From Prochlorococcus sp. AG-409-P01 (GTDB taxonomy: Bacteria; Cyanobacteriota; Cyanobacteriia; PCC-6307; Cyanobiaceae), in assembly GCA_003215335.1 (NCBI GenBank), contig QCKM01000001.1:62001-126000 (forward strand): 64,000 nucleotides of DNA. Reading direction: 5' to 3'. The notes beneath the pieces were generated by a model. That model ran no database searches and was not told the origin of the DNA. It worked only from the letters and a program-made list of their open reading frames with translations. Position numbers and translations under genes: made by a program. Below are positions 1 through 64,000 of this stretch, in pieces. How positions within the stretch are numbered: position 1 is the stretch's first letter; every line of letters starts with the position of its first letter.

Positions 1-473
1 AATACATGTGAAATGGTTTGAGATTTTCTGTCTGCATTGCGGTTGGTTGGGGGCCCTATCCCAATTCTCAGTCTGCAGAAATTTTGAGTGCCGAGATGGT
101 TAATAGTGCTACGCAGACCATTGTGACCACCATCACTACCTTGTTTGCGAAGCCTTAGCTTCCCCATGGGTAGATCCATATCATCGACAATGACAAGAAG
201 CTGGCTGATATCTATATCAAACCAATCCAATACTGCTCGGATTGATCTGCCACTGTCATTCATAAAAGTATCTGGCAATAGGAGCTTCAGAGGTTTCTGA
301 TTAATGATGACCTCAGCTATTTGCCCATGAAGTTTTTGTTTTGAATTGAATTTTGCGGATTGATTGGCTGCAAGCTTTTCTAGAGCCATGAAGCCAATGT
401 TGTGCCTAGTCTCTCGGTATTTAGAACCTGGATTGCCTAGGCCCACAAATAGTCGAAAGTCTCCATGAAACAT
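1..473 (-). CDS. pth: Peptidyl-tRNA hydrolase (partial, C-terminus cut by window edge)
   Basis: Releases tRNA from peptidyl-tRNAs dropped by the ribosome. I translated the minus strand from the ATG at 473 and it stays open to base 1, giving about 157 residues of a family that is usually 190-200 long. Family landmarks are all visible: VGLGNPGSKY at the N-terminus, RHNIGF with the catalytic His, FMNDSG, DDMDLP and GGHNGLRS. It follows the Tat gene by 5 nt on the same strand, so psbH, tat and pth probably form one transcript. Only the end of the protein is missing. Confidence 0.95.
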   Translation of the reverse strand, partial: MFHGDFRLFVGLGNPGSKYRETRHNIGFMALEKLAANQSAKFNSKQKLHGQIAEVIINQKPLKLLLPDTFMNDSGRSIRAVLDWFDIDISQLLVIVDDMDLPMGKLRLRKQGSDGGHNGLRSTINHLGTQNFCRLRIGIGPPTNRNADRKSQTISHV

Positions 474-478
474 TCGAA

Positions 479-724
479 TTAGCTGGCTGGCGGTGCACTA
501 TCAGGGTCTTCAAGAATCTCTTGATTAATTGATTCATCAAGAGATTCTTTGTCTGACATTGCCTTGTGGAGTTCTCTTTCGAATTCCGAAGAGGCTGATT
601 GAAATCCTTTTAGTGTTTTTCCAAGGGTACGTCCAAGTTCAGGCAGGCGCTTTGGGCCAAAAACAAGGAGTGCCAAAGCACCGATTACTGCAATCTCTGG
701 CAGACCGATGCCAAAAACATTCAC
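479..724 (-). CDS. tatA: Sec-independent translocase component, TatA/B/E family
   Basis: Small membrane subunit of the twin-arginine translocase, which moves folded proteins across the thylakoid or plasma membrane. The 81-residue product has an N-terminal membrane helix (about residues 5-21) starting after GLPE, then the hinge FGPKRLPELGR and an amphipathic charged helix. The C-terminus is acidic and low in complexity. Length and hinge fit the family. TatA and TatB cannot be separated reliably here: the charged tail could suit TatB, but cyanobacterial proteins of this size are usually called TatA/E. Lies between psbH (13 nt upstream) and pth (5 nt downstream). Confidence 0.88.
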   Translation of the reverse strand: MNVFGIGLPEIAVIGALALLVFGPKRLPELGRTLGKTLKGFQSASSEFERELHKAMSDKESLDESINQEILEDPDSAPPAS

Positions 725-737
725 AGGAGCCCCTCAG

Positions 738-938
738 TTAGATGCCGTTCCAATCCACGGAGAATCCTTCTAGAAGAAGTGACTCGTTGTAGATCTGAAG
801 AATGATTGCCAGGAAAACAATCAGTAGAACACCAATAGCGGCCATTGCTGGGGCAGTTCCCCAGCCAGGGACTACTTTTCCATGGTCAGAGTTTCCAAGT
901 TGCTTGAGCAGACTTCCAACACGAGTGCGTTGAGACAT
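738..938 (-). CDS. psbH: Photosystem II protein PsbH
   Basis: Single-span subunit of photosystem II, needed for stability of the complex and for the quinone side. The 66-residue product has the family's hydrophilic N-terminus, the VVPGWGTAP segment just before the membrane, and one helix at roughly residues 31-52. It starts at an ATG. The gene is back to back with psbN on the opposite strand, the arrangement seen in cyanobacteria and chloroplasts. Confidence 0.96.
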
Positions 939-1024
939 GGCGAAACTTTGGTCTCAGATAAAGGTTTAATCAAGATATTGTATGGGTAATGCCCCTCAAA
1001 GGGCTGACCTTGTCGAGAGATTTG

Positions 1025-1165
1025 ATGCAATCTTCTTCTGAAGCCCTTCGTTTGGTATTTGTCGTACTCGCGATTTTGTTGAGCCTCACTGGTTTTGGGA
1101 TCTATACCGCCTTCGGACCACCTTCAAAAGCTCTTGATGATCCTTTTGATGAACATGACGATTAA
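1025..1165 (+). CDS. psbN: PsbN, photosystem II assembly factor
   Basis: Found by translating the sequence directly. ATG at 1025 to TAA at 1163-1165 gives 46 residues. An N-terminal membrane helix (about residues 8-28) is followed by the conserved [13 protein letters not shown] segment and an acidic tail. PsbN is known as an assembly factor for photosystem II rather than a stable subunit. It is divergent from psbH with 86 nt between them, the usual cyanobacterial and plastid context, which supports the call. Confidence 0.95.
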
Positions 1166-1442
1166 ATTGCTTCTTATATGTTGAAATCCCATTTGATTAG
1201 ACAACAAAGGGATTGGTTTGTTTTTTTGGATGGGTTGTTTTCAAGAGGAGCTAGTCATACAAAGGGATTAGTAAGATAATGTCCCCTCTTGGTTTGATCA
1301 AAAAACGCCAAATTTTGATATGGGATCAACATCGAAACATTTCAATCCACGCCAATCGCAGGCTTTTAAGCACCTTCTTCATAGTTTTTCCCCCTCTATC
1401 CCCCATAAGATGTTGTTGAACCTTTAGACGTGGTCGGTAACC

Positions 1443-1571
1443 ATGCTCGCCCTCAAGATTTCCGTTTATACGTTTGTTGCATTCTTTGTGGGGGTTTTCT
1501 TGTTGGGCTTCCTTGCGAGTGATCCAGGTAGAACACCTGCCAGGAAGGATCTAGAAGCAGGTCAGGATTAA
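1443..1571 (+). CDS. psbI: Photosystem II reaction centre protein PsbI
   Basis: Found by direct translation. ATG at 1443 to TAA at 1569-1571 encodes 42 residues. The pattern [12 protein letters not shown], one membrane helix, then [11 protein letters not shown] is characteristic of PsbI, a single-helix subunit next to the D1 protein. It is transcribed in the same direction as psbN, 277 nt downstream. That gap holds no supported gene. Two perfect hairpins follow, the first overlapping the stop codon. Confidence 0.95.
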
Positions 1572-1581
1572 GTCTGACCTG
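1558..1581 (+). terminator. Perfect hairpin overlapping the psbI stop codon
   Basis: CAGGTCAG (1558-1565) pairs exactly with CTGACCTG (1574-1581) around an 8-nt loop that contains the psbI TAA. No T run follows, so it is not a textbook intrinsic terminator. It may stabilise the 3' end of the short psbI message or act as a weak terminator. Confidence 0.5.
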
Positions 1582-1604
1582 TTGCTTGAAGGTTTAGTCA
1601 CGCC

Positions 1605-1633
1605 ACACACTGGACGCCTCTAGACCAGTGTGT
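1605..1633 (+). terminator. Second perfect hairpin downstream of psbI
   Basis: ACACACTGG (1605-1613) pairs with CCAGTGTGT (1625-1633), 9 bp with an 11-nt loop. It lies between psbI and the LptD-like gene. It has no T tract, so its role as terminator, mRNA-end stabiliser or leader structure is open. Confidence 0.45.
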
Positions 1634-1674
1634 CTTCTAGTTGTGGCAATATCACCAGCCGCAGCGCATAACTT

Positions 1675-4600
1675 TTGCTGGCGACAAGACTCCCTATCAG
1701 GATCGCTGGCTTTATTGCCTCAGGCGCATTAGCTCTTGCTTTGCCTTATGAAGAGGCGCAATCAAATAATGAGTTCAGCGAAGAAGAGCTCTCAGGCTTA
1801 ACAATTTCTCTTGAGAACAATAACTTTGAGATTTCGGATCAATCTATAAAACCTCCTTTAGAACTAGAGCTTCAATCCGATCGGCAGGAATACGATTCGA
1901 GAAGAAAGCGTTTTGTTGCTGAAGGGAATGCAAAGGTCTCTCTTAATGGAGGCGTTTTACAGGCTGATCGAATTGAGTTTGATAATGGGTTTAATACCCT
2001 CTATGCATTAGGTAGCGTTAGGTACAAACAAGGTTCTAAGTATTTTCAGGCTAGTTCACTTAGATATAGCCTCGTTCAAAAAACTGGAGAATTGAAGGAC
2101 GTATATGGAGTCATTGACCTTAAGAACCCGAACCTGGACTTTTTATCTCCATTGATTCAGGATGAAGATCAAGAAAAGGCTGGGAGCTTATCTAAATCAA
2201 AAAACCAAGATGTTCAATATTTGAGCATCTCTCATGCGGCGGTAAAGTCTTCTTTCCTTGATACAAAATATCAGAACAATTTTTTGGGTGACTCTTTTAA
2301 TTATCCAGAAAAGTTTTTCTCTAGAGGTCAAGAGAAAGTAAATACATTTGATCAGTTGGCTTGTCCCCCCAAGATCCCTCCTGTTCCTGATTGGCAGCCT
2401 TATGAATGGGCATTGACTGGATGGGGTGGGCAGATGTTTGATTCTAGTTTTGGCAATACTTTTGTTTTTAAAGGTCGTTGGAGACCAGAGTATCTTTTAG
2501 GAATAGGATTACAAAAAAAGATTTTTAAATCTGGCGTATTCTCTCTTGAGCTTGAAACTGATTTTTTTGCCCATCAAGCTTATGAGCAGGAGGGCGGTGA
2601 ATTTAACCAGAGCATTGCCTTTGCAGACTCTCCTGCTCAGAGTTTTGGGGAAGGAATACTTGGGTTGGGAGCGAAAATTTGGGTCCAGCCTTGGCTAAGT
2701 TTTGGGATTATTGAGGGTCTCAGTTATTACACCAAAGTAGGGAATTATGAGAAGACATACCGAGAAAAGTATTCTCAATTACTTAATTATTTGGGTTTTG
2801 AGATTGAGATGGCTGTTAACAAAGAGCTTTCTCTAGTTGGCCGAATTCATCATCGATCAGGTGCCTTTGGAATTTTTAATGGCGCTCATGGTGGAGGGAA
2901 TGGTTATCTTGTCGGCTTGCGATATAGATGGGGTGAAAGCAAAAGTAAGTCTAAAGCTTTAGAAGCTCCTCCTCCACTTGGATGCCCAGGTTCAAATTTC
3001 CCAGGCACCTCAAAAAATAACCTCGGAGATAATCTTGAGGAAATTACTATGGGGAATACCAAGATAGATTTTAGCATATTAGATAATTCAAATTTAGGAT
3101 TTGAGGTAAAGCCTAGAGAAGAAATAGTAGAAAATAAATCACTATTTTATACTAATTATAGTAAACTTTCCCCCTCACAGCAGGAAGTCATTCGTGCTAA
3201 GTCTATAGCTGCTATAGACCAGCGAATTTCTAGCATTGAATTTCAGCGTGCACTCACTATTGAGAGACGGTTGGGTGTTAGAGAAACGATAAGAGATTTG
3301 GACGAGATACAAGAATATGGAGCCATAAAGCCATACCAGTTGAATCGACTTGGTAAAACAAAATTCATTAGGGGTCGTATTACTCGTTGGCGAATACAGG
3401 CTTCAAAAGTATTTCTTAATCCAGATGGATGGCAGGCTGAAAGAATGGGGTTTACTAATGACCCTTATACTCCTGCTCAAACAAGGATAGATGCGGAAGG
3501 TGTTGTTGCCAAAGAGCAAGCTAATGGAGACTTGCTAATTACTAGCCAAAGTAATTCTCTTGTTCTTGATGAGAGATTGCCTATACCAATCTCTCGCAGG
3601 CAGTTAATACAAAAGGAAGAAGAGGTGGAAAATAGATGGGTCGTAGGAATTGATAATCAGGACAGAGATGGGCTTTTTATTGGAAGAAATCTTAGGCCTA
3701 TAAAACTAACCAATGATTACACTTTATATTTGCAACCACAATTAAATGTTCAAAGATCAATTGATGGTCGAGCTAAAAGTTATGTAGCGCCTAACAGTGC
3801 AATATCAAGTAGCAAGATTAATCGTCAAGCTTATGAAACTGATAGCTTCGGTTTAGAGGCAGTTATTGATGGCCGAATTTGGGATTGGGACCTTGAAACA
3901 AATGCAGATATAAGCACTTTTAATCTTGATAGCCTCCCTAATGGTAGTCGTTATTGGGGTGACATTACAAAAAGCTCTAATGTTCCTTTTCTAGGTTCAA
4001 TTGATACTCGAATATTCGGTGCTTATCGATATAGGGCTTGGAATGGTTCACTTGGTCAAACAGATATTTATTCAGCATATGGATCTTTTCTTCAGAAACG
4101 AGGGGACTGGGAATGGGGAGAAATAAATAATAATTTTTTATGGAGGCTTGGTGCAGGTAACTATCAAGCCAAGAATTTTACGAGTGAAAATTTATCGGAT
4201 TTGTGGCGGTTAAATTTTTATGGCTCTATCAGTAGTAGATATTCAATAATTGAGGGTGATCCAGCGGAACTCTCCCCAGAAGCTGCTTATCGTTATTCGC
4301 CTGAAGCAGTTAAACCGGGATTGATATGGAACACGAACTTAAGCGGATCTTTCTCGGCATATGGAGATGGTAAAAGGCAAAATGCTATTGGGATTAGCGG
4401 TGGACCTACTCTCACCATCGGAACTTTTAGTAGGAAGTTTCTTGGCTTTACTCGTATAACTGTCACTAGTGGCGGAACCTATAAAGAAGGATCTAGCCCA
4501 TTCTCATTTGACCAGGCGATTGATTTGGGTACGCTGGGGATAGGTCTTACTCAGCAGGTATTGGGCCCATTGGTTTTTGATGCAGGGTTTGAATATAATA

Positions 4601-4821
4601 TTGATCCAGGATCAGATAAGTATGGTGAAATAATTAACTCGAATTTAGAATTGCGCTGGCAAAGAAGGTCATACGATTTTGGCCTTTACTTTAACCCTTA
4701 TGAAGGGATTGGAGGCTTTAGAGTAAGACTTAATGACTTCAAATTTAATGGAACAGGTGTTCCTTTCATCCCTTATGATTCGACTAATAGTTTAGAGGGC
4801 CTAGAAGAAAGACCTTATTAG
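1675..4821 (+). CDS. LptD-like outer-membrane protein (OstA-like N-terminus plus large beta-barrel region, DUF3769 type)
   Basis: Probable outer-membrane LPS-assembly protein. Of 1048 residues, about 55-150 look like the OstA/LptA fold: LQSDRQEYD, FVAEGNAKVSL, ADRIEFD and YALGSVRYKQG repeat the pattern of LptA/LptD periplasmic domains. The rest is rich in alternating, aromatic, Gly/Asn-rich strands expected of a barrel, and the end resembles the cyanobacterial DUF3769 family. An N-terminal hydrophobic stretch (about residues 8-24) could be a signal peptide. The start is a TTG; an in-frame TAA lies 6 nt upstream and no ATG or GTG is suitably placed. At least 1000 residues is long for LptD, and about 200-450 may be an inserted domain. 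Family assignment is from memory of its features. Confidence 0.72.
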   Translation: MLATRLPIRIAGFIASGALALALPYEEAQSNNEFSEEELSGLTISLENNNFEISDQSIKPPLELELQSDRQEYDSRRKRFVAEGNAKVSLNGGVLQADRIEFDNGFNTLYALGSVRYKQGSKYFQASSLRYSLVQKTGELKDVYGVIDLKNPNLDFLSPLIQDEDQEKAGSLSKSKNQDVQYLSISHAAVKSSFLDTKYQNNFLGDSFNYPEKFFSRGQEKVNTFDQLACPPKIPPVPDWQPYEWALTGWGGQMFDSSFGNTFVFKGRWRPEYLLGIGLQKKIFKSGVFSLELETDFFAHQAYEQEGGEFNQSIAFADSPAQSFGEGILGLGAKIWVQPWLSFGIIEGLSYYTKVGNYEKTYREKYSQLLNYLGFEIEMAVNKELSLVGRIHHRSGAFGIFNGAHGGGNGYLVGLRYRWGESKSKSKALEAPPPLGCPGSNFPGTSKNNLGDNLEEITMGNTKIDFSILDNSNLGFEVKPREEIVENKSLFYTNYSKLSPSQQEVIRAKSIAAIDQRISSIEFQRALTIERRLGVRETIRDLDEIQEYGAIKPYQLNRLGKTKFIRGRITRWRIQASKVFLNPDGWQAERMGFTNDPYTPAQTRIDAEGVVAKEQANGDLLITSQSNSLVLDERLPIPISRRQLIQKEEEVENRWVVGIDNQDRDGLFIGRNLRPIKLTNDYTLYLQPQLNVQRSIDGRAKSYVAPNSAISSSKINRQAYETDSFGLEAVIDGRIWDWDLETNADISTFNLDSLPNGSRYWGDITKSSNVPFLGSIDTRIFGAYRYRAWNGSLGQTDIYSAYGSFLQKRGDWEWGEINNNFLWRLGAGNYQAKNFTSENLSDLWRLNFYGSISSRYSIIEGDPAELSPEAAYRYSPEAVKPGLIWNTNLSGSFSAYGDGKRQNAIGISGGPTLTIGTFSRKFLGFTRITVTSGGTYKEGSSPFSFDQAIDLGTLGIGLTQQVLGPLVFDAGFEYNIDPGSDKYGEIINSNLELRWQRRSYDFGLYFNPYEGIGGFRVRLNDFKFNGTGVPFIPYDSTNSLEGLEERPY

Positions 4822-4841
4822 AGGGAATTAATTTTTCCTCT
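4820..4841. terminator. Weak hairpin between convergent lptD-like gene and leuD
   Basis: AGAGGGAA (4820-4827) pairs with TTTTCCTCT-type sequence (4834-4841), 8 bp with one G-T pair and a 6-nt loop. It begins in the stop codon of the LptD-like gene and sits in the 38-nt gap before the convergent leuD. There is no good T run, so termination is only suggested. Confidence 0.35.
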
Positions 4842-4859
4842 GATAAGTTTATTTGTGAT

Positions 4860-5480
4860 TCAACTTTCTATAGCTTTAAAGTTATTTAAGTATGGTAGTC
4901 TTGCTCTGGCTTGGTTTAAATCTTCTTTTTGATCCAAAAGCTCTGATGTCGCATCCCAGTTGCCTTTAATTAGCATTTCCTGCGCACCTTGATCGATTCT
5001 CAGATTCCGTGTCCCACAGGTGCTGATGATTTGCTCTTTTTTAATATCTAAGGTCCATTCTAGGGAAGGAGTTTGCATAACACTATCTTGAAGCTCCTTG
5101 ATCTCTTTTTGGGTTGAAATTGCACATGGAATGCCAAGGGCCAAACAATTTCCATAGAAAATTTCTGCAAAGCTTTCGCCTATTAATGCTCTTATCCCCC
5201 ATCGCATAAGTGCTTGGGGGGCATGCTCACGGCTTGAACCACAGCCGAAGTTGCCATTTACGATCAATATGGACGCCCCTTGTAGAGCCTTTAAGTCGAA
5301 AGGATGTGAACCATTCTGTTCTTTTCGGTCGTCTGCGAAAACTTGACCTCCTAGATCATCAAAACTCACACACTTCAGAAACCGTGCAGGAATAATTCGA
5401 TCAGTGTCGATGTCGTTTCCTTTTATAGCGATGGCTTTCCCTCTGATGGTGGTGATCGCACCTTTAGGTAATTTGTTCAT
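4860..5480 (-). CDS. leuD: 3-isopropylmalate dehydratase small subunit
   Basis: Small subunit of isopropylmalate isomerase in leucine biosynthesis; it works with LeuC. The 206-residue product matches the family in length and carries NDIDTDRIIPARFL near the N-terminus and the substrate-loop motif GCGSSREHAPQAL. It starts at an ATG and lies 35 nt downstream of leuC in the same direction, the standard leuCD operon. Confidence 0.96.
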   Translation of the reverse strand: MNKLPKGAITTIRGKAIAIKGNDIDTDRIIPARFLKCVSFDDLGGQVFADDRKEQNGSHPFDLKALQGASILIVNGNFGCGSSREHAPQALMRWGIRALIGESFAEIFYGNCLALGIPCAISTQKEIKELQDSVMQTPSLEWTLDIKKEQIISTCGTRNLRIDQGAQEMLIKGNWDATSELLDQKEDLNQARARLPYLNNFKAIES

Positions 5481-5515
5481 TCCGGGTTCTTGCTAAACGG
5501 TTGTTTGGACTTTTA

Positions 5516-6925
5516 TTAGTTGGTGAGGATGGTACGAACGTCAGTCACCTTGCCATTAATCGCTGCTGCAGCAACCATTGCAGGACTCATTAAGAGAGTG
5601 CGCCCGTTTGCTGAGCCTTGCCGTCCTTTGAAGTTCCTATTGCTGGAACTGGCACTTATCTGTCTTCCTTCCAGTCGATCTGGGTTCATGGCAAGGCACA
5701 TAGAGCAACCAGGCCGGCGCCATTCAAAACCAGCTGCTATAAAAGTTTTGTCCAACCCTTGCGCTTGTGCGGCCATGGCCACTTGTTCAGAGCCTGGTAC
5801 TACAAAAGCCTTGACACCTGGGGCCACATGGTTTCCTCTTACTACATTTGCTGCAGCTTGCAGATCGCTAAGCCTTCCATTAGTGCAACTACCTATAAAA
5901 CAAACGTCTATTTTTAACCCGCTAATTGTTGAGCCTGGGACGATATCCATGTATTTGTAGGCTTCCTCGGCGAGAGACCTTTCGTTCGGATCTAATGCCT
6001 CTGGGGTAGGCACCTTTTCGTCTATAGCGATTGCTTGCCCTGGCGTGATTCCCCAAGTGACTGTTGGTGAGATTTGATCAGCATTGAAACAGACTTCGTC
6101 GTCATAAGTCGCAGTTGGGTCGCTTACGAGGCTTCTCCACCATTTGAGGGCCTTCCCCCAGTCCTTAGCACTAGGCGAAAATGGGCGTCCTTGTAAATAT
6201 TTGAAGGTGATTTCATCAGGGTTCATGTATCCGCATCTAGCCCCACCTTCTATGGCCATATTGCAGATAGTCATTCTTTCTTCCATTGAAAGAGATTGAA
6301 TGCATGGGCCTGCGAACTCATAGGCATAGCCGACTCCCCCTTTGACCCCTAGATGTTTGATTAAGTGAAGGACCAGATCCTTCGCATGAACTCCTTTGTT
6401 GAGCTGGCCTTCTATCCAAATCCGTCGAACTTTTAGCTTGCTCATTGTCAAACTTTGGCTTGCCAAAACGTCCCTCACTTGACTGGTTCCTATGCCGAAG
6501 GCAATTGCACCGAATGCCCCATGAGTAGAGGTATGAGAGTCGCCGCAAGCGATGGTCATCCCTGGTTGGGTCAGGCCAAGCTCAGGGGCAATTACGTGGA
6601 CGATTCCCTGCATATTGCTGCCAAGCCCATGCAAAGTGATTCCGTATTCCGAGCAGTTGCTTTCAAGTGTGCTCAACATCTCTTCGGCTAGGGAATCATC
6701 GAGCGGCCGTTGATGAGTTGTGGTGGGCACGATGTGATCAACAGTGGCCACTGTTTGATCAGGAAAAAGAACTTGTAAGCCTTTCTCTTTTAAAGCTGCG
6801 AAAGCTTGTGGACTAGTTACTTCATGAATGAGATGCAACCCAATGAAAAGGTGAGTGGAACCACTGGACAGCTCTCTTAAACGATGCAGATTCCAGACCT
6901 TGTCGTATAGGGTCCCTGAGCTCAA
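5516..6925 (-). CDS. leuC: 3-isopropylmalate dehydratase large subunit
   Basis: Aconitase-family subunit that carries the 4Fe-4S cluster and converts 2- to 3-isopropylmalate with LeuD. The 469-residue product shows [12 protein letters not shown], the [12 protein letters not shown] loop, and cluster cysteines in IGSCTNGR and [10 protein letters not shown]. Length is normal and the start is an ATG. It is followed by leuD; cinA lies 26 nt upstream on the same strand, so co-transcription is possible. Confidence 0.97.
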
Positions 6926-6951
6926 GGTTCAATAGCTAGTAGCAAAAAACC

Positions 6952-8211
6952 TTACTTCCTTGAGCGTAAATGTAGGCGCAAGCGATTCAAGCTGTGAATC
7001 ACGCTTAAGGTTTGAATGCCTTCTCTCCCAAGGTAATTGCTGAATTGTGCTGGACTTACATCGCAAACTTTTGGCCCAACAACAGCTATATGAACTAATC
7101 CCACTGGCTTTGTCGGTGAGCCTCCGTTAGGGCCTGCTACACCGCTTACTGCAATTGCCCAATTGGCTTTTAGCTTTTCTCGAACCCCTTCTGCCATTGC
7201 CTTAGCAACTTCGTTGGAAACTGCACCATGCATTTCTATAAGTTGTTGTGGAACATCAAGTAAGGATTGTTTTGTGAGATTGCTGTAAGCAATGACTCCA
7301 CCTAGGAATATTTTTGAGGCTCCAGGGATTGCAGTTATTTGAGTGCCTATTCCTCCGCCAGTGCATGATTCTGCAACGGCAAGTGTCTCCCCTCGCTCTA
7401 GCAAGAGCTTAAGTACAATTGAAGCTAAGGTTTGGTTATTTATTCCATAACACAAATCTCCTGTTCTTTTACGTACTTCTGTTTCAATTGGCTCAATAAG
7501 ATCTTTGGCATTTTCGATAGTTTTAGCTTTAGCAGTGATGCGTAGTTTTACTTCTCCAATGGCTGCATAAGGCGCAATTGTTGGGTTCTTGTAAGTGAGC
7601 AGATCAGAAACCTTTTCGGCAAGTGCTGATTCTTTGATGCCGCTAAATCTCAATAGCTTGCTATAAATACTCCCCTCAATCTCATGATTTGATAATAGCC
7701 ATGGCACAGCAGTTTCGTGCCACATGCTTTTCATTTCAGATGGTACTCCTGGAAATGTAAGTAAAGTAAACCCTTTGTGAGGACTGAAAATTATTCCTGG
7801 AGCAGTTCCAGTTTGATTTTGTATTACTTTCGCCCCTCCTGGCAGAAGTGCTTGCTTCCGATTGCTTGGGCTGAAGTTCTTGTTATTGGCATTTGTCTTT
7901 AACTTAATTGTCTCCCAAACTTCTTTGTATTCTTCTAGAGGTGAATTGAATGCAATTGCAATTGCTTCATGGGTGAGATCGTCTGATGTTGGGCCAAGCC
8001 CACCTGTGATTATTAGTATTTCACTACGATTAGATGCTTCTATTAATGCATCTTTAATTCGATTTATGTTATCACCAACTACAGTTTGTCGAAAATGATT
8101 TAGCCCTATAGCAGCTATTTCTTCAGACAGCCATTGTGCGTTACTGTTTAGTATTTGCCCAAGTAGTAACTCAGAACCAATGCAGAGAATTTCAGCATTT
8201 TGCTTTGACAT
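6952..8211 (-). CDS. cinA: CinA family protein (MoaB-like domain plus NMN deamidase domain)
   Basis: Two-domain CinA, 419 residues. The first half is a MoaB/MogA-like domain (EILCIGSELLLGQ, TGGLGPTSDDLT) linked in the family to ADP-ribose or pyrophosphate cleavage. The C-terminal domain (from about 265) has AVAESCTGGGIGTQI and SGVAGPNGG, the PncC nicotinamide-mononucleotide amidase signature. Such proteins recycle pyridine nucleotides; the name comes from competence regulation elsewhere. ATG start, 3 nt after the stop of the WecA-type gene, so the two are probably translated from one message. Confidence 0.92.
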   Translation of the reverse strand: MSKQNAEILCIGSELLLGQILNSNAQWLSEEIAAIGLNHFRQTVVGDNINRIKDALIEASNRSEILIITGGLGPTSDDLTHEAIAIAFNSPLEEYKEVWETIKLKTNANNKNFSPSNRKQALLPGGAKVIQNQTGTAPGIIFSPHKGFTLLTFPGVPSEMKSMWHETAVPWLLSNHEIEGSIYSKLLRFSGIKESALAEKVSDLLTYKNPTIAPYAAIGEVKLRITAKAKTIENAKDLIEPIETEVRKRTGDLCYGINNQTLASIVLKLLLERGETLAVAESCTGGGIGTQITAIPGASKIFLGGVIAYSNLTKQSLLDVPQQLIEMHGAVSNEVAKAMAEGVREKLKANWAIAVSGVAGPNGGSPTKPVGLVHIAVVGPKVCDVSPAQFSNYLGREGIQTLSVIHSLNRLRLHLRSRK

Positions 8212-8214
8212 GTT

Positions 8215-9366
8215 TTAGCGGGGATCTTTCTTGAGAATTTGATCACGCGATTCATTAGATATCTTTGAAGACTTGAGAAGCCCTTTTCCTAAATGGTTCT
8301 TACGCCTGCTAATAATTACAGTTGAGATTAAGATCGCTGTAGCAAGTGCAAGCCAAAGAAAGCGCATTTCAGCATTTGCTACAACTAGAGCCAGGGAGGC
8401 TAGCCATTGGGTAAAGGCATAAAACAATAAAACTATTCTTCGATGACTAAAACCGGCTTTTAATAATCGATGGTGTAGATGACGCCTGTCAGGATGAAAG
8501 GGGGATTGACCTTCTCTTAATCGGGCCATTATTACTGCTGACATATCTGCTAATGGGAGAGACAAGATCAGCAATGGCAGAAGCAGGCTTACTGCGGTTA
8601 GACCCATGAAACCCTTTGCTGGTCCAACTATGCTTATAGCTGCCAAAGTGAAGCCTAAAAAGTAAGAACCTCCATCCCCCATAAAGATTCTGGCTGGATT
8701 GAAATTATGTCGTAGGAATCCAGCACAACAACCTGCTAGTGCTGCAGCGAGGAAACCTGCAGCTACTTGATGCAATGAAAAACTTACTGATATAAGGCCG
8801 ACTGCGGCAATTGCTGCAACTCCTGCAGCCAGACCATCAAGGCCATCAAGCCAGTTGATTGCATTTGTTATTCCTACTAACCAAATAACAGTTGCCGCCA
8901 TACTCAGCAAATCTGATAAAACCAAAAAAGAACTTCCATCTTCAAGCCAGGGGAGGTCAATCGCACCTATTCGCAAACCTTGGCTCCATACAGCAATTCC
9001 TACAGCAACCTGACAAGCCAAACGAGGCCAAGGAGAAAGAGCAAATAAATCGTCTCCAAGGCCTATAACAAAAAAACAAAGCCCGCCTGCAATTGTGGTC
9101 CAGATGAGTTGATCTTTTTCCGGAGCTAATAGGCCAAATCCTCCAGAGATCCAAATAATTGTTAGCGCTAGACAAAACCCTATTACCATTGCCACTCCAC
9201 CAATCCTTACCATTGGTGCAACGTGCTGCTTCCTAGGCCCTGGCTCATCTGTCAAGCCAAGCTTAAGAGCTATGGTTCTGACCCTAGGAACTATGAGGCT
9301 GGTGATTCCAGCCGCCAGAACGAAGCTAGTAATGGAGACAGCTATAGGGCTGCTCGCTATAGACAC
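8215..9366 (-). CDS. Undecaprenyl-phosphate N-acetylhexosamine-1-phosphate transferase, WecA/TagO type
   Basis: Integral membrane enzyme of the MraY/WecA family that starts surface-polysaccharide synthesis by loading a sugar phosphate on the lipid carrier. The 383-residue product has about ten hydrophobic segments, the early GPRKQH loop, NAINWLDGLDGLAAG, GDGGSYFLGF and the late HHRLLKAGFSHRR loop. The last distinguishes the WecA/TagO branch from MraY. GTG start. It may supply the carrier-linked first sugar for the polysaccharide region at 50-64 kb; that link is inference. Confidence 0.87.
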   Translation of the reverse strand: MSIASSPIAVSITSFVLAAGITSLIVPRVRTIALKLGLTDEPGPRKQHVAPMVRIGGVAMVIGFCLALTIIWISGGFGLLAPEKDQLIWTTIAGGLCFFVIGLGDDLFALSPWPRLACQVAVGIAVWSQGLRIGAIDLPWLEDGSSFLVLSDLLSMAATVIWLVGITNAINWLDGLDGLAAGVAAIAAVGLISVSFSLHQVAAGFLAAALAGCCAGFLRHNFNPARIFMGDGGSYFLGFTLAAISIVGPAKGFMGLTAVSLLLPLLILSLPLADMSAVIMARLREGQSPFHPDRRHLHHRLLKAGFSHRRIVLLFYAFTQWLASLALVVANAEMRFLWLALATAILISTVIISRRKNHLGKGLLKSSKISNESRDQILKKDPR

Positions 9367-9456
9367 TTTGGCTCCAAGGCGTTACGACCCTGCTAAGGGT
9401 CTTAATAGCTAATCCTAGGCATTTCATCAATTGGATTCCAATGAGAAATGTTCCAG

Positions 9457-10746
9457 TCATTGAAGCGTTGGAAAGATTTTTTGTGAATAAAGGGGGAACT
9501 TTCCACATAGATCGTTCACTTTTGCAATGCAAGCTGTTTTCACAGAGGGATCGTCTGGATTCATAAGCCTGTCTGCGATTACTTCAGCAATCAAGCTGAA
9601 AGCTTCTGCATCAAAGCCTCGAGTAGTAAGAGCAGCACTCCCTAGTCGAAGACCACTGGTTACAAATGGAGATTCAGGGTCAAATGGGACTGTGTTTTTG
9701 TTTGCCGTGATATTCACTTCGCCAAGAAGACGGTCAGCGACTTTCCCTGTCATGCCAATACTACGAAGATCAAGCAAAACAATATGGTTGTCGGTTCCTC
9801 CGCTAACTACTGATATGCCTTTCGCTTGAATTTCCTTCGCAAGGACTTGAGCATTGTTTATTACTGAATCAATGTAATCCTTGAATTCTGGCCTTAGGGC
9901 TTCGCCAAAAGCTACTGCTTTTGCTGAAATTACGTGCTCTAGTGGACCTCCTTGGCTCCCAGGGAAAACAGCTTTGTCAAATTGCCTTGCGAATTCATTG
10001 TCCCTGCAAAGTATTAGTCCACCTCTTGGACCTCTAAGAGTTTTGTGAGTAGTAGTTGTCACAACATCACAAAATGGGATTGGATTGGGATGTACACCTG
10101 CAGCAACAAGACCTGCAATGTGAGCAATATCTGCTAGTAAGAAAGCACCTATTTCATCAGCAATGGCACGAAATCCTGCGAAGTCGATCTCGCGTGGATA
10201 TGCCGAATAGCCAGTAATTATTAGTTTTGGTCGATGTTTTAAAGCTTTTTCACGAATATTTTCCATGTTGAGTTGCTGGCTTTTTTCATCTACTCCGTAA
10301 TTCACAATCTTGAACCATTTGCCACTTACGTTTACTGGCGAACCATGTGTGAGATGGCCTCCGTGAGAAAGGTCCATGCCTAAAACTGTGTCGCCGGGCT
10401 TTAGGAGGGCAAGAAAAATAGCGAAATTGGCTTGGGCTCCACTATGGGGCTGCACGTTGGCCCATGCTGCTTGAAAAAGTTTTTTTGCACGGTTAATCGC
10501 AAGCTGTTCGATTTCGTCTATGTGTTCACAACCGCCGTAATATCGTTTGCCAGGAAGGCCTTCTGCATACTTGTTTGTGAGAACAGAACCCTGTGCTTGC
10601 ATGACAGCAGCAGATGTGAAATTCTCACTTGCTATCAGTTCTAAATGAGTTTCTTGACGTTGGTGCTCCTTGTCTATGAGAGAAGCAATGACAGGGTCTG
10701 CGATTGCCAAAGGAGAGTTGATTTGTTCCAAGACTCCATCCTTCAT
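9457..10746 (-). CDS. glyA: Serine hydroxymethyltransferase
   Basis: PLP enzyme interconverting serine and glycine with transfer of a one-carbon unit to tetrahydrofolate. The 429-residue product has the family layout: [26 protein letters not shown], and [14 protein letters not shown] with the PLP-binding Lys. ATG start. The leader (10747-10840) shows no glycine riboswitch or other recognisable structure. The downstream WecA-type gene is 90 nt away. Confidence 0.97.
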
Positions 10747-10841
10747 GTTTTAAGGCTTCGGATGAGCGGATGGTAGGTAAACGTTCCTAAGAGTGGGTTA
10801 ATTGAACAATTCTTTCTATGGGTAAAACTTCTTAAGAAAAA

Positions 10842-10866
10842 AACTGCCCGAGAGGGCAGTTTTTTA
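10842..10866. terminator. Bidirectional intrinsic terminator beside tRNA-Arg
   Basis: AACTGCCC (10842-10849), GAGA tetraloop, GGGCAGTT (10854-10861). It is flanked by A-rich sequence on the left and T-rich on the right, so it can work on both strands. On the minus strand it comes directly after the tRNA-Arg 3' end and should terminate that transcript. Confidence 0.85.
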
Positions 10867-10867
10867 A

Positions 10868-10941
10868 CGCGCCTGGAGAGATTCGAACTCCCGACCCTCT
10901 GATCCGTAGTCAGATGCTCTAATCCGCTGAGCTACAGGCGC
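10868..10941 (-). tRNA. tRNA-Arg (anticodon ACG)
   Basis: Minus-strand cloverleaf of 74 nt. Acceptor GCGCCTG (from 10941) pairs with CAGGCGC with discriminator G at 10868. The anticodon loop reads CT-ACG-GA, and the T arm contains GTTCGAATC. CCA is not encoded. ACG (read as ICG) decodes CGU, CGC and CGA. Confidence 0.95.
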
Positions 10942-11029
10942 CTGAAGAATTCATCACAGCCCATCATGGGGGCATTCGTCAACCCAGGTTTCCTTTAGCC
11001 TGAAAATTACGATAATTAATTATCTTCAG

Positions 11030-11284
11030 ATGCCCATTCGCTGGTATGGCACATCCGATTCAAATGATCCTATTTATAGGCATTTTGACCGGATCGTTAA
11101 TCTCACCCTTCATGCAATGACCTTTGCCGCTTTAAATAGTGGGCTTTGGTTTTTTCAGCAGATTCGTCACCCATGGACCAAGTTGGATTTGTTTACTGAG
11201 ATCTGGCTCCTTGGATTGCTAGTCCATCTTGTAGTTGTGGTGATCAAACGGCCTGAGAAAGATCAGCCTTCAACACCCTCATGA
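11030..11284 (+). CDS. Small conserved cyanobacterial membrane protein, function unknown
   Basis: I do not recognise a function. The 84-residue product starts MPIRWYGTSD, has YRHFDRIVNLTLHAM, and two hydrophobic segments (about 24-42 and 54-73) with a basic C-terminus, so a small two-helix membrane protein is likely. ATG start. It is first in a run of three same-strand genes with gaps of 37 and 21 nt. From memory, near-identical small proteins occur in marine Synechococcus. Confidence 0.75.
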   Translation: MPIRWYGTSDSNDPIYRHFDRIVNLTLHAMTFAALNSGLWFFQQIRHPWTKLDLFTEIWLLGLLVHLVVVVIKRPEKDQPSTPS

Positions 11285-11321
11285 ACCATCCTTTTAAAAA
11301 ATTTCTTCCTGAAAATTTTTT

Positions 11322-11612
11322 ATGAGTCTCAACACAGTCGAGCTCAAAGAGCTCCAGATTTCAATTGCAGATTCTTTGTATTTGCAAGTAGCTAGTTGGC
11401 ATCTCTATTTAGGTGATGCTGGCTTGGCAGAAGCCTTGGCAGTTGAATGTAGTGCTCTATTGAATGAGGGGGCAAATGTTGCAGCTAGAAAAGCTCTGGA
11501 GGGGGTTCTTGTCCCCCTTGGTGGTGGGGCGACTCGGTTACCACTTGCAAGACTTATTCCTGCCACACAGTTGTTTGATCTCGAGGAGATCTTGCAGCCT
11601 TACTGTCGATAA
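11322..11612 (+). CDS. Conserved cyanobacterial protein, DUF3181-like
   Basis: Soluble 96-residue protein of unknown function. It is largely helical in appearance, with LQISIADSLYLQVASWHLYLGDA near the N-terminus and a Gly-rich turn LGGGATRLPL followed by an acidic C-terminal helix. It resembles the cyanobacterial DUF3181 family by length and pattern; that name is from memory and not checked. ATG start. It is the middle gene of three same-strand small genes. Confidence 0.72.
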   Translation: MSLNTVELKELQISIADSLYLQVASWHLYLGDAGLAEALAVECSALLNEGANVAARKALEGVLVPLGGGATRLPLARLIPATQLFDLEEILQPYCR

Positions 11613-11633
11613 GGTTGAACATCATTATGTGGA

Positions 11634-11903
11634 GTGCTCGTGCTGATCATCGAGGTCACTAATGTCCGTGAAGTAATGCGAAAACGCATTGGCAGATTGG
11701 GTGAGCGCTTAATTGGGAAAGTTCTAGATGCGGAGGTTGAGGTTGAAAAAGCTTTAATACAAGAAATGGAGCAGGCCTTTCAGGAATTTGGTATAGAGGC
11801 ACGCATCCTTTCCGTACAAGGCCCCGAATTTGTTGGAGGCAACAAGTTGCAATTTCCTCTTCAGGTTCGTGGAGAGAAAGAAGTAAGGCTTAATCGTGAG
11901 TGA
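11634..11903 (+). CDS. Conserved hypothetical protein
   Basis: An 89-residue soluble protein with no function I recognise. It reads as one alpha-beta domain: a beta strand (LVLIIEVTNV), a long charged helix (residues about 28-50, Glu/Lys rich), then strand-turn-strand ending in a basic tail. GTG start at 11634; a second GTG at 11640 is possible. Its last 14 nt overlap the 3' end of the convergent murJ. Confidence 0.6.
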   Translation: MLVLIIEVTNVREVMRKRIGRLGERLIGKVLDAEVEVEKALIQEMEQAFQEFGIEARILSVQGPEFVGGNKLQFPLQVRGEKEVRLNRE

Positions 11904-13512
11904 GTTGTTTGCGGCATATCAGCCATATCTCGTGAACTTCTGAGATACCCAAAGAATTACTAATTACAGCAAAAAAACCAATTGCAGTTAGCGAACAAAG
12001 GCTTACTTCCACTACAAGTCCAAGTGTCCCAATAGGCCAAGCGACAAACTTGCCAAGAGATAAGGCTACTAATCCAGCAATTATGCCGCTTAAGAGCAAT
12101 TTTCCTGCATCTGTAGCCCATTGTTTTAGGGGAATTCCTTTTAGCTTGATGTGCAATTTCATTAGGAGACAAATACAGGTCAGCATGTTGATCGCAACTG
12201 TGGCTAGTACGAGTCCAGCAGCTCCAAAGTTGAATGGCAGTTGAGGGCCCCATGGAGTTGGGCCACCAACTAAAAACCAGTCAAAAACCACATTCAGTAC
12301 GATCCCTGCGGTTGAAAACCTCATTGGGGTTATTCCGTCTCCCAGGGCATAAAACACTCGAACCAGTAAATCTCTACCCAGGTACCAAGGCATCCCAATG
12401 CCATAAGCCAAAAGCAATCCAGTTACAAGAACTGAAGCTTCAGAATCAAAAGCACCTCTTTGATAAATCAAATGGACAATTGGCCCGCCGATTGTCGCGA
12501 AAAGTGCACCAAGAGGAATCATGCAGGTAGTTGAAAGCATCAAACCTTGCCTGATTCTGTCTATGAGTTCCTGACGGTCTTGAGGATTGGTTAACCTCGC
12601 AAAAGTAGGAAGTAAAGGGACTAATAAGGCACTGGAAATTAATCCCAATGGCGTTTGTACTATCAAGTTCGCGTATCCAAGGCCAGCAGCTGCTCCTACT
12701 ATTCCTGAGGCAAAAAACAGATCGGTAAATACATTAATTTGAAGCATTCCAGAGGAAAGTGTTGCTGGGCCCATAACGCTTAGGACTTCTTTGACGCCTG
12801 GGTCCCTCCAGTCCCAAGACAGTTGAAATTTGGAGAGTCCTTTTCTAATTAATGAAGGGAGTTGAATAAGCCATTGCAAGAGGGCGCCAACTAAAGTCGC
12901 GCCTGCAAGAACAATCCCACCTTGAAGTGCTAGATCAATGGATTCGATATCTGGTCCGACTTTTATCCAAAAGACGCCCACTCCAACAATTATTGAAAGG
13001 CTAGAAATCAGAGGGGAAATTGCAGGTACGAAGAATTCATCTGAGGCATTGAGATAACCGAATCCCAATCCAATTAACCCTGCCAACAAAGCGATGGGAG
13101 CCATGACTTGAAGTTGAACAGTTGCAATTCGATGAACTTCGGGACTAAGGCCTGGGCCAACTAATGAGATTAATGAGTCTGCATAAATAATCAATATCAA
13201 AGTGACAATGCAAAGCAAGATGCTTACTAATGTGTTGATCACTGCTATTACATGAGCCTTGTCTTCCGTAGACCTGCGGCTCAAAGCGCTGACCATTGCT
13301 GTGTGGAAAGGGCCGTTTATGCCACCAAGCAATATCAAGAGAAAACCAGGGAGGACATAGGCATAGTTGTATGCGTCATAAGCTGCTCCTATTCCAAAGG
13401 CGGCCGCTATAACTAGTTGTCTTATCAACCCTGCGCTTTTGCTTGCAAGAGTCCCAATAGAGACTATTAGAGCTATGCGTTTGAGAGATCTTGCCATCCT
13501 TTGTCCTCGCAT
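11890..13512 (-). CDS. murJ: Lipid II flippase MurJ (MviN)
   Basis: Polytopic membrane protein that flips the peptidoglycan precursor lipid II. The 540-residue product contains about 14 hydrophobic helices and typical MviN sequences: SLKRIALIV, GTLASKSAGLIRQ near the start, and YQRGAFDSEAS around the middle. The ATG at 13512 is used here; an in-frame ATG at 13497 gives the classic MARSLKRI start and may be the real one. It is divergent from sfsA with 66 nt between them. Confidence 0.93.
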   Translation of the reverse strand: MRGQRMARSLKRIALIVSIGTLASKSAGLIRQLVIAAAFGIGAAYDAYNYAYVLPGFLLILLGGINGPFHTAMVSALSRRSTEDKAHVIAVINTLVSILLCIVTLILIIYADSLISLVGPGLSPEVHRIATVQLQVMAPIALLAGLIGLGFGYLNASDEFFVPAISPLISSLSIIVGVGVFWIKVGPDIESIDLALQGGIVLAGATLVGALLQWLIQLPSLIRKGLSKFQLSWDWRDPGVKEVLSVMGPATLSSGMLQINVFTDLFFASGIVGAAAGLGYANLIVQTPLGLISSALLVPLLPTFARLTNPQDRQELIDRIRQGLMLSTTCMIPLGALFATIGGPIVHLIYQRGAFDSEASVLVTGLLLAYGIGMPWYLGRDLLVRVFYALGDGITPMRFSTAGIVLNVVFDWFLVGGPTPWGPQLPFNFGAAGLVLATVAINMLTCICLLMKLHIKLKGIPLKQWATDAGKLLLSGIIAGLVALSLGKFVAWPIGTLGLVVEVSLCSLTAIGFFAVISNSLGISEVHEIWLICRKQLTHD

Positions 13513-13578
13513 ATTCCCATCTTTGAGGACACATTCTTGTGGCCAAGATGAGCATTTATTCGTAGAGAGAAATCTTTA

Positions 13579-14331
13579 ATGAAAGGCACCGCTTTGATGA
13601 GCTTTCCTCCTCTTCAAGAGGGAATCTTGCTCAAGCGTTATAAACGCTTTTTGGCAGATATAGAACTACCTACTGGCGAAATTGTGACAGCACATTGTGC
13701 AAACACTGGTCCCATGACCGGAGTTCTTTCCCTTGGAGGAAGGGTTCGTTTGAGATATGTCGCTTCTTCAACTCGCAAATTGGCCTGGACTTGGGAGCAG
13801 GCTGAAATCCATGGTGCGAATGGTACTAACTGCTGGGTAGGAATAAATACAGCCTTGCCAAATCGGTTAATTGAGTTGGCTATAAAGGCGGGCTTGTTGG
13901 AGCAGTCATTTGGATCAATTTCACAGATTCGAAAAGAAGTTCCTTATGGAATGAATCTTCGTAGTCGAATTGACTTGCTGCTATCTCCCTCCTTAGATGC
14001 TGATGATTCAAGGGAAATCTATGTAGAGGTGAAGAATACGACTTGGGCTATAGGTTCACTGGCATTGTTCCCAGACACAATTACCGAAAGAGGTCAAAAG
14101 CATCTAAGGGAGCTCGTTGGGGTGCTTCCTGGCTCTAGGGGCGTCTTAATTCCCTGTCTTAGTAGGTCAGATGTGCATGGATTTGCACCTGGAGATAGTG
14201 CTGACCCAATTTATGGCGAGCTTTTTAGAAAGGCTGTTAAAGCAGGGGTTGAGGTTTTACCGTGTTGTTTTGGTTTCCATGAGGATCAAATAACTTGGGA
14301 AGGGATGAGACCTTTTCAAACGAATCAATAA
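13579..14331 (+). CDS. sfsA: SfsA family protein (sugar fermentation stimulation protein homologue)
   Basis: SfsA is a DNA-binding or nuclease-like protein of unclear biological role. The 250-residue product has the family blocks: LLKRYKRFLADIEL, HCANTGPMTGVL, SRIDLLL, EVKNTTWA and FPDTITERGQKHLREL. These form the PD-(D/E)XK-like core with the Glu-Val-Lys triad. ATG at 13579; an internal ATG at 13597 is a possible alternative. It is upstream of the ammonium transporter by about 90 nt. Confidence 0.9.
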   Translation: MKGTALMSFPPLQEGILLKRYKRFLADIELPTGEIVTAHCANTGPMTGVLSLGGRVRLRYVASSTRKLAWTWEQAEIHGANGTNCWVGINTALPNRLIELAIKAGLLEQSFGSISQIRKEVPYGMNLRSRIDLLLSPSLDADDSREIYVEVKNTTWAIGSLALFPDTITERGQKHLRELVGVLPGSRGVLIPCLSRSDVHGFAPGDSADPIYGELFRKAVKAGVEVLPCCFGFHEDQITWEGMRPFQTNQ

Positions 14332-14383
14332 ACAGTTAGCGATTGGAGTATGAAAAAAAAATTTTATCTCTATGAATTATTTG

Positions 14384-14426
14384 GTATCAAAGACGACTCT
14401 GAAAATTCTTGAGACAAATTTAAGAT
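14384..14426 (+). promoter_or_regulatory. Possible NtcA-type promoter of the ammonium transporter
   Basis: GTA (14384-14386), 8 nt, GAC (14395-14397), 23 nt, then TAAGAT (14421-14426). This matches the nitrogen-control pattern GTA-N8-TAC followed by about 22 nt and TAN3T, with one mismatch in the second half-site. Ammonium transporters are known NtcA targets in cyanobacteria. If real, transcription starts near 14433, which would exclude the ATG at 14425. Confidence 0.35.
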
Positions 14427-14484
14427 GGTTTGCCTTATTTCTGGACCATTTGGTCTAGTCCTAGTTAGCCGTATTCCAATTTCT

Positions 14485-15948
14485 ATGACACCTGCTCTGC
14501 ATCCGCCAACACGGCGGCACGCGGTGCGCCTTCAGGAGGCCAGCCTCCTTGAGGGGCCAATGCTCCTCCTGCGCAGTATCCGTGGTTTCAGCTCACATCG
14601 CTCGTTGATGTGGTTGGCTTGTGTGCCAATTGCTTTATTTGGTTTAGGTCTCTTCAATCTTTCGGCTCATGCTGCTGATATGCCTGAGTTGAATGCTGTT
14701 TTTTTAGCCAACAATCTTTGGCTTCTAGTCGCCACAATTTTGGTGATTTTCATGAATGCCGGTTTCGCAATGGTCGAGGCAGGGATGTGCCGCCAGAAAA
14801 ATGCGGTAAATATTCTGGCTAAGAATCTTTTTGTATTCGCTCTTGCTGTTACGGCCTATTGGTTTGTGGGTTATTCCTTGATGTATGGGGATGCAGTTGC
14901 ACAAGGATGGCTCTATTTCAATGGTTTGTTCTTTGACCCTTCAGTTTCTCCTGAATTGATAGGAGAGGGCGGCCTTGTGCCCACTGTTGACTTTCTCTTT
15001 CAAGCCGCATTCGCTGGTACTGCAGCTACCATCGTTTCTGGATTGGTCGCTGAGAGAGTCAAATTTGGAGAATTTGTTGTTTTCTCTCTGATACTTACAG
15101 CTTTCATTTATCCGATTGCCGGAAGTTGGCAATGGAATGGTGGTTGGCTTAATGAGTTGGGCTTCAGAGATTTTGCTGGTTCTTCGATCGTTCACTCTGT
15201 TGGAGCTTGGGCCGGTTTGGTTGGAGCAATGCTTCTAGGGCCACGTATTGGGAAATTTGCAAATGGAAGGGCACAGGCTATGCCGGGCCACAATATGGCT
15301 ATAGCGACGCTAGGAGCTTTGATCCTTTGGATTGGCTGGTATGGCTTTAACCCAGGCTCTCAGCTTGCAATGGACCAGTGGGTGCCATATGTGGCAGTTA
15401 CTACAACTTTGGCGGCTGCAGGCGGTGCAATAGGTGCAACTGTCATTTCTACTCTCACTTCGGGTAAGCCAGATTTAACCATGATTATCAATGGGATTTT
15501 GGCTGGTTTGGTGAGTATCACAGCAGGTTGTGCTGACCTGACAATGGCAGGCGCATGGTTGGCTGGTTTGGTTGGCGGAATCATCGTTGTCTTCGCAGTT
15601 TCCACCCTGGATTCTTTGGGGATAGATGATCCGGTCGGAGCTTTTTCCGTGCACGGTGTATGCGGTGTTTGGGGAACTCTTGTAATCGGTTTGTGGGGTT
15701 TTGATATCCAAGGAGATGGCTCAGCACTTGGCCTTTTTGTAGGTGGTGGTTTTGGGCAACTTTGGACTCAATTCATTGGCTGTCTTGCATACGGTGTTTG
15801 GACCGTTGTCACATGCTGGATTGCCTGGAAAGTAATTGGTTCTTTCTTCGGAGGTATTCGTGTTTCTGAGGAAGAAGAGATTGCTGGACTCGATATTGGC
15901 GAGCATGGTATGGAGGCTTATCCAGACTTTGCTTCTGCAGGCAATTAA
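14485..15948 (+). CDS. amt1: Ammonium transporter (Amt family)
   Basis: Channel-like ammonium transporter in the plasma membrane. It has about 11 membrane helices, with [32 protein letters not shown]-type sequence, [13 protein letters not shown] and the conserved histidines (IVHSVG and SVHGVC). A hydrophobic signal-like segment ending SAHAADM precedes helix 1. The frame is open from an ATG at 14425; I start at 14485 because of the possible promoter, and 14560 (after GAGGGG) is an alternative. It is followed by a strong terminator. Confidence 0.92.
14534..14549 (+). promoter_or_regulatory. Hairpin pairing AGGAGG with CCTCCT in the amt leader region
   Basis: AGGAGG (14534-14539), CCAG loop, CCTCCT (14544-14549). 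A perfect Shine-Dalgarno-type hexamer is folded onto its complement, 10 nt before an in-frame ATG at 14560. It could control the start choice, or be coding sequence by chance if 14485 is used. Confidence 0.3.
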
Positions 15949-15972
15949 GTGTCTCCATCAAATTCAAATATT

Positions 15973-16001
15973 GCCTGGCCTTGAGCCAGGCTTTTTTTTT
16001 T
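15973..16001 (+). terminator. Intrinsic terminator after the ammonium transporter
   Basis: GCCTGG (15973-15978), 7-nt loop, CCAGGC (15986-15991), then a run of ten T. It ends the amt transcript and lies upstream of ispH. Confidence 0.9.
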
Positions 16002-16049
16002 CAATTTCTTGATGTCCGAATAGAATCTTTTTGTTGGATTGATACAGAG

Positions 16050-17246
16050 ATGGATACTCAAGCTTTCAAACGCTCCCTTCATCATTCAGATAGATATAAC
16101 AGGCGAGGTTTTGGCTCACCAGCTAAGCGCGCTGAAGCTCTCGAGCAGGCATATCAAAGTAGTTTGATTGGGTCTATACGCGACAACGGTTATGAGATGA
16201 GCCATGGCCGCTTAAAAGTGAAGTTGGCTGAGGCTTTTGGCTTTTGTTGGGGTGTCGAGAGGGCTGTAGCTATGGCTTATGAAACCAGGCGACATTATCC
16301 AACTGAACGTATTTGGATTACTAACGAGATTATTCATAACCCTTCAGTTAATGATCATTTAAGGAGGATGAACGTTCGCTTTATATCTGCTGAGGGTGGT
16401 GTGAAAGATTTTTCAGGTGTGAATGATGGTGATGTAGTGATTTTGCCTGCATTTGGTGCAACAGTACAGGAGATGCAATTACTTCATGAGCGTGGATGCC
16501 ACATAATTGATACAACTTGTCCTTGGGTCTCAAAGGTTTGGCACACTGTAGAAAAGCATAAGAAACACACATTTACATCAATTATTCATGGAAAAGTTAA
16601 GCATGAGGAGACTCTTGCGACTAGTTCTTTTGCAGGAACTTATCTTGTTGTTTTAGATCTTGAGGAGGCTCAATATGTTTCTGATTATATTCTGGGTAAA
16701 GGCAATCGTGAGGCTTTTGTAGAGCGCTTTTCAAAGGCCTGTTCGCCTGGATTTGACCCTGATAAAGATCTGCAAAGGCTGGGTGTTGCGAATCAAACGA
16801 CAATGCTTAAGAGTGAGACTGAAGAAATTGGTCGACTATTTGAGCGCACTATGCTCGCAAAATATGGACCTAAAGACTTGCCAGATCATTTTCTTGCCTT
16901 TAATACAATATGTGATGCTACTGAAGAAAGACAAGATGCAATGTTCTCTCTTGTAGATGAACCATTAGATCTACTTGTCGTGATAGGTGGATTTAATTCT
17001 TCTAACACAACTCATCTTCAGGAAATTGCAATTAGTAGAGGAATTCGTTCATTTCATATAGACACTCCAGAGCGCATGGGTGATGGCAATACCATCACCC
17101 ATAAGCCTTTGGGAGAGGATTTGGTTACTGAAGAAAACTTCTTGCCTGATGGGGAGGTGGTTGTAGGCATTACATCTGGAGCCTCTACACCTGACAGAGT
17201 GGTCGAGCATGTCATTCAGAAACTAATCGCTATCAGTGAAATGTAA
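16050..17246 (+). CDS. ispH: 4-hydroxy-3-methylbut-2-enyl diphosphate reductase
   Basis: Last enzyme of the MEP isoprenoid pathway, an iron-sulfur protein that makes IPP and DMAPP for carotenoids, phytol and quinones. The three cluster cysteines are visible in [18 protein letters not shown] and [10 protein letters not shown]. The frame is open back to 15981, but that region is the amt terminator, so I chose the ATG at 16050, giving 398 residues. The N-terminal extension before GFCWG is normal for cyanobacterial and plant forms. Confidence 0.95.
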
Positions 17247-17417
17247 GTTTAAATAGATCAGCTAAAAGGTAATTGCATTCACGTGTTTGTGTATATGCCT
17301 GATCTTCGAAAAGTTGTTAACTCATTTTTCAATAAGAATGCATAGATATGCTTTTCCTGGCAAGCAGCCTGAAAATCAATAGGCTAACTAAAATTGTCTT
17401 TATAAGACTTTTTAAAG

Positions 17418-17996
17418 ATGACTGACGCTGAAAACCAGGACCTTCAGATCTCTGAACCAGATATATCACCTCAAGTCAAAGCTGGCTCTGCTCCACAGAG
17501 AGTTGAGGTGGTAGTGGAAAGCCCTTCATCACAAGCTGAGGTGAACATTAATGCTGAAATAGCAATCTTTGTATTGCGTGTTGGTGTCAGTGTCATGATG
17601 GTTCACCATGGTTTAGAAAAGTTCGCTGATCCTGCTGGATTCTCAGAGTTTGTTGTGGCTAAATACTTTGGATTCTTACCAGGCGATCCAATAATATGGA
17701 CTTTCATTGCAGCTGCAACACAAATAGTTTGTCCTATAGGACTGGCGATTGGATTCTTTGCAAGGGTCTCTGCACTTGGGCTGCTTTCAACGATGCTTTT
17801 TGCTATCCCTTTCCATCTTCTTGATACTGGCTTAGAAGGGTTCCCATTTGCAGTGGTCGAAAACCACAATTATGCATTTGAACTTTCTGCTGTTTATGCG
17901 GCGATATTTTTCTATTTTTTATGTGCAGGTCCTGGAAGACTTTCTGCATCTCGTAAGACAAATAAGATTACCTATTACCCTAGGGGCAAGGCTTAA
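17418..17996 (+). CDS. DoxX family membrane protein
   Basis: Four-helix membrane protein of the DoxX/DoxD-like family, 192 residues. A hydrophilic N-terminal tail of about 45 residues is followed by FVLRVGVSVMMVHHGLEKF, the family's first helix with its HHG motif, then three more hydrophobic segments. ATG start. The exact role is unknown; related proteins work with thiosulfate or other redox enzymes, and no partner gene lies nearby. The upstream 171 nt contain no gene. Confidence 0.85.
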   Translation: MTDAENQDLQISEPDISPQVKAGSAPQRVEVVVESPSSQAEVNINAEIAIFVLRVGVSVMMVHHGLEKFADPAGFSEFVVAKYFGFLPGDPIIWTFIAAATQIVCPIGLAIGFFARVSALGLLSTMLFAIPFHLLDTGLEGFPFAVVENHNYAFELSAVYAAIFFYFLCAGPGRLSASRKTNKITYYPRGKA

Positions 17997-18094
17997 ATGT
18001 AAGGCTATTTAGTTAGTTTTTTTTTAAGAGTTAATCTATGAATTTATAGTTTCTTGGACTAATTGATTCTTATGGTCATTACCTTTTGGCCACA

Positions 18095-19657
18095 TCAATG
18101 TAGAAAATGCCTCTTCCCAGTTAAGATCATTGCGATACCTAGCTTATTGCAAGCTTCTATTGAATCTTTGTCTTTGATGCTTCCTCCAGGCTGAATAATG
18201 GCTTTTATTCCTTCGCTTGAAGCAAGACGCACTGTGTCATCAAAAGGGAAAAACCCATCACTTGCTAGAACAGCTCCATTTGCTTGTTCTCCTGCAGATT
18301 GTATTGCGATGTGAGCAGATCCAACTCTATTCATTTGCCCAGCACCTATGCCTAGAGTTTGACCATCTTTGGCGACAACAATTGCATTTGAACGAACATG
18401 CTTGACTAATCTCCAGGCAAAGCAAAGATCATCATATTGGTTCGATGAAGGCTTGCACTCTGTAGCTACTTTCCAATTTTGTGTATTAATTAGTTCATCG
18501 TCTTGGTCTTGAACTAAAACTCCACCAAGGATGCTTCTAAATTGATATTTATCAGGACTATAAAGTGCTGATGAGGTTAACTCTAGTAATCGTAGGTTGG
18601 GTTTACTTGCAAGGATTTCTTTGGCTTTTAAGTCATAGCCAGGAGCAACTATGCATTCCAGGAATAAGCTCTTAAGAATCTCAGCACATGCAGCATCGAC
18701 TTGGCGATTTATGGCGACGATGCCGCCAAATGCACTGACTCGATCTCCATCAAGAGCTTTGGTGATTGCAGTCGCCATATTGTCACTTATGGCAGCACCG
18801 CATGGATTGGTATGTTTCACAACCACTGCTGCAGTTTGAATGTCAGCTTGAGTACCTTCAGCTTCAATGCCGAACTCTCTTACAGTTGAGAGTGCAGCAT
18901 CAAGATCGAGCAGGTTGTTAGTACTTAGTTCTTTTCCTTGTATTTGGGTGGCGTTTCCCCATCCATGCTCTTTGGATCCATACCAGGTGGCCTTTTGGTG
19001 AGGATTCTCTCCATATCGGAGGGTCTGTTGATGAGGGATCTCTTTGAACCATAGAGAGTCTGTACTTTGAATTTGATTAGCTAACCAGCGGCTAATCGCA
19101 ATGTCGTAGCTTGCTGTGTGTTCATAGGCTTCTAGTGCAAGCTTTCGCCTTATATCCTCATTCGCAAAACCCTTACCTTCTTCTATTGCTTCTAGGAATG
19201 GCTTGTACTGAGCAGGCCTAGTTAAAACGCTTACATGTAAGTGATTCTTGGCCGCAGCGCGAATCATTGCAGGCCCACCAATGTCAATATTTTCTATGGC
19301 GTTCTCCCAGCTGACATCTGAATTTGAGACTGTCTCTTTAAACGGATATAGGTTTACGACTACAACATCAATGGCATTGATTTGATGATTTTCAAGTTCT
19401 TGTTTATGCATGAGGTCATTCCTTTTTGCAAGGATGCCTCCATGGATTTTGGGGTGCAGTGTCTTTACTCTTCCTCCCAAAATTTCTGGTGACCCAGTGT
19501 AATCAGAGACTTTTGTGACTGGGAGTCCTCCTTCTAAAAGGGCTTTGGCTGTTCCGCCACTTGAAAGCAGTTCAAATCCGTGGACTTGATGAAGGGCTTT
19601 TGCTAATGGCAGCAAGCCTTCTTTATTGGAAACGCTTAATAGGGCTATAGGTGCCAT
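18095..19657 (-). CDS. purH: Bifunctional AICAR transformylase / IMP cyclohydrolase
   Basis: Performs the last two steps of IMP synthesis. The 520-residue product has the cyclohydrolase domain first ([35 protein letters not shown]) and the transformylase domain second ([23 protein letters not shown], and the C-terminal GFFPFDDTV and [10 protein letters not shown]). Length is normal. ATG start; divergent from the esterase gene at 19718. Confidence 0.97.
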
Positions 19658-19717
19658 GGAAAATGGATAAGAGCCAATTAATGAGTCAACCTAAACAGTA
19701 GTGATTTAATTTTTGGA

Positions 19718-20323
19718 GTGAACAACAATTTTCTCAGTCAGACCGACTCTGCTGCGCTTCATAGATTAGTGATGCTTCATGGGTGGGGAGCTGATATGGG
19801 GGATTTAATGCCTCTTGGTAAGGAGCTTTGCGCGAAAGCAGGTTTCCCATTGGAAATTGTTGCTTTGCAAGCACCTCAAATGCACCCACAGGGATTGGGA
19901 CGCCAATGGTATGGGCTATACCCTTCGAATTGGGAGGAAGTTCCTCAAGCAGTTAATGAATTGCAAGCCCGATTAGTGTCACTTTCTACACCTCAAATAC
20001 CTTTGGAAAGGACTGCCTTGTTGGGTTTTTCACAGGGAGGCGCCATGGCATTAGCCAGCGGCTGTGAGATGCCTTTGGCTGGTTTGATTGCCTGTAGTGG
20101 TTACCCACATCCTGATTGGATTTGTCCAGCCTCATGCCCCCCAGTCCTGCTAGCACATGGCCTAAAGGACGAAGTAGTCCCATATGCTGCATCAGAGAAA
20201 TTGTTGAGCTCGTTGAAAGCAAACAATATTCAATCGGAGCTTTTAACTTTTGATGCTGGTCACCTTATTCCTACAGAACTCATCCCACCTATTACAGAAG
20301 CTGTTCAGAAGTGGCTTAGATAA
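19718..20323 (+). CDS. Alpha/beta hydrolase, carboxylesterase/phospholipase family
   Basis: Serine hydrolase of about 201 residues. The oxyanion and nucleophile elbow are visible as LHGWGAD near the N-terminus and GFSQGGAMAL with the Ser. The acid and base lie in LKDEVVPY and DAGHLIP, which completes a triad as in YpfH/carboxylesterase 2. It is of the dienelactone hydrolase/acyl-protein-thioesterase type; the substrate is unknown. GTG start. It converges with the DUF3155 gene with 10 nt between. Confidence 0.85.
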   Translation: MNNNFLSQTDSAALHRLVMLHGWGADMGDLMPLGKELCAKAGFPLEIVALQAPQMHPQGLGRQWYGLYPSNWEEVPQAVNELQARLVSLSTPQIPLERTALLGFSQGGAMALASGCEMPLAGLIACSGYPHPDWICPASCPPVLLAHGLKDEVVPYAASEKLLSSLKANNIQSELLTFDAGHLIPTELIPPITEAVQKWLR

Positions 20324-20333
20324 ATTTTAAAAG

Positions 20334-20702
20334 CTATACGAAAGCGTATTCATATTCTTCTATTTCTTCCCAATCGTCCGAAGTTAGTTCGAGACCTTGG
20401 AACATGTTTTCTTCCCCTATTGAATCCACTATTACTCTTAGTGAGGGGAATAGAAAATGATTCTCTTCGGCGTACTGTGCACTGAATAGACCTTTTTCAC
20501 CCCAGAAAAAACGATCTGTGGTGTGTTCGTTCCTTCTTACATTTAGAAGGGCTGGGAACTTTAGGCCTGCTTCAGCGATATATCTACGTGCAGCGGTTAC
20601 GGGTTTGTGTTCCCCAGTTTCTAGATGGAAAGTTGGCACATGGGCCAAGACTCTTTGACCAGCCAGACGTCTGCGGCTAATACGTTTGCGCTTCTTAGAC
20701 AT
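20334..20702 (-). CDS. Conserved cyanobacterial protein, DUF3155-like
   Basis: A 122-residue protein of unknown function. It begins with a very basic tract (KKRKRISRRRL) and then HVPTFHLETGEHKPVTAARRYI, and ends in a strongly acidic stretch (DDWEEIEEYEY). The opposite charges at the two ends suggest an RNA- or DNA-binding or assembly role, but this is inference. Family name from memory. ATG start. Confidence 0.75.
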   Translation of the reverse strand: MSKKRKRISRRRLAGQRVLAHVPTFHLETGEHKPVTAARRYIAEAGLKFPALLNVRRNEHTTDRFFWGEKGLFSAQYAEENHFLFPSLRVIVDSIGEENMFQGLELTSDDWEEIEEYEYAFV

Positions 20703-21087
20703 TTCAGGAACTCCTGTTTTTGGAGTGGGTTAGGGACGGGAAAAGGAGCGATAAAGACCCTTATGACACTTTGGCTAAGCCAAGGCCGGAGCATTCCACA
20801 CCGAAAACTAGCTTTGGTTAAGCTAGTTCGGATAAGAACAAGGCTTATTAGACCTCAAAATTGACTTGATCTGGAGGTGATCGATTCACAGCAAGGGAGC
20901 TATCTATCTCTGCTGTAGCTTTGGAAGCACTTTTTATGCAACCTTTGCGTGGTCAATAATGGGCTTGGAACCTCGTGGGAACGCTTTGATTTGGTCGATA
21001 AAAAACATCTTAATACTTTTTTCTGAATTTACAAGCTTCTTCCTCGAAAAGGCTTTTCAGAGATCCATGACTTAAAGAGCGAGCCTT
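20703..21087. other. Gene-free intergenic region with one strong hairpin
   Basis: About 385 nt between the divergent DUF3155 gene and a sensor kinase. No convincing ORF: the open frame ending at 20864 is basic and has no family pattern. It must hold promoters for both genes. The only distinct structure is the hairpin at 20806-20828; a small RNA is possible but not shown. Confidence 0.5.
20806..20828. repeat. Perfect inverted repeat (hairpin) in the intergenic region
   Basis: AACTAGCTT (20806-20814), TGGTT loop, AAGCTAGTT (20820-20828), 9 bp perfect. No T run follows on the plus strand. It could be an operator, an RNA element, or the end of a small RNA. Confidence 0.6.
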
Positions 21088-22203
21088 ATGCAGCTGTCGG
21101 ATCGTTTTCTGAAATTGGTGCAACAGCAACTCAGCACTTTCGACAAAGATTGTTCGCTGGAATGCTTGATTGTCTATATCGCTCAGGCTAAGGATGGCCA
21201 GGACCCCAGCCTTGAAGCAGTTGGGCAATGGCCATCTTTAGAGAAAGCCCTCCCTCCAGTAGAGGCAGACCCTGCGCTTCGAGCACCCTCTTCCTCAAGA
21301 CGTTGGTACCCCCTTCAAGAAGGGCTGATCCTTTTAGGAGTGCTTAGAGCAGAATTGCGCCCTTCAGTAGATGGGTGGCCTGAAGATCTTGATGAACAGC
21401 TCCAAGCTTCTGCTGGGATGATCACAAATTTTCTCAAGCTTGAATTGGATAGATCAAGGTTGCTTGAAGAATTGACTCAGCAGCGTGAGCAAATAAGTGT
21501 GATGGTGCATCAATTAAGGAATCCATTGGCTGCACTGCGAACTTATGCGCAACTTCTAATGAGACGCTTGGAGCCAGATAGTCGACATCTCACCTTGGTT
21601 GAAAGTCTCTTGACTGAGCAGGCTCAATTGAACCGCTATTTATCTGCATTGGATCAAATTCCCACATCTAACTTGGTTATCAATGCGAATAGATCTGATT
21701 CATTGCTTTTGCCACCTTTATTGCCTCAATCAAAAGATTTGAGCTTGCAAGACTTGCTTCAACCATTGATTGATAGAGCTGCCGCGACTGCAAATTTGCA
21801 GGGCCGTATATGGAGTGGACCTTCTGAATGGCCTCTTTGGACAAAAGAAATTCGCCCTTCTGGCGATGGTGTGATCGCCGAAATAGTCGCGAATCTTTTG
21901 GAAAATGCTTTTAGATACAGCAATTCTCCTTGCTCGATTGGCCTTCATCTTCTCGAGAATGGTCTTTGTGTATGGGATGGAGGTTCGCCTATCCCAATTG
22001 AAGAAAGACAGCGGATTTTTGATAGAGGGTTTAGAGGTGAAAGAGTAAAAGATGTTTCGGGCAGTGGCCTTGGATTATCTATGGGAAGGCAGCTTGCTGA
22101 ACAGTTAGGAGGAAGTTTGGACTTGCTTGTGACTCCATCAAATATTGATCCACTTCTTCCAGCCCATGGGAATGCTTTTTTGCTTAAATTGCCTGAAAGA
22201 TAA
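21088..22203 (+). CDS. Sensor histidine kinase
   Basis: Soluble two-component sensor kinase of 371 residues. An unassigned N-terminal sensory region (1-115) is followed by an H-box in VMVHQLRNPLAAL at about 145, an N-box in IVANLLENAFRYS, a G1 box in VWDGGSPIP, and G2 in GSGLGLSMG. No transmembrane segment is visible, so it senses a cytoplasmic signal or partner. No response regulator is adjacent. ATG start. The last 20 nt overlap the convergent cobS. Confidence 0.9.
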   Translation: MQLSDRFLKLVQQQLSTFDKDCSLECLIVYIAQAKDGQDPSLEAVGQWPSLEKALPPVEADPALRAPSSSRRWYPLQEGLILLGVLRAELRPSVDGWPEDLDEQLQASAGMITNFLKLELDRSRLLEELTQQREQISVMVHQLRNPLAALRTYAQLLMRRLEPDSRHLTLVESLLTEQAQLNRYLSALDQIPTSNLVINANRSDSLLLPPLLPQSKDLSLQDLLQPLIDRAAATANLQGRIWSGPSEWPLWTKEIRPSGDGVIAEIVANLLENAFRYSNSPCSIGLHLLENGLCVWDGGSPIPIEERQRIFDRGFRGERVKDVSGSGLGLSMGRQLAEQLGGSLDLLVTPSNIDPLLPAHGNAFLLKLPER

Positions 22204-22975
22204 AAGCAAGTTCAAGAAGAATGATTGTTTCGACTATTACCAACGAAGCCCCGTAAGAGTCGCCACTATGCCCACCTAAAAGAATGCCTAGGGAATGTGG
22301 GACTAAAAAGGCTGGGAAGAGGCTTAGTCCAATCCCTGCAATTATTGGCAAACGTAGGTTGCTATCAACAGGGCAAATAATTAATGATGTTATCGCGATT
22401 AATAGAACAAGTAATGATGGTTTTAAATCTTGCCATCCGATTGCATTTTTAGAGTGAAAAGAGGCCATTCCAGTTGGATGTAGATATTTAAAATGGCCAA
22501 TGGCCCATAGTTGTGAACCCCGTGCCCAAAAAGCGGCAATGGGTAAGGCAATTGGAGAATGCAAATCGAGCTTTATTAGTGCAGCAATTTGAATCAAAAT
22601 CACTATCAATAGAGCTTGTACTCCTATTGCACCTACGCGACTATCTCTCATTGCTTCTAGCCTTTTCCCCTTCCCTGCGGCTAGTCCATCAGCAGTATCA
22701 ATAAGTCCATCAAGGTGAAGCCCACCTGTAAGTAATGTCCCCAGAGCGATTGCCAGAAGGGCTTTTGAAATTGTTGGCCAATTTAAGAAACTAAGAAAAA
22801 TCCATAGCCCTGATTGCAGAGCTCCTATTACTAGCCCTATGAAAGGCGCGAAGCGTGCAATTCGTTGAAATCTAGGCTTTGGCCAGGGCATAGTTGGCAA
22901 GACTGAATAAAACACCCAAGCCCCTGATAGATCTCTAAGCCATGGTGGTGTAGACAGTGTCAATAGCTTCTGCAA
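22184..22975 (-). CDS. cobS: Adenosylcobinamide-GDP ribazoletransferase (cobalamin synthase)
   Basis: Membrane enzyme joining the lower ligand to adenosylcobinamide-GDP, the last step of B12 assembly. The 263-residue product has the family's metal motif in GGLHLDGLIDTADGL, and DSRVGAIG, with several hydrophobic helices. Start is a TTG at 22975; another in-frame TTG follows 4 codons later. Prochlorococcus is known to make its own (pseudo)cobalamin. It converges with the sensor kinase. Confidence 0.93.
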   Translation of the reverse strand: MQKLLTLSTPPWLRDLSGAWVFYSVLPTMPWPKPRFQRIARFAPFIGLVIGALQSGLWIFLSFLNWPTISKALLAIALGTLLTGGLHLDGLIDTADGLAAGKGKRLEAMRDSRVGAIGVQALLIVILIQIAALIKLDLHSPIALPIAAFWARGSQLWAIGHFKYLHPTGMASFHSKNAIGWQDLKPSLLVLLIAITSLIICPVDSNLRLPIIAGIGLSLFPAFLVPHSLGILLGGHSGDSYGASLVIVETIILLELAFIFQAI

Positions 22976-23047
22976 TCAGTCAAAACCTAACTTAGGGTCA
23001 CTTAAAACCCTTGGTAGTTCTTTTGAGGGGTCCTTCGATTTCTTCCA

Positions 23048-24166
23048 GTGTTTCGCTTCCAAATTAAGTCATATTGTCCAAATACTTTTGCGAGAACTGG
23101 TCTCTTTAGTACGCCCCATGGACCAGTTGAGACTCCTCGCTTTATGCCAGTAGGAACCCTTGGCACCGTAAAAGGTTTGACAGCTAGTCAGTTAATTGAG
23201 ACGGGAGCTCAGATGATTCTGGCGAATACTTATCACTTACATCTTCAGCCTGGTGAGGAGATTGTCGCTGAGGCAGGTGGACTTCACAAGTTCATGGGCT
23301 GGGATGGACCAATTCTTACTGACTCAGGTGGATTTCAAGTTTTTAGTCTTTCAGAGATCAATACCATTACCGATGAGGGAGTTTCTTTCCGAAACCCACG
23401 TAATGGCAGTCAAATACATCTCACTCCTGAAAGGGCTATTGAGATTCAGGAGGCTTTAGGGGCTGATGTAGTTATGGCTTTTGATCAATGCCCTCCCTCT
23501 ACTGCAATAGAAAAGGATGTGGATCTTGCTTGTAAGAGAACACATGATTGGTTGGAACGCTGCGTCAATACTCACAAACGATCAGATCAGGCACTTTTTG
23601 GAATTGTTCAGGGCGGTTGCTTCCCTGAATTGAGAAAACAAAGTGCCGAGATTGTAAGCAGCTTTAATCTTCCTGGGATTGCAATAGGTGGTGTAAGTGT
23701 TGGTGAGTCTGTAACGCATATCCATACAACTATTAGGCAAGTAACTCCTTTATTGCCAGGTGATCGTCCAAGGTATCTGATGGGTGTTGGGACCCTTCGC
23801 GAAATGGCTATGGCAGTGGCTAATGGAATAGATCTTTTCGATTGTGTTCTGCCTACAAGATTGGGAAGGCACGGCACGGCAATGGTTAATGGTGAGAGAT
23901 GGAATATGAGAAATGCTTGCTTTAGGCATGATCACAGGCCTTTGGATTCAAGTTGCCCTTGTCAGGCTTGTCGTAAACACACACGTGCTTATTTGCATCA
24001 CTTGGTGCGTTCTGATGAACTTTTGGGACTATCTCTTTTGAGTTTGCACAACCTTTCTCATTTGATCCGATTTACCACTTCGATGAGTCATGCAATCAAA
24101 GATGGATGTTTTTCAGAGGATTTCGCTCCCTGGCAGACGGACTCAGCTGCTCACTACACGTGGTAG
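23048..24166 (+). CDS. tgt: Queuine/preQ1 tRNA-ribosyltransferase
   Basis: Exchanges guanine 34 of certain tRNAs for preQ1. The 372-residue product shows [14 protein letters not shown], the acid-base Asp in [22 protein letters not shown] with the nucleophile Asp, and zinc-binding [20 protein letters not shown] start. psbK follows 32 nt downstream in the same direction, an arrangement common in cyanobacteria. Confidence 0.97.
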
Positions 24167-24198
24167 CGTCCTTAAAGTATTCCTAACTTTTATTGGAG

Positions 24199-24342
24199 AT
24201 GGCCGGCTTAACACTGAACTTTTTGGCCCAGCTGCCTGAGGCCTATCGCGCCTTTGCTCCAACCGTGGATGCCCTTCCATTGATTCCTATTTTCTTTTTC
24301 TTGTTGGTGTTTGTTTGGCAGGCTGCAGTTGGTTTCCGCTGA
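24199..24342 (+). CDS. psbK: Photosystem II protein PsbK
   Basis: Found by direct translation. ATG at 24199 to TGA at 24340-24342 gives 47 residues. A short leader ([11 protein letters not shown]) is followed by [22 protein letters not shown]-type sequence and one membrane helix ending AVGFR, typical of PsbK. A good AGG-type spacing precedes the ATG (TTGGAG at 24194-24199). It lies 32 nt after tgt; about 100 nt downstream is a strong terminator. Confidence 0.95.
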
Positions 24343-24443
24343 ATTACAGCAATAGCAGACGAAAGCTCTCAGTATCTGAACTGATTCAAGCAGGTCGGTC
24401 ATCAAAGCTTTGAGCTCTCCAGGTTGAGCTAATCAATGATGAA

Positions 24444-24487
24444 GCCATATCGCCATCCGGATAGGGATGGCGATATGGCTTTTTTTG
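24444..24487 (+). terminator. Strong intrinsic terminator after psbK
   Basis: GCCATATCGCCATC (24444-24457) pairs fully with GATGGCGATATGGC (24466-24479), 14 bp with an 8-nt loop, then seven to eight T. The rest of the region to 24679 is AT-rich with no gene visible. Confidence 0.95.
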
Positions 24488-24679
24488 CCTGAACAAAATT
24501 TACAAATAGCTTTTGGCGATGCTTTTTTGTCGTTTTGGTTAATTTTTAATTCTTTTTGGATTTAGCAAACCCACTTTGGAATCTAGGACTATTTTCGCAT
24601 GAGTCATACCCAACGCTTCTTGGTAAGAGACAAGCACTCTAAAGTTTTTTCTCATTAGTTAATTATTTATTGGCTTTGC

Positions 24680-25684
24680 TCAGATTTCTTCTTTTAGAGC
24701 AAGCCCTGAACCTGGATGTTCCACGGCATGTTCTATCAAGTCAGCCAGCCTTAAAGCCCTTGATGCTTGTTGGCCATCTACTGCAGGAGTTTCTCTTCCT
24801 CTAACACATTGTAAGAAGTGGTCTAACTCTGCATACAGAGGTTCTATCGAGGTGGTGCTTACTTCTTCAACAAATCCATCATTTCGGTATAACAATTCAC
24901 CATGATCTGCTGAATACCACTCATGGGCTCGACGGTGAATGTGGAGAGTGTGATTTAGGAAATCAGTCTCAACAAGGCTTCCAAGGCAATGGGCGCTGAG
25001 ACTTCTAATCTTGCGATGACTCATTTTGCTGGCAGAAAGACTTGCTACAACACCATTGCTAAAGCCAAGTGTTGCATTTACATAATCCAGTGGACCTTCT
25101 GCACTGCGCCCTCCTACAGCCGCTAGTCGAACTACTGGAGCACGAGCTAATTCCAGAACTAGATCAAGATCATGAATCATTAAATCAAGGACCACTGAAA
25201 CATCATTAGCTCGGTCTGCATGAGGGCTATGACGACGTGCCTCAAGAACCACTACATCTTCATTTGCAACTACCTTGATTAGTTCTCTAAAGGCGGGGTT
25301 GAATCTTTCAATATGACCTACTTGCAATAGTCGACTTGCCTTATTAGCAGCAGTTATTAGAGCAGCAGCTTCATCTTGGCTGGCAGCGATTGGCTTTTCA
25401 ATTAATACATGAAGACCAGCCTCTAAACATGCCAGCCCAACTTGGTGATGCAGAAGAGTGGGGACAGCTATACAAACAGCTTCTACCTCTGAAAGAAGGC
25501 TGCGGTAATCCTGAAACCAACGGCAGCCAAATTGTTCAGTGGCTAATTGACCTCGTGCCTCATCTGGATCCGCAACGCCAATAAGGTTGGCATCCTTTAG
25601 GAGGCTTAGCACACGGGCGTGATGCCATCCCATGTTGCCTATGCCAATAACCCCTACTCTTACCGGGACCATTTGGTCGGTCAT
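24680..25684 (-). CDS. Gfo/Idh/MocA family oxidoreductase
   Basis: NAD(P)-dependent sugar or polyol dehydrogenase family. The 334-residue product has an N-terminal Rossmann fold (VGVIGIGNMGWHHA), the LIEKPIAAS loop with the catalytic-type Lys, HIERFNPAF, and a C-terminal alpha/beta domain. ATG start. Next to a CBS-domain protein upstream (37 nt) on the same strand. The substrate cannot be read from the sequence. Confidence 0.88.
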   Translation of the reverse strand: MTDQMVPVRVGVIGIGNMGWHHARVLSLLKDANLIGVADPDEARGQLATEQFGCRWFQDYRSLLSEVEAVCIAVPTLLHHQVGLACLEAGLHVLIEKPIAASQDEAAALITAANKASRLLQVGHIERFNPAFRELIKVVANEDVVVLEARRHSPHADRANDVSVVLDLMIHDLDLVLELARAPVVRLAAVGGRSAEGPLDYVNATLGFSNGVVASLSASKMSHRKIRSLSAHCLGSLVETDFLNHTLHIHRRAHEWYSADHGELLYRNDGFVEEVSTTSIEPLYAELDHFLQCVRGRETPAVDGQQASRALRLADLIEHAVEHPGSGLALKEEI

Positions 25685-25721
25685 TCAAGGGCCATATCGA
25701 ATGAGGACTGATTATCGAAGA

Positions 25722-27005
25722 TTAGTCCCTCGTATGGTCGATGTTGGGCAATTTCAGTCGCACTCGTTTTATCCGAGGTCCATCCATTGAAGTGATTTCA
25801 AACAACAAACCCTTGTATTGCAGAGATTCTCCAGGGGCTGGAACACGTTGAAGCTTTTCAAGTAAAAAGCCCGCAATAGTGTGATGATTATCTGCTTCAG
25901 GCAAATCAAGACTTAATTGTCTATTTAGTTCAATGATCTCAAGGTCTCCTGCAGCTATCCATTGATTGTCCTGCCCGTCGATTGGGAGGAGAACTGGTTC
26001 ATCGTTGCTTGCTTCTAGCTCTTCACCGACAATTTCACCAGTTAAATCTGCCGCGGTAACTAATCCTTCTGTTCCACCATGTTCATCAATAACGAGAATT
26101 AAAGGCTGTCCTCTTCGGATTATTGGTAACAGCTCTGCCAAAGTGCTTGTCTCTATTACACGGGCAGCTGGCTGCAGATAAGGCTCGAGTGGAGAGTCTG
26201 CTTGCATGACTCCCGTTGCAATTGGCTCGGCCAAGAGACGTAGATCAAGTAAACCTCTTATGTCATCAAGTGAATCCCCTGTTACTAGAAAGCGGGCGTG
26301 ACATGTTTCGTGAACTTTTTTCATTAGTTCTGCGAAGCACACATCAATCGGGAGAGTGACCATTCCCGAACGGGGCACCATTACTTCCCGAACTTGTGTA
26401 TCTCTTAGTGCAAAGACTCCTTCAAGAATATTTCTTTCATCTGGTCGAAGGCCTGTTACTCCTCCAGTCTCAATAAGTGTTTCTAGCTCACCTGCTGAAA
26501 GGGCTGGAACTAGTGAGTCCCATTGAGCAGAAAGGCCGAGAAGACGAAGCAAAAGGGAGGCGATTGTTTCTAAAAGCCCTAATAACGGTGATAAGACTTT
26601 CATCACAGCTTCAGTTAGAGGCGCGAGTCGAAGTGCGGCAGCTTCTGGACGATTAAGTACTAAAGCTTTTGGGAGCAGTCCTGCCAGAAGGGTTGCTAAT
26701 ACAACTAAAAAAAGAAAAAACATTCCATCAAACCACCTTCCTCCTGAATATTTATCAGGCCACCATCCATGACCAACACTTCTGCCTATCCAGCCAAGAC
26801 CAATTAATGAAAGCGTTCCTCCCAGTTGTGAAACCATTAATGCTCTTCTTAAGCGCCTCTGGAGGCGGTGAATGGCGATTGCTCCAGGTTTACCTTCTTC
26901 TACAAGTCCTTGAACACGGCTTGGACGAAGCCTCATTAGAGCTAGCTCACCTGCTGCAAAGAATGCAGGTAGGGCTAGCAACATGGCAAGGAAAAATAAT
27001 CTCAT
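25722..27005 (-). CDS. CNNM/CorC-type CBS-domain membrane protein (hemolysin-like)
   Basis: Membrane protein of the DUF21-CBS-CorC class linked to divalent-cation transport. About four hydrophobic segments lie in residues 1-150. The CBS pair follows (ALRDTQVREVMVPRSGM, then DEHGGTEGLVTAADLT), then a C-terminal CorC/HlyC domain. The frame opens with TTG at 27008, but the ATG at 27005 gives the likely start. It lies 13 nt downstream of tRNA-Met. Confidence 0.87.
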   Translation of the reverse strand: MRLFFLAMLLALPAFFAAGELALMRLRPSRVQGLVEEGKPGAIAIHRLQRRLRRALMVSQLGGTLSLIGLGWIGRSVGHGWWPDKYSGGRWFDGMFFLFLVVLATLLAGLLPKALVLNRPEAAALRLAPLTEAVMKVLSPLLGLLETIASLLLRLLGLSAQWDSLVPALSAGELETLIETGGVTGLRPDERNILEGVFALRDTQVREVMVPRSGMVTLPIDVCFAELMKKVHETCHARFLVTGDSLDDIRGLLDLRLLAEPIATGVMQADSPLEPYLQPAARVIETSTLAELLPIIRRGQPLILVIDEHGGTEGLVTAADLTGEIVGEELEASNDEPVLLPIDGQDNQWIAAGDLEIIELNRQLSLDLPEADNHHTIAGFLLEKLQRVPAPGESLQYKGLLFEITSMDGPRIKRVRLKLPNIDHTRD

Positions 27006-27018
27006 CAAGTTTGTTTAA

Positions 27019-27091
27019 TGGGGGTCGCGAGGATCGAACTCGCCTTAGCCAAATTATGAGTTTGGTGCATTCACCAGATTGCTAGACCCCC
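27019..27091 (-). tRNA. tRNA-Met (anticodon CAT)
   Basis: Minus-strand cloverleaf of 73 nt. Acceptor GGGGGTC (27091-27085) pairs with GACCCCC; discriminator A. Anticodon stem CCAAA/TTTGG holds loop CTCATAA. T arm has GTTCGATC. The G1-C72 pair and lack of three G-C pairs in the anticodon stem make it an elongator rather than an initiator. A lysidine-modified tRNA-Ile(CAU) is less likely. Confidence 0.9.
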
Positions 27092-27200
27092 TCAAAAAGG
27101 ATTTTTAAAATTCTCCCGATGATCAAGAAGAACGCATTAAATCCATAAGTAGCCCTGTTAAGGGCAAACTAGGCAATGCATCATTGATGCACAAGACCTA

Positions 27201-27785
27201 ATGAACAATTTGATCAATCCACTCAATTACAGCAGAGAAAAGCTATTGAGCATGCTTGCACAAGATGCGTACCGTCATGGTGACTTCAAATTGTCGTCAG
27301 GCCGGAGAAGCACCCACTATGTCAATTGCAAGCCTGTAACTCTAAGCGGTGAAGGCCTTTCCATGATCAGCTTGGCTTTGCTTGAGAAGGTAGAAGACCA
27401 TGCTTTGGCAGTGGCAGGCCTTACTTTGGGAGCAGATCCATTGGTAAGCGGGGTTGCTTTTGCAGCTTTCCAAGTAAATAGAAAGCTTGATGCATTGATT
27501 GTTCGAAAAGAAGCTAAGGGCCATGGGACTGGCTCTTGGTTGGAGGGCCCTCTGCCTCCAAAAGGTTCGTCTGTAACTGTTTTAGAGGATGTTGTTACAA
27601 CAGGTGGATCTTCATTGAAGGCCGTCAAGGCTTTGCGTGAAGCAGGCTATCTGGTGGACCGTGTAGTCACGATTGTTGATAGGCAAGAAGGGGGTGATTT
27701 GCTTATGAAAGAAGCTGAATTGGAACTTGTTAGTATTTTTTTGTTGGATGAAATTTCTAATAGAGCCAATCAATTGGAGAAATGA
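27201..27785 (+). CDS. pyrE: Orotate phosphoribosyltransferase
   Basis: Makes OMP from orotate and PRPP in pyrimidine synthesis. The 194-residue product shows [16 protein letters not shown] near the N-terminus, the catalytic KEAKGHGTG loop, and the PRPP motif [17 protein letters not shown] start. Its last 4 nt overlap the ygfZ start, so the two are translationally coupled. Confidence 0.95.
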
Positions 27786-28636
27786 ATCTTTTGTCTAGGC
27801 TTCTTTGGGATAGAAGTTTTCCCTTTTTTCGGATTAATGGTTCAGGCGCTCGAGATTTTTTACAGGGTCAGACAACACAGGACTTTCATGATGCCTGTGC
27901 AAAGGATCTTTATCGAACCTGTTGGCTAACTGCAACTGGAAGACTTCGCGCTCTTTTGGAAGTTCGTTTCGATGAGATTGGTGCTGAAGTGTTAGTTCTT
28001 TCAGGAGATTCTGAAGTTGTAAAACAAGGATTTGAGCAAGTTATTTTTCCTGCAGATGATGTAAAGATTCAAGCTTTCTCACCAATGAGAAGGTTGGAGG
28101 CAATTTCGTTAACTCAAGAGAAGAATAGTAGTCCTGAAATCTACTGGTTGTTGCCAGATGAGGCTTTGCCTGAACATTTAACATTTTGGAAAATTGCTAA
28201 TTCTATTGATGTTGAAAGATGGCGAATTCTTCAAGGTTTTCCTTTACTTCCTAGTGAAATAAATGGTGAAACAAATCCTTTGGAACTTGGTTTATTGGAT
28301 TGGGTAAGTCTTACCAAGGGTTGTTATTTGGGCCAGGAAACTATGGCTAAGCTTGCAAGAGCTGGGGTTCTGAAACAACAGCTCCGCTATTGGCATTCAG
28401 ATAGCCCTATCCATGTTGGAGAAAAGCTTGTCTGTCCAATAAGCAGTGAGAATTCGATTAAGAAGGCAGGTTTAATCACATCTGTGCTAAAGCTTCCTGA
28501 TTCTGGAACTTCAATTGGGCTGGCTTTATTGCCTCGTCAAGCATTGGAAGAACCTGAGTTGTTTTTGGCTGAAGATTTCCGAAAGGTTCGCATCTCAATC
28601 CCAAGAGGGTTTGTTGGATTGCAAACTCAAAATTGA
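27782..28636 (+). CDS. ygfZ: YgfZ-type folate-binding protein (iron-sulfur cluster maintenance)
   Basis: GcvT-like, folate-binding family acting in iron-sulfur cluster repair. The 284-residue product has [13 protein letters not shown] and the diagnostic KGCYLGQE motif with its conserved Cys. ATG overlaps the pyrE stop. It converges with the RecB-like gene with only 3 nt between the stop codons. Confidence 0.92.
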
Positions 28637-28639
28637 GAA

Positions 28640-30121
28640 CTATTTTGATGAATTCATGAGCTGATCTTTTTCCATAAGCCAATTGGCCACAGTCCATGTA
28701 GCAAGGCTGTCATCTTTGTTGTATTGAAAAATCCATTTCAAGGCTTGTGGTTTGCCTCTACCGTTAGCACCAAAGCCTCGCCACTGGCGCCACCAAAGAA
28801 GTGCTCTTGCCCCATCTACGCCAACCTGGTGCCATTCAAATCCGATCCAATTGGCGACTGATTTGAGACCATAACTATTTAGCGGCAGTCTCCAATTAGT
28901 TTTTAACCTTGCATGCACATCAATCATCCTTTTGTGAATTGTTGTTAGTTCTTCTGCTGCTGCACCTTGTCGCTTAGCCATTCGGGTAAGTGCTAAAGAT
29001 TCAGTTTCTCCATAGTGGAGAATTGGCCATTCGGGGTATTTTTTTAGCTTTCTTTGGAGCCTTTTCCAGCTTTGATTTTCTCCATGTTCACGCATTATTA
29101 AAAGAGGGTGATAAGTGGAATTTTTTAGATCCCAATGTCCATTAGAAGTTCGTCTAAGATGCAGAAAACCGTGTAGGAAATCATCTCTTGCATCTGGGTC
29201 TGATTCAATGTCATAAAGCAGTATTCCAGGAGCATTTACTAATTCTGGGAGTGCAGGTTCCATGCTTAATCGTTCTATGACCCCATCTCTTTGAACTCTT
29301 GCTTGAGCTATTAATTGGTTCGCCACTTCGCCATGTTGCTCTCCGAAACGTCCTAATTGTTGAGAGAGGGGAAGAGGGTCTGTATTAGCTAAGTCATTGA
29401 GACTATTGATTCCTAATTCTTTCAGCATTTCCCTTCGACGAGCACCAATGCCACTTACTTCACTTAAGTGTCCTTCTTTAGTTGCTTGATCATTACAGAC
29501 TCCTCTCCAAGTACAAAGAGTGCATTTTCGTCGATCTGAGGCAAGAGGTGGTGGGAGGCTTCTTTTGAGGTCTTTTTTTAGTTTTTCAAGAGTGTCTAAA
29601 AGCTTTTTTTCTACCCTTTCGCCAATCTTGATTCGTTCAAGTTGAAGCCCATTCCCTTCATCAGCTACAACTAGACCGTCAGGAACAGCGGCTGATTGAA
29701 ATGATTCAAGAAGCTTGCCTGAAAAAGCCAAGCTGAGAATATGTTCTTTTGTCACTCTTCGTCCTTGTCGGGCAACGACAGGCCTGTAAGCGTATTCCCC
29801 CCAAAGACTTTTACCATTTACGCGTTGGAGTAGTGCTGGATGGGCTTGTAATGATTCACCAAATGGCCCGATTCCTTTGAGACGAACTCCTACTACTCCA
29901 TAATCCCCTCTTTTACAGGCTTCAATGCCTTTCCCTGGTTTGTCAGGTAAAAGCGCAACGAAATTGCGTTGTTGTTCATTAAGTTGCAAAGTGCGATGTG
30001 ATGTCCATAGTCGTTTCTCTCTGTTGCCATGCCGATCCAGCCAGGCTCTTCGTCTGCAACGTATCCAACTGCGCAGTAAACGGTCGTTCAGCATATTGGG
30101 AGGGAGAAGTGGGACACCCAT
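28640..30121 (-). CDS. TM0106-type RecB-like nuclease with RNase H-like C-terminus
   Basis: Predicted nuclease of 493 residues. Residues about 1-220 look like a RecB/Cas4-like PD-(D/E)XK domain. It ends in a Cys cluster (CTLCTWRGVC), followed by helix-hairpin-helix-like sequence (GIGARRREMLKELG), and then an exonuclease-like domain starting LLYDIESDPDA with an acidic pair. The architecture matches the TM0106 family known from cyanobacteria. ATG start. The role is untested; DNA repair is plausible. Confidence 0.8.
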   Translation of the reverse strand: MGVPLLPPNMLNDRLLRSWIRCRRRAWLDRHGNREKRLWTSHRTLQLNEQQRNFVALLPDKPGKGIEACKRGDYGVVGVRLKGIGPFGESLQAHPALLQRVNGKSLWGEYAYRPVVARQGRRVTKEHILSLAFSGKLLESFQSAAVPDGLVVADEGNGLQLERIKIGERVEKKLLDTLEKLKKDLKRSLPPPLASDRRKCTLCTWRGVCNDQATKEGHLSEVSGIGARRREMLKELGINSLNDLANTDPLPLSQQLGRFGEQHGEVANQLIAQARVQRDGVIERLSMEPALPELVNAPGILLYDIESDPDARDDFLHGFLHLRRTSNGHWDLKNSTYHPLLIMREHGENQSWKRLQRKLKKYPEWPILHYGETESLALTRMAKRQGAAAEELTTIHKRMIDVHARLKTNWRLPLNSYGLKSVANWIGFEWHQVGVDGARALLWWRQWRGFGANGRGKPQALKWIFQYNKDDSLATWTVANWLMEKDQLMNSSK

Positions 30122-30174
30122 TCGCTGCAGTTAAAGCTCCTCCTTGCTAAATCAATTACGTTGTTTCATCCAGA

Positions 30175-31638
30175 ATGATGTCGGATTTCGATCCATTAGT
30201 AACAAGTCCTATCCGATTCGGAACTGATGGTTGGAGAGGGATCCTTGGAGTGGACTTCACGCTTGAAAGGCTCTTGCCTGCTGCTGCTGCTGCTGCTCAG
30301 GAGTTAGCTTTTCAAGCTCCACCTGAGCTGGTTAGTCGTGAGGTCTTAATAGGCTTTGATCGGCGATTTATGGCTAAAGAATTTGCCCAAGCAATTGCTA
30401 GTGCAGTTAGAGGCTGTGGACTGGAACCTTTACTTAGTGAGACTTCTTTAACAACCCCTGCCTGTAGTTGGGCAGTTGTGAGTCGTAAGGCTTTGGGGGC
30501 TTTGGTGATCACTGCAAGTCATAACCCGCCAGAGTGGCTTGGGTTGAAAATTAAAGGTTCATTTGGAGGCTCAGTTGAAGGGGGGTTTACGCAGGCAGTT
30601 GAGTTGAGGTTGGCTGCTGGAGGAATAACGGCCCCTATTTCTTCTGGTAATCAATATTTTGATGGCAGGAAAGAACACCTAGATGGCCTCAGTAGGAAAT
30701 TTGATCTTCCTGGCCTCGCTAGAGGTTTGAGTGAAATGGGTATGAAATTAATAGTTGACCCAATGCATGGTTGTGCTGCTGGATGTTTTGCTGAGCTTCT
30801 TGGGAGTCATGCCAATGGATTGGTTCACGAAATTCGTGGCAATAGGGATCCATTATTTGGAGGTCATTCGCCAGAACCATTGGCTTCAAATTTGAGTGAG
30901 TTGATCGATGCCGTTAAGGCTTCTGGTTTGGCAGGTAAACCAGCACTAGGGCTAGTTTTTGATGGTGATGGAGACAGGCTTGCTGCAGTCGATGAGAAAG
31001 GTCGTTTTTGTAGTACTCAACTTTTAATGCCTTTACTTATTCACCATTTAGCTAAAAAACGTAATTTGCCAGGTTGTGTTGTTAAAACTGTGAGTGGCTC
31101 TGATTTGATGCATTTAGTGGCTCAGGATGTTGGCCGAGAAGTGATTGAAATGCCAGTTGGATTTAAGTACATTACTTCTGAAATGCTTTCTAGGGAGGTT
31201 CTTGTAGGAGGCGAGGAGTCTGGCGGCATTGGCTTTGGGTCCCATTTGCCTGAGCGCGATGCTTTGTTTGCGGCATTACTTGTTTTAGAAGCTTTGAAGG
31301 ATGGAGGGAAAACTCTTGGGGAAATGTTGGATGATCTTCAGTGTCGTTTTGGTGGCGCAACTAACTACCAACGAATTGATCTGCGCTTGGCAAATCTTGA
31401 TCACAGGAATCGTTTAGAGGTACTTCTTCAAGACACTCCTCCATCGAAGGTGGCAGGAAAGTCAGTACAAGAAGTTGTTTTGACTGATGGAGTCAAATTG
31501 AGATTGGGACCAAGCTATTGGCTCATGATGCGGTTTTCTGGCACAGAACCTTTGCTAAGGCTTTATTGCGAGGCGCCTAGTGAAGACCAATCAACTGCAG
31601 CATTGAAATGGGCACAAGAACTTGCTGAATCTGCATGA
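30175..31638 (+). CDS. Phosphoglucomutase/phosphomannomutase family protein
   Basis: Alpha-D-phosphohexomutase of 487 residues. It has FGTDGWRG at the start, the phosphoserine loop TASHNPPEW, metal motif DGDGDRLAAVD, sugar loop GGEESGG and phosphate loop MRFSGTEPLLR. The last motif is a general family feature; glucosamine, mannose or glucose specificity is not clear. ATG at 30175, with a second ATG next to it. It overlaps the next gene by 4 nt. Confidence 0.92.
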   Translation: MMSDFDPLVTSPIRFGTDGWRGILGVDFTLERLLPAAAAAAQELAFQAPPELVSREVLIGFDRRFMAKEFAQAIASAVRGCGLEPLLSETSLTTPACSWAVVSRKALGALVITASHNPPEWLGLKIKGSFGGSVEGGFTQAVELRLAAGGITAPISSGNQYFDGRKEHLDGLSRKFDLPGLARGLSEMGMKLIVDPMHGCAAGCFAELLGSHANGLVHEIRGNRDPLFGGHSPEPLASNLSELIDAVKASGLAGKPALGLVFDGDGDRLAAVDEKGRFCSTQLLMPLLIHHLAKKRNLPGCVVKTVSGSDLMHLVAQDVGREVIEMPVGFKYITSEMLSREVLVGGEESGGIGFGSHLPERDALFAALLVLEALKDGGKTLGEMLDDLQCRFGGATNYQRIDLRLANLDHRNRLEVLLQDTPPSKVAGKSVQEVVLTDGVKLRLGPSYWLMMRFSGTEPLLRLYCEAPSEDQSTAALKWAQELAESA

Positions 31639-32240
31639 GCACAATTGATTCTGTTTGTAGATCTCTTGTTATAGCCAGTGGTAATCAAGGCAAATTGCGA
31701 GAATTCAAACAACTCCTAAACCACTTGCCGGTTGATTTGTGGCCGCAACCTGAGGAGCTGCGGGTGGAAGAAACTGGAAATACTTTTGCTCAAAATGCTC
31801 GTTTAAAAGCCATTGCAGCTGCCTTATATACAGGGCAATGGAGTCTCGCCGATGACTCTGGATTGAGTGTCGTTTCATTGGACGGTGCCCCTGGAGTTCA
31901 TTCTGCTCGTTTTGCACCAACTGATTCAGAAAGGGTTGATCGTTTACTAGAGCTATTGGTAGATGTTCAAGATCGTCGAGCAAGTTTTAATGCTGCATTG
32001 TGTGTGGTGTCTTCAGATGGGCGGGTTCTCTTGGAGGTAGAAGGTTCTTGTGAGGGTGTTATTACTCATATGCCTCGTGGCAAAGCTGGTTTTGGATATG
32101 ATCCAATTTTTGAAGTCAAAGGTACCGGACTTACATTTGCCGAAATGTCATCAGAGCAGAAAAAACAATATGGACATCGAGGAATTGCCTTCGGCTTATT
32201 AGAACCAAAGTTGAGTAAATTGCTTTCAAAAATAGAATAG
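31635..32240 (+). CDS. rdgB: RdgB/HAM1 family non-canonical purine NTP pyrophosphatase
   Basis: Cleans dITP and XTP from the nucleotide pool. The 201-residue product shows VIASGNQGKLREF (nucleotide loop), ETGNTFAQNA, DDSGLSVVSLDGAPGVHSAR and GYDPIFEV. Length fits. ATG start overlaps the stop codon of the phosphohexomutase gene (4 nt), so they are co-translated. It converges with the carotenoid oxygenase. Confidence 0.94.
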   Translation: MSTIDSVCRSLVIASGNQGKLREFKQLLNHLPVDLWPQPEELRVEETGNTFAQNARLKAIAAALYTGQWSLADDSGLSVVSLDGAPGVHSARFAPTDSERVDRLLELLVDVQDRRASFNAALCVVSSDGRVLLEVEGSCEGVITHMPRGKAGFGYDPIFEVKGTGLTFAEMSSEQKKQYGHRGIAFGLLEPKLSKLLSKIE

Positions 32241-32285
32241 TTTCCTCCTGATTAGGCACTTTTAATTTACTCACAAGAAATGAGT

Positions 32286-33779
32286 TCAGTTTGTAGATGC
32301 CCAGCAGCCATGTAGACCATGTGGAACAGATAGTGGTAATTCGATTATGGCTTCCTCGCTTAAATCTTTTGCATTTAGAAGTACCATATCTGTTGCTTTG
32401 CGAGCCCCATTCCAGACAAAAATATTGATCCAACCATCATCTTCAGATTCCGAGTTTGGCTTTGGAAGTAGTAAAGGCTCACTTACAAATCCACGAGGAG
32501 CTGCACTCCATATTTTCTCGTCTTTGTTAGTTAGGTTGAGTTTTTTAATTGCTTGAAGAGGACCATTTCCGTGGCTTCTTTCGGCAATAGCCATCCATGC
32601 GTAACTTGACTTTAACCCTAATTTGGAAGGGTTGACTGTTGCAAACTCGCAACATTGTTGACTTAAATTACTCGTAGATACTTCTCCTTTTGAGAGATTT
32701 ATTTCACATCTTGTCAGAAGACCTTCGGGCAGTAGTTCAAAGTCAATTGCACGGAAGTTGTCTTTGGGACTTATTGACGGGAAACTGTCGTAAAAGATGC
32801 TGTCTACAAAAACACTACCCTCTTCCTCCCATGCATTGAGGTGATGGAAGACAAAACCATTAGGGGCCTCAAAAATGCGAGGAGGCTCCCCTGCAAAATC
32901 ACCATTCTGTCGAGGGATTAGTAAAAACTTTCCTTGACTATTTTTACTTGAAGACAAACATTGTGCTGCCCCTTTTTGACCTAGTACGAATGGGAGTGGA
33001 TTGAAATCTAGAGAATTTTGCAAGAAAATAGCCCAATTGGGTGTAATCGCAAAGTCATGGAGAAATGCGAAGCCATTGAAATTATCTTTGCGCTCATTGA
33101 TCAATTCCCCAGCATGGGGTCCTTCGGTTGCAAACTCCATTAGTCGGATAGTGCTTTTTGGCCCAGTTTTGACTCCAAAAGTGACCATGCGAGGAGTCTT
33201 GTGATGGCCAGGGTCAAATCTTGGGTGAGCGCTGAAAGCTTCGTCTGTTTTAAGTACTCCATTGAGTGTTGAAACGCCAAGGGTTTCAAGACTTTTGGGA
33301 TCCAAGGAATGTGGGTTAGAGGCTTCCCAGAGGGCCAGCAACTGCCCCCCCAGCCTGACCACATTGGTATTAGCAATATTTTTTAGGCGAAGGTCAAAAA
33401 TATTTGCAATTGGTCCTCCAGGCTTCATGCTCCCAAACACTCCTCTATAAAGGAAGCGGCCAGCTTCCTCTTCTTCTTGCCAAGCTTTTGTACGAACAAA
33501 ACGATTACTGAGAGTTGCTTGCCCATTGTTGAATTCGAGGGCCGTAATCATTCCGTCTCCATCAAACGGATGATGTACCCAGTGACCATTTCTTTCTAAA
33601 CGGCCTGGCCCATTTCTATAGATGGTGCCGGAAAGCTCAGTAGGTATTGAGCCTTTTTGGGGAATTAATTCTTTATTAGTCAGCTCTTCTTGAACATTGC
33701 AGTAAGCACTAGCCCAATCTTGCTGGTCAAAATCACTTGAAGCCTTTTTAGAGGAAGGTTGTAAGGCCGACTGGGACAC
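32286..33779 (-). CDS. Carotenoid cleavage oxygenase (RPE65 family)
   Basis: Non-haem iron enzyme that cuts carotenoids or apocarotenoids oxidatively. The 497-residue product shows the family start (ELSGTIYRNGPGR), and four iron-ligand histidine regions: HPRFDPGHHK, FLHDFAITPN, FVFHHLNAWEE, and the C-terminal SVPHGLHGCW. GTG start. Site of cleavage and substrate cannot be read. A run of 7 C at 33345-33351 lies inside the gene without breaking it. Confidence 0.88.
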   Translation of the reverse strand: MSQSALQPSSKKASSDFDQQDWASAYCNVQEELTNKELIPQKGSIPTELSGTIYRNGPGRLERNGHWVHHPFDGDGMITALEFNNGQATLSNRFVRTKAWQEEEEAGRFLYRGVFGSMKPGGPIANIFDLRLKNIANTNVVRLGGQLLALWEASNPHSLDPKSLETLGVSTLNGVLKTDEAFSAHPRFDPGHHKTPRMVTFGVKTGPKSTIRLMEFATEGPHAGELINERKDNFNGFAFLHDFAITPNWAIFLQNSLDFNPLPFVLGQKGAAQCLSSSKNSQGKFLLIPRQNGDFAGEPPRIFEAPNGFVFHHLNAWEEEGSVFVDSIFYDSFPSISPKDNFRAIDFELLPEGLLTRCEINLSKGEVSTSNLSQQCCEFATVNPSKLGLKSSYAWMAIAERSHGNGPLQAIKKLNLTNKDEKIWSAAPRGFVSEPLLLPKPNSESEDDGWINIFVWNGARKATDMVLLNAKDLSEEAIIELPLSVPHGLHGCWASTN

Positions 33780-33857
33780 GTCGAAGTTGCTTTGAGGAAT
33801 TAATGATTTTCGCCTACGTAGAATTGTCTGGTCAAAGATTCTGTGGATTCGAAGTTC

Positions 33858-34475
33858 TTAGCCTTGATGTCCTGCTTGTTCAAGTACACCTTTGCTGCTT
33901 GGTATGCAGTCAGATCTTCGTGGATCTAATTCGGTTGCCATGCGTAGAGCCCGTGCAAAAGCCTTGAAGCAGGCTTCAACAATGTGATGAGAGTTGTCTC
34001 CATTGAGTTGCCGGATATGCAAGGTCAGCCCACTGTTGTTGACCACCGCCACGAAGAATTCTTTGACCAATTCAGTCTCATATGTCCCTATACGTTGAGA
34101 GGGGATTTCAAGCTCATAATTAAGATGTGGCCTCCCCGAGCAGTCGATGACCACTTGAACTAAAGCCTCATCTAGTGGAGCTACGAAATTGCCAAAACGA
34201 TAAATCCCTCGCCTGTCACCTAGTGCTTGGGACAGTGCTTGGCCTATCGCGATTCCAACGTCTTCATTCGTGTGATGGTCATCAATATGGGTATCGCCTG
34301 ACGCATTGACTTCTATGTCTAAAAGGCCATGGCTAGAGAGTTGTTGGAGCATGTGGTTTAGGAAAGCCACACCTGTTTCAACTTTGCAATCCCCAGTCCC
34401 ATCAAGTCCTAAGCGAACTTGCACATCGGTTTCGCGGGTGACGCGATGAATTTCGCCTTGTCTGTTAGACGTCAT
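33858..34475 (-). CDS. hisB: Imidazoleglycerol-phosphate dehydratase
   Basis: Histidine synthesis step from imidazoleglycerol phosphate to imidazoleacetol phosphate. The 205-residue single-domain product has the manganese-binding histidine motifs [20 protein letters not shown] and [16 protein letters not shown] start; 35 nt downstream of fabI on the same strand. Confidence 0.97.
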
Positions 34476-34510
34476 TGATTCATCTCATTGAAACCATGGT
34501 GAAACTTAAA

Positions 34511-35293
34511 TCACATTCCATTAATGCAGTAGCCGGCATCAACGTAAATGGTTTGACCGGATATACCACTAGATAAGTCACTTAACAGAAATGCGGCTGT
34601 ATTGCCAACTTCTATTTGTGTCACAGTCCTTCGAAGTGGAGCTTTCTCTTCAACGTTATGGATCATGTCGAGGATCCCGCCTATGGCGGAACTTGCCAGT
34701 GTTCTTATAGGGCCAGCACTGATTGCATTTACGCGAACTTGTTTTTCAGGACCCAATTCTGCAGAGAGATATCGAACTGAGGCTTCTAAGGCTGCTTTGG
34801 CAACGCCCATGACGTTGTAGTTGGGAATTGCTCGATCGGCACCTAGATAGGTGAGGGTTACAACCCCTGCCCCATCACTAAAGAGTGGCTTTGCATGGTG
34901 ACATAGAGGGGCAAGAGAGTAAGCACTAATCTCTAGAGCACGGGAGAACCCGTCTGTGGTTGTAGCGCTGTAATCACCTATCAACTCTTCTTTCCCAGCA
35001 AAGGCCAAGCAGTGAACCATTCCATCTAATTTTCCCCACTGATTCTTGATAGAAGTAAAAACACTTTCGATTTGTGAGTTGTCTTGAACATTTAGAGGAA
35101 GGAAGAGGCTGGGCTCCAGTGGTGAGGTCAGCTCGCGAACTTTTGATTCGAATCTGCCTTTTTCATCTGGAAGATAAGTGATCCCCAGTTCGGCTCCTGC
35201 TGCACGTAGTTGCTGGGCGATACCCCAAGCAATGGATCGATTGTTGGCGATGCCTGTTACGAGGATTTTCTTGCCGCTTAGATCGAGAAGCAT
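34511..35293 (-). CDS. fabI: Enoyl-[acyl-carrier-protein] reductase (NADH)
   Basis: Short-chain-dehydrogenase-type reductase ending each round of fatty-acid elongation. The 260-residue product has GIANNRSIAWGIA for NADH, the SAYSLAPL helix, TYLGADRAIPNYNVMGVAKAALE with the Tyr-x6-Lys pair, and PIRTLASSAI. ATG start. It faces the peroxiredoxin-like gene across a 223-nt divergent intergenic region that contains no gene. Confidence 0.96.
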   Translation of the reverse strand: MLLDLSGKKILVTGIANNRSIAWGIAQQLRAAGAELGITYLPDEKGRFESKVRELTSPLEPSLFLPLNVQDNSQIESVFTSIKNQWGKLDGMVHCLAFAGKEELIGDYSATTTDGFSRALEISAYSLAPLCHHAKPLFSDGAGVVTLTYLGADRAIPNYNVMGVAKAALEASVRYLSAELGPEKQVRVNAISAGPIRTLASSAIGGILDMIHNVEEKAPLRRTVTQIEVGNTAAFLLSDLSSGISGQTIYVDAGYCINGM

Positions 35294-35516
35294 CTTTTGA
35301 ATAGAGACTGGTTACTTTTGAGGATTCTCTCTTATCAAGCTCCATTTTTTGGGAGGTGATTTTCAGAAGGCAAATTTTGAGGTCTTTTGTCTTCTGGGAA
35401 TCCTTCAGAGAGCGTATTGCATTCAAAGATATTGTTTTGGTTAAAGGGACTTATCTTTTGATAAGAAGAACTGGTTTTTTAACTAGCTTTGCTTAGCTAG
35501 TGAGGATTTCAATGTT

Positions 35517-36137
35517 ATGACACTCACATCTTCAAGAATGCTACCGCTGGGGACCCAGCTGCCTTTTTTTGAGCTTGAGGTGTTGTCAGTTCTTGATGCA
35601 AATAACTTTCAATCAAAGGTGCCACGTAAAACCATTAGTAATAAAAGTCTTTTAAGTAAGCCATTGTTATTGATGATTCTTTGCGCTCATTGTCCTTTTG
35701 TAAAACATGTTGAGGATGAACTTGCTCGATTGGATATTGATTACAGCGAAAGAGTTCAAATTTTTGGAGTTGCAAGTAATAGTTTGATTACACATCCACA
35801 AGATGGTCCTGATTACTTATTAGCTCAAGTCAAAGATAAGGGCTGGACTTTCCCATATCTTCTTGATCATGACCAATGCTTTGCGAAGGCTTTGCAAGCA
35901 GCTTGTACCCCAGACTTTTTTTTATTTGCCCCATCCGATGATGGAGTTCAAAAACTTTGTTATAGGGGGCAGTTAGATGGAAGTCGCCCTGGGAATCAGA
36001 TCCCTGTGACAGGAGTTGATTTGCGTTTAGCAATAGATGCTGTCTTGAGTGGTGAAGATGTTTCTACAGATCAAAAGTCATCGATTGGTTGCAACATCAA
36101 ATGGCATCCTGGTAAAGAGCCAAATTGGTTCGGTTGA
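35517..36137 (+). CDS. Thioredoxin-fold protein, AhpC/TSA (peroxiredoxin-like) type
   Basis: Thioredoxin-fold redox protein of 206 residues. The redox site LCAHCPFVKHVEDEL has a CxxC pair in the position of the peroxidatic or resolving Cys of AhpC/TSA-like proteins, followed by FGVASNSLITHPQDGP and a fold-typical TPDFFLF cis-Pro region. Either a disulfide oxidoreductase or peroxidase is possible. ATG start. Confidence 0.82.
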   Translation: MTLTSSRMLPLGTQLPFFELEVLSVLDANNFQSKVPRKTISNKSLLSKPLLLMILCAHCPFVKHVEDELARLDIDYSERVQIFGVASNSLITHPQDGPDYLLAQVKDKGWTFPYLLDHDQCFAKALQAACTPDFFLFAPSDDGVQKLCYRGQLDGSRPGNQIPVTGVDLRLAIDAVLSGEDVSTDQKSSIGCNIKWHPGKEPNWFG

Positions 36138-36190
36138 TATTTTTCAGTGCAGTGAATAAGAACAAGCCCTCTGCGGCTTAAGGTGCCTCC

Positions 36191-37414
36191 ATGAATGTGC
36201 CACCGTTCAGCCTTTCTCAACAGATTTCCGAACTTGGACATGACCTTGATGAGGTTGTCCTTAGGGTCATTCGTAGTGGCCAGTACATAGGGGGCGAAGA
36301 GGTTCAGAAGTTTGAAGAACTTTTTGCTTCTGCAGTTGGAGTTCCATATGCCATTGGTTGCAATAGTGGAACTGATGCTTTGATCTTGGCTTTAAGGGCT
36401 TTAGAGGTTGGTGAAGGGGATGAGGTGATCACTACATCTTTTAGTTTCTTTGCAACTGCAGAAGCGATTAGTGCTGTTGGGGCGAAGCCAGTCTTTGTTG
36501 ATATAGAACCTAGAAATTTTTTAATAGATCTTGAGTTGATAGAGAAGGCTATAACTCCTGCCACAAAAGCAGTATTGCCTGTGCACCTTTTCGGCTGCCC
36601 AGTTGACATGGAGCAATTGATGTCTTTGGCAAAGAAAAATGGCTTAAAAGTGATTGAAGATTGTGCTCAAGCAAGTGGTGCTGAATGGAAGGGACGCCCA
36701 GTAGGAAGTTGGGGGGATGCAGGTTGTTTTAGTTTTTTCCCTACAAAGAATCTTGGTGGCGCTGGAGATGGTGGTGCTGTTACTACGAAAGACCAGCGCA
36801 TTGCCCAGAAAATCCGAGAACTTGCTGCTCATGGAATGCCTCGCAGATATCTGCATACGGATTTGGGATACAACAGCCGATTAGATGCTTTGCAAGCGGC
36901 AATCTTAAAGTTGAAACTTCCAAGACTTCCTCAATGGGTTAAACAAAGGCGGGACATTGCAGATCGCTATAAAAAGTTTTTGAAAGATATCCCTGGAGTT
37001 GTTCTTCCTTCTTCAACTGATTCAGAAGAGAGAGGACATGCCTGGAATCAGTTTGTTGTTCGAGTTGAAAACTCCTTAGGCTCTTTTTCTGGAGTTAACT
37101 CCCAGCCCAAAAGCTCTGTTGCCTTGAAGAATGATTTTCTTGATGAAGGCCTAAGAGATTTACTTAAGCAGAGTCTTCAAGAACAAGGAATTAATACTAT
37201 TATTTATTACCCCATTCCAATCCACCTTCAGCCTATTTACAAGAGATTGGGTTATGAAAAATGTCAACTTCCTGTGACTGAGAGGATCTGTAGCGAAGTG
37301 CTTAGCCTGCCAATTTTCCCTGAATTAAGTTTAGTGCAGCAGCAAGCAGTTGTCATTGCCTTGAAGAAATCTTTAGCAGCTCTTATCGAGGAGAAGGTGG
37401 ATTTTATTGCTTAG
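36191..37414 (+). CDS. DegT/DnrJ/EryC1/StrS family sugar aminotransferase
   Basis: PLP aminotransferase of nucleotide-linked keto sugars. The 407-residue product shows CNSGTDALILALRAL, TTSFSFFATAEAI, EDCAQASGAEW, the PLP Lys in FFPTKNLGGAGDGG and GYNSRLDALQAAIL. ATG start. Its product could feed the polysaccharide genes at 50-64 kb, though it lies 13 kb away; that link is inference. No partner dehydratase is adjacent. Confidence 0.9.
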   Translation: MNVPPFSLSQQISELGHDLDEVVLRVIRSGQYIGGEEVQKFEELFASAVGVPYAIGCNSGTDALILALRALEVGEGDEVITTSFSFFATAEAISAVGAKPVFVDIEPRNFLIDLELIEKAITPATKAVLPVHLFGCPVDMEQLMSLAKKNGLKVIEDCAQASGAEWKGRPVGSWGDAGCFSFFPTKNLGGAGDGGAVTTKDQRIAQKIRELAAHGMPRRYLHTDLGYNSRLDALQAAILKLKLPRLPQWVKQRRDIADRYKKFLKDIPGVVLPSSTDSEERGHAWNQFVVRVENSLGSFSGVNSQPKSSVALKNDFLDEGLRDLLKQSLQEQGINTIIYYPIPIHLQPIYKRLGYEKCQLPVTERICSEVLSLPIFPELSLVQQQAVVIALKKSLAALIEEKVDFIA

Positions 37415-37499
37415 ATATATGGATGCTAAATATTTGTCAGAGCTATTTTTTTACTTCTCCAAAAAAGCTTATTTATATAAATATGTTTTTTTCAAGACT

Positions 37500-38060
37500 T
37501 TATAGATTCATCATTTGTTTTGCTCTATGCCAGGCGGTGATGCTTTTCCCGTCTAGGGCTTCGTCTCCGCTCGCAATGCTGCTTTCAAGCTCTTTTGGTG
37601 ACATTTGAAGTACTTCTAGGTCTTCGTCTTCATCTCCTGGCGGGCGATTAACGAGCTTTTTTAGGCCTCTCGCAAGGAAAAGATGTATGACTTCATCTGA
37701 GTAGCCTGGACATGGAAGCATTTCTCCAAGCGGGCTCCATTGGCTTGCTTCATAACCTGCTTCTTCAGCTAGCTCTCTTTGAATTGAGCCTTCGGGCTCT
37801 TCTCCTTCTTCTAAGGTTCCTGCAGGGAATTCGAGTATTCGACGTGAAACGGCAAATCTATATTGGCGAAGAATTACAACCTTCCCGTCATTTGTAATCG
37901 GCACTGCAAGGGCAGCTCCAGGGTGGCGAATTACGCCAAAGTTTGCTTGGAGTCCAATAGGAAGTTGAAAGCGATTTACTTCAAATCGAATTTTTTTTGC
38001 GTCTAGTGACGCCAACGTTTCCAAGATCTTCGAGTGTTCGTGAGGAGGAAGAGGCGCCAT
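37500..38060 (-). CDS. NUDIX hydrolase, ADP-ribose pyrophosphatase type
   Basis: Hydrolase of nucleoside diphosphates linked to another group. The 186-residue product has a Nudix box in GTLEEGEEPEGSIQRELAEEAGYEA. Residues RQYRFAVSRRILEFPAG just before the box match the ADP-ribose pyrophosphatase branch. ATG start. It converges with the aminotransferase gene, and folK lies upstream (68 nt) on the same strand. Confidence 0.9.
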   Translation of the reverse strand: MAPLPPHEHSKILETLASLDAKKIRFEVNRFQLPIGLQANFGVIRHPGAALAVPITNDGKVVILRQYRFAVSRRILEFPAGTLEEGEEPEGSIQRELAEEAGYEASQWSPLGEMLPCPGYSDEVIHLFLARGLKKLVNRPPGDEDEDLEVLQMSPKELESSIASGDEALDGKSITAWHRAKQMMNL

Positions 38061-38128
38061 TTCATCAATTTGAAATCATTTCCAGCATGATGCTTAATGA
38101 GAGTCTTGATTTTTTTGTATTTGTTTTG

Positions 38129-38707
38129 CTAGAGCCAATTGAAGTCAAGGTTAAGTCTGCGAGGTGACTGCTCATTTGTGGTTAAGGCTGCGGCTAGAGG
38201 CACTATGACAAAACTTCTTTCAATTAGACGCGGGTGAGGAAGGATAAGGTTTTCGTGTTGAACATTTAGGTCTCCCCAGGCCAATAGATCTAGGTCTAAG
38301 GAGCGTGGACCCCAAAGGATCTGAGGTTTTTGCCGATTTCTCCCGAATTGTTTTTCTATCGTCATTAACTTTTCGAGTAATTGAAGAGCGGCGGGTTCAG
38401 ATGGGCAAATTTTTTGCATTGTTGGACCATCCACGACAAGAACTGCATTTGTAAAGACTGGTTGCTTTGAAGGCCCTCCAACTGGCTCTGTCTCAAATAA
38501 AGGCGACCAGCGCCATCTCACCCCTTGAGATAGAACGCTTAAATCTGATTTTTCTTTAAGTAAAGACGCAAGCCATGTTTTTATGGTTTTCTTTAATTCG
38601 GGCCTTACAGCCCGCAAAGTAGAGCAAGGAGCTCCAGCATGACTTGGGATGTTTGCACCTAGCCCGATTGCCAGGGTGCATGGATTTTGGGAGGGTGATG
38701 AAGTTAT
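38129..38707 (-). CDS. folK: 2-amino-4-hydroxy-6-hydroxymethyldihydropteridine pyrophosphokinase, non-canonical start
   Basis: Folate enzyme transferring pyrophosphate from ATP to the pterin. The downstream part is clear: RWSPLFETEPVGGP, QPVFTNAVLVV, GRNRQKPQILWGPRSLDLDLL and LILPHPRLIERSFVIVPLA. Reading upstream from the first usual start (TTG, 38617), the same frame still encodes a FolK N-terminus: LAIGLGANIPS and GAPCSTLRAVRPEL. The frame is closed by TAA at 38711-38713. No ATG, GTG or TTG lies between; ATA (38705-38707), CTG (38672-38674) or ATC are the only candidates. The true 5' end is thus uncertain. Confidence 0.82.
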   Translation of the reverse strand: MTSSPSQNPCTLAIGLGANIPSHAGAPCSTLRAVRPELKKTIKTWLASLLKEKSDLSVLSQGVRWRWSPLFETEPVGGPSKQPVFTNAVLVVDGPTMQKICPSEPAALQLLEKLMTIEKQFGRNRQKPQILWGPRSLDLDLLAWGDLNVQHENLILPHPRLIERSFVIVPLAAALTTNEQSPRRLNLDFNWL

Positions 38708-38756
38708 GGGTTAATCGGCGAGACTAGTGCAAACTAATTGGGGGTTGGGAAAAACG

Positions 38757-40904
38757 ATGAGCCAAAGCGGGTCCACCGCAAATTCGACTACCACGAGGTC
38801 TTCAAAGCGATTAGTCGCTGATTCGGCTAATCGCTCATTCCCTCTTGCGGCAATAACTGGTCATGGGACTTTGAAGTTGGCTCTTCTGCTTGCAGCAGTG
38901 GATCCTGCTCTTGGTGGAGTAATTATTGCTGGGGGAAGAGGTACAGGGAAATCAGTTTTGGCAAGAGGGTTGCATGCCCTCTTGCCACCTATTGAAATTC
39001 TTAATCTGACTTCCACATCAGGTGGAAAGGAAAACAGTCGATCTGTGCGTCCTGTGGGATGCAATCTGGATCCTAATTTGCCTCATGAGTGGGATGAAGG
39101 TACAAAGCTATCCCTTCAAGAGAATTTTGGTTGGACTGGGAATAATCAATCAGCACATGATGGCTTGCCGACTAGCGTTGTTCCGGCACCTTTTGTGCAA
39201 GTCCCCCTTGGAATAACTGAAGACCGGTTGGTAGGGGCGGTTGATGTTGCGGCCTCATTAAATACTGGAAGCCCTGTGTTTCAGCCAGGTCTTCTTGCAG
39301 AGGCTCATAGAGGTGTGCTTTATGTGGACGAATTGAATTTGCTAGACGAAGGGATTGTCAACCTTTTGCTGGCAGCAGTTGGAGCTGGCGAGAACCAGGT
39401 TGAGAGAGAGGGACTAAGCCTTCGACATCCATGTCGCCCACTTCTTCTTGCTACTTATAACCCAGAGGAGGGGACTGTTCGAGATCATCTTCTTGATCGA
39501 TTTGCAATTGTTCTTTCAGCAAATCAATTAATTACTAATGAGCAACGAGTTGAGATAACCCAGGCGGTATTGGCTCATGGTCAGTGCAGTACAAGCTTTG
39601 CTGAAAAGTGGTCTGAGGAGACTGAAGCATTGGCGACTCAATTGATTCTTGCTCGACAATGGTTGCCAGATGTGCAAATCAACCAGTCCCAGATTGAATA
39701 TCTTGTTACTGAAGCTATTAGAGGAGGTGTTGAGGGGCATCGGTCTGAACTTTATGCTGTTCGCGTGGCTAAGGCCCATGCGGCTTTAAGCGGAAGAGAT
39801 CAGGTGGATGCAGAAGATTTGCAGGTAGCTGTGCGCCTTGTTATCGCTCCGAGAGCACTGCAATTGCCACCGCAGGAAGAGCAAATGGAGCCACCACCAC
39901 CTCAAGAGCAACAAGAGCCACCCCCGCCAGAGCAATCAGATGACGATTCCTCTGAAGATGAAGATGAAGATGAAGATGAAGAGACTCCAGAGGATCAGAC
40001 GCCGCCAGTCCCAGAGGAGTTCATGCTTGACCCTGAAGCGGTAGTAATTGATCCTGACTTGCTGCTTTTCTCAGCGGCTAAATCTAAAAGCGGAAGTAGT
40101 GGAAGTCGATCAATTGTGTTAAGTGATAGTCGTGGTCGTTATGTAAAGCCAGTTCTTCCACGCGGCCCAGTAAGGCGTATAGCAGTTGATGCAACATTAA
40201 GGGCTGCCGCGCCATATCAAAAGGCTCGTAGAGCAAGACAGCCTGACAAGAAGGTCATTGTTGAAGAGGCTGATTTGCGGGCCAAATTGTTGCAGCGCAA
40301 GGCCGGGTCGCTAGTTGTGTTTCTTGTTGATGCGAGCGGGTCAATGGCCTTGAATCGCATGCAAGGCGCAAAAGGGGCTGTGATTCGCTTGCTTACTGAA
40401 GCCTATGAGAATAGGGATGAGGTCTCTTTGATTCCTTTTCGAGGAGAACAAGCTGAGGTTTTACTTCCACCTACTCGATCCATTACGGCTGCGAAAAGAA
40501 GATTAGAAGTTATGCCTTGTGGAGGCGGGTCGCCTCTTGCTCATGGATTGACTCAGGCTGCACGGGTGGGTGTAAATGCCTTGGCTACTGGAGAACTTGG
40601 ACAAGTGGTTGTAGTTGCCATTACTGATGGACGTGGAAATGTCCCTTTGGGTGTTTCTTTAGGTCAACCGCAGCTAGAGGGTGAAGAGCAAGTTGATCTA
40701 AAGGAGGAGTTGTTGGAGGTAGCCTCCCGTTACCGGGGCTTAGGCATTAAGTTGTTGGTAATTGACACTGAGCGCAAATTCATAGGAAGTGGGATGGGTA
40801 AAGATTTAGCAGAGGCTGCAGGGGGGAAATATGTTCAACTTCCTAAGGCAAGTGAGCAAGCAATTGCAGCAATAGCGATGGATGCTATTAATGATGTGAC
40901 TTAG
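38757..40904 (+). CDS. chlD: Magnesium-chelatase subunit ChlD
   Basis: Mg2+ is put into protoporphyrin IX by ChlH, ChlI and ChlD, and ChlD is the platform subunit. The N-terminal AAA+ half (to about 345) has [26 protein letters not shown] and RDHLLDRF. A Pro/Gln- and Asp/Glu-rich linker follows, and then the von Willebrand A domain with the MIDAS motif DASGSMAL. The frame opens at GTG 38727, but the ATG at 38757 is more likely. Length is normal. Divergent from folK. Confidence 0.95.
39954..39983 (+). repeat. Five tandem GAAGAT-type hexamers inside chlD
   Basis: Four GAAGAT copies plus one GAAGAG encode an Asp-Glu run in the ChlD linker. Slippage here would keep the frame (6-bp unit), so the length of the acidic linker can vary without breaking the gene. 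Confidence 0.85.
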
Positions 40905-40948
40905 TTATGGCAGGTATTTTTTGTAAGGATTAAGTTAATTTATATATC

Positions 40949-41776
40949 CTATTTATTAGTACTTATAGTTTTTGTAGGATAAAGCTCGTTGAAGAATTGC
41001 CCAAGTCCAATTGTGACACTTCTTACTGCATTCATGAATTCAGGGTCCCCAGTTAGAGCCTCTAGATCATCACCTACAGCATTAATCTTTGATGTAAGAG
41101 AACGTGCAGTACTTACAGTTTGCTTTAGCTCATTAATTGTTTTTGGGTTGTCTATTGCGGCTACCACATTATTTATATGACCCGTGGCATTAGTCAGATT
41201 ATTTATGATTGGGATTGCTTTTTCCAAATCTCTTTTTAATTGGCTAATAAGACCATCTAGATCCTCAAAAATATTCTCAGATTCTGCCTGTTCAAGTACT
41301 CTTTGAAGAGTATGTGCGACTGTTGAGATGCTTGCCAATGGCTTGCCTGGAATGACATCTCCACTGCATAGAATGATCGAGGGAGAGCAATCTTTTGCAT
41401 TAGGCAATGGTGAGTTATTTATTAATTCCTTGTCATTGCTAATAAGTGCAATCTTAGAGTTACCACCAAGCAAAGAGCTTGTTGTAATAGTTGCAAAAAC
41501 GGGCTTAGGTAAGCGGAGCTCACTATGACTTATTTCTAACTGTGCTAACACTGCTTTCGCAGTGACATCTATTTTGCTAACTGACCCTACAATGACTCCT
41601 CTATAAGTCACAGGAGACCTTTCAGATAAGCCACTGGCATCTGGAAAACTAACTGTAACTTGCCAAACATTTGACCCGAGCTTGACACCACGCATCCAAA
41701 GATGAGTTCCCACGACAGCAACTATTGCTCCAATTAAGGAAAATCCCACTAATGCATCACGAATGCTTCTTCTCAT
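40949..41776 (-). CDS. MCE/MlaD-domain protein, lipid-transport subunit
   Basis: Membrane-anchored periplasmic lipid-binding subunit of an Mla-type (in plastids TGD2) transporter. It has an N-terminal helix (about 10-30) and then an MCE domain with YRGVIVGSVSKIDV. The C-terminal part is a coiled helix. The frame opens further upstream to 41836, but that part overlaps the ABC gene; I use ATG 41776, which leaves a 4-nt gap. The cognate permease (MlaE/TGD1) is not in this window. Confidence 0.87.
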   Translation of the reverse strand: MRRSIRDALVGFSLIGAIVAVVGTHLWMRGVKLGSNVWQVTVSFPDASGLSERSPVTYRGVIVGSVSKIDVTAKAVLAQLEISHSELRLPKPVFATITTSSLLGGNSKIALISNDKELINNSPLPNAKDCSPSIILCSGDVIPGKPLASISTVAHTLQRVLEQAESENIFEDLDGLISQLKRDLEKAIPIINNLTNATGHINNVVAAIDNPKTINELKQTVSTARSLTSKINAVGDDLEALTGDPEFMNAVRSVTIGLGQFFNELYPTKTISTNK

Positions 41777-41780
41777 GGAT

Positions 41781-42650
41781 TCATTGTTCGATGTGTTGCA
41801 TAGGTCCTGTAAGGCTTCCTGTGCGGAATTGTTCAACGTATGGATTATTAGTTTGCCTGAAATCGTCTATAGATCCATGCCACTGAAACTTGCCTCCACA
41901 AAGCATCGCAACTTTTTCGGCGGATCTTTCAATTGTGCTTTTGACATGACTCACAACTATTGAGCACCCTCTTGTCATTTTGGTGCTTTTTACAATTAAA
42001 TCTTCAATTCGTGTACATGCAACTGGGTCAAGCCCCGCAGTTGGCTCGTCATAAAGAAGTAAAGGCATTGTTTCTTTCCCTTGCAAAGGGTTGTCAAGAA
42101 GTGCCCTTGCAAAACTAACTCTTTTTTGCATGCCTCCACTCAACTGACTAGGAAATTGGTCCGCTACGTCATAGAGGCCAACTGCTTCAAGACATTCATG
42201 AACTTTTTCTTTGATTTGGCCAGGTTTGAGACGACTGCCACGCATTAAAAGAAATCCTACGTTTTCCTCCACTGTTAGAGAAGCTAGAAGAGCAGGATTT
42301 TGGAACACCAGTCGTACGTCTGGTGGGTGTGTTTGATCAAGGCGAAGATAGTACTGTGCTTCTCCAAATACTTTGAGCTCTCCTTTTGTAGGTAATAAAA
42401 GACCTGCTAGAAGACGCAAAACAGTTGATTTACCAGAACCAGAAGGCCCCACAATGGCTAATCTTTCACCAGGTTTCATTGACAGATTTACCTCGTCAAG
42501 GACTCGAAGTTGGCCCCATTGCATAGTGAGATTCCGCATTTCTATAGCGGGAGAGGTTTCTGGCAAGATGCTTTCTGTTCCGAAACAAGTTTCATCTTGC
42601 CTGGGATGTCCAACTGATGGAACTTTCCTTAGAGTTCTCGAAGGATTCAC
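41781..42650 (-). CDS. ABC transporter ATP-binding protein, MlaF type
   Basis: ATPase for the lipid ABC transporter, partner of the MCE protein 4 nt downstream. The 289-residue product has Walker A GPSGSGKST, signature LSGGMQKRVSFARAL, Walker B LLLYDEPTAGLDPVA and the switch His (VVSHVKST). N-terminal 30 residues are extra. GTG start. It is divergent from yvcK with 22 nt between starts, so the promoters must overlap the coding ends. Confidence 0.92.
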   Translation of the reverse strand: MNPSRTLRKVPSVGHPRQDETCFGTESILPETSPAIEMRNLTMQWGQLRVLDEVNLSMKPGERLAIVGPSGSGKSTVLRLLAGLLLPTKGELKVFGEAQYYLRLDQTHPPDVRLVFQNPALLASLTVEENVGFLLMRGSRLKPGQIKEKVHECLEAVGLYDVADQFPSQLSGGMQKRVSFARALLDNPLQGKETMPLLLYDEPTAGLDPVACTRIEDLIVKSTKMTRGCSIVVSHVKSTIERSAEKVAMLCGGKFQWHGSIDDFRQTNNPYVEQFRTGSLTGPMQHIEQ

Positions 42651-42672
42651 GGACGAGCTCCTTGAATAGAAA

Positions 42673-44094
42673 GTGACGACGCCTCATCGCCGAATTAGTA
42701 AACGCCGTCCACTTAAACGTCGTGTGCCAAGGAGGCGCTCGGCTAGGGGAAGAGCTGTTCGACAAAGAGATTTTTTATCTAGGTCTCGTCGAGCAATTCG
42801 CTGGCTTTTGCCTGGACTAGTTGTGAAGCGCTGGATGCTTACTTCTGGATTGGGTCTTGTATTGGCTTTGTTAGGGGTTGCTATTTGGGCTGATCTGAAA
42901 CCTCTGTATTGGATGCTTTATCAGCTTATTTGGGTTCTGGCCTCTATTGCCAAGGTGCTTCCTAGAAGTATTACCGGTGCCCTTGTCCTTGTCTTTGGGG
43001 CTGGATTATTGCTATGGGGTCAGAGTCGCAGCTTTGGGTCTATACAACAGGCCCTTGCACCAGATAAAGACACTGTTTTGGTTGATGCACTGCGTGCCAA
43101 GAGCAAACTCAATAGAGGTCCCAATATTGTTGCCATTGGCGGAGGTACAGGACTATCGACTCTTTTGAGTGGGCTTAAGCGTTATAGCAGTCGTATTACG
43201 GCAATAGTGACTGTTGCTGATGATGGTGGAAGTAGTGGTGTTTTGCGACGAGAATTAGGAGTGCAACCACCCGGTGATATTAGGAATTGCCTTGCGGCTC
43301 TTTCGAATGAAGAACCTTTGCTGACTCGTTTATTTCAATATCGCTTTTCTGCTGGCGGTGGTTTAGAAGGTCATAGCTTTGGGAATTTATTCCTTTCAGC
43401 ACTTACAGCCATTACAGGAAATCTTGAGACAGCAATTACTGCATCAAGTCGAGTCTTGGCAGTTCAAGGTCAGGTTGTTCCTGCAACTAATGTCGATGTC
43501 AGGCTATGGGCTGAACTTGAGAATGGAGAGAGGATTGAGGGTGAGTCAGCGATAGGTCAGGCTCCAAGCCCAATTGTCAGGTTGGGATGTCTTCCAGAGA
43601 AACCTCCAGCATTGCCGAGTGCATTAGAAGCCATTGCCAATGCAGAATTGATTTTGTTGGGTCCAGGGAGTTTATATACATCACTTTTGCCTAATCTTTT
43701 GGTTCCGGAATTGGTGGTTGCCATTCAGAGAAGTAAAGCTCCAAAACTTTATATATGTAATTTGATGACTCAGCCTGGTGAGACTGATGGATTAGATGTT
43801 GAGGGCCATCTCAGAGCTATAGAAGCTCAGTTGGCAAGCATTGGAATTACTCAAAGGTTGTTTGGAGCTGTCTTGGCTCAGGATGATCTAGAGCCATCTC
43901 CATTGGTCGATCATTACAGGGCTAGAGGGGCAGATCCGGTTATTTGTGATGGGAGGGCTTTAAAGGAACAAGGTTATGAAGTTATGCAGGCACCTCTTCA
44001 AGGTGCAAAACCTACAGCCACTCTGCGCCATGATCCAAGAAGTCTTTCCTTGGCAATTATGCGTTTTTACAGGAAGTTCAAACGGGAAGTTTAG
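42673..44094 (+). CDS. YvcK/CofD-like protein (UDP-sugar binding, gluconeogenesis factor family)
   Basis: Cyanobacterial YvcK homologue of 473 residues. A basic tail, then two hydrophobic helices (about 50-115), lead to the YvcK domain with [24 protein letters not shown] and [10 protein letters not shown]. In Bacillus, YvcK supports cell-envelope metabolism on gluconeogenic carbon; here the added membrane anchor is visible. GTG start. The stop overlaps the end of the convergent ndhJ by 4 nt. Confidence 0.88.
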
Positions 44095-44639
44095 TAAGCG
44101 TCTTGCATTTCATAAAAGTCAGGTTGAATGTAGTCCTTTCTTAGAGGCCAACCTTTCCAATCTTCTGGCATTAAAAGTCTTTTGGGGTGTGGATGGCCAT
44201 CGAAGATGATGCCGAACATATCGAAGGTTTCTCTCTCTTGCCAATCTGCGCCTCTAAATAGTGCATATAGGCTCGGCAATCTTGGGGTGCCTTCTCTTGG
44301 TAAGAAAACTTTTATGCGGACTTCACGAGCTTTGTTTTGTAATCGTTTAGGAGAGTCTTGAGTTATTAGCTCGCTCATTGCAATGAACTGGTAAAAGCAA
44401 ACAAGTTGTTGCCCTGGCCCTTGGTCATAACCTCCTTGACATTGCAAATAATCAAAGCCATCGGTTTTCAAGGCACGAGCAATTTCTATTAGGGCATTGG
44501 GCTCAACAGAAATCATCTCGATGCCTAGATGATCTTGCCCGATAGAAGTGTGTTTTAACTCTTTTTCCTTTAACCAAAGGCTTACTGGTCCAGCATTTGG
44601 CTGGGTGGCTTCTGAGTTTTGTAGGGAGCTGTCACTCAT
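44091..44639 (-). CDS. ndhJ: NAD(P)H-quinone oxidoreductase subunit J
   Basis: Peripheral-arm subunit of cyanobacterial NDH-1, 182 residues. Conserved NuoC-type blocks are seen: [29 protein letters not shown] and [25 protein letters not shown] start inside the ndhK stop region (8-nt overlap), so translation is coupled. Last in the ndhC-ndhK-ndhJ operon. Confidence 0.97.
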
Positions 44640-45384
44640 TAGATTCTTCTCTAGAGAGATTTTCGGATTCGGCCATCGAATTTTGGTGGACCACGTCTTC
44701 TTTTAGAAGAACTTCCGTGTCAGGGGCCAGTGCTGCCTTTTGTGTTTCTGCATTTAAATATGAGCCGTTTATTAAAGATTCAATTTTTTTCATCTGGTGG
44801 GGAATAGTTAGATATCTGTGGGTCTGAGATGCCTTGTTTCTCTCAGTAATAGATTCATTTCCAACTTTTTTTCTTAGCTTGACAACAGCATCAAAAATTG
44901 CTTCAGGCCTTGGAGGACATCCTGGAAGATAAAGGTCTACAGGAATTAATTTGTCAACTCCTCTTACTGCAGTTGTTGAGTCTGCGCTAAACATCCCACC
45001 AGTGATGGTGCATGCCCCCATTGCAATTACATACTTTGGCTCAGGCATTTGTTCGTAAAGCCTTACAAGGGCTGGAGCCATTTTCATGGTCACTGTGCCA
45101 GCAACAATTAGAAGATCAGCTTGACGGGGAGAGCTCCGCGGGACCAATCCGAAACGATCGAAATCGAATCTTGAACCAATAAGGGCAGCAAATTCTATAA
45201 AGCAACACGCTGTTCCATACAACAAAGGCCATAGGCTGCTAAGCCTTGCCCAGTTATGAAGATCATCAAGCGTTGTGAGAATTATGTTCTCACTGAGATC
45301 GTTGGTCACTTGGGGATTTCCTAAAGGCCCACAAGTGGAGGCCTTTAGATCCTCTAAAGTTCGTGTTGAAGGTGTATCAGTCAT
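44632..45384 (-). CDS. ndhK: NAD(P)H-quinone oxidoreductase subunit K
   Basis: Carries the terminal [4Fe-4S] cluster N2 of NDH-1. Ligand Cys pairs are visible in [21 protein letters not shown] and [10 protein letters not shown]. The frame opens at 45429 within ndhC, but the ATG at 45384 starts 4 nt after the ndhC stop and gives the usual beginning, so I choose it. A Ser/Glu-rich C-terminal tail of about 50 residues is longer than core family members and is typical of cyanobacterial forms. Confidence 0.96.
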
Positions 45385-45388
45385 TGAA

Positions 45389-45751
45389 TCAGCTCCACTC
45401 AAGGGCTCCTTTCCTCCATGCATAGGCAAGTGCGACTACGAGGATGGCAATAAAAATCAATGCTTCTATAAAAGCTAATAAGCCAAGTCGATTAAATGCG
45501 ACTGCCCAGGGATAAAGGAAAACAGTTTCTACGTCAAATATGACAAAAACCAGGGCAAACATGTAGTAACGAATATTGAATTGAATCCATGCTCCACCTA
45601 TGGGTTCCATTCCAGACTCATATGTGAGCTCTCGTTCTCCTTCTCTACTACGAGGAGAAATAAGTTTGTTGGTCACCAACGCCAGAATTGGGACAGCCGC
45701 TGCAATTAAGAGAAAGCCAAGGAAGGCGTCGTAACCAGGCAGTGAAAACAT
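45389..45751 (-). CDS. ndhC: NAD(P)H-quinone oxidoreductase subunit 3
   Basis: Three-helix membrane subunit of NDH-1 (NuoA/ND3 type), 120 residues. [13 protein letters not shown], the [15 protein letters not shown] loop between helices 1 and 2, and [22 protein letters not shown] are characteristic. The frame extends to 45787, but the ATG at 45751 gives the standard start. First gene of the ndhCKJ operon, facing rubredoxin. Confidence 0.97.
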
Positions 45752-45834
45752 AGATAGGCCTGATTTCATTACCAGTTTGGCATTCACCTAGAAGTACGAT
45801 CGCCGATAGAGTTGTCTTAGATGTAATCACACCA

Positions 45835-46263
45835 TTGAGCGAAGAATCCCCAACTGCAAGGGACCCTTCTGGTGAAAGCAATCCAGAGGAATTAGGTGTG
45901 GACCCTTTGATAACTTCCTCTAGAGAAGAAGCGTCAGAATCTCCTGATCTTTCACAGCATCTTTTCGAATGTACAAGCTGTGGATATGTTTATGACCCTA
46001 GTGAGGGTGTTAAGAAGCTTGGCATCAATCCAGGCAGTGCATTTTTAGATTTAGATCAAGGAAGCTTTCGTTGTCCTGTTTGCCGAGCAGGTGTTGACTC
46101 TTTCCGCGATATAGGCCCAAGAACAAGGCCAAGTGGGTTCGAGGAGAATTTGGTTTATGGCTTCGGTGCAAATAGTCTTACTCCTGGCCAGAAGAATGTT
46201 TTGATTTTTGGAGGTCTTGCTTTGATTGTGGCCTTTTTCCTTTCCCTTTATTCATTGGGTTGA
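45835..46263 (+). CDS. rub: Membrane-anchored rubredoxin
   Basis: One-iron electron carrier needed for photosystem assembly in cyanobacteria. The 142-residue product has an acidic 40-residue leader, then FECTSCGYVYDP (Cys 46, 49) and FRCPVCRAG (Cys 80, 83) for iron, and a C-terminal membrane helix (about 119-141). Start is a TTG. It is 13 nt upstream of ycf48 and begins a photosystem II block, as in most cyanobacteria. Confidence 0.94.
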   Translation: MSEESPTARDPSGESNPEELGVDPLITSSREEASESPDLSQHLFECTSCGYVYDPSEGVKKLGINPGSAFLDLDQGSFRCPVCRAGVDSFRDIGPRTRPSGFEENLVYGFGANSLTPGQKNVLIFGGLALIVAFFLSLYSLG

Positions 46264-46276
46264 TTAAACCATCGTT

Positions 46277-47284
46277 ATGAAACGCTTTACTTCATCACTG
46301 ACCAGCCTTCTGATACTGGTAATTCTCTGCTTTGGGTTGGGTGGTTGTGTTGCGACTCGAATTCCCATGGCGGTTTCAAGTCCTTGGATTTCAGTTGATT
46401 TGAATACGCAGGCCAATCCACTAGACATAGGTTTTGTTGATGACAAGCATGGCTTTTTGGTAGGCACAAACCGCTTGATTTTGGAGACAAATGATGGAGG
46501 AGCAAGTTGGGCTAAAAGGGGTCTTGATTTGCCTGAGGAAGAAAACTTTAGATTGATAAGTATTGATTTTCGAGGGGATGAAGGCTGGATTGCAGGGCAG
46601 CCAGGCTTAGTCATGCATAGCTCTGACTCAGGTAGGAATTGGTCTCGATTAATTCTTGGAAGCCAGTTGCCCGGAGATCCATATTTGATTACTGCTACTG
46701 GTGAAAATGGAGCTGAGCTTGCTACTACTGCTGGGGCTGTATATACAACTGATGATGGCGGTTCCCATTGGGAAGGGAAAGTTCGTGATGCAGAAGGTGG
46801 GGTTCGAGATTTAAGGCGAGGCAAAAATGGAGAATATGTAAGTGCCAGCAGTCTTGGGAATTTCTTCGCCACATTGGACCCCGATCAGGATTCATGGCAG
46901 CCACATCAAAGGGCTAGTAGTAAGCGGGTTCAAAGTTTGGGTTTCCAGCCAAGTGGAGATCTTTGGATGCTTTCTCGTGGAGCAGAGATTCGTTTGAATA
47001 CTGAGTCAGGGAACCCTGAAAGTTGGAGCAAGGCAATTATTCCAATTACAAATGGATACAACTATCTCGATTTGGCGTGGGATCCAAATGGTGGAATTTG
47101 GGCCGCAGGGGGCAACGGAACTCTTCTTTTAAGTGCTGATGGTGGAAAAACTTGGGAATTGGACCCAATAGGGGATGCTCAGCCTTCAAACTTTATTCGG
47201 GTCCTGTTTGATGCCTCAACGGGCTCTCAGGCAAAGGGTTTTGTTTTAGGAGAACGTGGCTACCTTTTGCGATGGATTGGCTGA
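46277..47284 (+). CDS. ycf48: Photosystem II assembly protein Ycf48 (HCF136)
   Basis: Lumenal beta-propeller protein that helps insert D1 into the reaction-centre complex. The N-terminus is a lipoprotein signal: hydrophobic core and the lipobox LGGC with Cys at about residue 26. Propeller repeats are seen as TNDGGASWAKRG, SSDSGRNWSRL, TDDGGSHWEG and SADGGKTWELD. The 335-residue length fits. ATG start. It precedes psbEFLJ in the conserved order. Confidence 0.96.
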   Translation: MKRFTSSLTSLLILVILCFGLGGCVATRIPMAVSSPWISVDLNTQANPLDIGFVDDKHGFLVGTNRLILETNDGGASWAKRGLDLPEEENFRLISIDFRGDEGWIAGQPGLVMHSSDSGRNWSRLILGSQLPGDPYLITATGENGAELATTAGAVYTTDDGGSHWEGKVRDAEGGVRDLRRGKNGEYVSASSLGNFFATLDPDQDSWQPHQRASSKRVQSLGFQPSGDLWMLSRGAEIRLNTESGNPESWSKAIIPITNGYNYLDLAWDPNGGIWAAGGNGTLLLSADGGKTWELDPIGDAQPSNFIRVLFDASTGSQAKGFVLGERGYLLRWIG

Positions 47285-47395
47285 GAGTTTGAAGATTTAC
47301 CACCAATGCACAACTCTCTGTAACCATGCTTCTTAGTAATCCAAAGTCTTGAGGCTCATCCTTGATAAGATCTTCAAGCTGATACGCCTGAGGCT

Positions 47396-47644
47396 ATGGC
47401 TGCCGGCTCTACCGGGGAACGCCCTTTTTTCGAAATCATCACCAGTGTCCGTTATTGGATTATCCATGCGGTAACACTTCCAGCGATTTTTATCGCAGGA
47501 TTCTTGTTTGTGTCTACAGGCCTTGCCTATGACACATTCGGAACACCACGACCAGATGCTTATTTTCAAGCATCAGAAACCAAGGCTCCAGTTGTGAGTC
47601 AGCGTTTTGAATCCAAGTCCCAACTCGACCTGAGATTGAAATAA
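47396..47644 (+). CDS. psbE: Cytochrome b559 alpha subunit
   Basis: Binds the b559 haem of photosystem II with PsbF. The 82-residue product has [23 protein letters not shown] with the haem-ligand His, one membrane helix, and the lumenal end [16 protein letters not shown] start, 111 nt after ycf48. First of psbEFLJ, which has gaps of only 3 to 16 nt. Confidence 0.97.
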
Positions 47645-47647
47645 ACC

Positions 47648-47794
47648 ATGTCACAATCATCCAGTCCGCTCCAGGCGTCTAACGTTCGCGCCTATCCGAT
47701 CTTCACCGTTCGGTGGTTAGCGGTACACGCCTTGGGTATCCCTACGGTGTTTTTCCTTGGCGCTATAGCCGCCATGCAGTTCATCCGTCGCTGA
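47648..47794 (+). CDS. psbF: Cytochrome b559 beta subunit
   Basis: Found by direct translation: ATG 47648 to TGA 47792-47794, 48 residues. [20 protein letters not shown] contains the haem-ligand His, then one membrane helix ending AAMQFIRR. It is 3 nt after psbE. Confidence 0.97.
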
Positions 47795-47810
47795 CCCTTA
47801 ATCGAGAACC

Positions 47811-47930
47811 ATGGAGCGCAACCCCAACCCAAACAACCTGCCGGTTGAACTGAACCGCACGAGCCTTTACTTAGGGCTCTTGTTGGTTTTTGTCATGGGA
47901 ATTTTGTTTATTAGTTATTTCTTCAACTGA
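47811..47930 (+). CDS. psbL: Photosystem II protein PsbL
   Basis: Found by direct translation: ATG 47811 to TGA 47928-47930, 39 residues. The pattern [21 protein letters not shown] then a membrane helix and SYFFN end is diagnostic. PsbL sits at the PSII dimer interface near the quinones. Third gene of psbEFLJ, 16 nt after psbF. Confidence 0.97.
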
Positions 47931-47942
47931 GCTTTCTGAACC

Positions 47943-48140
47943 ATGAGTACCAAACTTAAGGGCCCTGACGGCCGCATCCCTGACCGACTTCCTGATGGTC
48001 GTCCAGCCGTCTCTTGGGAGCGTCGTTGGACAGAGGGAACTCTTCCTCTTTGGTTAGTAGCAACTGCCGGTGGTGTGGCAATTATTTTTGTACTTGGGCT
48101 GTTCTTCTATGGCTCTTATACAGGGGTAGGTTCTGCCTGA
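47943..48140 (+). CDS. psbJ: Photosystem II protein PsbJ
   Basis: One-helix PSII subunit of 65 residues, 12 nt after psb[18 protein letters not shown]-type helix is preceded by a leader of about 30 residues ([13 protein letters not shown]) that is longer than in plastids, where the protein is about 40. The leader is usual for marine picocyanobacteria as I recall. ATG start. A terminator follows. Confidence 0.95.
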
Positions 48141-48207
48141 TTCGAAATAATTTTGTAGAGGCAGTTTCAAATTGTCGCTATAAAAAATGAAAGTTAACTT
48201 TCAGTAA

Positions 48208-48238
48208 AAAGCTGCTTTAAGTAGCGGCTTTTTTTTTG
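48208..48238 (+). terminator. Intrinsic terminator after psbEFLJ
   Basis: AGCTGCT (48210-48216), 6-nt loop, AGCGGCT (48223-48229) with one T-G pair, extended by A-T pairs, then nine T. A perfect 16-nt palindrome (48188-48203) lies just upstream. Together they close the PSII operon. Confidence 0.9.
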
Positions 48239-48251
48239 CTAAAAATTAAAT

Positions 48252-49154
48252 TTAATTTCCCCAATATGCCTTAGTTAAGACATCTAATTTAAGGCGAGTT
48301 TTTTCTGGGACATCTTTTTCTAATGTCATGAGAGCATTTTTAAGTGCAGTGTGAGACTTGCTGCTAGGTCTTGTTTCAGCAATCTTCTCGGCAACAGCTT
48401 TGATGATTTGATTTGCTAAAGCAGCGTTTATTTTTAAATTCTCTAAAACCATTCCTACCGTGACGCTGGCATGGTCAGGATGCCAGCAGTCATAGTCAGT
48501 AGCCATGGCTAAAGTTGTGTATGCAATTTCTGCTTCACGTGCTAGGCGCGCCTCTGTGTGATTTGTCATGCCAATTACAGAGCAACCCCAACTGCGATAA
48601 AGATTAGATTCTGCTTTGCTTGAAAAAGCTGGGCCTTCTATACATAAGTAAGTGCCTCCATGATGCAATTGCCGTCCTTCTGGCATTAGGGCTTCACCAA
48701 TTTCTGCAATTAGTCTTGAAAGTATTGGGCAGAAAGGATCGGCCATCGAAATATGTGCAACTGCACCATCCCCGAAAAAAGTTGTTGGCCGATGCTTGGT
48801 TTGGTCAATGAACTGATCTGGCACAACCATATCTAAAGGACGTATTTGTTCTTGCAATGAGCCAACTGCAGAAGCGGAGATGATCCAACGAACATCAAGT
48901 GATCGCATAGCCCAAACATTGGCTAAGTATGGAATTTCTGTAGGTATGAGGGTATGTTTCAGCCCATGTCTGGCTAAGAAAACAACCTCTATTCCGTTTA
49001 GTTCGCCTAAAAGTATTTTGTCTGAAGTGTTCCCGTAGGGGGTTTCGATATCCAGCTCCTGAATATTTTGAAGGCCCTCTATTGAATAGAGGCCACTCCC
49101 ACCAAAAACCCCTAAACGAGAACCTTTAAGAAAAGGGGATGTTGTGTCGTTCAA
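48252..49154 (-). CDS. mtnP: 5'-methylthioadenosine phosphorylase
   Basis: Cleaves methylthioadenosine from polyamine or ethylene-type pathways into adenine and methylthioribose-1-phosphate. The 300-residue product shows FGGSGLYSIEGL, LARHGLKH, GMTNHTEARLARE and ATDYDCWH typical of the MtnP branch of PNP-family enzymes. Start is a TTG; no nearby ATG gives the N-terminus. It is divergent from apt with 23 nt between starts. Confidence 0.94.
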   Translation of the reverse strand: MNDTTSPFLKGSRLGVFGGSGLYSIEGLQNIQELDIETPYGNTSDKILLGELNGIEVVFLARHGLKHTLIPTEIPYLANVWAMRSLDVRWIISASAVGSLQEQIRPLDMVVPDQFIDQTKHRPTTFFGDGAVAHISMADPFCPILSRLIAEIGEALMPEGRQLHHGGTYLCIEGPAFSSKAESNLYRSWGCSVIGMTNHTEARLAREAEIAYTTLAMATDYDCWHPDHASVTVGMVLENLKINAALANQIIKAVAEKIAETRPSSKSHTALKNALMTLEKDVPEKTRLKLDVLTKAYWGN

Positions 49155-49177
49155 TAATAGATCGTTAGCTCTTTAAC

Positions 49178-49729
49178 ATGATAGCTTTGTCAAAACAAAA
49201 ATATACTCCAGTGCTTTCTGAAAGATTAATCGAGAAGATCGAACCACATCTAAACTTCCCGTCTCCAGGAATTACTTTTCAGGATGCTCTGCCAATACTT
49301 AGAGATCCAAATTTATTTAGAGATTTGATTAATGAAATGAGTTCACTTCCTTGCATTAGCAATGCAGAGGCTATTATTGCAATTGATGCTAGGGGATTCA
49401 TATTTGGCAGTGCAGTAGCGATTTCGACTGGTAAGCCACTGGTTTTTGCCAGAAAAAAAGGAAAGATACCAGGTGAATTAATCGAAGAGTCTTATAGCCT
49501 TGAGTATGGGAATAATGTTTTATGCATTCAGAAGAAAGCAATAGAAGGATATAAGGATTTTTGTATTATTGATGATCTTCTTGCGACAGGAGGAACTGCT
49601 TCGGCAGTTGAAAAAATGCTTTTATCCCATGGTAAAGAAGTATTTGGAGTTGTTGTGATAATTGAGCTCGTGAAATTGTATGGCTGGAAAAGATTGAAGA
49701 GTAAAGTGTATTCACAGATTTCAATATAA
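49178..49729 (+). CDS. apt: Adenine phosphoribosyltransferase
   Basis: Salvages adenine to AMP with PRPP. The 183-residue product has FPSPGITFQDALPIL, DARGFIFGSAVA, FARKKGKIPGE and the PRPP loop CIIDDLLATGGTASA. ATG start. The neighbouring divergent gene makes free adenine from methylthioadenosine, so the pair is a complete route from MTA to AMP. Slightly AT-richer than upstream genes. Confidence 0.94.
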   Translation: MIALSKQKYTPVLSERLIEKIEPHLNFPSPGITFQDALPILRDPNLFRDLINEMSSLPCISNAEAIIAIDARGFIFGSAVAISTGKPLVFARKKGKIPGELIEESYSLEYGNNVLCIQKKAIEGYKDFCIIDDLLATGGTASAVEKMLLSHGKEVFGVVVIIELVKLYGWKRLKSKVYSQISI

Positions 49730-49758
49730 GGTTTATTTTAAATCATAAAATTTGAAAA

Positions 49759-51201
49759 TTATTGGTCTGAGCCATCACCGATTTTCCATATATTTAAACC
49801 ACTTTCTTTGACTTGCTCAGTATTTACTATGCCTCTGGAGTCAAAAACCCAGGCAGGTTGACGCATTAATGGAGCTAGAGATTCCCAATCTAGACTTCTA
49901 AATTCTTGCCATTCAGTTAAAATAAGAACAGCATCTGCATCTTTGATTACATCTTTTATATTGGAGGCGTACTTCCAAGCACCTTCGCCAGTTAGGGACG
50001 TTTCTTTCTTTGTATTTGTGTCATCTTCTCGTTGAAGATTTAATTCATGGGTAATTTGCTCTATTTCAACTTTCGGGTCATAAATTGATAAATTTGAGCC
50101 CTCTTCAAGTAGATCTTTGGCAATCCGAATTGCAGGTGATTCACGCGTATCATTGGTATCTGCTTTAAATGAAAAGCCAAGGATTCCAATTTTTTTACCA
50201 GTAACAGTGCCAAATAGTTTTTTAACGACTAACCTTGCAATACGATGTTGCTGCCAGTTATTTATCATTACCACTCTTTCCCAATACTCTGCTACTTCTG
50301 GTAAACCAAAATGATGGCAAAGATAAACTAGATTAAGAATATCTTTCTGAAAGCAGCTCCCTCCAAATCCTGGACCAGCGGCTAAGAATTTTGGACCTAT
50401 TCTTGAGTCAGAGCCGATTGCGCGTGCAACTTCTTTGATATCTGCACCAGTCGCTTCACAGAAGGCAGAAATGCTATTAATCGAGCTAATACGTTGGGCT
50501 AAGAATGCATTCGCTGTGAGCTTAGATAGTTCACTACTCCATAAGTTTGTCCGTAAAATCTTTTCATCTGGAACCCAATGACGATATATCTCTGCCAGTG
50601 CTTCAATTGCTTTTTGGTCTTCACCTCCTATAAGTACTCTGTCTGGCGTTTCTAGATCATTAATTGCAGTTCCCTCAGCCAGGAATTCTGGATTAGAAAG
50701 AACTGAGAAGCTGCATTGAGCTTTATCTGAAGAAGGATTTCTATGGGCACTTTTAAGAATTTTCTGTATTGCTTCAGCTGTCCTGACAGGTAGTGTACTT
50801 TTTTCAATAACAATTGTATGGCCCTTTGCATATTTGGCGACTTGTCTAGCGCAAGCCTCAACCCATCTAAGGTCACTTGCTTGTCCTGCTCCAAGCCCTT
50901 TGGTTTTGGTTGGAGTGTTTACGGAGATGAAAACCATATCTGCATTAGAAATACACCTTTCTACTTGAGTTGAAAAGTGTAAATTTTTTCCTCTAGCTCT
51001 ACTTACCACTAAATCTAATCCTGGTTCATAGACAGGAAGGTTCTGAAGGTTCTTGTCGTTCCAGGCTGCAACTCTTTCTTCGTTTAGATCTACTACATTA
51101 ACTTGGATTTCAGGACATCTGTCAGCGATAACTGCCATGGTCGGCCCTCCAACATATCCAGCTCCAATACAACAAATTGAGCTAACAGAGAAATTTTCCA
51201 T
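49759..51201 (-). CDS. ugd: UDP-glucose 6-dehydrogenase
   Basis: Oxidises UDP-glucose to UDP-glucuronate, a building block of acidic surface polysaccharide. The 480-residue product has the NAD motif GAGYVGGPT, VVIEKSTLPVRTAE-type sequence, and the catalytic Cys in GPGFGGSCFQKDILNL. Length is nearer the eukaryote-type enzyme than the 390-residue bacterial type. ATG start; 2 nt after the stop of hisS, so it is probably co-transcribed. Confidence 0.95.
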   Translation of the reverse strand: MENFSVSSICCIGAGYVGGPTMAVIADRCPEIQVNVVDLNEERVAAWNDKNLQNLPVYEPGLDLVVSRARGKNLHFSTQVERCISNADMVFISVNTPTKTKGLGAGQASDLRWVEACARQVAKYAKGHTIVIEKSTLPVRTAEAIQKILKSAHRNPSSDKAQCSFSVLSNPEFLAEGTAINDLETPDRVLIGGEDQKAIEALAEIYRHWVPDEKILRTNLWSSELSKLTANAFLAQRISSINSISAFCEATGADIKEVARAIGSDSRIGPKFLAAGPGFGGSCFQKDILNLVYLCHHFGLPEVAEYWERVVMINNWQQHRIARLVVKKLFGTVTGKKIGILGFSFKADTNDTRESPAIRIAKDLLEEGSNLSIYDPKVEIEQITHELNLQREDDTNTKKETSLTGEGAWKYASNIKDVIKDADAVLILTEWQEFRSLDWESLAPLMRQPAWVFDSRGIVNTEQVKESGLNIWKIGDGSDQ

Positions 51202-51203
51202 GG

Positions 51204-52532
51204 TTATAGATTAGTAGAGTCTTTATGATTGATTTGGTTTATAAGGCCTCTAATATCTGTAAGATCATATAAATGTTCACTATTATTTTGATCTTGCTGA
51301 GGCGATGAAGTCTTCATTGACTTAAGTTTTACTTTGTTCTGCGCTACTTCCTCATCTCCAATTATTAATGCCCAAAAGGATCCACTCCGATCTGCGCGTT
51401 TAAATTGTTTTCCAAATGAAGCACCTGAGTTATCAAGCTCAACAATCAACCCTTCAGCTCTTAATTTATGGGCTAATAAAAGCGCAAATTTATCTGCCTT
51501 AAGTCCACGATTGATCAGGTATAGATCTGGAGAGACTGATTTTTTTAAACGTCCTGCATTTCCTTTAGGGTTGATCTCTGCGTACATTCCTAGTAGAAGC
51601 ATTAACCTTTCCATGCCAATAGCCCACCCTATTGATGGCGTTGGTGGACCACCTAGCTGTTCAATTAGCCCGTCATATCTTCCACCACCACAAACTGTTC
51701 CTTGGGCTCCAAGTTGAGAGCTGGTTATTTCAAAGGCTGTGTGATTGTAATAGTCAAGCCCCCTTACAAGACGTGGGTTTAATTTGAAGGGGATTTCGAG
51801 GGCTTCTAATAGTTCCTGCACTTCTACAAATCGCTGTCTACTTTCATCGCTGATTGAATCCATAAGCGAAGGAGCCTTTTTAAGAATAGCTTGGGTTTGT
51901 GTATTCTTTGTATCTAGAATTCTTAAAGGGTTGGTATTTACTCGATTACGGGATTCTTCATCAATTTCTTCAACATGTGCCTCTAACCAACTTACAAGCT
52001 TGCTCTTATAGACTTCTCTGTCTTCTGAGCTGCCAAGTGTATTCAGCTCTAAAACTAAATTATCTAAACCAAGTTCATATAAAAGTCTCCAGGCTAATGA
52101 GATAACTTCAGCGTCACTTCTTGCATTTCCTGCTCCGATGTATTCAACACCAATTTGATGGAACTGTCTTTGACGCCCTGCTTGAGGTCTTTCGTATCGA
52201 AACATAGGGCCTCCATACCAAAGTCTTTGTGGACCTTTATTTAGAAGACCATTTTGCAAAACAGCTCTTACTACTGAAGCGGTCCCTTCAGGGCGTAGGG
52301 TGCAGGATCTATCGCCTTTATCGAGAAAGCTATACATCTCTTTGCCAACAACATCAGTCGCCTCGCCAATTCCCCGTGCGAATAGATCGGTTACTTCAAT
52401 TAAAGGTGTACGGATTTCATGAAAGCCTGCTTTGAGAAAATGATTTCGGGCTATTTCTTCTGTTGCTTGCCAACAACATGTCTGCTCAGGTAGCAGATCA
52501 ACCATTCCTCTTAAGCTTCTCAGCTGTTTCAC
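51204..52532 (-). CDS. hisS: Histidyl-tRNA synthetase
   Basis: Class II synthetase of 442 residues. Motif 2 is in [14 protein letters not shown], the histidine-specific loop in [12 protein letters not shown], and [14 protein letters not shown]; the C-terminal anticodon-binding domain follows. GTG start. It is the last core gene before the polysaccharide region and lies directly upstream of ugd. Confidence 0.96.
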
Positions 52533-52598
52533 AACAAAATTAATAATGGTATGTAGTTCTGCCTAGGCAGATTGGGATTGAACCTGGGGCTAATTTTA

Positions 52599-53741
52599 TT
52601 AATCACAATCCACCATAGGCAGCGTCAATAGTTTGCAATAAGTCTCGTAGGTAAGTTTATTTACCTTATCTACTCCAAATTCTTTTGTGACTTTCTCTCT
52701 TGCCGCCGACCCGAACTTTCTTGCTAGCTCAGGTTGATTTAGAAGTAGCTGAATAGCAAGCGCAAGGGCCTCCGAGTCTTGTGGTGGAACAAGTAATCCA
52801 CTAATGCCATGATCAACCACTTCTCGACAGCCGGGTACATCTGTAGTGATTATTGCCTTTTCCATAGCAGCTGCTTCTATAAGAGCTTTTGATAGTCCCT
52901 CTCTCCATGAAGGTAAAACAACGATATCGATTTCTGCGTAAAGAGCAGGCATATTTGCAATTTGACCTAAAAGCTCTACACAGTTTTGGTTTTTTAGTTG
53001 TTCTAATTCGAGTGGGCTTAATGAACTGCGATTACCACTATCTAGTTCGCCAGCAATCAAAAGTTTAAATCTCAGGCCTTGAGAGTTTAATTTTTTAATG
53101 GCTTTGAGTAATTCTGTGAGACCTTTTTCGCGGATTAGTCGAGATGGGAAAAGAAGTAGAGGCGGATTTTGATATTGATTTGCAGAAACAGGTGGTTGGA
53201 AGAGATTTAAATCAACTCCAGAGCTGCCAATAACACTTGTTTGATGTGAAGGGACAAGGCCTAATGAAATTAATAGCTCTTGATCTGCTGCATTTTGAAA
53301 GATAACGGTTGAACGTTTTGCAGAAAAAGCTGCTTTGTAAGGCAACTTGACGATATAGCGCAATATTCTCGAGCGTTTTCGCTCACCAAGGAACAAATGC
53401 CCTAAGCCTGTTACTGCATTGATTACATGTTTTACATCTGTTGCTTTGGCGGCCAACGTCCCATATAGACAAGCTTTGAGAGTGAAGTGATGGACCAAAT
53501 CTGGTTTCAATCTTTTGTAATGCCTTAAAAGATCAATTTGTGCTTTTAATTCAAGCCAAGGATTGATTGATCTTCTACTTACATTCCATCTGTGGACAAT
53601 AAAGCCCTCTTTCTCTAAGGAGGCAGTATGTTTATCCTCTGGGGCAATTATTTGAATATCAAGCCCTTTTGAGCTTAGATACCGTAATAGCGGAAGTCTA
53701 AAATTGTAGATATACCATGAGGTATTCGCCACTAACAGCAC
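52599..53741 (-). CDS. Glycosyltransferase family 4 (group 1)
   Basis: GT-B glycosyltransferase of 380 residues that probably adds a sugar to a lipid-linked glycan. The N-domain starts LLVANTSWYIYNFRLPLL; VHHFTLKACLYG lies in the middle. The C-domain has FPSRLIREKGLTELL, LPSWREGLSKALIEAAAMEKAIITTDVPGCREVV with the Glu-x7-Glu motif. GTG start. It resembles PglA/CapM-type enzymes. Donor and acceptor are unknown. Confidence 0.9.
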   Translation of the reverse strand: MLLVANTSWYIYNFRLPLLRYLSSKGLDIQIIAPEDKHTASLEKEGFIVHRWNVSRRSINPWLELKAQIDLLRHYKRLKPDLVHHFTLKACLYGTLAAKATDVKHVINAVTGLGHLFLGERKRSRILRYIVKLPYKAAFSAKRSTVIFQNAADQELLISLGLVPSHQTSVIGSSGVDLNLFQPPVSANQYQNPPLLLFPSRLIREKGLTELLKAIKKLNSQGLRFKLLIAGELDSGNRSSLSPLELEQLKNQNCVELLGQIANMPALYAEIDIVVLPSWREGLSKALIEAAAMEKAIITTDVPGCREVVDHGISGLLVPPQDSEALALAIQLLLNQPELARKFGSAAREKVTKEFGVDKVNKLTYETYCKLLTLPMVDCD

Positions 53742-53996
53742 TCTTTGCTGTTTCCTCTTGTTGGCTAAGGAAGCTTCTTTGCTCTTATGAATTCTTTTCA
53801 GGGTTGAGTGACGATTCTCATAATTTTAAATTGTAATGGCAACTAAGGTTTCGTTGGTTTCAAAATAGAAACTTGTTTTTCAGGGAGTCAACTCTTTTTA
53901 TGGAGACTCAGGTTGAGATGATAATAATTGGATTCGATTACGTTTGATTTGCCAACTAATTTTCTTTTAGCATTGTAGCTTCTGAAATAAATATTA
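53742..53996. other. Intergenic gap inside the polysaccharide region
   Basis: About 255 AT-rich nt between the EpsG-like gene and the GT4 gene. I see no gene or RNA. It probably holds the promoter of the GT4 gene and the 3' end of the operon upstream of it. Base composition shifts to AT here. Confidence 0.4.
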
Positions 53997-55037
53997 TTAA
54001 CTTATTAATATATTCGTATAGGGTAACCAGCATTTGGCATGATTACTTGCAAATAGCCACACAGCTTGAATAAGACAAGCCAATATCACAACACCAAAAG
54101 TTAACACTCTTGGATCCACGTCAAAAATTCTAAACTCAGGGACACGAGAGCCAGCATAAATTTGAATTGGGATTGCATAGAGTGCAAGTCGGTCGACAAC
54201 AGTTGTACTTGGCAGTATGAATAGACCTATAAGGCATGCTACGGAATAAAGAGCAATTGAAAACCATACTCTTCCTTCTTGATCCCGCATTTTTAAGCGA
54301 TAACCAAAAATCAATAAAGCAATAGCTGGCAATGTATTCATTGCCACTCGAATGGTTGCCCCCTCCGAGCTCATTTTTTGCATAAGGTATCCAAATATAA
54401 ATATGCCTATCCGATCCCATAGAAATATTCTTGCGAGAAGAATAGAGAAAAATATTGTTAAAATAGTTCTAATTAGTCTTATTTTTAGAGTCCTTCCTGG
54501 AATCGCTGGCAGCAAAAATACTAATGTGATGACACTTGTTTGATGAAAAGAAGCGGCAACAGCAACCCAACATAGGAAATGCCTTAAATGTCCTCGCTCT
54601 AATGCAAGAAAGCCTGGCATCAATAATCCAATCGCGACTGATTGCCTTGTGTACCCCATCGCAACTACTATTACTAAATAGGGTATTGCCATAGTTAGTG
54701 CTAGCCATGGCCTTCTTTGCGCAGCACAAAATACAACTAAACCAAAGGCAAAAATTCCCGCCGAAATAAAATTAACTCCATAAACATCAGCATTAATTCC
54801 AGAAGAAAATGATTGAATTATGCTGTAACCGGGATCCCTACTGAGATCAAGTTCCATAGGTTTCCCATTAAAGAATCTTGCATACATATCCCAATCACAC
54901 CCAACTTCATGACGCAATCCAATGATTAAGGTAAGGATTGACCACAATGTAAATTTGAGACTGTTAGTCCATCTTTTAGTTGGAGCTTCAAGTGCCCTAT
55001 AAGCTGTACTTAGAAATAACAACCAATAAGCAATCAT
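53997..55037 (-). CDS. EpsG family membrane protein (polysaccharide polymerase)
   Basis: Integral membrane protein of 346 residues with about nine hydrophobic helices. The EpsG-family signature residues are visible: GLRHEVGCDWDMY, GYTRQSVAIGLL and SFHQTSVITL. EpsG proteins polymerise repeat units of exopolysaccharide or O antigen. ATG start, 4 nt after asnB on the same strand. It is the last gene of the hisH-hisF-amidotransferase-asnB operon. Confidence 0.87.
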   Translation of the reverse strand: MIAYWLLFLSTAYRALEAPTKRWTNSLKFTLWSILTLIIGLRHEVGCDWDMYARFFNGKPMELDLSRDPGYSIIQSFSSGINADVYGVNFISAGIFAFGLVVFCAAQRRPWLALTMAIPYLVIVVAMGYTRQSVAIGLLMPGFLALERGHLRHFLCWVAVAASFHQTSVITLVFLLPAIPGRTLKIRLIRTILTIFFSILLARIFLWDRIGIFIFGYLMQKMSSEGATIRVAMNTLPAIALLIFGYRLKMRDQEGRVWFSIALYSVACLIGLFILPSTTVVDRLALYAIPIQIYAGSRVPEFRIFDVDPRVLTFGVVILACLIQAVWLFASNHAKCWLPYTNILIS

Positions 55038-55041
55038 TGAT

Positions 55042-57012
55042 TTATCCCCATTGTTCTAGCCAGGCTTGCCACATAAGTATGTTCCATAATTTAGTCGTAT
55101 GATCGTAGCGGCCAGAGAGATGCTCTTCCCAGACTTTCGTTGCTAAAATTGGATTGATAAATCCTTCATCGGAAAGCTTATCAGGATTTAAAAGCTCGCT
55201 GGCCCAATTTCGCAAGGGTCCTCTTAACCAACTCCCAATAGGCATAGAAAATCCTGACTTTGGCCTATTAATTAGCTCATTAGGGATATGCTTTTCAAGA
55301 ATTTTTCTCAAAATCCATTTGCTTTGATTATTGCGTATCTTCATTTCCAGAGGGACCCTCCAAGCAGCTCTTGCTACTCGATGATCTAAGAAAGGAAGAC
55401 GAGTTTCAAGGCTTACTGCCATGGCTGCTCGGTCCAGTTTTACCAGGATATCTTCGGGCAGGTATCCAATAGAATCCATCGCCATCATTCTCTCAGTCTG
55501 ACTTATTCTTAGTGTGCCAGGTATGTTTTTTTCTATATAGTCTTCATTTTGAATAATTGTATTTTGGCCAAGACCTTTTTGTGAAATTATGTTCCCTCCC
55601 CAGTTTTCTTTAAGAAGCGATTTGTAGAGATCATTTTGACTATCTATTTCTTTAACGCGCACTAAAAGCTTATTCACTTTGTAGTGAAGTTGGTTGATAG
55701 ACATCAATTTCCCAAGATATCTCCAAAGTAATTCTGGGACTCCATATATTAAATCAGATGACATATCCCTAACTCCTTTGGGAATAAAACCAAGCCTTTT
55801 CCAAATTTTAGGCACCCATATGTACCTGTTATATCCACCAAAAAGCTCATCACCACCATCACCACTTAGCACCACATTTAGACCTGAGTTTCGAGCTGAT
55901 CTACATACAAGATGAGTTGGCAATTGAGAGGAGTCTGCAAATGGCTCACAGTAAATGTTGGCGAGGTTTGGTATTAGACGAATGGCATCTTTACTGGTTA
56001 GAGTTTCTTCAAAGTGCTCAGTTCCTAAGTGTTTTGCTATTGCTCTCGCATGGGTAGCTTCATTAAATTCGGCTTCTTCAAAACCAATAGTAAATGTTTT
56101 TAACTTTCTGGAAATATTGGATTGTGATAGAGCTGCTATTAAAGATGAATCGATTCCTCCAGATAGAAAGCAACCAACAGAAACATCTGCTTCCAATTGA
56201 TCTTTGACAGATTTAGATAGAGCATTTTCTACGTTTGAAATCGCTTCAAATTCACTGTTAAAGATAGCCTTGCAACTATCTTCAATTAGGTCATTAAGTT
56301 TCCACCATGCTCTACTACATGGTTTAGGTTTTGATGGGTCTAAGGGTAGTTTAATGGTCACTAAATGGCCAACAGGTAATTTTTCTATGCCGGTTATTAT
56401 TGAGCGAGGTGCGGCTATATAGGAAAAGCTCATTAGTTGAGAAAGGGAATCTCTATCAATAGGATTATTAAAACCTGGGTATCTTCGAATTGATGATAGT
56501 TCCGATCCAAATAGAAGGGCTATTTCACAGCCACTACTGCATATCCCCCAATAAAGTGGTTTTTCTCCAAAACGATCTCTTACTAGATGGAGTACTTTTT
56601 CTTTTCTATCATATAGAGAAAATGCAAACATCCCTACACTTTTCTGCAAAGCTAATTCAAGACCCCAATTTTCTATCGCCGCAAGTAAAGTCTCTGTGTC
56701 AGAAGAACCTCTCCAATTTTGTTTGATATTTAAGCTTTCAAGTTCTTTCCTTATATCAGTGTGGTTATAGATTTCTCCATTAAAGACAATTACAAAGCGC
56801 CCTTTTGTTGATTGCATAGGCTGATGCCCTGCAGAACTTAAGTCGACAATTGCAAGACGCTTATGAGCTAGAGCTATTCCTATTTCTTCATCATGCCAAA
56901 CACCAGAGTCATCTGGACCTCGATAGGAGATAGCTTCCACCATGTGAGAAGCTATCTTGATCAGATTCTGATTGGATGTCGGCCTAGTGATAAGGCCTGC
57001 AAAACCACACAT
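55042..57012 (-). CDS. asnB: Asparagine synthetase, glutamine-hydrolysing type
   Basis: The 656-residue product starts MCGFAGLI with the amidotransferase Cys2, has GFNGEIYNH-type sequence, and an ATP-PPi domain with SGGIDSSLIAAL and SGDGGDELFGGY. In polysaccharide loci these enzymes often amidate a sugar acid or an amino-acid branch rather than make free Asn. The location supports that role, but the sequence does not exclude general Asn supply. ATG start. Confidence 0.92.
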   Translation of the reverse strand: MCGFAGLITRPTSNQNLIKIASHMVEAISYRGPDDSGVWHDEEIGIALAHKRLAIVDLSSAGHQPMQSTKGRFVIVFNGEIYNHTDIRKELESLNIKQNWRGSSDTETLLAAIENWGLELALQKSVGMFAFSLYDRKEKVLHLVRDRFGEKPLYWGICSSGCEIALLFGSELSSIRRYPGFNNPIDRDSLSQLMSFSYIAAPRSIITGIEKLPVGHLVTIKLPLDPSKPKPCSRAWWKLNDLIEDSCKAIFNSEFEAISNVENALSKSVKDQLEADVSVGCFLSGGIDSSLIAALSQSNISRKLKTFTIGFEEAEFNEATHARAIAKHLGTEHFEETLTSKDAIRLIPNLANIYCEPFADSSQLPTHLVCRSARNSGLNVVLSGDGGDELFGGYNRYIWVPKIWKRLGFIPKGVRDMSSDLIYGVPELLWRYLGKLMSINQLHYKVNKLLVRVKEIDSQNDLYKSLLKENWGGNIISQKGLGQNTIIQNEDYIEKNIPGTLRISQTERMMAMDSIGYLPEDILVKLDRAAMAVSLETRLPFLDHRVARAAWRVPLEMKIRNNQSKWILRKILEKHIPNELINRPKSGFSMPIGSWLRGPLRNWASELLNPDKLSDEGFINPILATKVWEEHLSGRYDHTTKLWNILMWQAWLEQWG

Positions 57013-57031
57013 TCACTCTTCTAACGGGTGA

Positions 57032-58189
57032 TTAAAAATTTGAGGCCTTAGGTCTTCTATTGATTAGACGATAGAAGTCATAAGCTAGTCCAAGTAAGTA
57101 CTGTCTATTTGGATAATCTGTATACCAAAGTGGAGGGAGATTCATAGCATAATCAATTTCCTCAAGAGTGTAATCAAGCTTTCGTGCTACAAAGGCAGAA
57201 TCCCTTTCCACATCAATATCTTCCCAAGGTTTTCTTTGCAGTTGATTTAATGCTTCTTGGCGACTGAGTGATCCTAAGCAAATATCGGCTGAAAGATAAC
57301 CACGCCTATAATCAACATTATGACGACGGGGCAGATAAATAAGTTGTGTGAATCTAGTAAAAGTTGACTCACAATGCTTCCCTCCATAGCTTTTCCAGTT
57401 GATTTCCTTAGACAAGACATCTCTTGCTGCTTCTTTATCATAAATAAATTTATTTAATGGATAAAGAGTTTTGATTTTGTTGATAAATCTAGACTTTATT
57501 TCTTGACGAAAACCAAATTTAATTTGTTTATAATCTCTAAGTGAAAGGCCTGATTTTTTAATCAGAGATTCTCCATAGAAACTATCTCGGGCGTTATATA
57601 ACCAAGCGGATGGCAGTATTCCCTCATTGGCAATGTTGCCACCACTCAAAATGGTCTGAATCCCATATTTTGATGCCACTTTATGAAGAACAGCTTGTAT
57701 GGCTATATCAGTTGGCATTTCAATATCTGGAACTCCAGAGTCAATAAAAGCTTTCTGAATTAGCTTGAATGAATTCCAATTAAGAACTTCTGCATGGTAA
57801 TCAATACCAGGAAGCTTGATTAAATTATAGATATTTTCAATAGCTATAGGCGTATCCCACCCGTTATCCATATGTAGAGCTAGAACTTTAAGGCCGTATT
57901 TACTTGCGAGAAGAGCCGTAAAAGAACTGTCAACACCACCACTGACACCTACAATTGCATCGTAATTAACTCCAGATGGCCGTGAGGATTTTATATTTTC
58001 AAAGAAATTAGATAAACTTGGTTCGGTATCAGAGTTATGAGCTGTTACCTTAATCCTAGTTTCAAGGAAATTAGTACAATGGTTACATAGCCCATCCTTG
58101 TCAAACCTAATAAATGGATCACTAGTGTCCATTACACACCTTCTGCAAATTCTGTATGGTGGTCTTTTTACTTTAGAAATTATTTTCAT
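57032..58189 (-). CDS. N-acetyl sugar amidotransferase (WbpG/PseA type)
   Basis: ATP-PPi-loop enzyme that converts an N-acetyl group of a nucleotide sugar to an amidino group using ammonia from HisH/HisF. The loop is VGVSGGVDSSFTALL. CxxC pairs at residues 15, 18, 35 and 38 form a zinc-like site, and GGKHCESTF is near the C-terminus. The frame runs to TTG 58204; I use ATG 58189, leaving a 17-nt overlap with hisF. About 385 residues, as in the family. Confidence 0.9.
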   Translation of the reverse strand: MKIISKVKRPPYRICRRCVMDTSDPFIRFDKDGLCNHCTNFLETRIKVTAHNSDTEPSLSNFFENIKSSRPSGVNYDAIVGVSGGVDSSFTALLASKYGLKVLALHMDNGWDTPIAIENIYNLIKLPGIDYHAEVLNWNSFKLIQKAFIDSGVPDIEMPTDIAIQAVLHKVASKYGIQTILSGGNIANEGILPSAWLYNARDSFYGESLIKKSGLSLRDYKQIKFGFRQEIKSRFINKIKTLYPLNKFIYDKEAARDVLSKEINWKSYGGKHCESTFTRFTQLIYLPRRHNVDYRRGYLSADICLGSLSRQEALNQLQRKPWEDIDVERDSAFVARKLDYTLEEIDYAMNLPPLWYTDYPNRQYLLGLAYDFYRLINRRPKASNF

Positions 58190-58973
58190 ATTCAAAAAAA
58201 TCAATTTCTTCTAGATAGGCTTTTAGCAGATTATTCATTTCAGTATAATTAATTAGTACATGAGAGCTATTAGGGGCATAACAAAAAAGACTTCCAGCAG
58301 ATACGCCTGATAGAAGTGTTTGATCTAAAAGTGATTTTATGTGTTTGAATTTCCCGCATCCTCCCAGAGCTACAATAGGTATTGATAGTATAGAGTTGAT
58401 TCTTGACATGACTTCTACATCATAACCTTTTTTAGTCCCATCTAGAGCTATATTATTTATAATAATCTCTCCTGCTCCAGCTTGCTCTACTGCAAGAGAT
58501 ATCTCCTCAAGCATGTATTTATAATTGTTATTAACTGAGCCTAGAGTTGCAATTAGGTTGCCATTGACATCTTTATCTATATTTATAATCACTGAGATTG
58601 TAGATGAACCAAATTTATTTACCGCTATCTCAAGAAATGCCAGATCTTTGTTTAGAACATTCCCAAGAACAACTTTTTCTACGCCAAGAGCAAGTATGTC
58701 TTGTATATCTTCAAGAGTTGATATGCCTCCACCTACCGATAGCGGAACAGTCGTGAAGTGGGCCAATGCGTGAACAAAGTTTTTTGGTATAGATCTTTTT
58801 GATTTTGACGCATCAATATCTAGTACTATGAGCTCATCGACTTCATATCCACTAAGGACATAAGCAGCATTTAATGGGTCGCCAATATAGTTTCTTCCCT
58901 TGAACTGTGTTGTTTGTGTGAGATGCAGGTTTTCGTCTATTAGTAAGGACGGAATAAGCCTTGGTTTTAACAT
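58173..58973 (-). CDS. HisF-like protein of surface-sugar synthesis (HisF2)
   Basis: TIM-barrel partner of HisH, 266 residues. GYEVDELIVLDIDASK, PLSVGGGIS and EVMSRINSI follow the HisF fold, but the start IPSLLID replaces the IPCLDV of true HisF, so the catalytic Asp11 is Leu11. The second Asp (in NIDKD, about 133) remains. This matches HisF proteins of O-antigen loci such as those with WbpG, where the barrel only channels ammonia. ATG start; 1 nt after hisH. Confidence 0.88.
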   Translation of the reverse strand: MLKPRLIPSLLIDENLHLTQTTQFKGRNYIGDPLNAAYVLSGYEVDELIVLDIDASKSKRSIPKNFVHALAHFTTVPLSVGGGISTLEDIQDILALGVEKVVLGNVLNKDLAFLEIAVNKFGSSTISVIINIDKDVNGNLIATLGSVNNNYKYMLEEISLAVEQAGAGEIIINNIALDGTKKGYDVEVMSRINSILSIPIVALGGCGKFKHIKSLLDQTLLSGVSAGSLFCYAPNSSHVLINYTEMNNLLKAYLEEIDFFEYENNF

Positions 58974-58974
58974 C

Positions 58975-59607
58975 TTATAATTCCAAAAAATTTCTAATCA
59001 GTTGTGTGCCTTGCCCTCTACTCTTCTCAGGGTGAAACTGAACTGCCTTAATGTTTTTGTATTCTAAGGATGCCACCCAAAATCTTTCGTGAGAGTAAAG
59101 TGAATAGGAGCAATCTAATTGATTTGTTGCCATGACTCCATACGCATTAGAATAATAAAATAGTTGATTTTCTTTGTGTATTCCATTAAGTAACAATGAA
59201 TTTCCTATGGACTTTTCTATGTTGTTCCAGCCCATATGTGGAACCTTATAAGCCTTCGTATTTGAGACCTTTATTCTTACCGCTTTTAAAGGTATTACAC
59301 CTAGCCCGGTGTCTTCACAAGCCTCTTCACTAGATTGACAAAGGAGATGAAAACCAAGACAAATACCCAGAGTAGGAAGTCCAGATTTGATAACATTAGA
59401 AAGTTCTCTAAACAAATTAGAACTCTTTAATTTATGTATAGCTGTATGAAAGTGACCTACACCCGGTAGTATCAATGCATCTGCAGAAACTAAATCTTTA
59501 GTGTTAGATGCGAGATAAAAATTAACCTCTATTTGCTTTAATGCAGCCTCTAGTGAGGCAAGGTTACCTGTACCGTAGTCTAAAATTGCAACTTTTTTTT
59601 TTGCCAA
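58975..59607 (-). CDS. HisH-like glutamine amidotransferase (surface-sugar type)
   Basis: Glutaminase subunit of 210 residues that supplies ammonia to the barrel partner. The nucleophile Cys is in LGICLGFHLLCQ, with PHMGWNN, and the catalytic His-x-Glu in AVQFHPEKSRGQG. ATG start. First gene of the operon that continues through HisF, the amidotransferase, AsnB and EpsG. It is probably not the histidine-pathway enzyme, since it is coupled to the altered HisF. Confidence 0.88.
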   Translation of the reverse strand: MAKKKVAILDYGTGNLASLEAALKQIEVNFYLASNTKDLVSADALILPGVGHFHTAIHKLKSSNLFRELSNVIKSGLPTLGICLGFHLLCQSSEEACEDTGLGVIPLKAVRIKVSNTKAYKVPHMGWNNIEKSIGNSLLLNGIHKENQLFYYSNAYGVMATNQLDCSYSLYSHERFWVASLEYKNIKAVQFHPEKSRGQGTQLIRNFLEL

Positions 59608-59660
59608 CTTTTTCTTGTTAGAATAAAAACCTTAATGGATACTAAGACATAACTCTAAGC

Positions 59661-61553
59661 CTATTTCGTTGATGTTAGATTTTTCACCATTTTTATCCAC
59701 ATTTCTTTGCCTTCAGATACCGTGAAGAAATTTTGATAATTGTTCTTATGAATGTTTATTTTTGATTGGATCGTTGAGATGTTATTTAGTCTAGCTGCTA
59801 GCTGCTCTGCATTGCAAATAAAATTGATCCCATCATCTTGTCTTAATGGACACATGTTTGGCATAGAAGAATCTAAGCAGACAATGAGATTGACTTTTGA
59901 GATTAGAGCCTCAACAACAGCTGTTGTTGAGTGCGAAATTATAATCACACTGTACTTTTGAAAAGCCTTCAAAAGATTAATATCTCTTGGTGCAATATCG
60001 ATTTGAAGATCATAACTTTGTATATTTCCCCCTGGATGCGGAAGAAGTTTTGGGATGAATTTCTTGTTGGTTAACCTCAGTGATTCTAAAACAATAGAAA
60101 CCATTCTGTTAGTAACATTGTTATCATAATCAGCAACAATAAGAATATTGTCTTCCTTGGACTTAATTATATCATCAGATAAATATTTTAGATGCTCATA
60201 CCTTGTCGTTTCTACATCATATTTAGTGGCATAATACATAGCGGAGTTTCGGATTGACTGCCTAATGAGATTACCCGAAATGCATATTCCATCTGCTTGA
60301 GGTCTATGACTCATATTGTTACTTTCTAATAGGTAATTAGAAACATGATACCTTAAATCCCAATATCTTATTGAGCTATGGGGATAGGCAACTATTTTAT
60401 TCGCCATTTTCCTTGACCATGCTTGAAGAAGTAAATACTCATTGACTTCACCCTCGTATAGATATAAACCTAATGACCTATTGTTATCAGAGCCTAAGGC
60501 TTCTTCGATTGCAAAGTAGTTTATTATCATCCGTAGAGCATGAGTATTTATTGCGGCAAAACTGAGCTCAGGTTTAATATAAGGCCAAATAAGATGTAAA
60601 TCTGATTCTCCATCTCCCAAATTAATTTCTTTGCAATTTAAGCCTTTTAATGAAAACCAAGATTCTATTGACTTTAATAATACCCTGACATCAATAAATG
60701 ATTCAATCAATACATGTACTACATGAGTCTCTTTATAGCAATTATTCGCTTTTCTGATGAAATCTGATGCTTCTCTAGGGCAAAGTGTATGGTCACCTAA
60801 ATCATATAAATATAACCAGCCAACTGATATTCTATTAATATGTAATTTCTCTGGTAAATTTCCTAAGAATCTGTTGCTATAGATCCTTGCAAGACTAGTC
60901 TTTATTGGATTTGTGAAATAAGAGAATATTATAAGATCAGTCTTTAAACTTCTCCACTTTGAACTCCCTATGCCTAACAACATTCTTCTTGTCCATAAAT
61001 ATTTTAGTAGTGAAAAAATTGATTTAGATCTACAGAGAATATTCTTTATCTTGATTTTTTGTGCTCTCAAATAATCAGCTTTTTCAGAGTCTATCTCATG
61101 ATTGAGGCCATGCTTATTTGCAATTTGTATTAGTGCCCTTTCGAGTAGCTTGTTAGATGTTTTGACTTTGAAATCGACTATATTTTTATATGACATATAG
61201 TTATCTAGCGCTAATAGTTTTAAGCAATCCACCTTTTCTTTATATCCCTGGCTGAACATACATTTCTCAGAAACTTTTGTTGACCACCACAGATTGAATG
61301 AGTTCGTTATTTTGAAATGTTCAAATAAACTTTTTTTATTTAGCTTCAGTGTTGGTATTTTGTCAATCGCTTCTAGATACCTATCTCTTATTTCGTCGGA
61401 ATACTTTTCCAGCTCATCCAAGATGTAAATTGATTCATCATTTGCAGATTTACTTCTTCCTTCCCAATGAACAACTTTTGTTTTTAGGCCATCACTTTTT
61501 GAGCTTGGCTTGTAATGAATATATATCTTGCTCACTTTATAGTTTTTCTCCAA
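59661..61553 (-). CDS. Large protein of unknown function in the polysaccharide region
   Basis: 630 residues, not confidently recognised. No long membrane segment and no signal peptide. Aromatic WWSTKV near 90, a positively charged helical stretch (about 165-205), then an apparent Rossmann-like C-terminal half: ILIVADYDNNVTNRM, PKLLPHPGGNIQSYDL, SVIISHSTTAVVEALISK and VNLIVCLDSSMPNMCPL. The late block resembles the nucleotide-binding half of CDP-glycerol or sialyl-type glycosyltransferases, and the general layout recalls the Leptospira LIC13510-type surface carbohydrate proteins. Both are guesses. ATG start; 53 nt upstream of hisH. Confidence 0.65.
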   Translation of the reverse strand: MEKNYKVSKIYIHYKPSSKSDGLKTKVVHWEGRSKSANDESIYILDELEKYSDEIRDRYLEAIDKIPTLKLNKKSLFEHFKITNSFNLWWSTKVSEKCMFSQGYKEKVDCLKLLALDNYMSYKNIVDFKVKTSNKLLERALIQIANKHGLNHEIDSEKADYLRAQKIKIKNILCRSKSIFSLLKYLWTRRMLLGIGSSKWRSLKTDLIIFSYFTNPIKTSLARIYSNRFLGNLPEKLHINRISVGWLYLYDLGDHTLCPREASDFIRKANNCYKETHVVHVLIESFIDVRVLLKSIESWFSLKGLNCKEINLGDGESDLHLIWPYIKPELSFAAINTHALRMIINYFAIEEALGSDNNRSLGLYLYEGEVNEYLLLQAWSRKMANKIVAYPHSSIRYWDLRYHVSNYLLESNNMSHRPQADGICISGNLIRQSIRNSAMYYATKYDVETTRYEHLKYLSDDIIKSKEDNILIVADYDNNVTNRMVSIVLESLRLTNKKFIPKLLPHPGGNIQSYDLQIDIAPRDINLLKAFQKYSVIIISHSTTAVVEALISKVNLIVCLDSSMPNMCPLRQDDGINFICNAEQLAARLNNISTIQSKINIHKNNYQNFFTVSEGKEMWIKMVKNLTSTK

Positions 61554-61841
61554 GCCTAAAAACCTCTCAAGTTACTATGATGTGCTTATTAATTGACTAT
61601 AACCTCAGTTTTTCAAATTAGTCCTATTATTTTATTTGATTTTAATTGCTTGACAAGCCCCATCCTTTGAATGACTTGCTGGCATCATTACTTGGTACAG
61701 AACTGAAGCTTTCTTATTTATATACCATGATATACTTGATATTAGGGTCAAGGATCAAAAGGTAGATTTATAGCTCTGAAGACATGCCTTTAAAGAACCT
61801 CCTTGCTCTACATCTATTGACTTAGGGGGGGGGGGCGACTG
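61554..61841. other. Divergent intergenic region of the GT2 gene, with an 11-G tract
   Basis: 288 AT-rich nt between the unknown 630-residue protein and the GT2 gene. It must hold both promoters. The only remarkable element is the G tract at 61825-61835. A short ORF (61784-61825) ends just before it. Confidence 0.5.
61825..61835 (+). repeat. Homopolymer of 11 G just before a glycosyltransferase start codon
   Basis: Eleven uninterrupted G in an AT-rich region, ending 6 nt before the ATG at 61842. Such tracts slip in replication and are classical phase-variation switches in surface-glycan genes of other bacteria. Here it lies in the leader rather than in the coding region: with any G number, an in-frame stop or lack of an upstream ATG/GTG/TTG prevents a longer protein. 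Slippage could alter ribosome access or the leader. Confidence 0.85.
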
Positions 61842-62777
61842 ATGAGATCTAGTGTGATAATTACTAACCACAACTATGAGAAATTTTTAGCATCTACTCT
61901 TGCTTCTTTATCTGCTTCTTCAAAGCCAGCCGACGAGATACTAATAGTTGATGATAAAGTAAGACCTTCAAAGCTTTTGTTAGACACTATTAGTAAGTTC
62001 AAACTTTTGAATATTAGACTTTTAACCTTACCTAACTCAGGTCAATTAGAAAAAATAGACTTTGCTTTTAATACTTCTGAAGGCCAAGTGATCTTTCTCC
62101 TTGATGCTGATGATGAGTTTACTCCATATCACATTGAATGCACTCTTAATCTCTTCTCAGAAAAACCTTCACCAGATTGTGTCATCTCAAACTTTACTAC
62201 TGTAGATATTGACTCCAACAAATGTTCTTCTGAATATAGTTCAAGCTTTTCTAATGGGAGGCCATTACCTGAAACTATGCCTGTAACATCCGGTCTTTTT
62301 GCACTCAGGTCTGAGCCAACTTCATGCTTAGCACTTAAGAGATCAACTTTAGAGAACATTTTCCCAGCTGATCATCTCCATGAAGACTGGATAATAGCTG
62401 CCGATGCTTACATTCATACAGCAATCAGACTAAGGTCTTCATCTATTCTTTATAGTCGGAACCCTTCTGTCTTATATAGGATACACAGCTCTAATTACTC
62501 GCTGGGAGATCACTATAATTCGTTAATTAATCAACAGCGTATGGCAGCAAGTTTTGAAAAGACTAGAAATTCTATCAATAAAGTATTAACGCATGATGCA
62601 TATGTTCTTATGTCATTAATACTTTTAGAGAGGCCTATTACACTAAAGGATTTTTACTACCAGATTATGTCAATCCTTAAATATTCAAATAATACACCTT
62701 TATTTTGGTTTACTATTATTCAATACATCATTAGAATTCCGCGAAACCTTTTTAATGTATTAAGATTATCTATGTAA
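61842..62777 (+). CDS. Glycosyltransferase family 2
   Basis: GT-A glycosyltransferase of 311 residues. SVIITNHNYEKFLASTLASL, EILIVDDK, and the metal motif LLDADDEF are seen. After about 230 the protein becomes hydrophobic in patches. ATG at 61842. It is the only rightward gene in the region 50-64 kb and thus has its own promoter. An 11-G tract precedes the start. Donor and acceptor are unknown. Confidence 0.88.
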   Translation: MRSSVIITNHNYEKFLASTLASLSASSKPADEILIVDDKVRPSKLLLDTISKFKLLNIRLLTLPNSGQLEKIDFAFNTSEGQVIFLLDADDEFTPYHIECTLNLFSEKPSPDCVISNFTTVDIDSNKCSSEYSSSFSNGRPLPETMPVTSGLFALRSEPTSCLALKRSTLENIFPADHLHEDWIIAADAYIHTAIRLRSSSILYSRNPSVLYRIHSSNYSLGDHYNSLINQQRMAASFEKTRNSINKVLTHDAYVLMSLILLERPITLKDFYYQIMSILKYSNNTPLFWFTIIQYIIRIPRNLFNVLRLSM

Positions 62778-62800
62778 TGGAAATCATTAAATAACACTTG

Positions 62801-63715
62801 TTAACCAGAATAAATTTCCTTGTAATACAGTAGGCACTCTTCGAGCCCAGTTCTGATTTTAACTTTCGGTATCCAGCATAGTTTCTCTTCTAGATCCCTG
62901 CTAGCTTCAGGTAATTGATCATACTCCCAATCACTTTCTGCTTTTGCCCCAAAAATAAGCACCTTCTCACTTGAGTTGGTCAATTCTCTTATTTGCTCAA
63001 TTATCCAACGTACCTGATAATTTTTTCCTGAGCGGACTACAAATTCATTAAAATTGCTATGATCCCAATTCAACATATCATGATATGTAATTAGCAATCT
63101 TATTAACGCTATGAAATCTGATATATGCAAGTAATCTCTTTTTTGCTTGCCTGAAGTAAACTCTAACTCTCCTTGTTTTTCAAGTAAACCCCTGAAGCAA
63201 TAACTTATAAGTGAATCTTCTTTATCATTTGGACCATATAAAGTAGTGATTAATAAATTTACAAATCTAATCCTATTATTTAAAAGCTTATTGTTGCAAC
63301 AATATCGTATTTCTTCGCTAAATAACTTTTTAGTTCTTGAATATAAACCACTGTCTATAGGCCTTAGAGTTGAAAGTTGAACAAATAATAGCTTTTGACC
63401 TATATCCTCGGCGGATTTAATGTATTTCAGAGGATTGCATACATTAACCATGTAAAATGCATGCCATGTATCGTCATCTTTACTTATTTGAATTGTTGAT
63501 GTATTTATGACTATGTCTGGACCAAAATCTTTTAATACATTATATGGATCTTCATAGTAGTCATAAACATTTTGACTAGTACTTTTAAGTGATTTGGGAT
63601 TTCTGGTTACTATTCCCGTTTGAATTGACATTGAATTGGCTAAAACTAATATTGCTTTTGCGACAAAGTTGGAAGCTCCAATGACTAATAATTTAGGCTT
63701 CTTGTCTTTTGTCAT
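62801..63715 (-). CDS. NAD-dependent epimerase/dehydratase-like SDR with a degenerate nucleotide motif
   Basis: Extended SDR of 304 residues. The nucleotide loop reads LLVIGASNFVAKAIL, where the usual GxxGxxG has lost its second and third Gly. The catalytic Tyr-x3-Lys is kept (GLYSRTKKL), together with QLSTLRP, and TLYGPND. A sugar epimerase, dehydratase or reductase of nucleotide sugars is likely. ATG start; overlaps the upstream oxidoreductase by 4 nt. It converges with the GT2 gene. Confidence 0.8.
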   Translation of the reverse strand: MTKDKKPKLLVIGASNFVAKAILVLANSMSIQTGIVTRNPKSLKSTSQNVYDYYEDPYNVLKDFGPDIVINTSTIQISKDDDTWHAFYMVNVCNPLKYIKSAEDIGQKLLFVQLSTLRPIDSGLYSRTKKLFSEEIRYCCNNKLLNNRIRFVNLLITTLYGPNDKEDSLISYCFRGLLEKQGELEFTSGKQKRDYLHISDFIALIRLLITYHDMLNWDHSNFNEFVVRSGKNYQVRWIIEQIRELTNSSEKVLIFGAKAESDWEYDQLPEASRDLEEKLCWIPKVKIRTGLEECLLYYKEIYSG

Positions 63716-64000
63716 GGTTTTAGTAGTGATTCATTTTTTTTCATATGAAATCCTACTGATAAGGCATCAATCGTATCCACCATGGCTTCTATATTCACAT
63801 CTTTAATGATTTCACCGTTCCCTGTATCAAGGTAATCACAAATCAGTTCAATAGCGACAGACATTTCATTTTCTTGAGACAGCTTTAATTCAGGTACATC
63901 TTCTTTAAGGATATATTCATTGTCATTATTTTTGACACAACTATCAAAAAATATCCTCTCCTCAAAATTTTCAATTCTCAATCTACATTGTTGAAACCAG
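63712..64000 (-). CDS. C-terminal part of a Gfo/Idh/MocA-type oxidoreductase (partial)
   Basis: The frame is open to the right edge, and begins inside a larger gene. About 95 residues are seen. AIELICDYLDTGNGEIIKDV and VEAM-like VNIEAMVDTIDAL are like the last helix of Gfo/Idh oxidoreductases, but no cofactor domain is in view, so the call rests on the tail only. The TTG at 63981 is not the real start, as coding continues upstream. The stop overlaps the SDR start (ATGA). Confidence 0.55.
   Translation of the reverse strand, partial: WFQQCRLRIENFEERIFFDSCVKNNDNEYILKEDVPELKLSQENEMSVAIELICDYLDTGNGEIIKDVNIEAMVDTIDALSVGFHMKKNESLLKP

Follow-up and report, generated by a model that had tools for sequence, protein, structure and literature searches.

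The window analysed here, i.e., the whole stretch of 64,000 nucleotides, carries a run of eleven G on its plus strand at 61825-61835 (GGGGGGGGGGG), which is followed by CGACTG and then by an ATG at 61842. This ATG opens a gene for a family 2 glycosyltransferase (GT2) of 311 amino acids. The protein matches Pfam Glycos_transf_2 at residues 4-153 (E=1.3e-17), and since profile position 1 falls on residue 4, the start is well placed and the G11 tract lies outside the reading frame. The original prediction had described an 11-G run in the leader, 6 nt before a glycosyltransferase ATG and with no upstream in-frame start at any tract length. This description was borne out. The tract occupies the ribosome-binding position and affects no reading frame, and with 7-15 G the GT2 frame read upstream meets a stop before any ATG, GTG or TTG. 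The genes and features around the tract are as follows.

57032..59607, minus strand: sugar-amidation trio, composed of a WbuX/WbpG-like N-acetyl sugar amidotransferase, a HisF2/WbuZ-like protein and a HisH-like protein
58975-59607, minus strand: the HisH-like sugar-amidation gene
59661..61553, minus strand: divergent neighbour of 630 amino acids, resembling the TIGR04326 surface-carbohydrate biosynthesis family with a score under the cut-off
61554..61841: intergenic region of 288 bp between the divergent genes
61785..61826, plus strand: possible 13-codon leucine-rich upstream ORF (MPLKNLLALHLLT), from frame translation only
61797..61835, plus strand: predicted hairpin, CCTCCTT-G-CTCTA arm with TAGGG-G-GGGGGGG
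61825..61835, plus strand: G11 mononucleotide tract in the GT2 leader, its 3' end 6 nt from the ATG
61842..62777, plus strand: GT2 gene, the lone rightward gene, with a Pfam match
62801-63715, convergent with GT2: NAD-dependent epimerase gene
L025:11596-12297, minus strand: second GT2 gene

The surroundings of GT2 are a surface-polysaccharide island. The sugar-amidation trio indicates that the locus makes a surface glycan, and the left side also carries genes for an asparagine-synthase-like amidotransferase and a GT4 glycosyltransferase. To the right of the epimerase there follow, all leftward, genes for an oxidoreductase, a nucleotidyltransferase-like protein, a NeuB-like synthase, the second GT2, an aminotransferase and an ABC transporter, the names of these right-hand genes being read from their sequences without a family search. 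The gene had been called the only rightward glycosyltransferase of the region, and indeed the other surface-sugar genes within 52599-64000 and in the next 10 kb are all on the minus strand. It had also been said that the stretch is AT-rich, which is right for the island (33% G+C over 59661-63715) and less so genome-wide (42.7% in a 464-kb genome sample). Another homopolymer of the island is an A10 run (T10 on the plus strand, 59593-59602), which lies within codons 2-5 of the HisH-like gene (LAKKKVAILDYG). A slip in this run would break the frame, which is a more classical on/off geometry than that of the G-tract; the run may merely encode lysines.

Long G/C runs and mismatch repair

The run statistics are based on the 464-kb sample of the 1.78-Mb genome. 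In this sample, G/C runs of length 5, 6, 7 and 8 occur 214, 44, 11 and 4 times, respectively, so that counts drop about fivefold per added base. By extrapolation from these lengths, 0.0034 runs of at least 11 are expected per window and 0.095 per genome, and dinucleotide shuffling of the window gave such a run in 2 of 100 shuffles (0.02 expected). Thus, the tract is very unlikely by chance, as had been stated. Rarity against composition is no proof of selection at G11, however, since slippage-prone repeats commonly show a heavy tail, and long G/C runs are commoner in this genome than simple composition predicts. Genome-wide, eight G/C runs of at least 9 were seen against 2.1 expected. A/T runs have no heavy tail and are slightly too rare at lengths of at least 9.

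The seven other G/C runs are 9-12 in length, and G11 is the second longest of all, behind one G12. Three of the seven, G12 included, are intergenic elsewhere than pyrH-frr. The runs assigned to genes or spacers are listed below.

pyrH-frr spacer: C10 (sense strand)
Coding sequence of a CDP-alcohol phosphatidyltransferase (PgsA): G9
Coding sequence of an HI0933-like flavoprotein: G10
G000:C5:90577-90585 (L021:4001-4009): C9, within the coding region of a conserved PMT-family glycosyltransferase with a DETPPL motif, the one glycan gene besides GT2 that has a long run
G000:C9:44262-44273 (L022:4001-4012): G12, the longest G-run, between genes for an RRM RNA-binding protein and an ABC transporter

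At the G12 locus, the other strand has an ORF with a long proline run, mirroring the glycine-rich tail of the RRM protein. The C9 of the PMT-family gene was considered as a second contingency candidate and rejected: 28 family homologues have the DETPPL motif, which is written in mixed codons, and because the codons of relatives differ, this C9 is not a conserved tract. When the eight G/C runs of at least 9 were checked, G11 alone was found where the ribosome would bind ahead of a surface gene, and the tracts are not concentrated in surface genes. Since most of the other long runs lie within housekeeping genes or close to them, the genome has no surface contingency set of the kind known from Campylobacter or Neisseria.

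Comparison with relatives covered both the gene and the arrangement. A DNA search for the GT2 locus in 149 relatives found none, apart from one chance-like match of 33 bp. Of 400 family genomes compared with the GT2 protein, all but its own (399) gave no hit at E<=1e-10; nor was it found among named genomes, and its best match in other cyanobacterial families has 34% identity. The genus has no other genome in the comparison, and with HisS sharing no more than 66% identity with named relatives, the organism can be assigned to the Prochlorococcus/Synechococcus/Cyanobium family and no further. The leader sequence was not found in viral contigs. The density of G/C runs of at least 9 is 4.5 per Mb in this genome and ranges from 0 to about 30 per Mb across the family. 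In 250 family genomes, a run of at least nine G is followed by ATG at 4-10 nt in 320 cases and at 24-30 nt in 276, a difference of 16% or about 1.8 standard deviations. The reversed pattern, used as a control, gave 98 near and 109 far. Since the counts exceed those of the reversed pattern about threefold both near and far, the excess points to ATG abundance and not to placement, and the idea that the family in general employs long G-runs for ribosome binding was rejected on these near and far counts. Most of 30 sampled family sites open only short frames, and by eye no surface-sugar gene was recognisable in nine further family cases whose ATG opens an ORF longer than 90 aa. With such weak placement enrichment and no surface-sugar enzymes recognisable by eye, the family as a whole has no such system.

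Canonical repair of slipped loops requires MutL. MutS1 was found in the genome (858 bits), and MutL was not detected in it (99.5% complete). Within the family, here Prochlorococcus/Synechococcus/Cyanobium, MutL was above the cut-off in 0 of 91 genomes (this genome and 90 relatives), with ten weak matches only, and it was above the cut-off in 56 of 58 cyanobacteria of other families. Published work records that P. marinus MED4 lacks MutL (PMC2921402), and the protein is also missing from several strains of P. marinus (PMC5101192). The absence known from these strains looks family-wide here. Since MutL was not detected, slippage is plausible at G11, and because repair of slipped loops needs this protein, long homopolymers should be unusually mutable across the lineage. 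The length of G11 is thus probably easily changed. The absence of MutL is the strongest support for length variation of this tract, and it applies equally to the other long runs of the genome.

Ribosome binding and the structure of the leader

The 16S rRNA 3' end of the genome is CACCTCCT / ...GGATCACCTCCT, and from the end GGATCACCTCCT it follows that the anti-Shine-Dalgarno sequence is intact. The G-tract is complementary to this end and stands 6 nt from the ATG, within the range of 5-9 nt expected of a Shine-Dalgarno site. The predicted duplex with the anti-Shine-Dalgarno sequence has -9.7 to -10.7 kcal/mol for 5-11 G, and AGGAGG in the same context has -10.6. It is therefore probable that G11 serves as, or contains, the ribosome-binding site of GT2. 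Slippage adds G distal to the ATG, so the core of the site should survive at any length of at least 5 G, and such good pairing with the ribosome could make the length irrelevant. A Shine-Dalgarno-like motif precedes 19% of 234 sampled starts of this genome, compared with 8% at control positions. Thus, Shine-Dalgarno sites are used sparingly, and the G-rich site may be dispensable for translation. G6 or longer stands before only 2 of the 234 starts.

The original prediction had proposed that a change of length acts on ribosome access or on promoter/leader geometry. The former is in keeping with the ribosome-binding position of the tract. No promoter straddles it, and for the leader structure a graded, statistically unremarkable effect is predicted. 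On the plus strand of 61554..61841, no sigma-70-like promoter was found before GT2, only a weak -10-like TATACT at 61731, and on the minus strand a sigma-70-like site lies at 61656-61629. Switching by promoter spacing was also tried: a -35-like TTGACT is present at 61817, shortly ahead of the tract, and the best -10 at 16-18 nt from it matches at 3/6 for 5-16 G, so that this candidate was rejected.

A C/U-rich arm of the leader, CCTCCTTGCTCTA, is predicted to pair with TAGGG-G-GGGGGGG and thereby to mask that portion of the tract to which the ribosome would bind. Opening the start region is predicted to cost 11.6 kcal/mol with 8 G, 14.7 with 11 G and 11.6 with 14 G. The maximum falls exactly at 11 G, and one-base steps amount to at most 1.8 kcal/mol, a profile that would mean tuning rather than switching. 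That the hairpin was selected was also considered and rejected: when the upstream sequence is shuffled, 8% of the shuffles reach an equal cost at 11 G, and 13 of 200 peak at 11. The fold energy of the leader has z = -1.1, and in predicted strength the hairpin does not exceed chance.

The possible upstream ORF MPLKNLLALHLLT spans the C/U-rich hairpin arm, and the last base of its TAG stop is also the first G of the tract. Translation of this putative ORF could open the hairpin; the ORF itself may be due to chance.

Explanations of the tract

We favour, with a probability of roughly 0.45, the explanation that G11 is a slippage-grown and probably length-variable ribosome-binding tract, which would adjust GT2 translation by degrees and no more than modestly. 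The tract has most likely grown from a shorter G-rich site through replication slippage. In a lineage without detectable MutL, such slippage should be poorly corrected, so that the length probably varies within populations, and changes of length should then tune GT2 translation by degrees via the leader structure. The heavy G/C tail (8 against 2.1), which is absent from A/T runs, is as expected from slippage growth. In addition, the 3' end of the tract is fixed 6 nt from the ATG and neither frame nor promoter spacing changes with length, which argues for graded tuning and against on/off control. A neutral repeat, grown by slippage or arisen by chance, without regulatory effect and standing before GT2 by coincidence, is a somewhat less likely explanation. 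Long runs of 9-12 occur at seven other sites, mostly in unrelated places such as PgsA, the flavoprotein and the frr/pyrH spacing; run density varies widely in the family with the genome well inside the range; placement before ATG differs by only 16% over 250 genomes; and the C9 of the PMT-family gene is not conserved, relatives encoding DETPPL with other codons. Against neutrality, eleven G that overlap a ribosome-binding site at ideal spacing are unlikely to have zero effect on translation, and G11 is among the two longest runs of the genome. An artefact of assembly or sequencing, such as two-colour poly-G calls or a miscounted homopolymer, is hardly to be expected. The genome is a draft of 31 contigs and homopolymer lengths in general are prone to error, but all eight tracts are contig-internal, at least 1.3 kb from the ends, with both strands represented, and three of them lie within intact reading frames at residues expected from the family (Gly-rich or Pro-Pro motifs).

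The phase-variable switch that had been proposed is not supported as such: the predicted effects are graded, no promoter straddles the tract, the other long G/C runs of the genome are not comparably placed, and placement in the family is hardly enriched. A dedicated contingency locus, with the tract under selection for switching GT2 and varying a phage receptor, is unlikely in our estimate. GT2 is a surface-glycan gene, its tract has a length also found in known poly-G contingency loci, and the lineage has no detectable MutL. In Nostoc, phage-resistance mutations recur in glycosyltransferase genes (PMC12507012), which makes a glycan role in phage entry a reasonable background. However, tract length has no effect on frame or promoter spacing, its predicted effect is graded, the genome lacks a set of similarly arranged surface genes, and none of the nine further family cases with longer ORFs could be recognised by eye as a surface-sugar gene. 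To call G11 an incidental, hypermutable tract of the leader is thus more apt than to call it a dedicated contingency locus. It is very improbable that a trans-acting small RNA with a C/U-rich loop represses GT2 through the G-tract in a length-dependent manner. A glycosyltransferase is controlled in this way by RepG at tlpB-hp0102 of H. pylori (PMC8295292), but no Rfam family match was obtained within 61400-62100, and the C/U-rich arm of the leader could itself pair in cis.

A bolder form of graded control, which we consider unlikely, is that the hypermutable G-tract as ribosome-binding site and the C/U-rich arm in cis together make a rheostat of GT2, giving graded bet-hedging of a phage receptor in cells without MutL repair. 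Pairing of the arm is predicted to be strongest at exactly the 11 G observed. If true, no leader tract of this sort would have been shown in the family before, as far as the searched literature tells. If the favoured length-variable tract does vary and tune GT2, it would provide picocyanobacteria with fast, heritable and reversible variation of surface sugars, and perhaps of phage entry, in addition to the slow turnover known for islands of surface genes. Moreover, with no MutL detectable across the lineage, unusual mutability may extend to every long G-run of this family, which is very abundant.

Comparison with known systems

G11 is like other G-rich Shine-Dalgarno sites in its complementarity to the anti-Shine-Dalgarno sequence and in its 6-nt spacing, but eleven G far exceeds what such a site needs. 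In Campylobacter and Helicobacter, the glycosyltransferase genes known as poly-G contingency loci have tracts of similar length and also encode surface-glycan enzymes. The tracts there are internal to the reading frame and switch it on and off, whereas the GT2 tract is outside the frame. In porA and opc of Neisseria, poly-G tracts are promoter-spacer switches. They lie upstream of the coding region as G11 does, but here no -35/-10 pair flanks the tract. A literature search of open papers found no direct precedent for homopolymer phase variation in cyanobacteria.

The closest likeness in place and gene type is to the RepG system of H. pylori, of which we do not claim the GT2 locus to be a member. 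The tlpB-hp0102 leader has a repeat of 12 G, through which the small RNA RepG exerts graded control of a glycosyltransferase, with repression strongest at 9-12 G (PMC8295292). Variation of repeat length among strains, the small RNA and length-dependent expression have all been demonstrated in that case (PMC8295292). Both leaders carry a G-repeat of about 12 and serve a surface-glycan glycosyltransferase (co-transcribed as hp0102 in H. pylori), and G11 falls within the range of about 6-16 G for a repeat in the leader of a glycan gene (PMC8295292). At tlpB-hp0102 the repeat length acts by degrees and outside the reading frame. The tract of GT2 differs in that it abuts the ribosome-binding position of the glycosyltransferase itself and can pair, by prediction, with a C/U-rich arm of its own leader.
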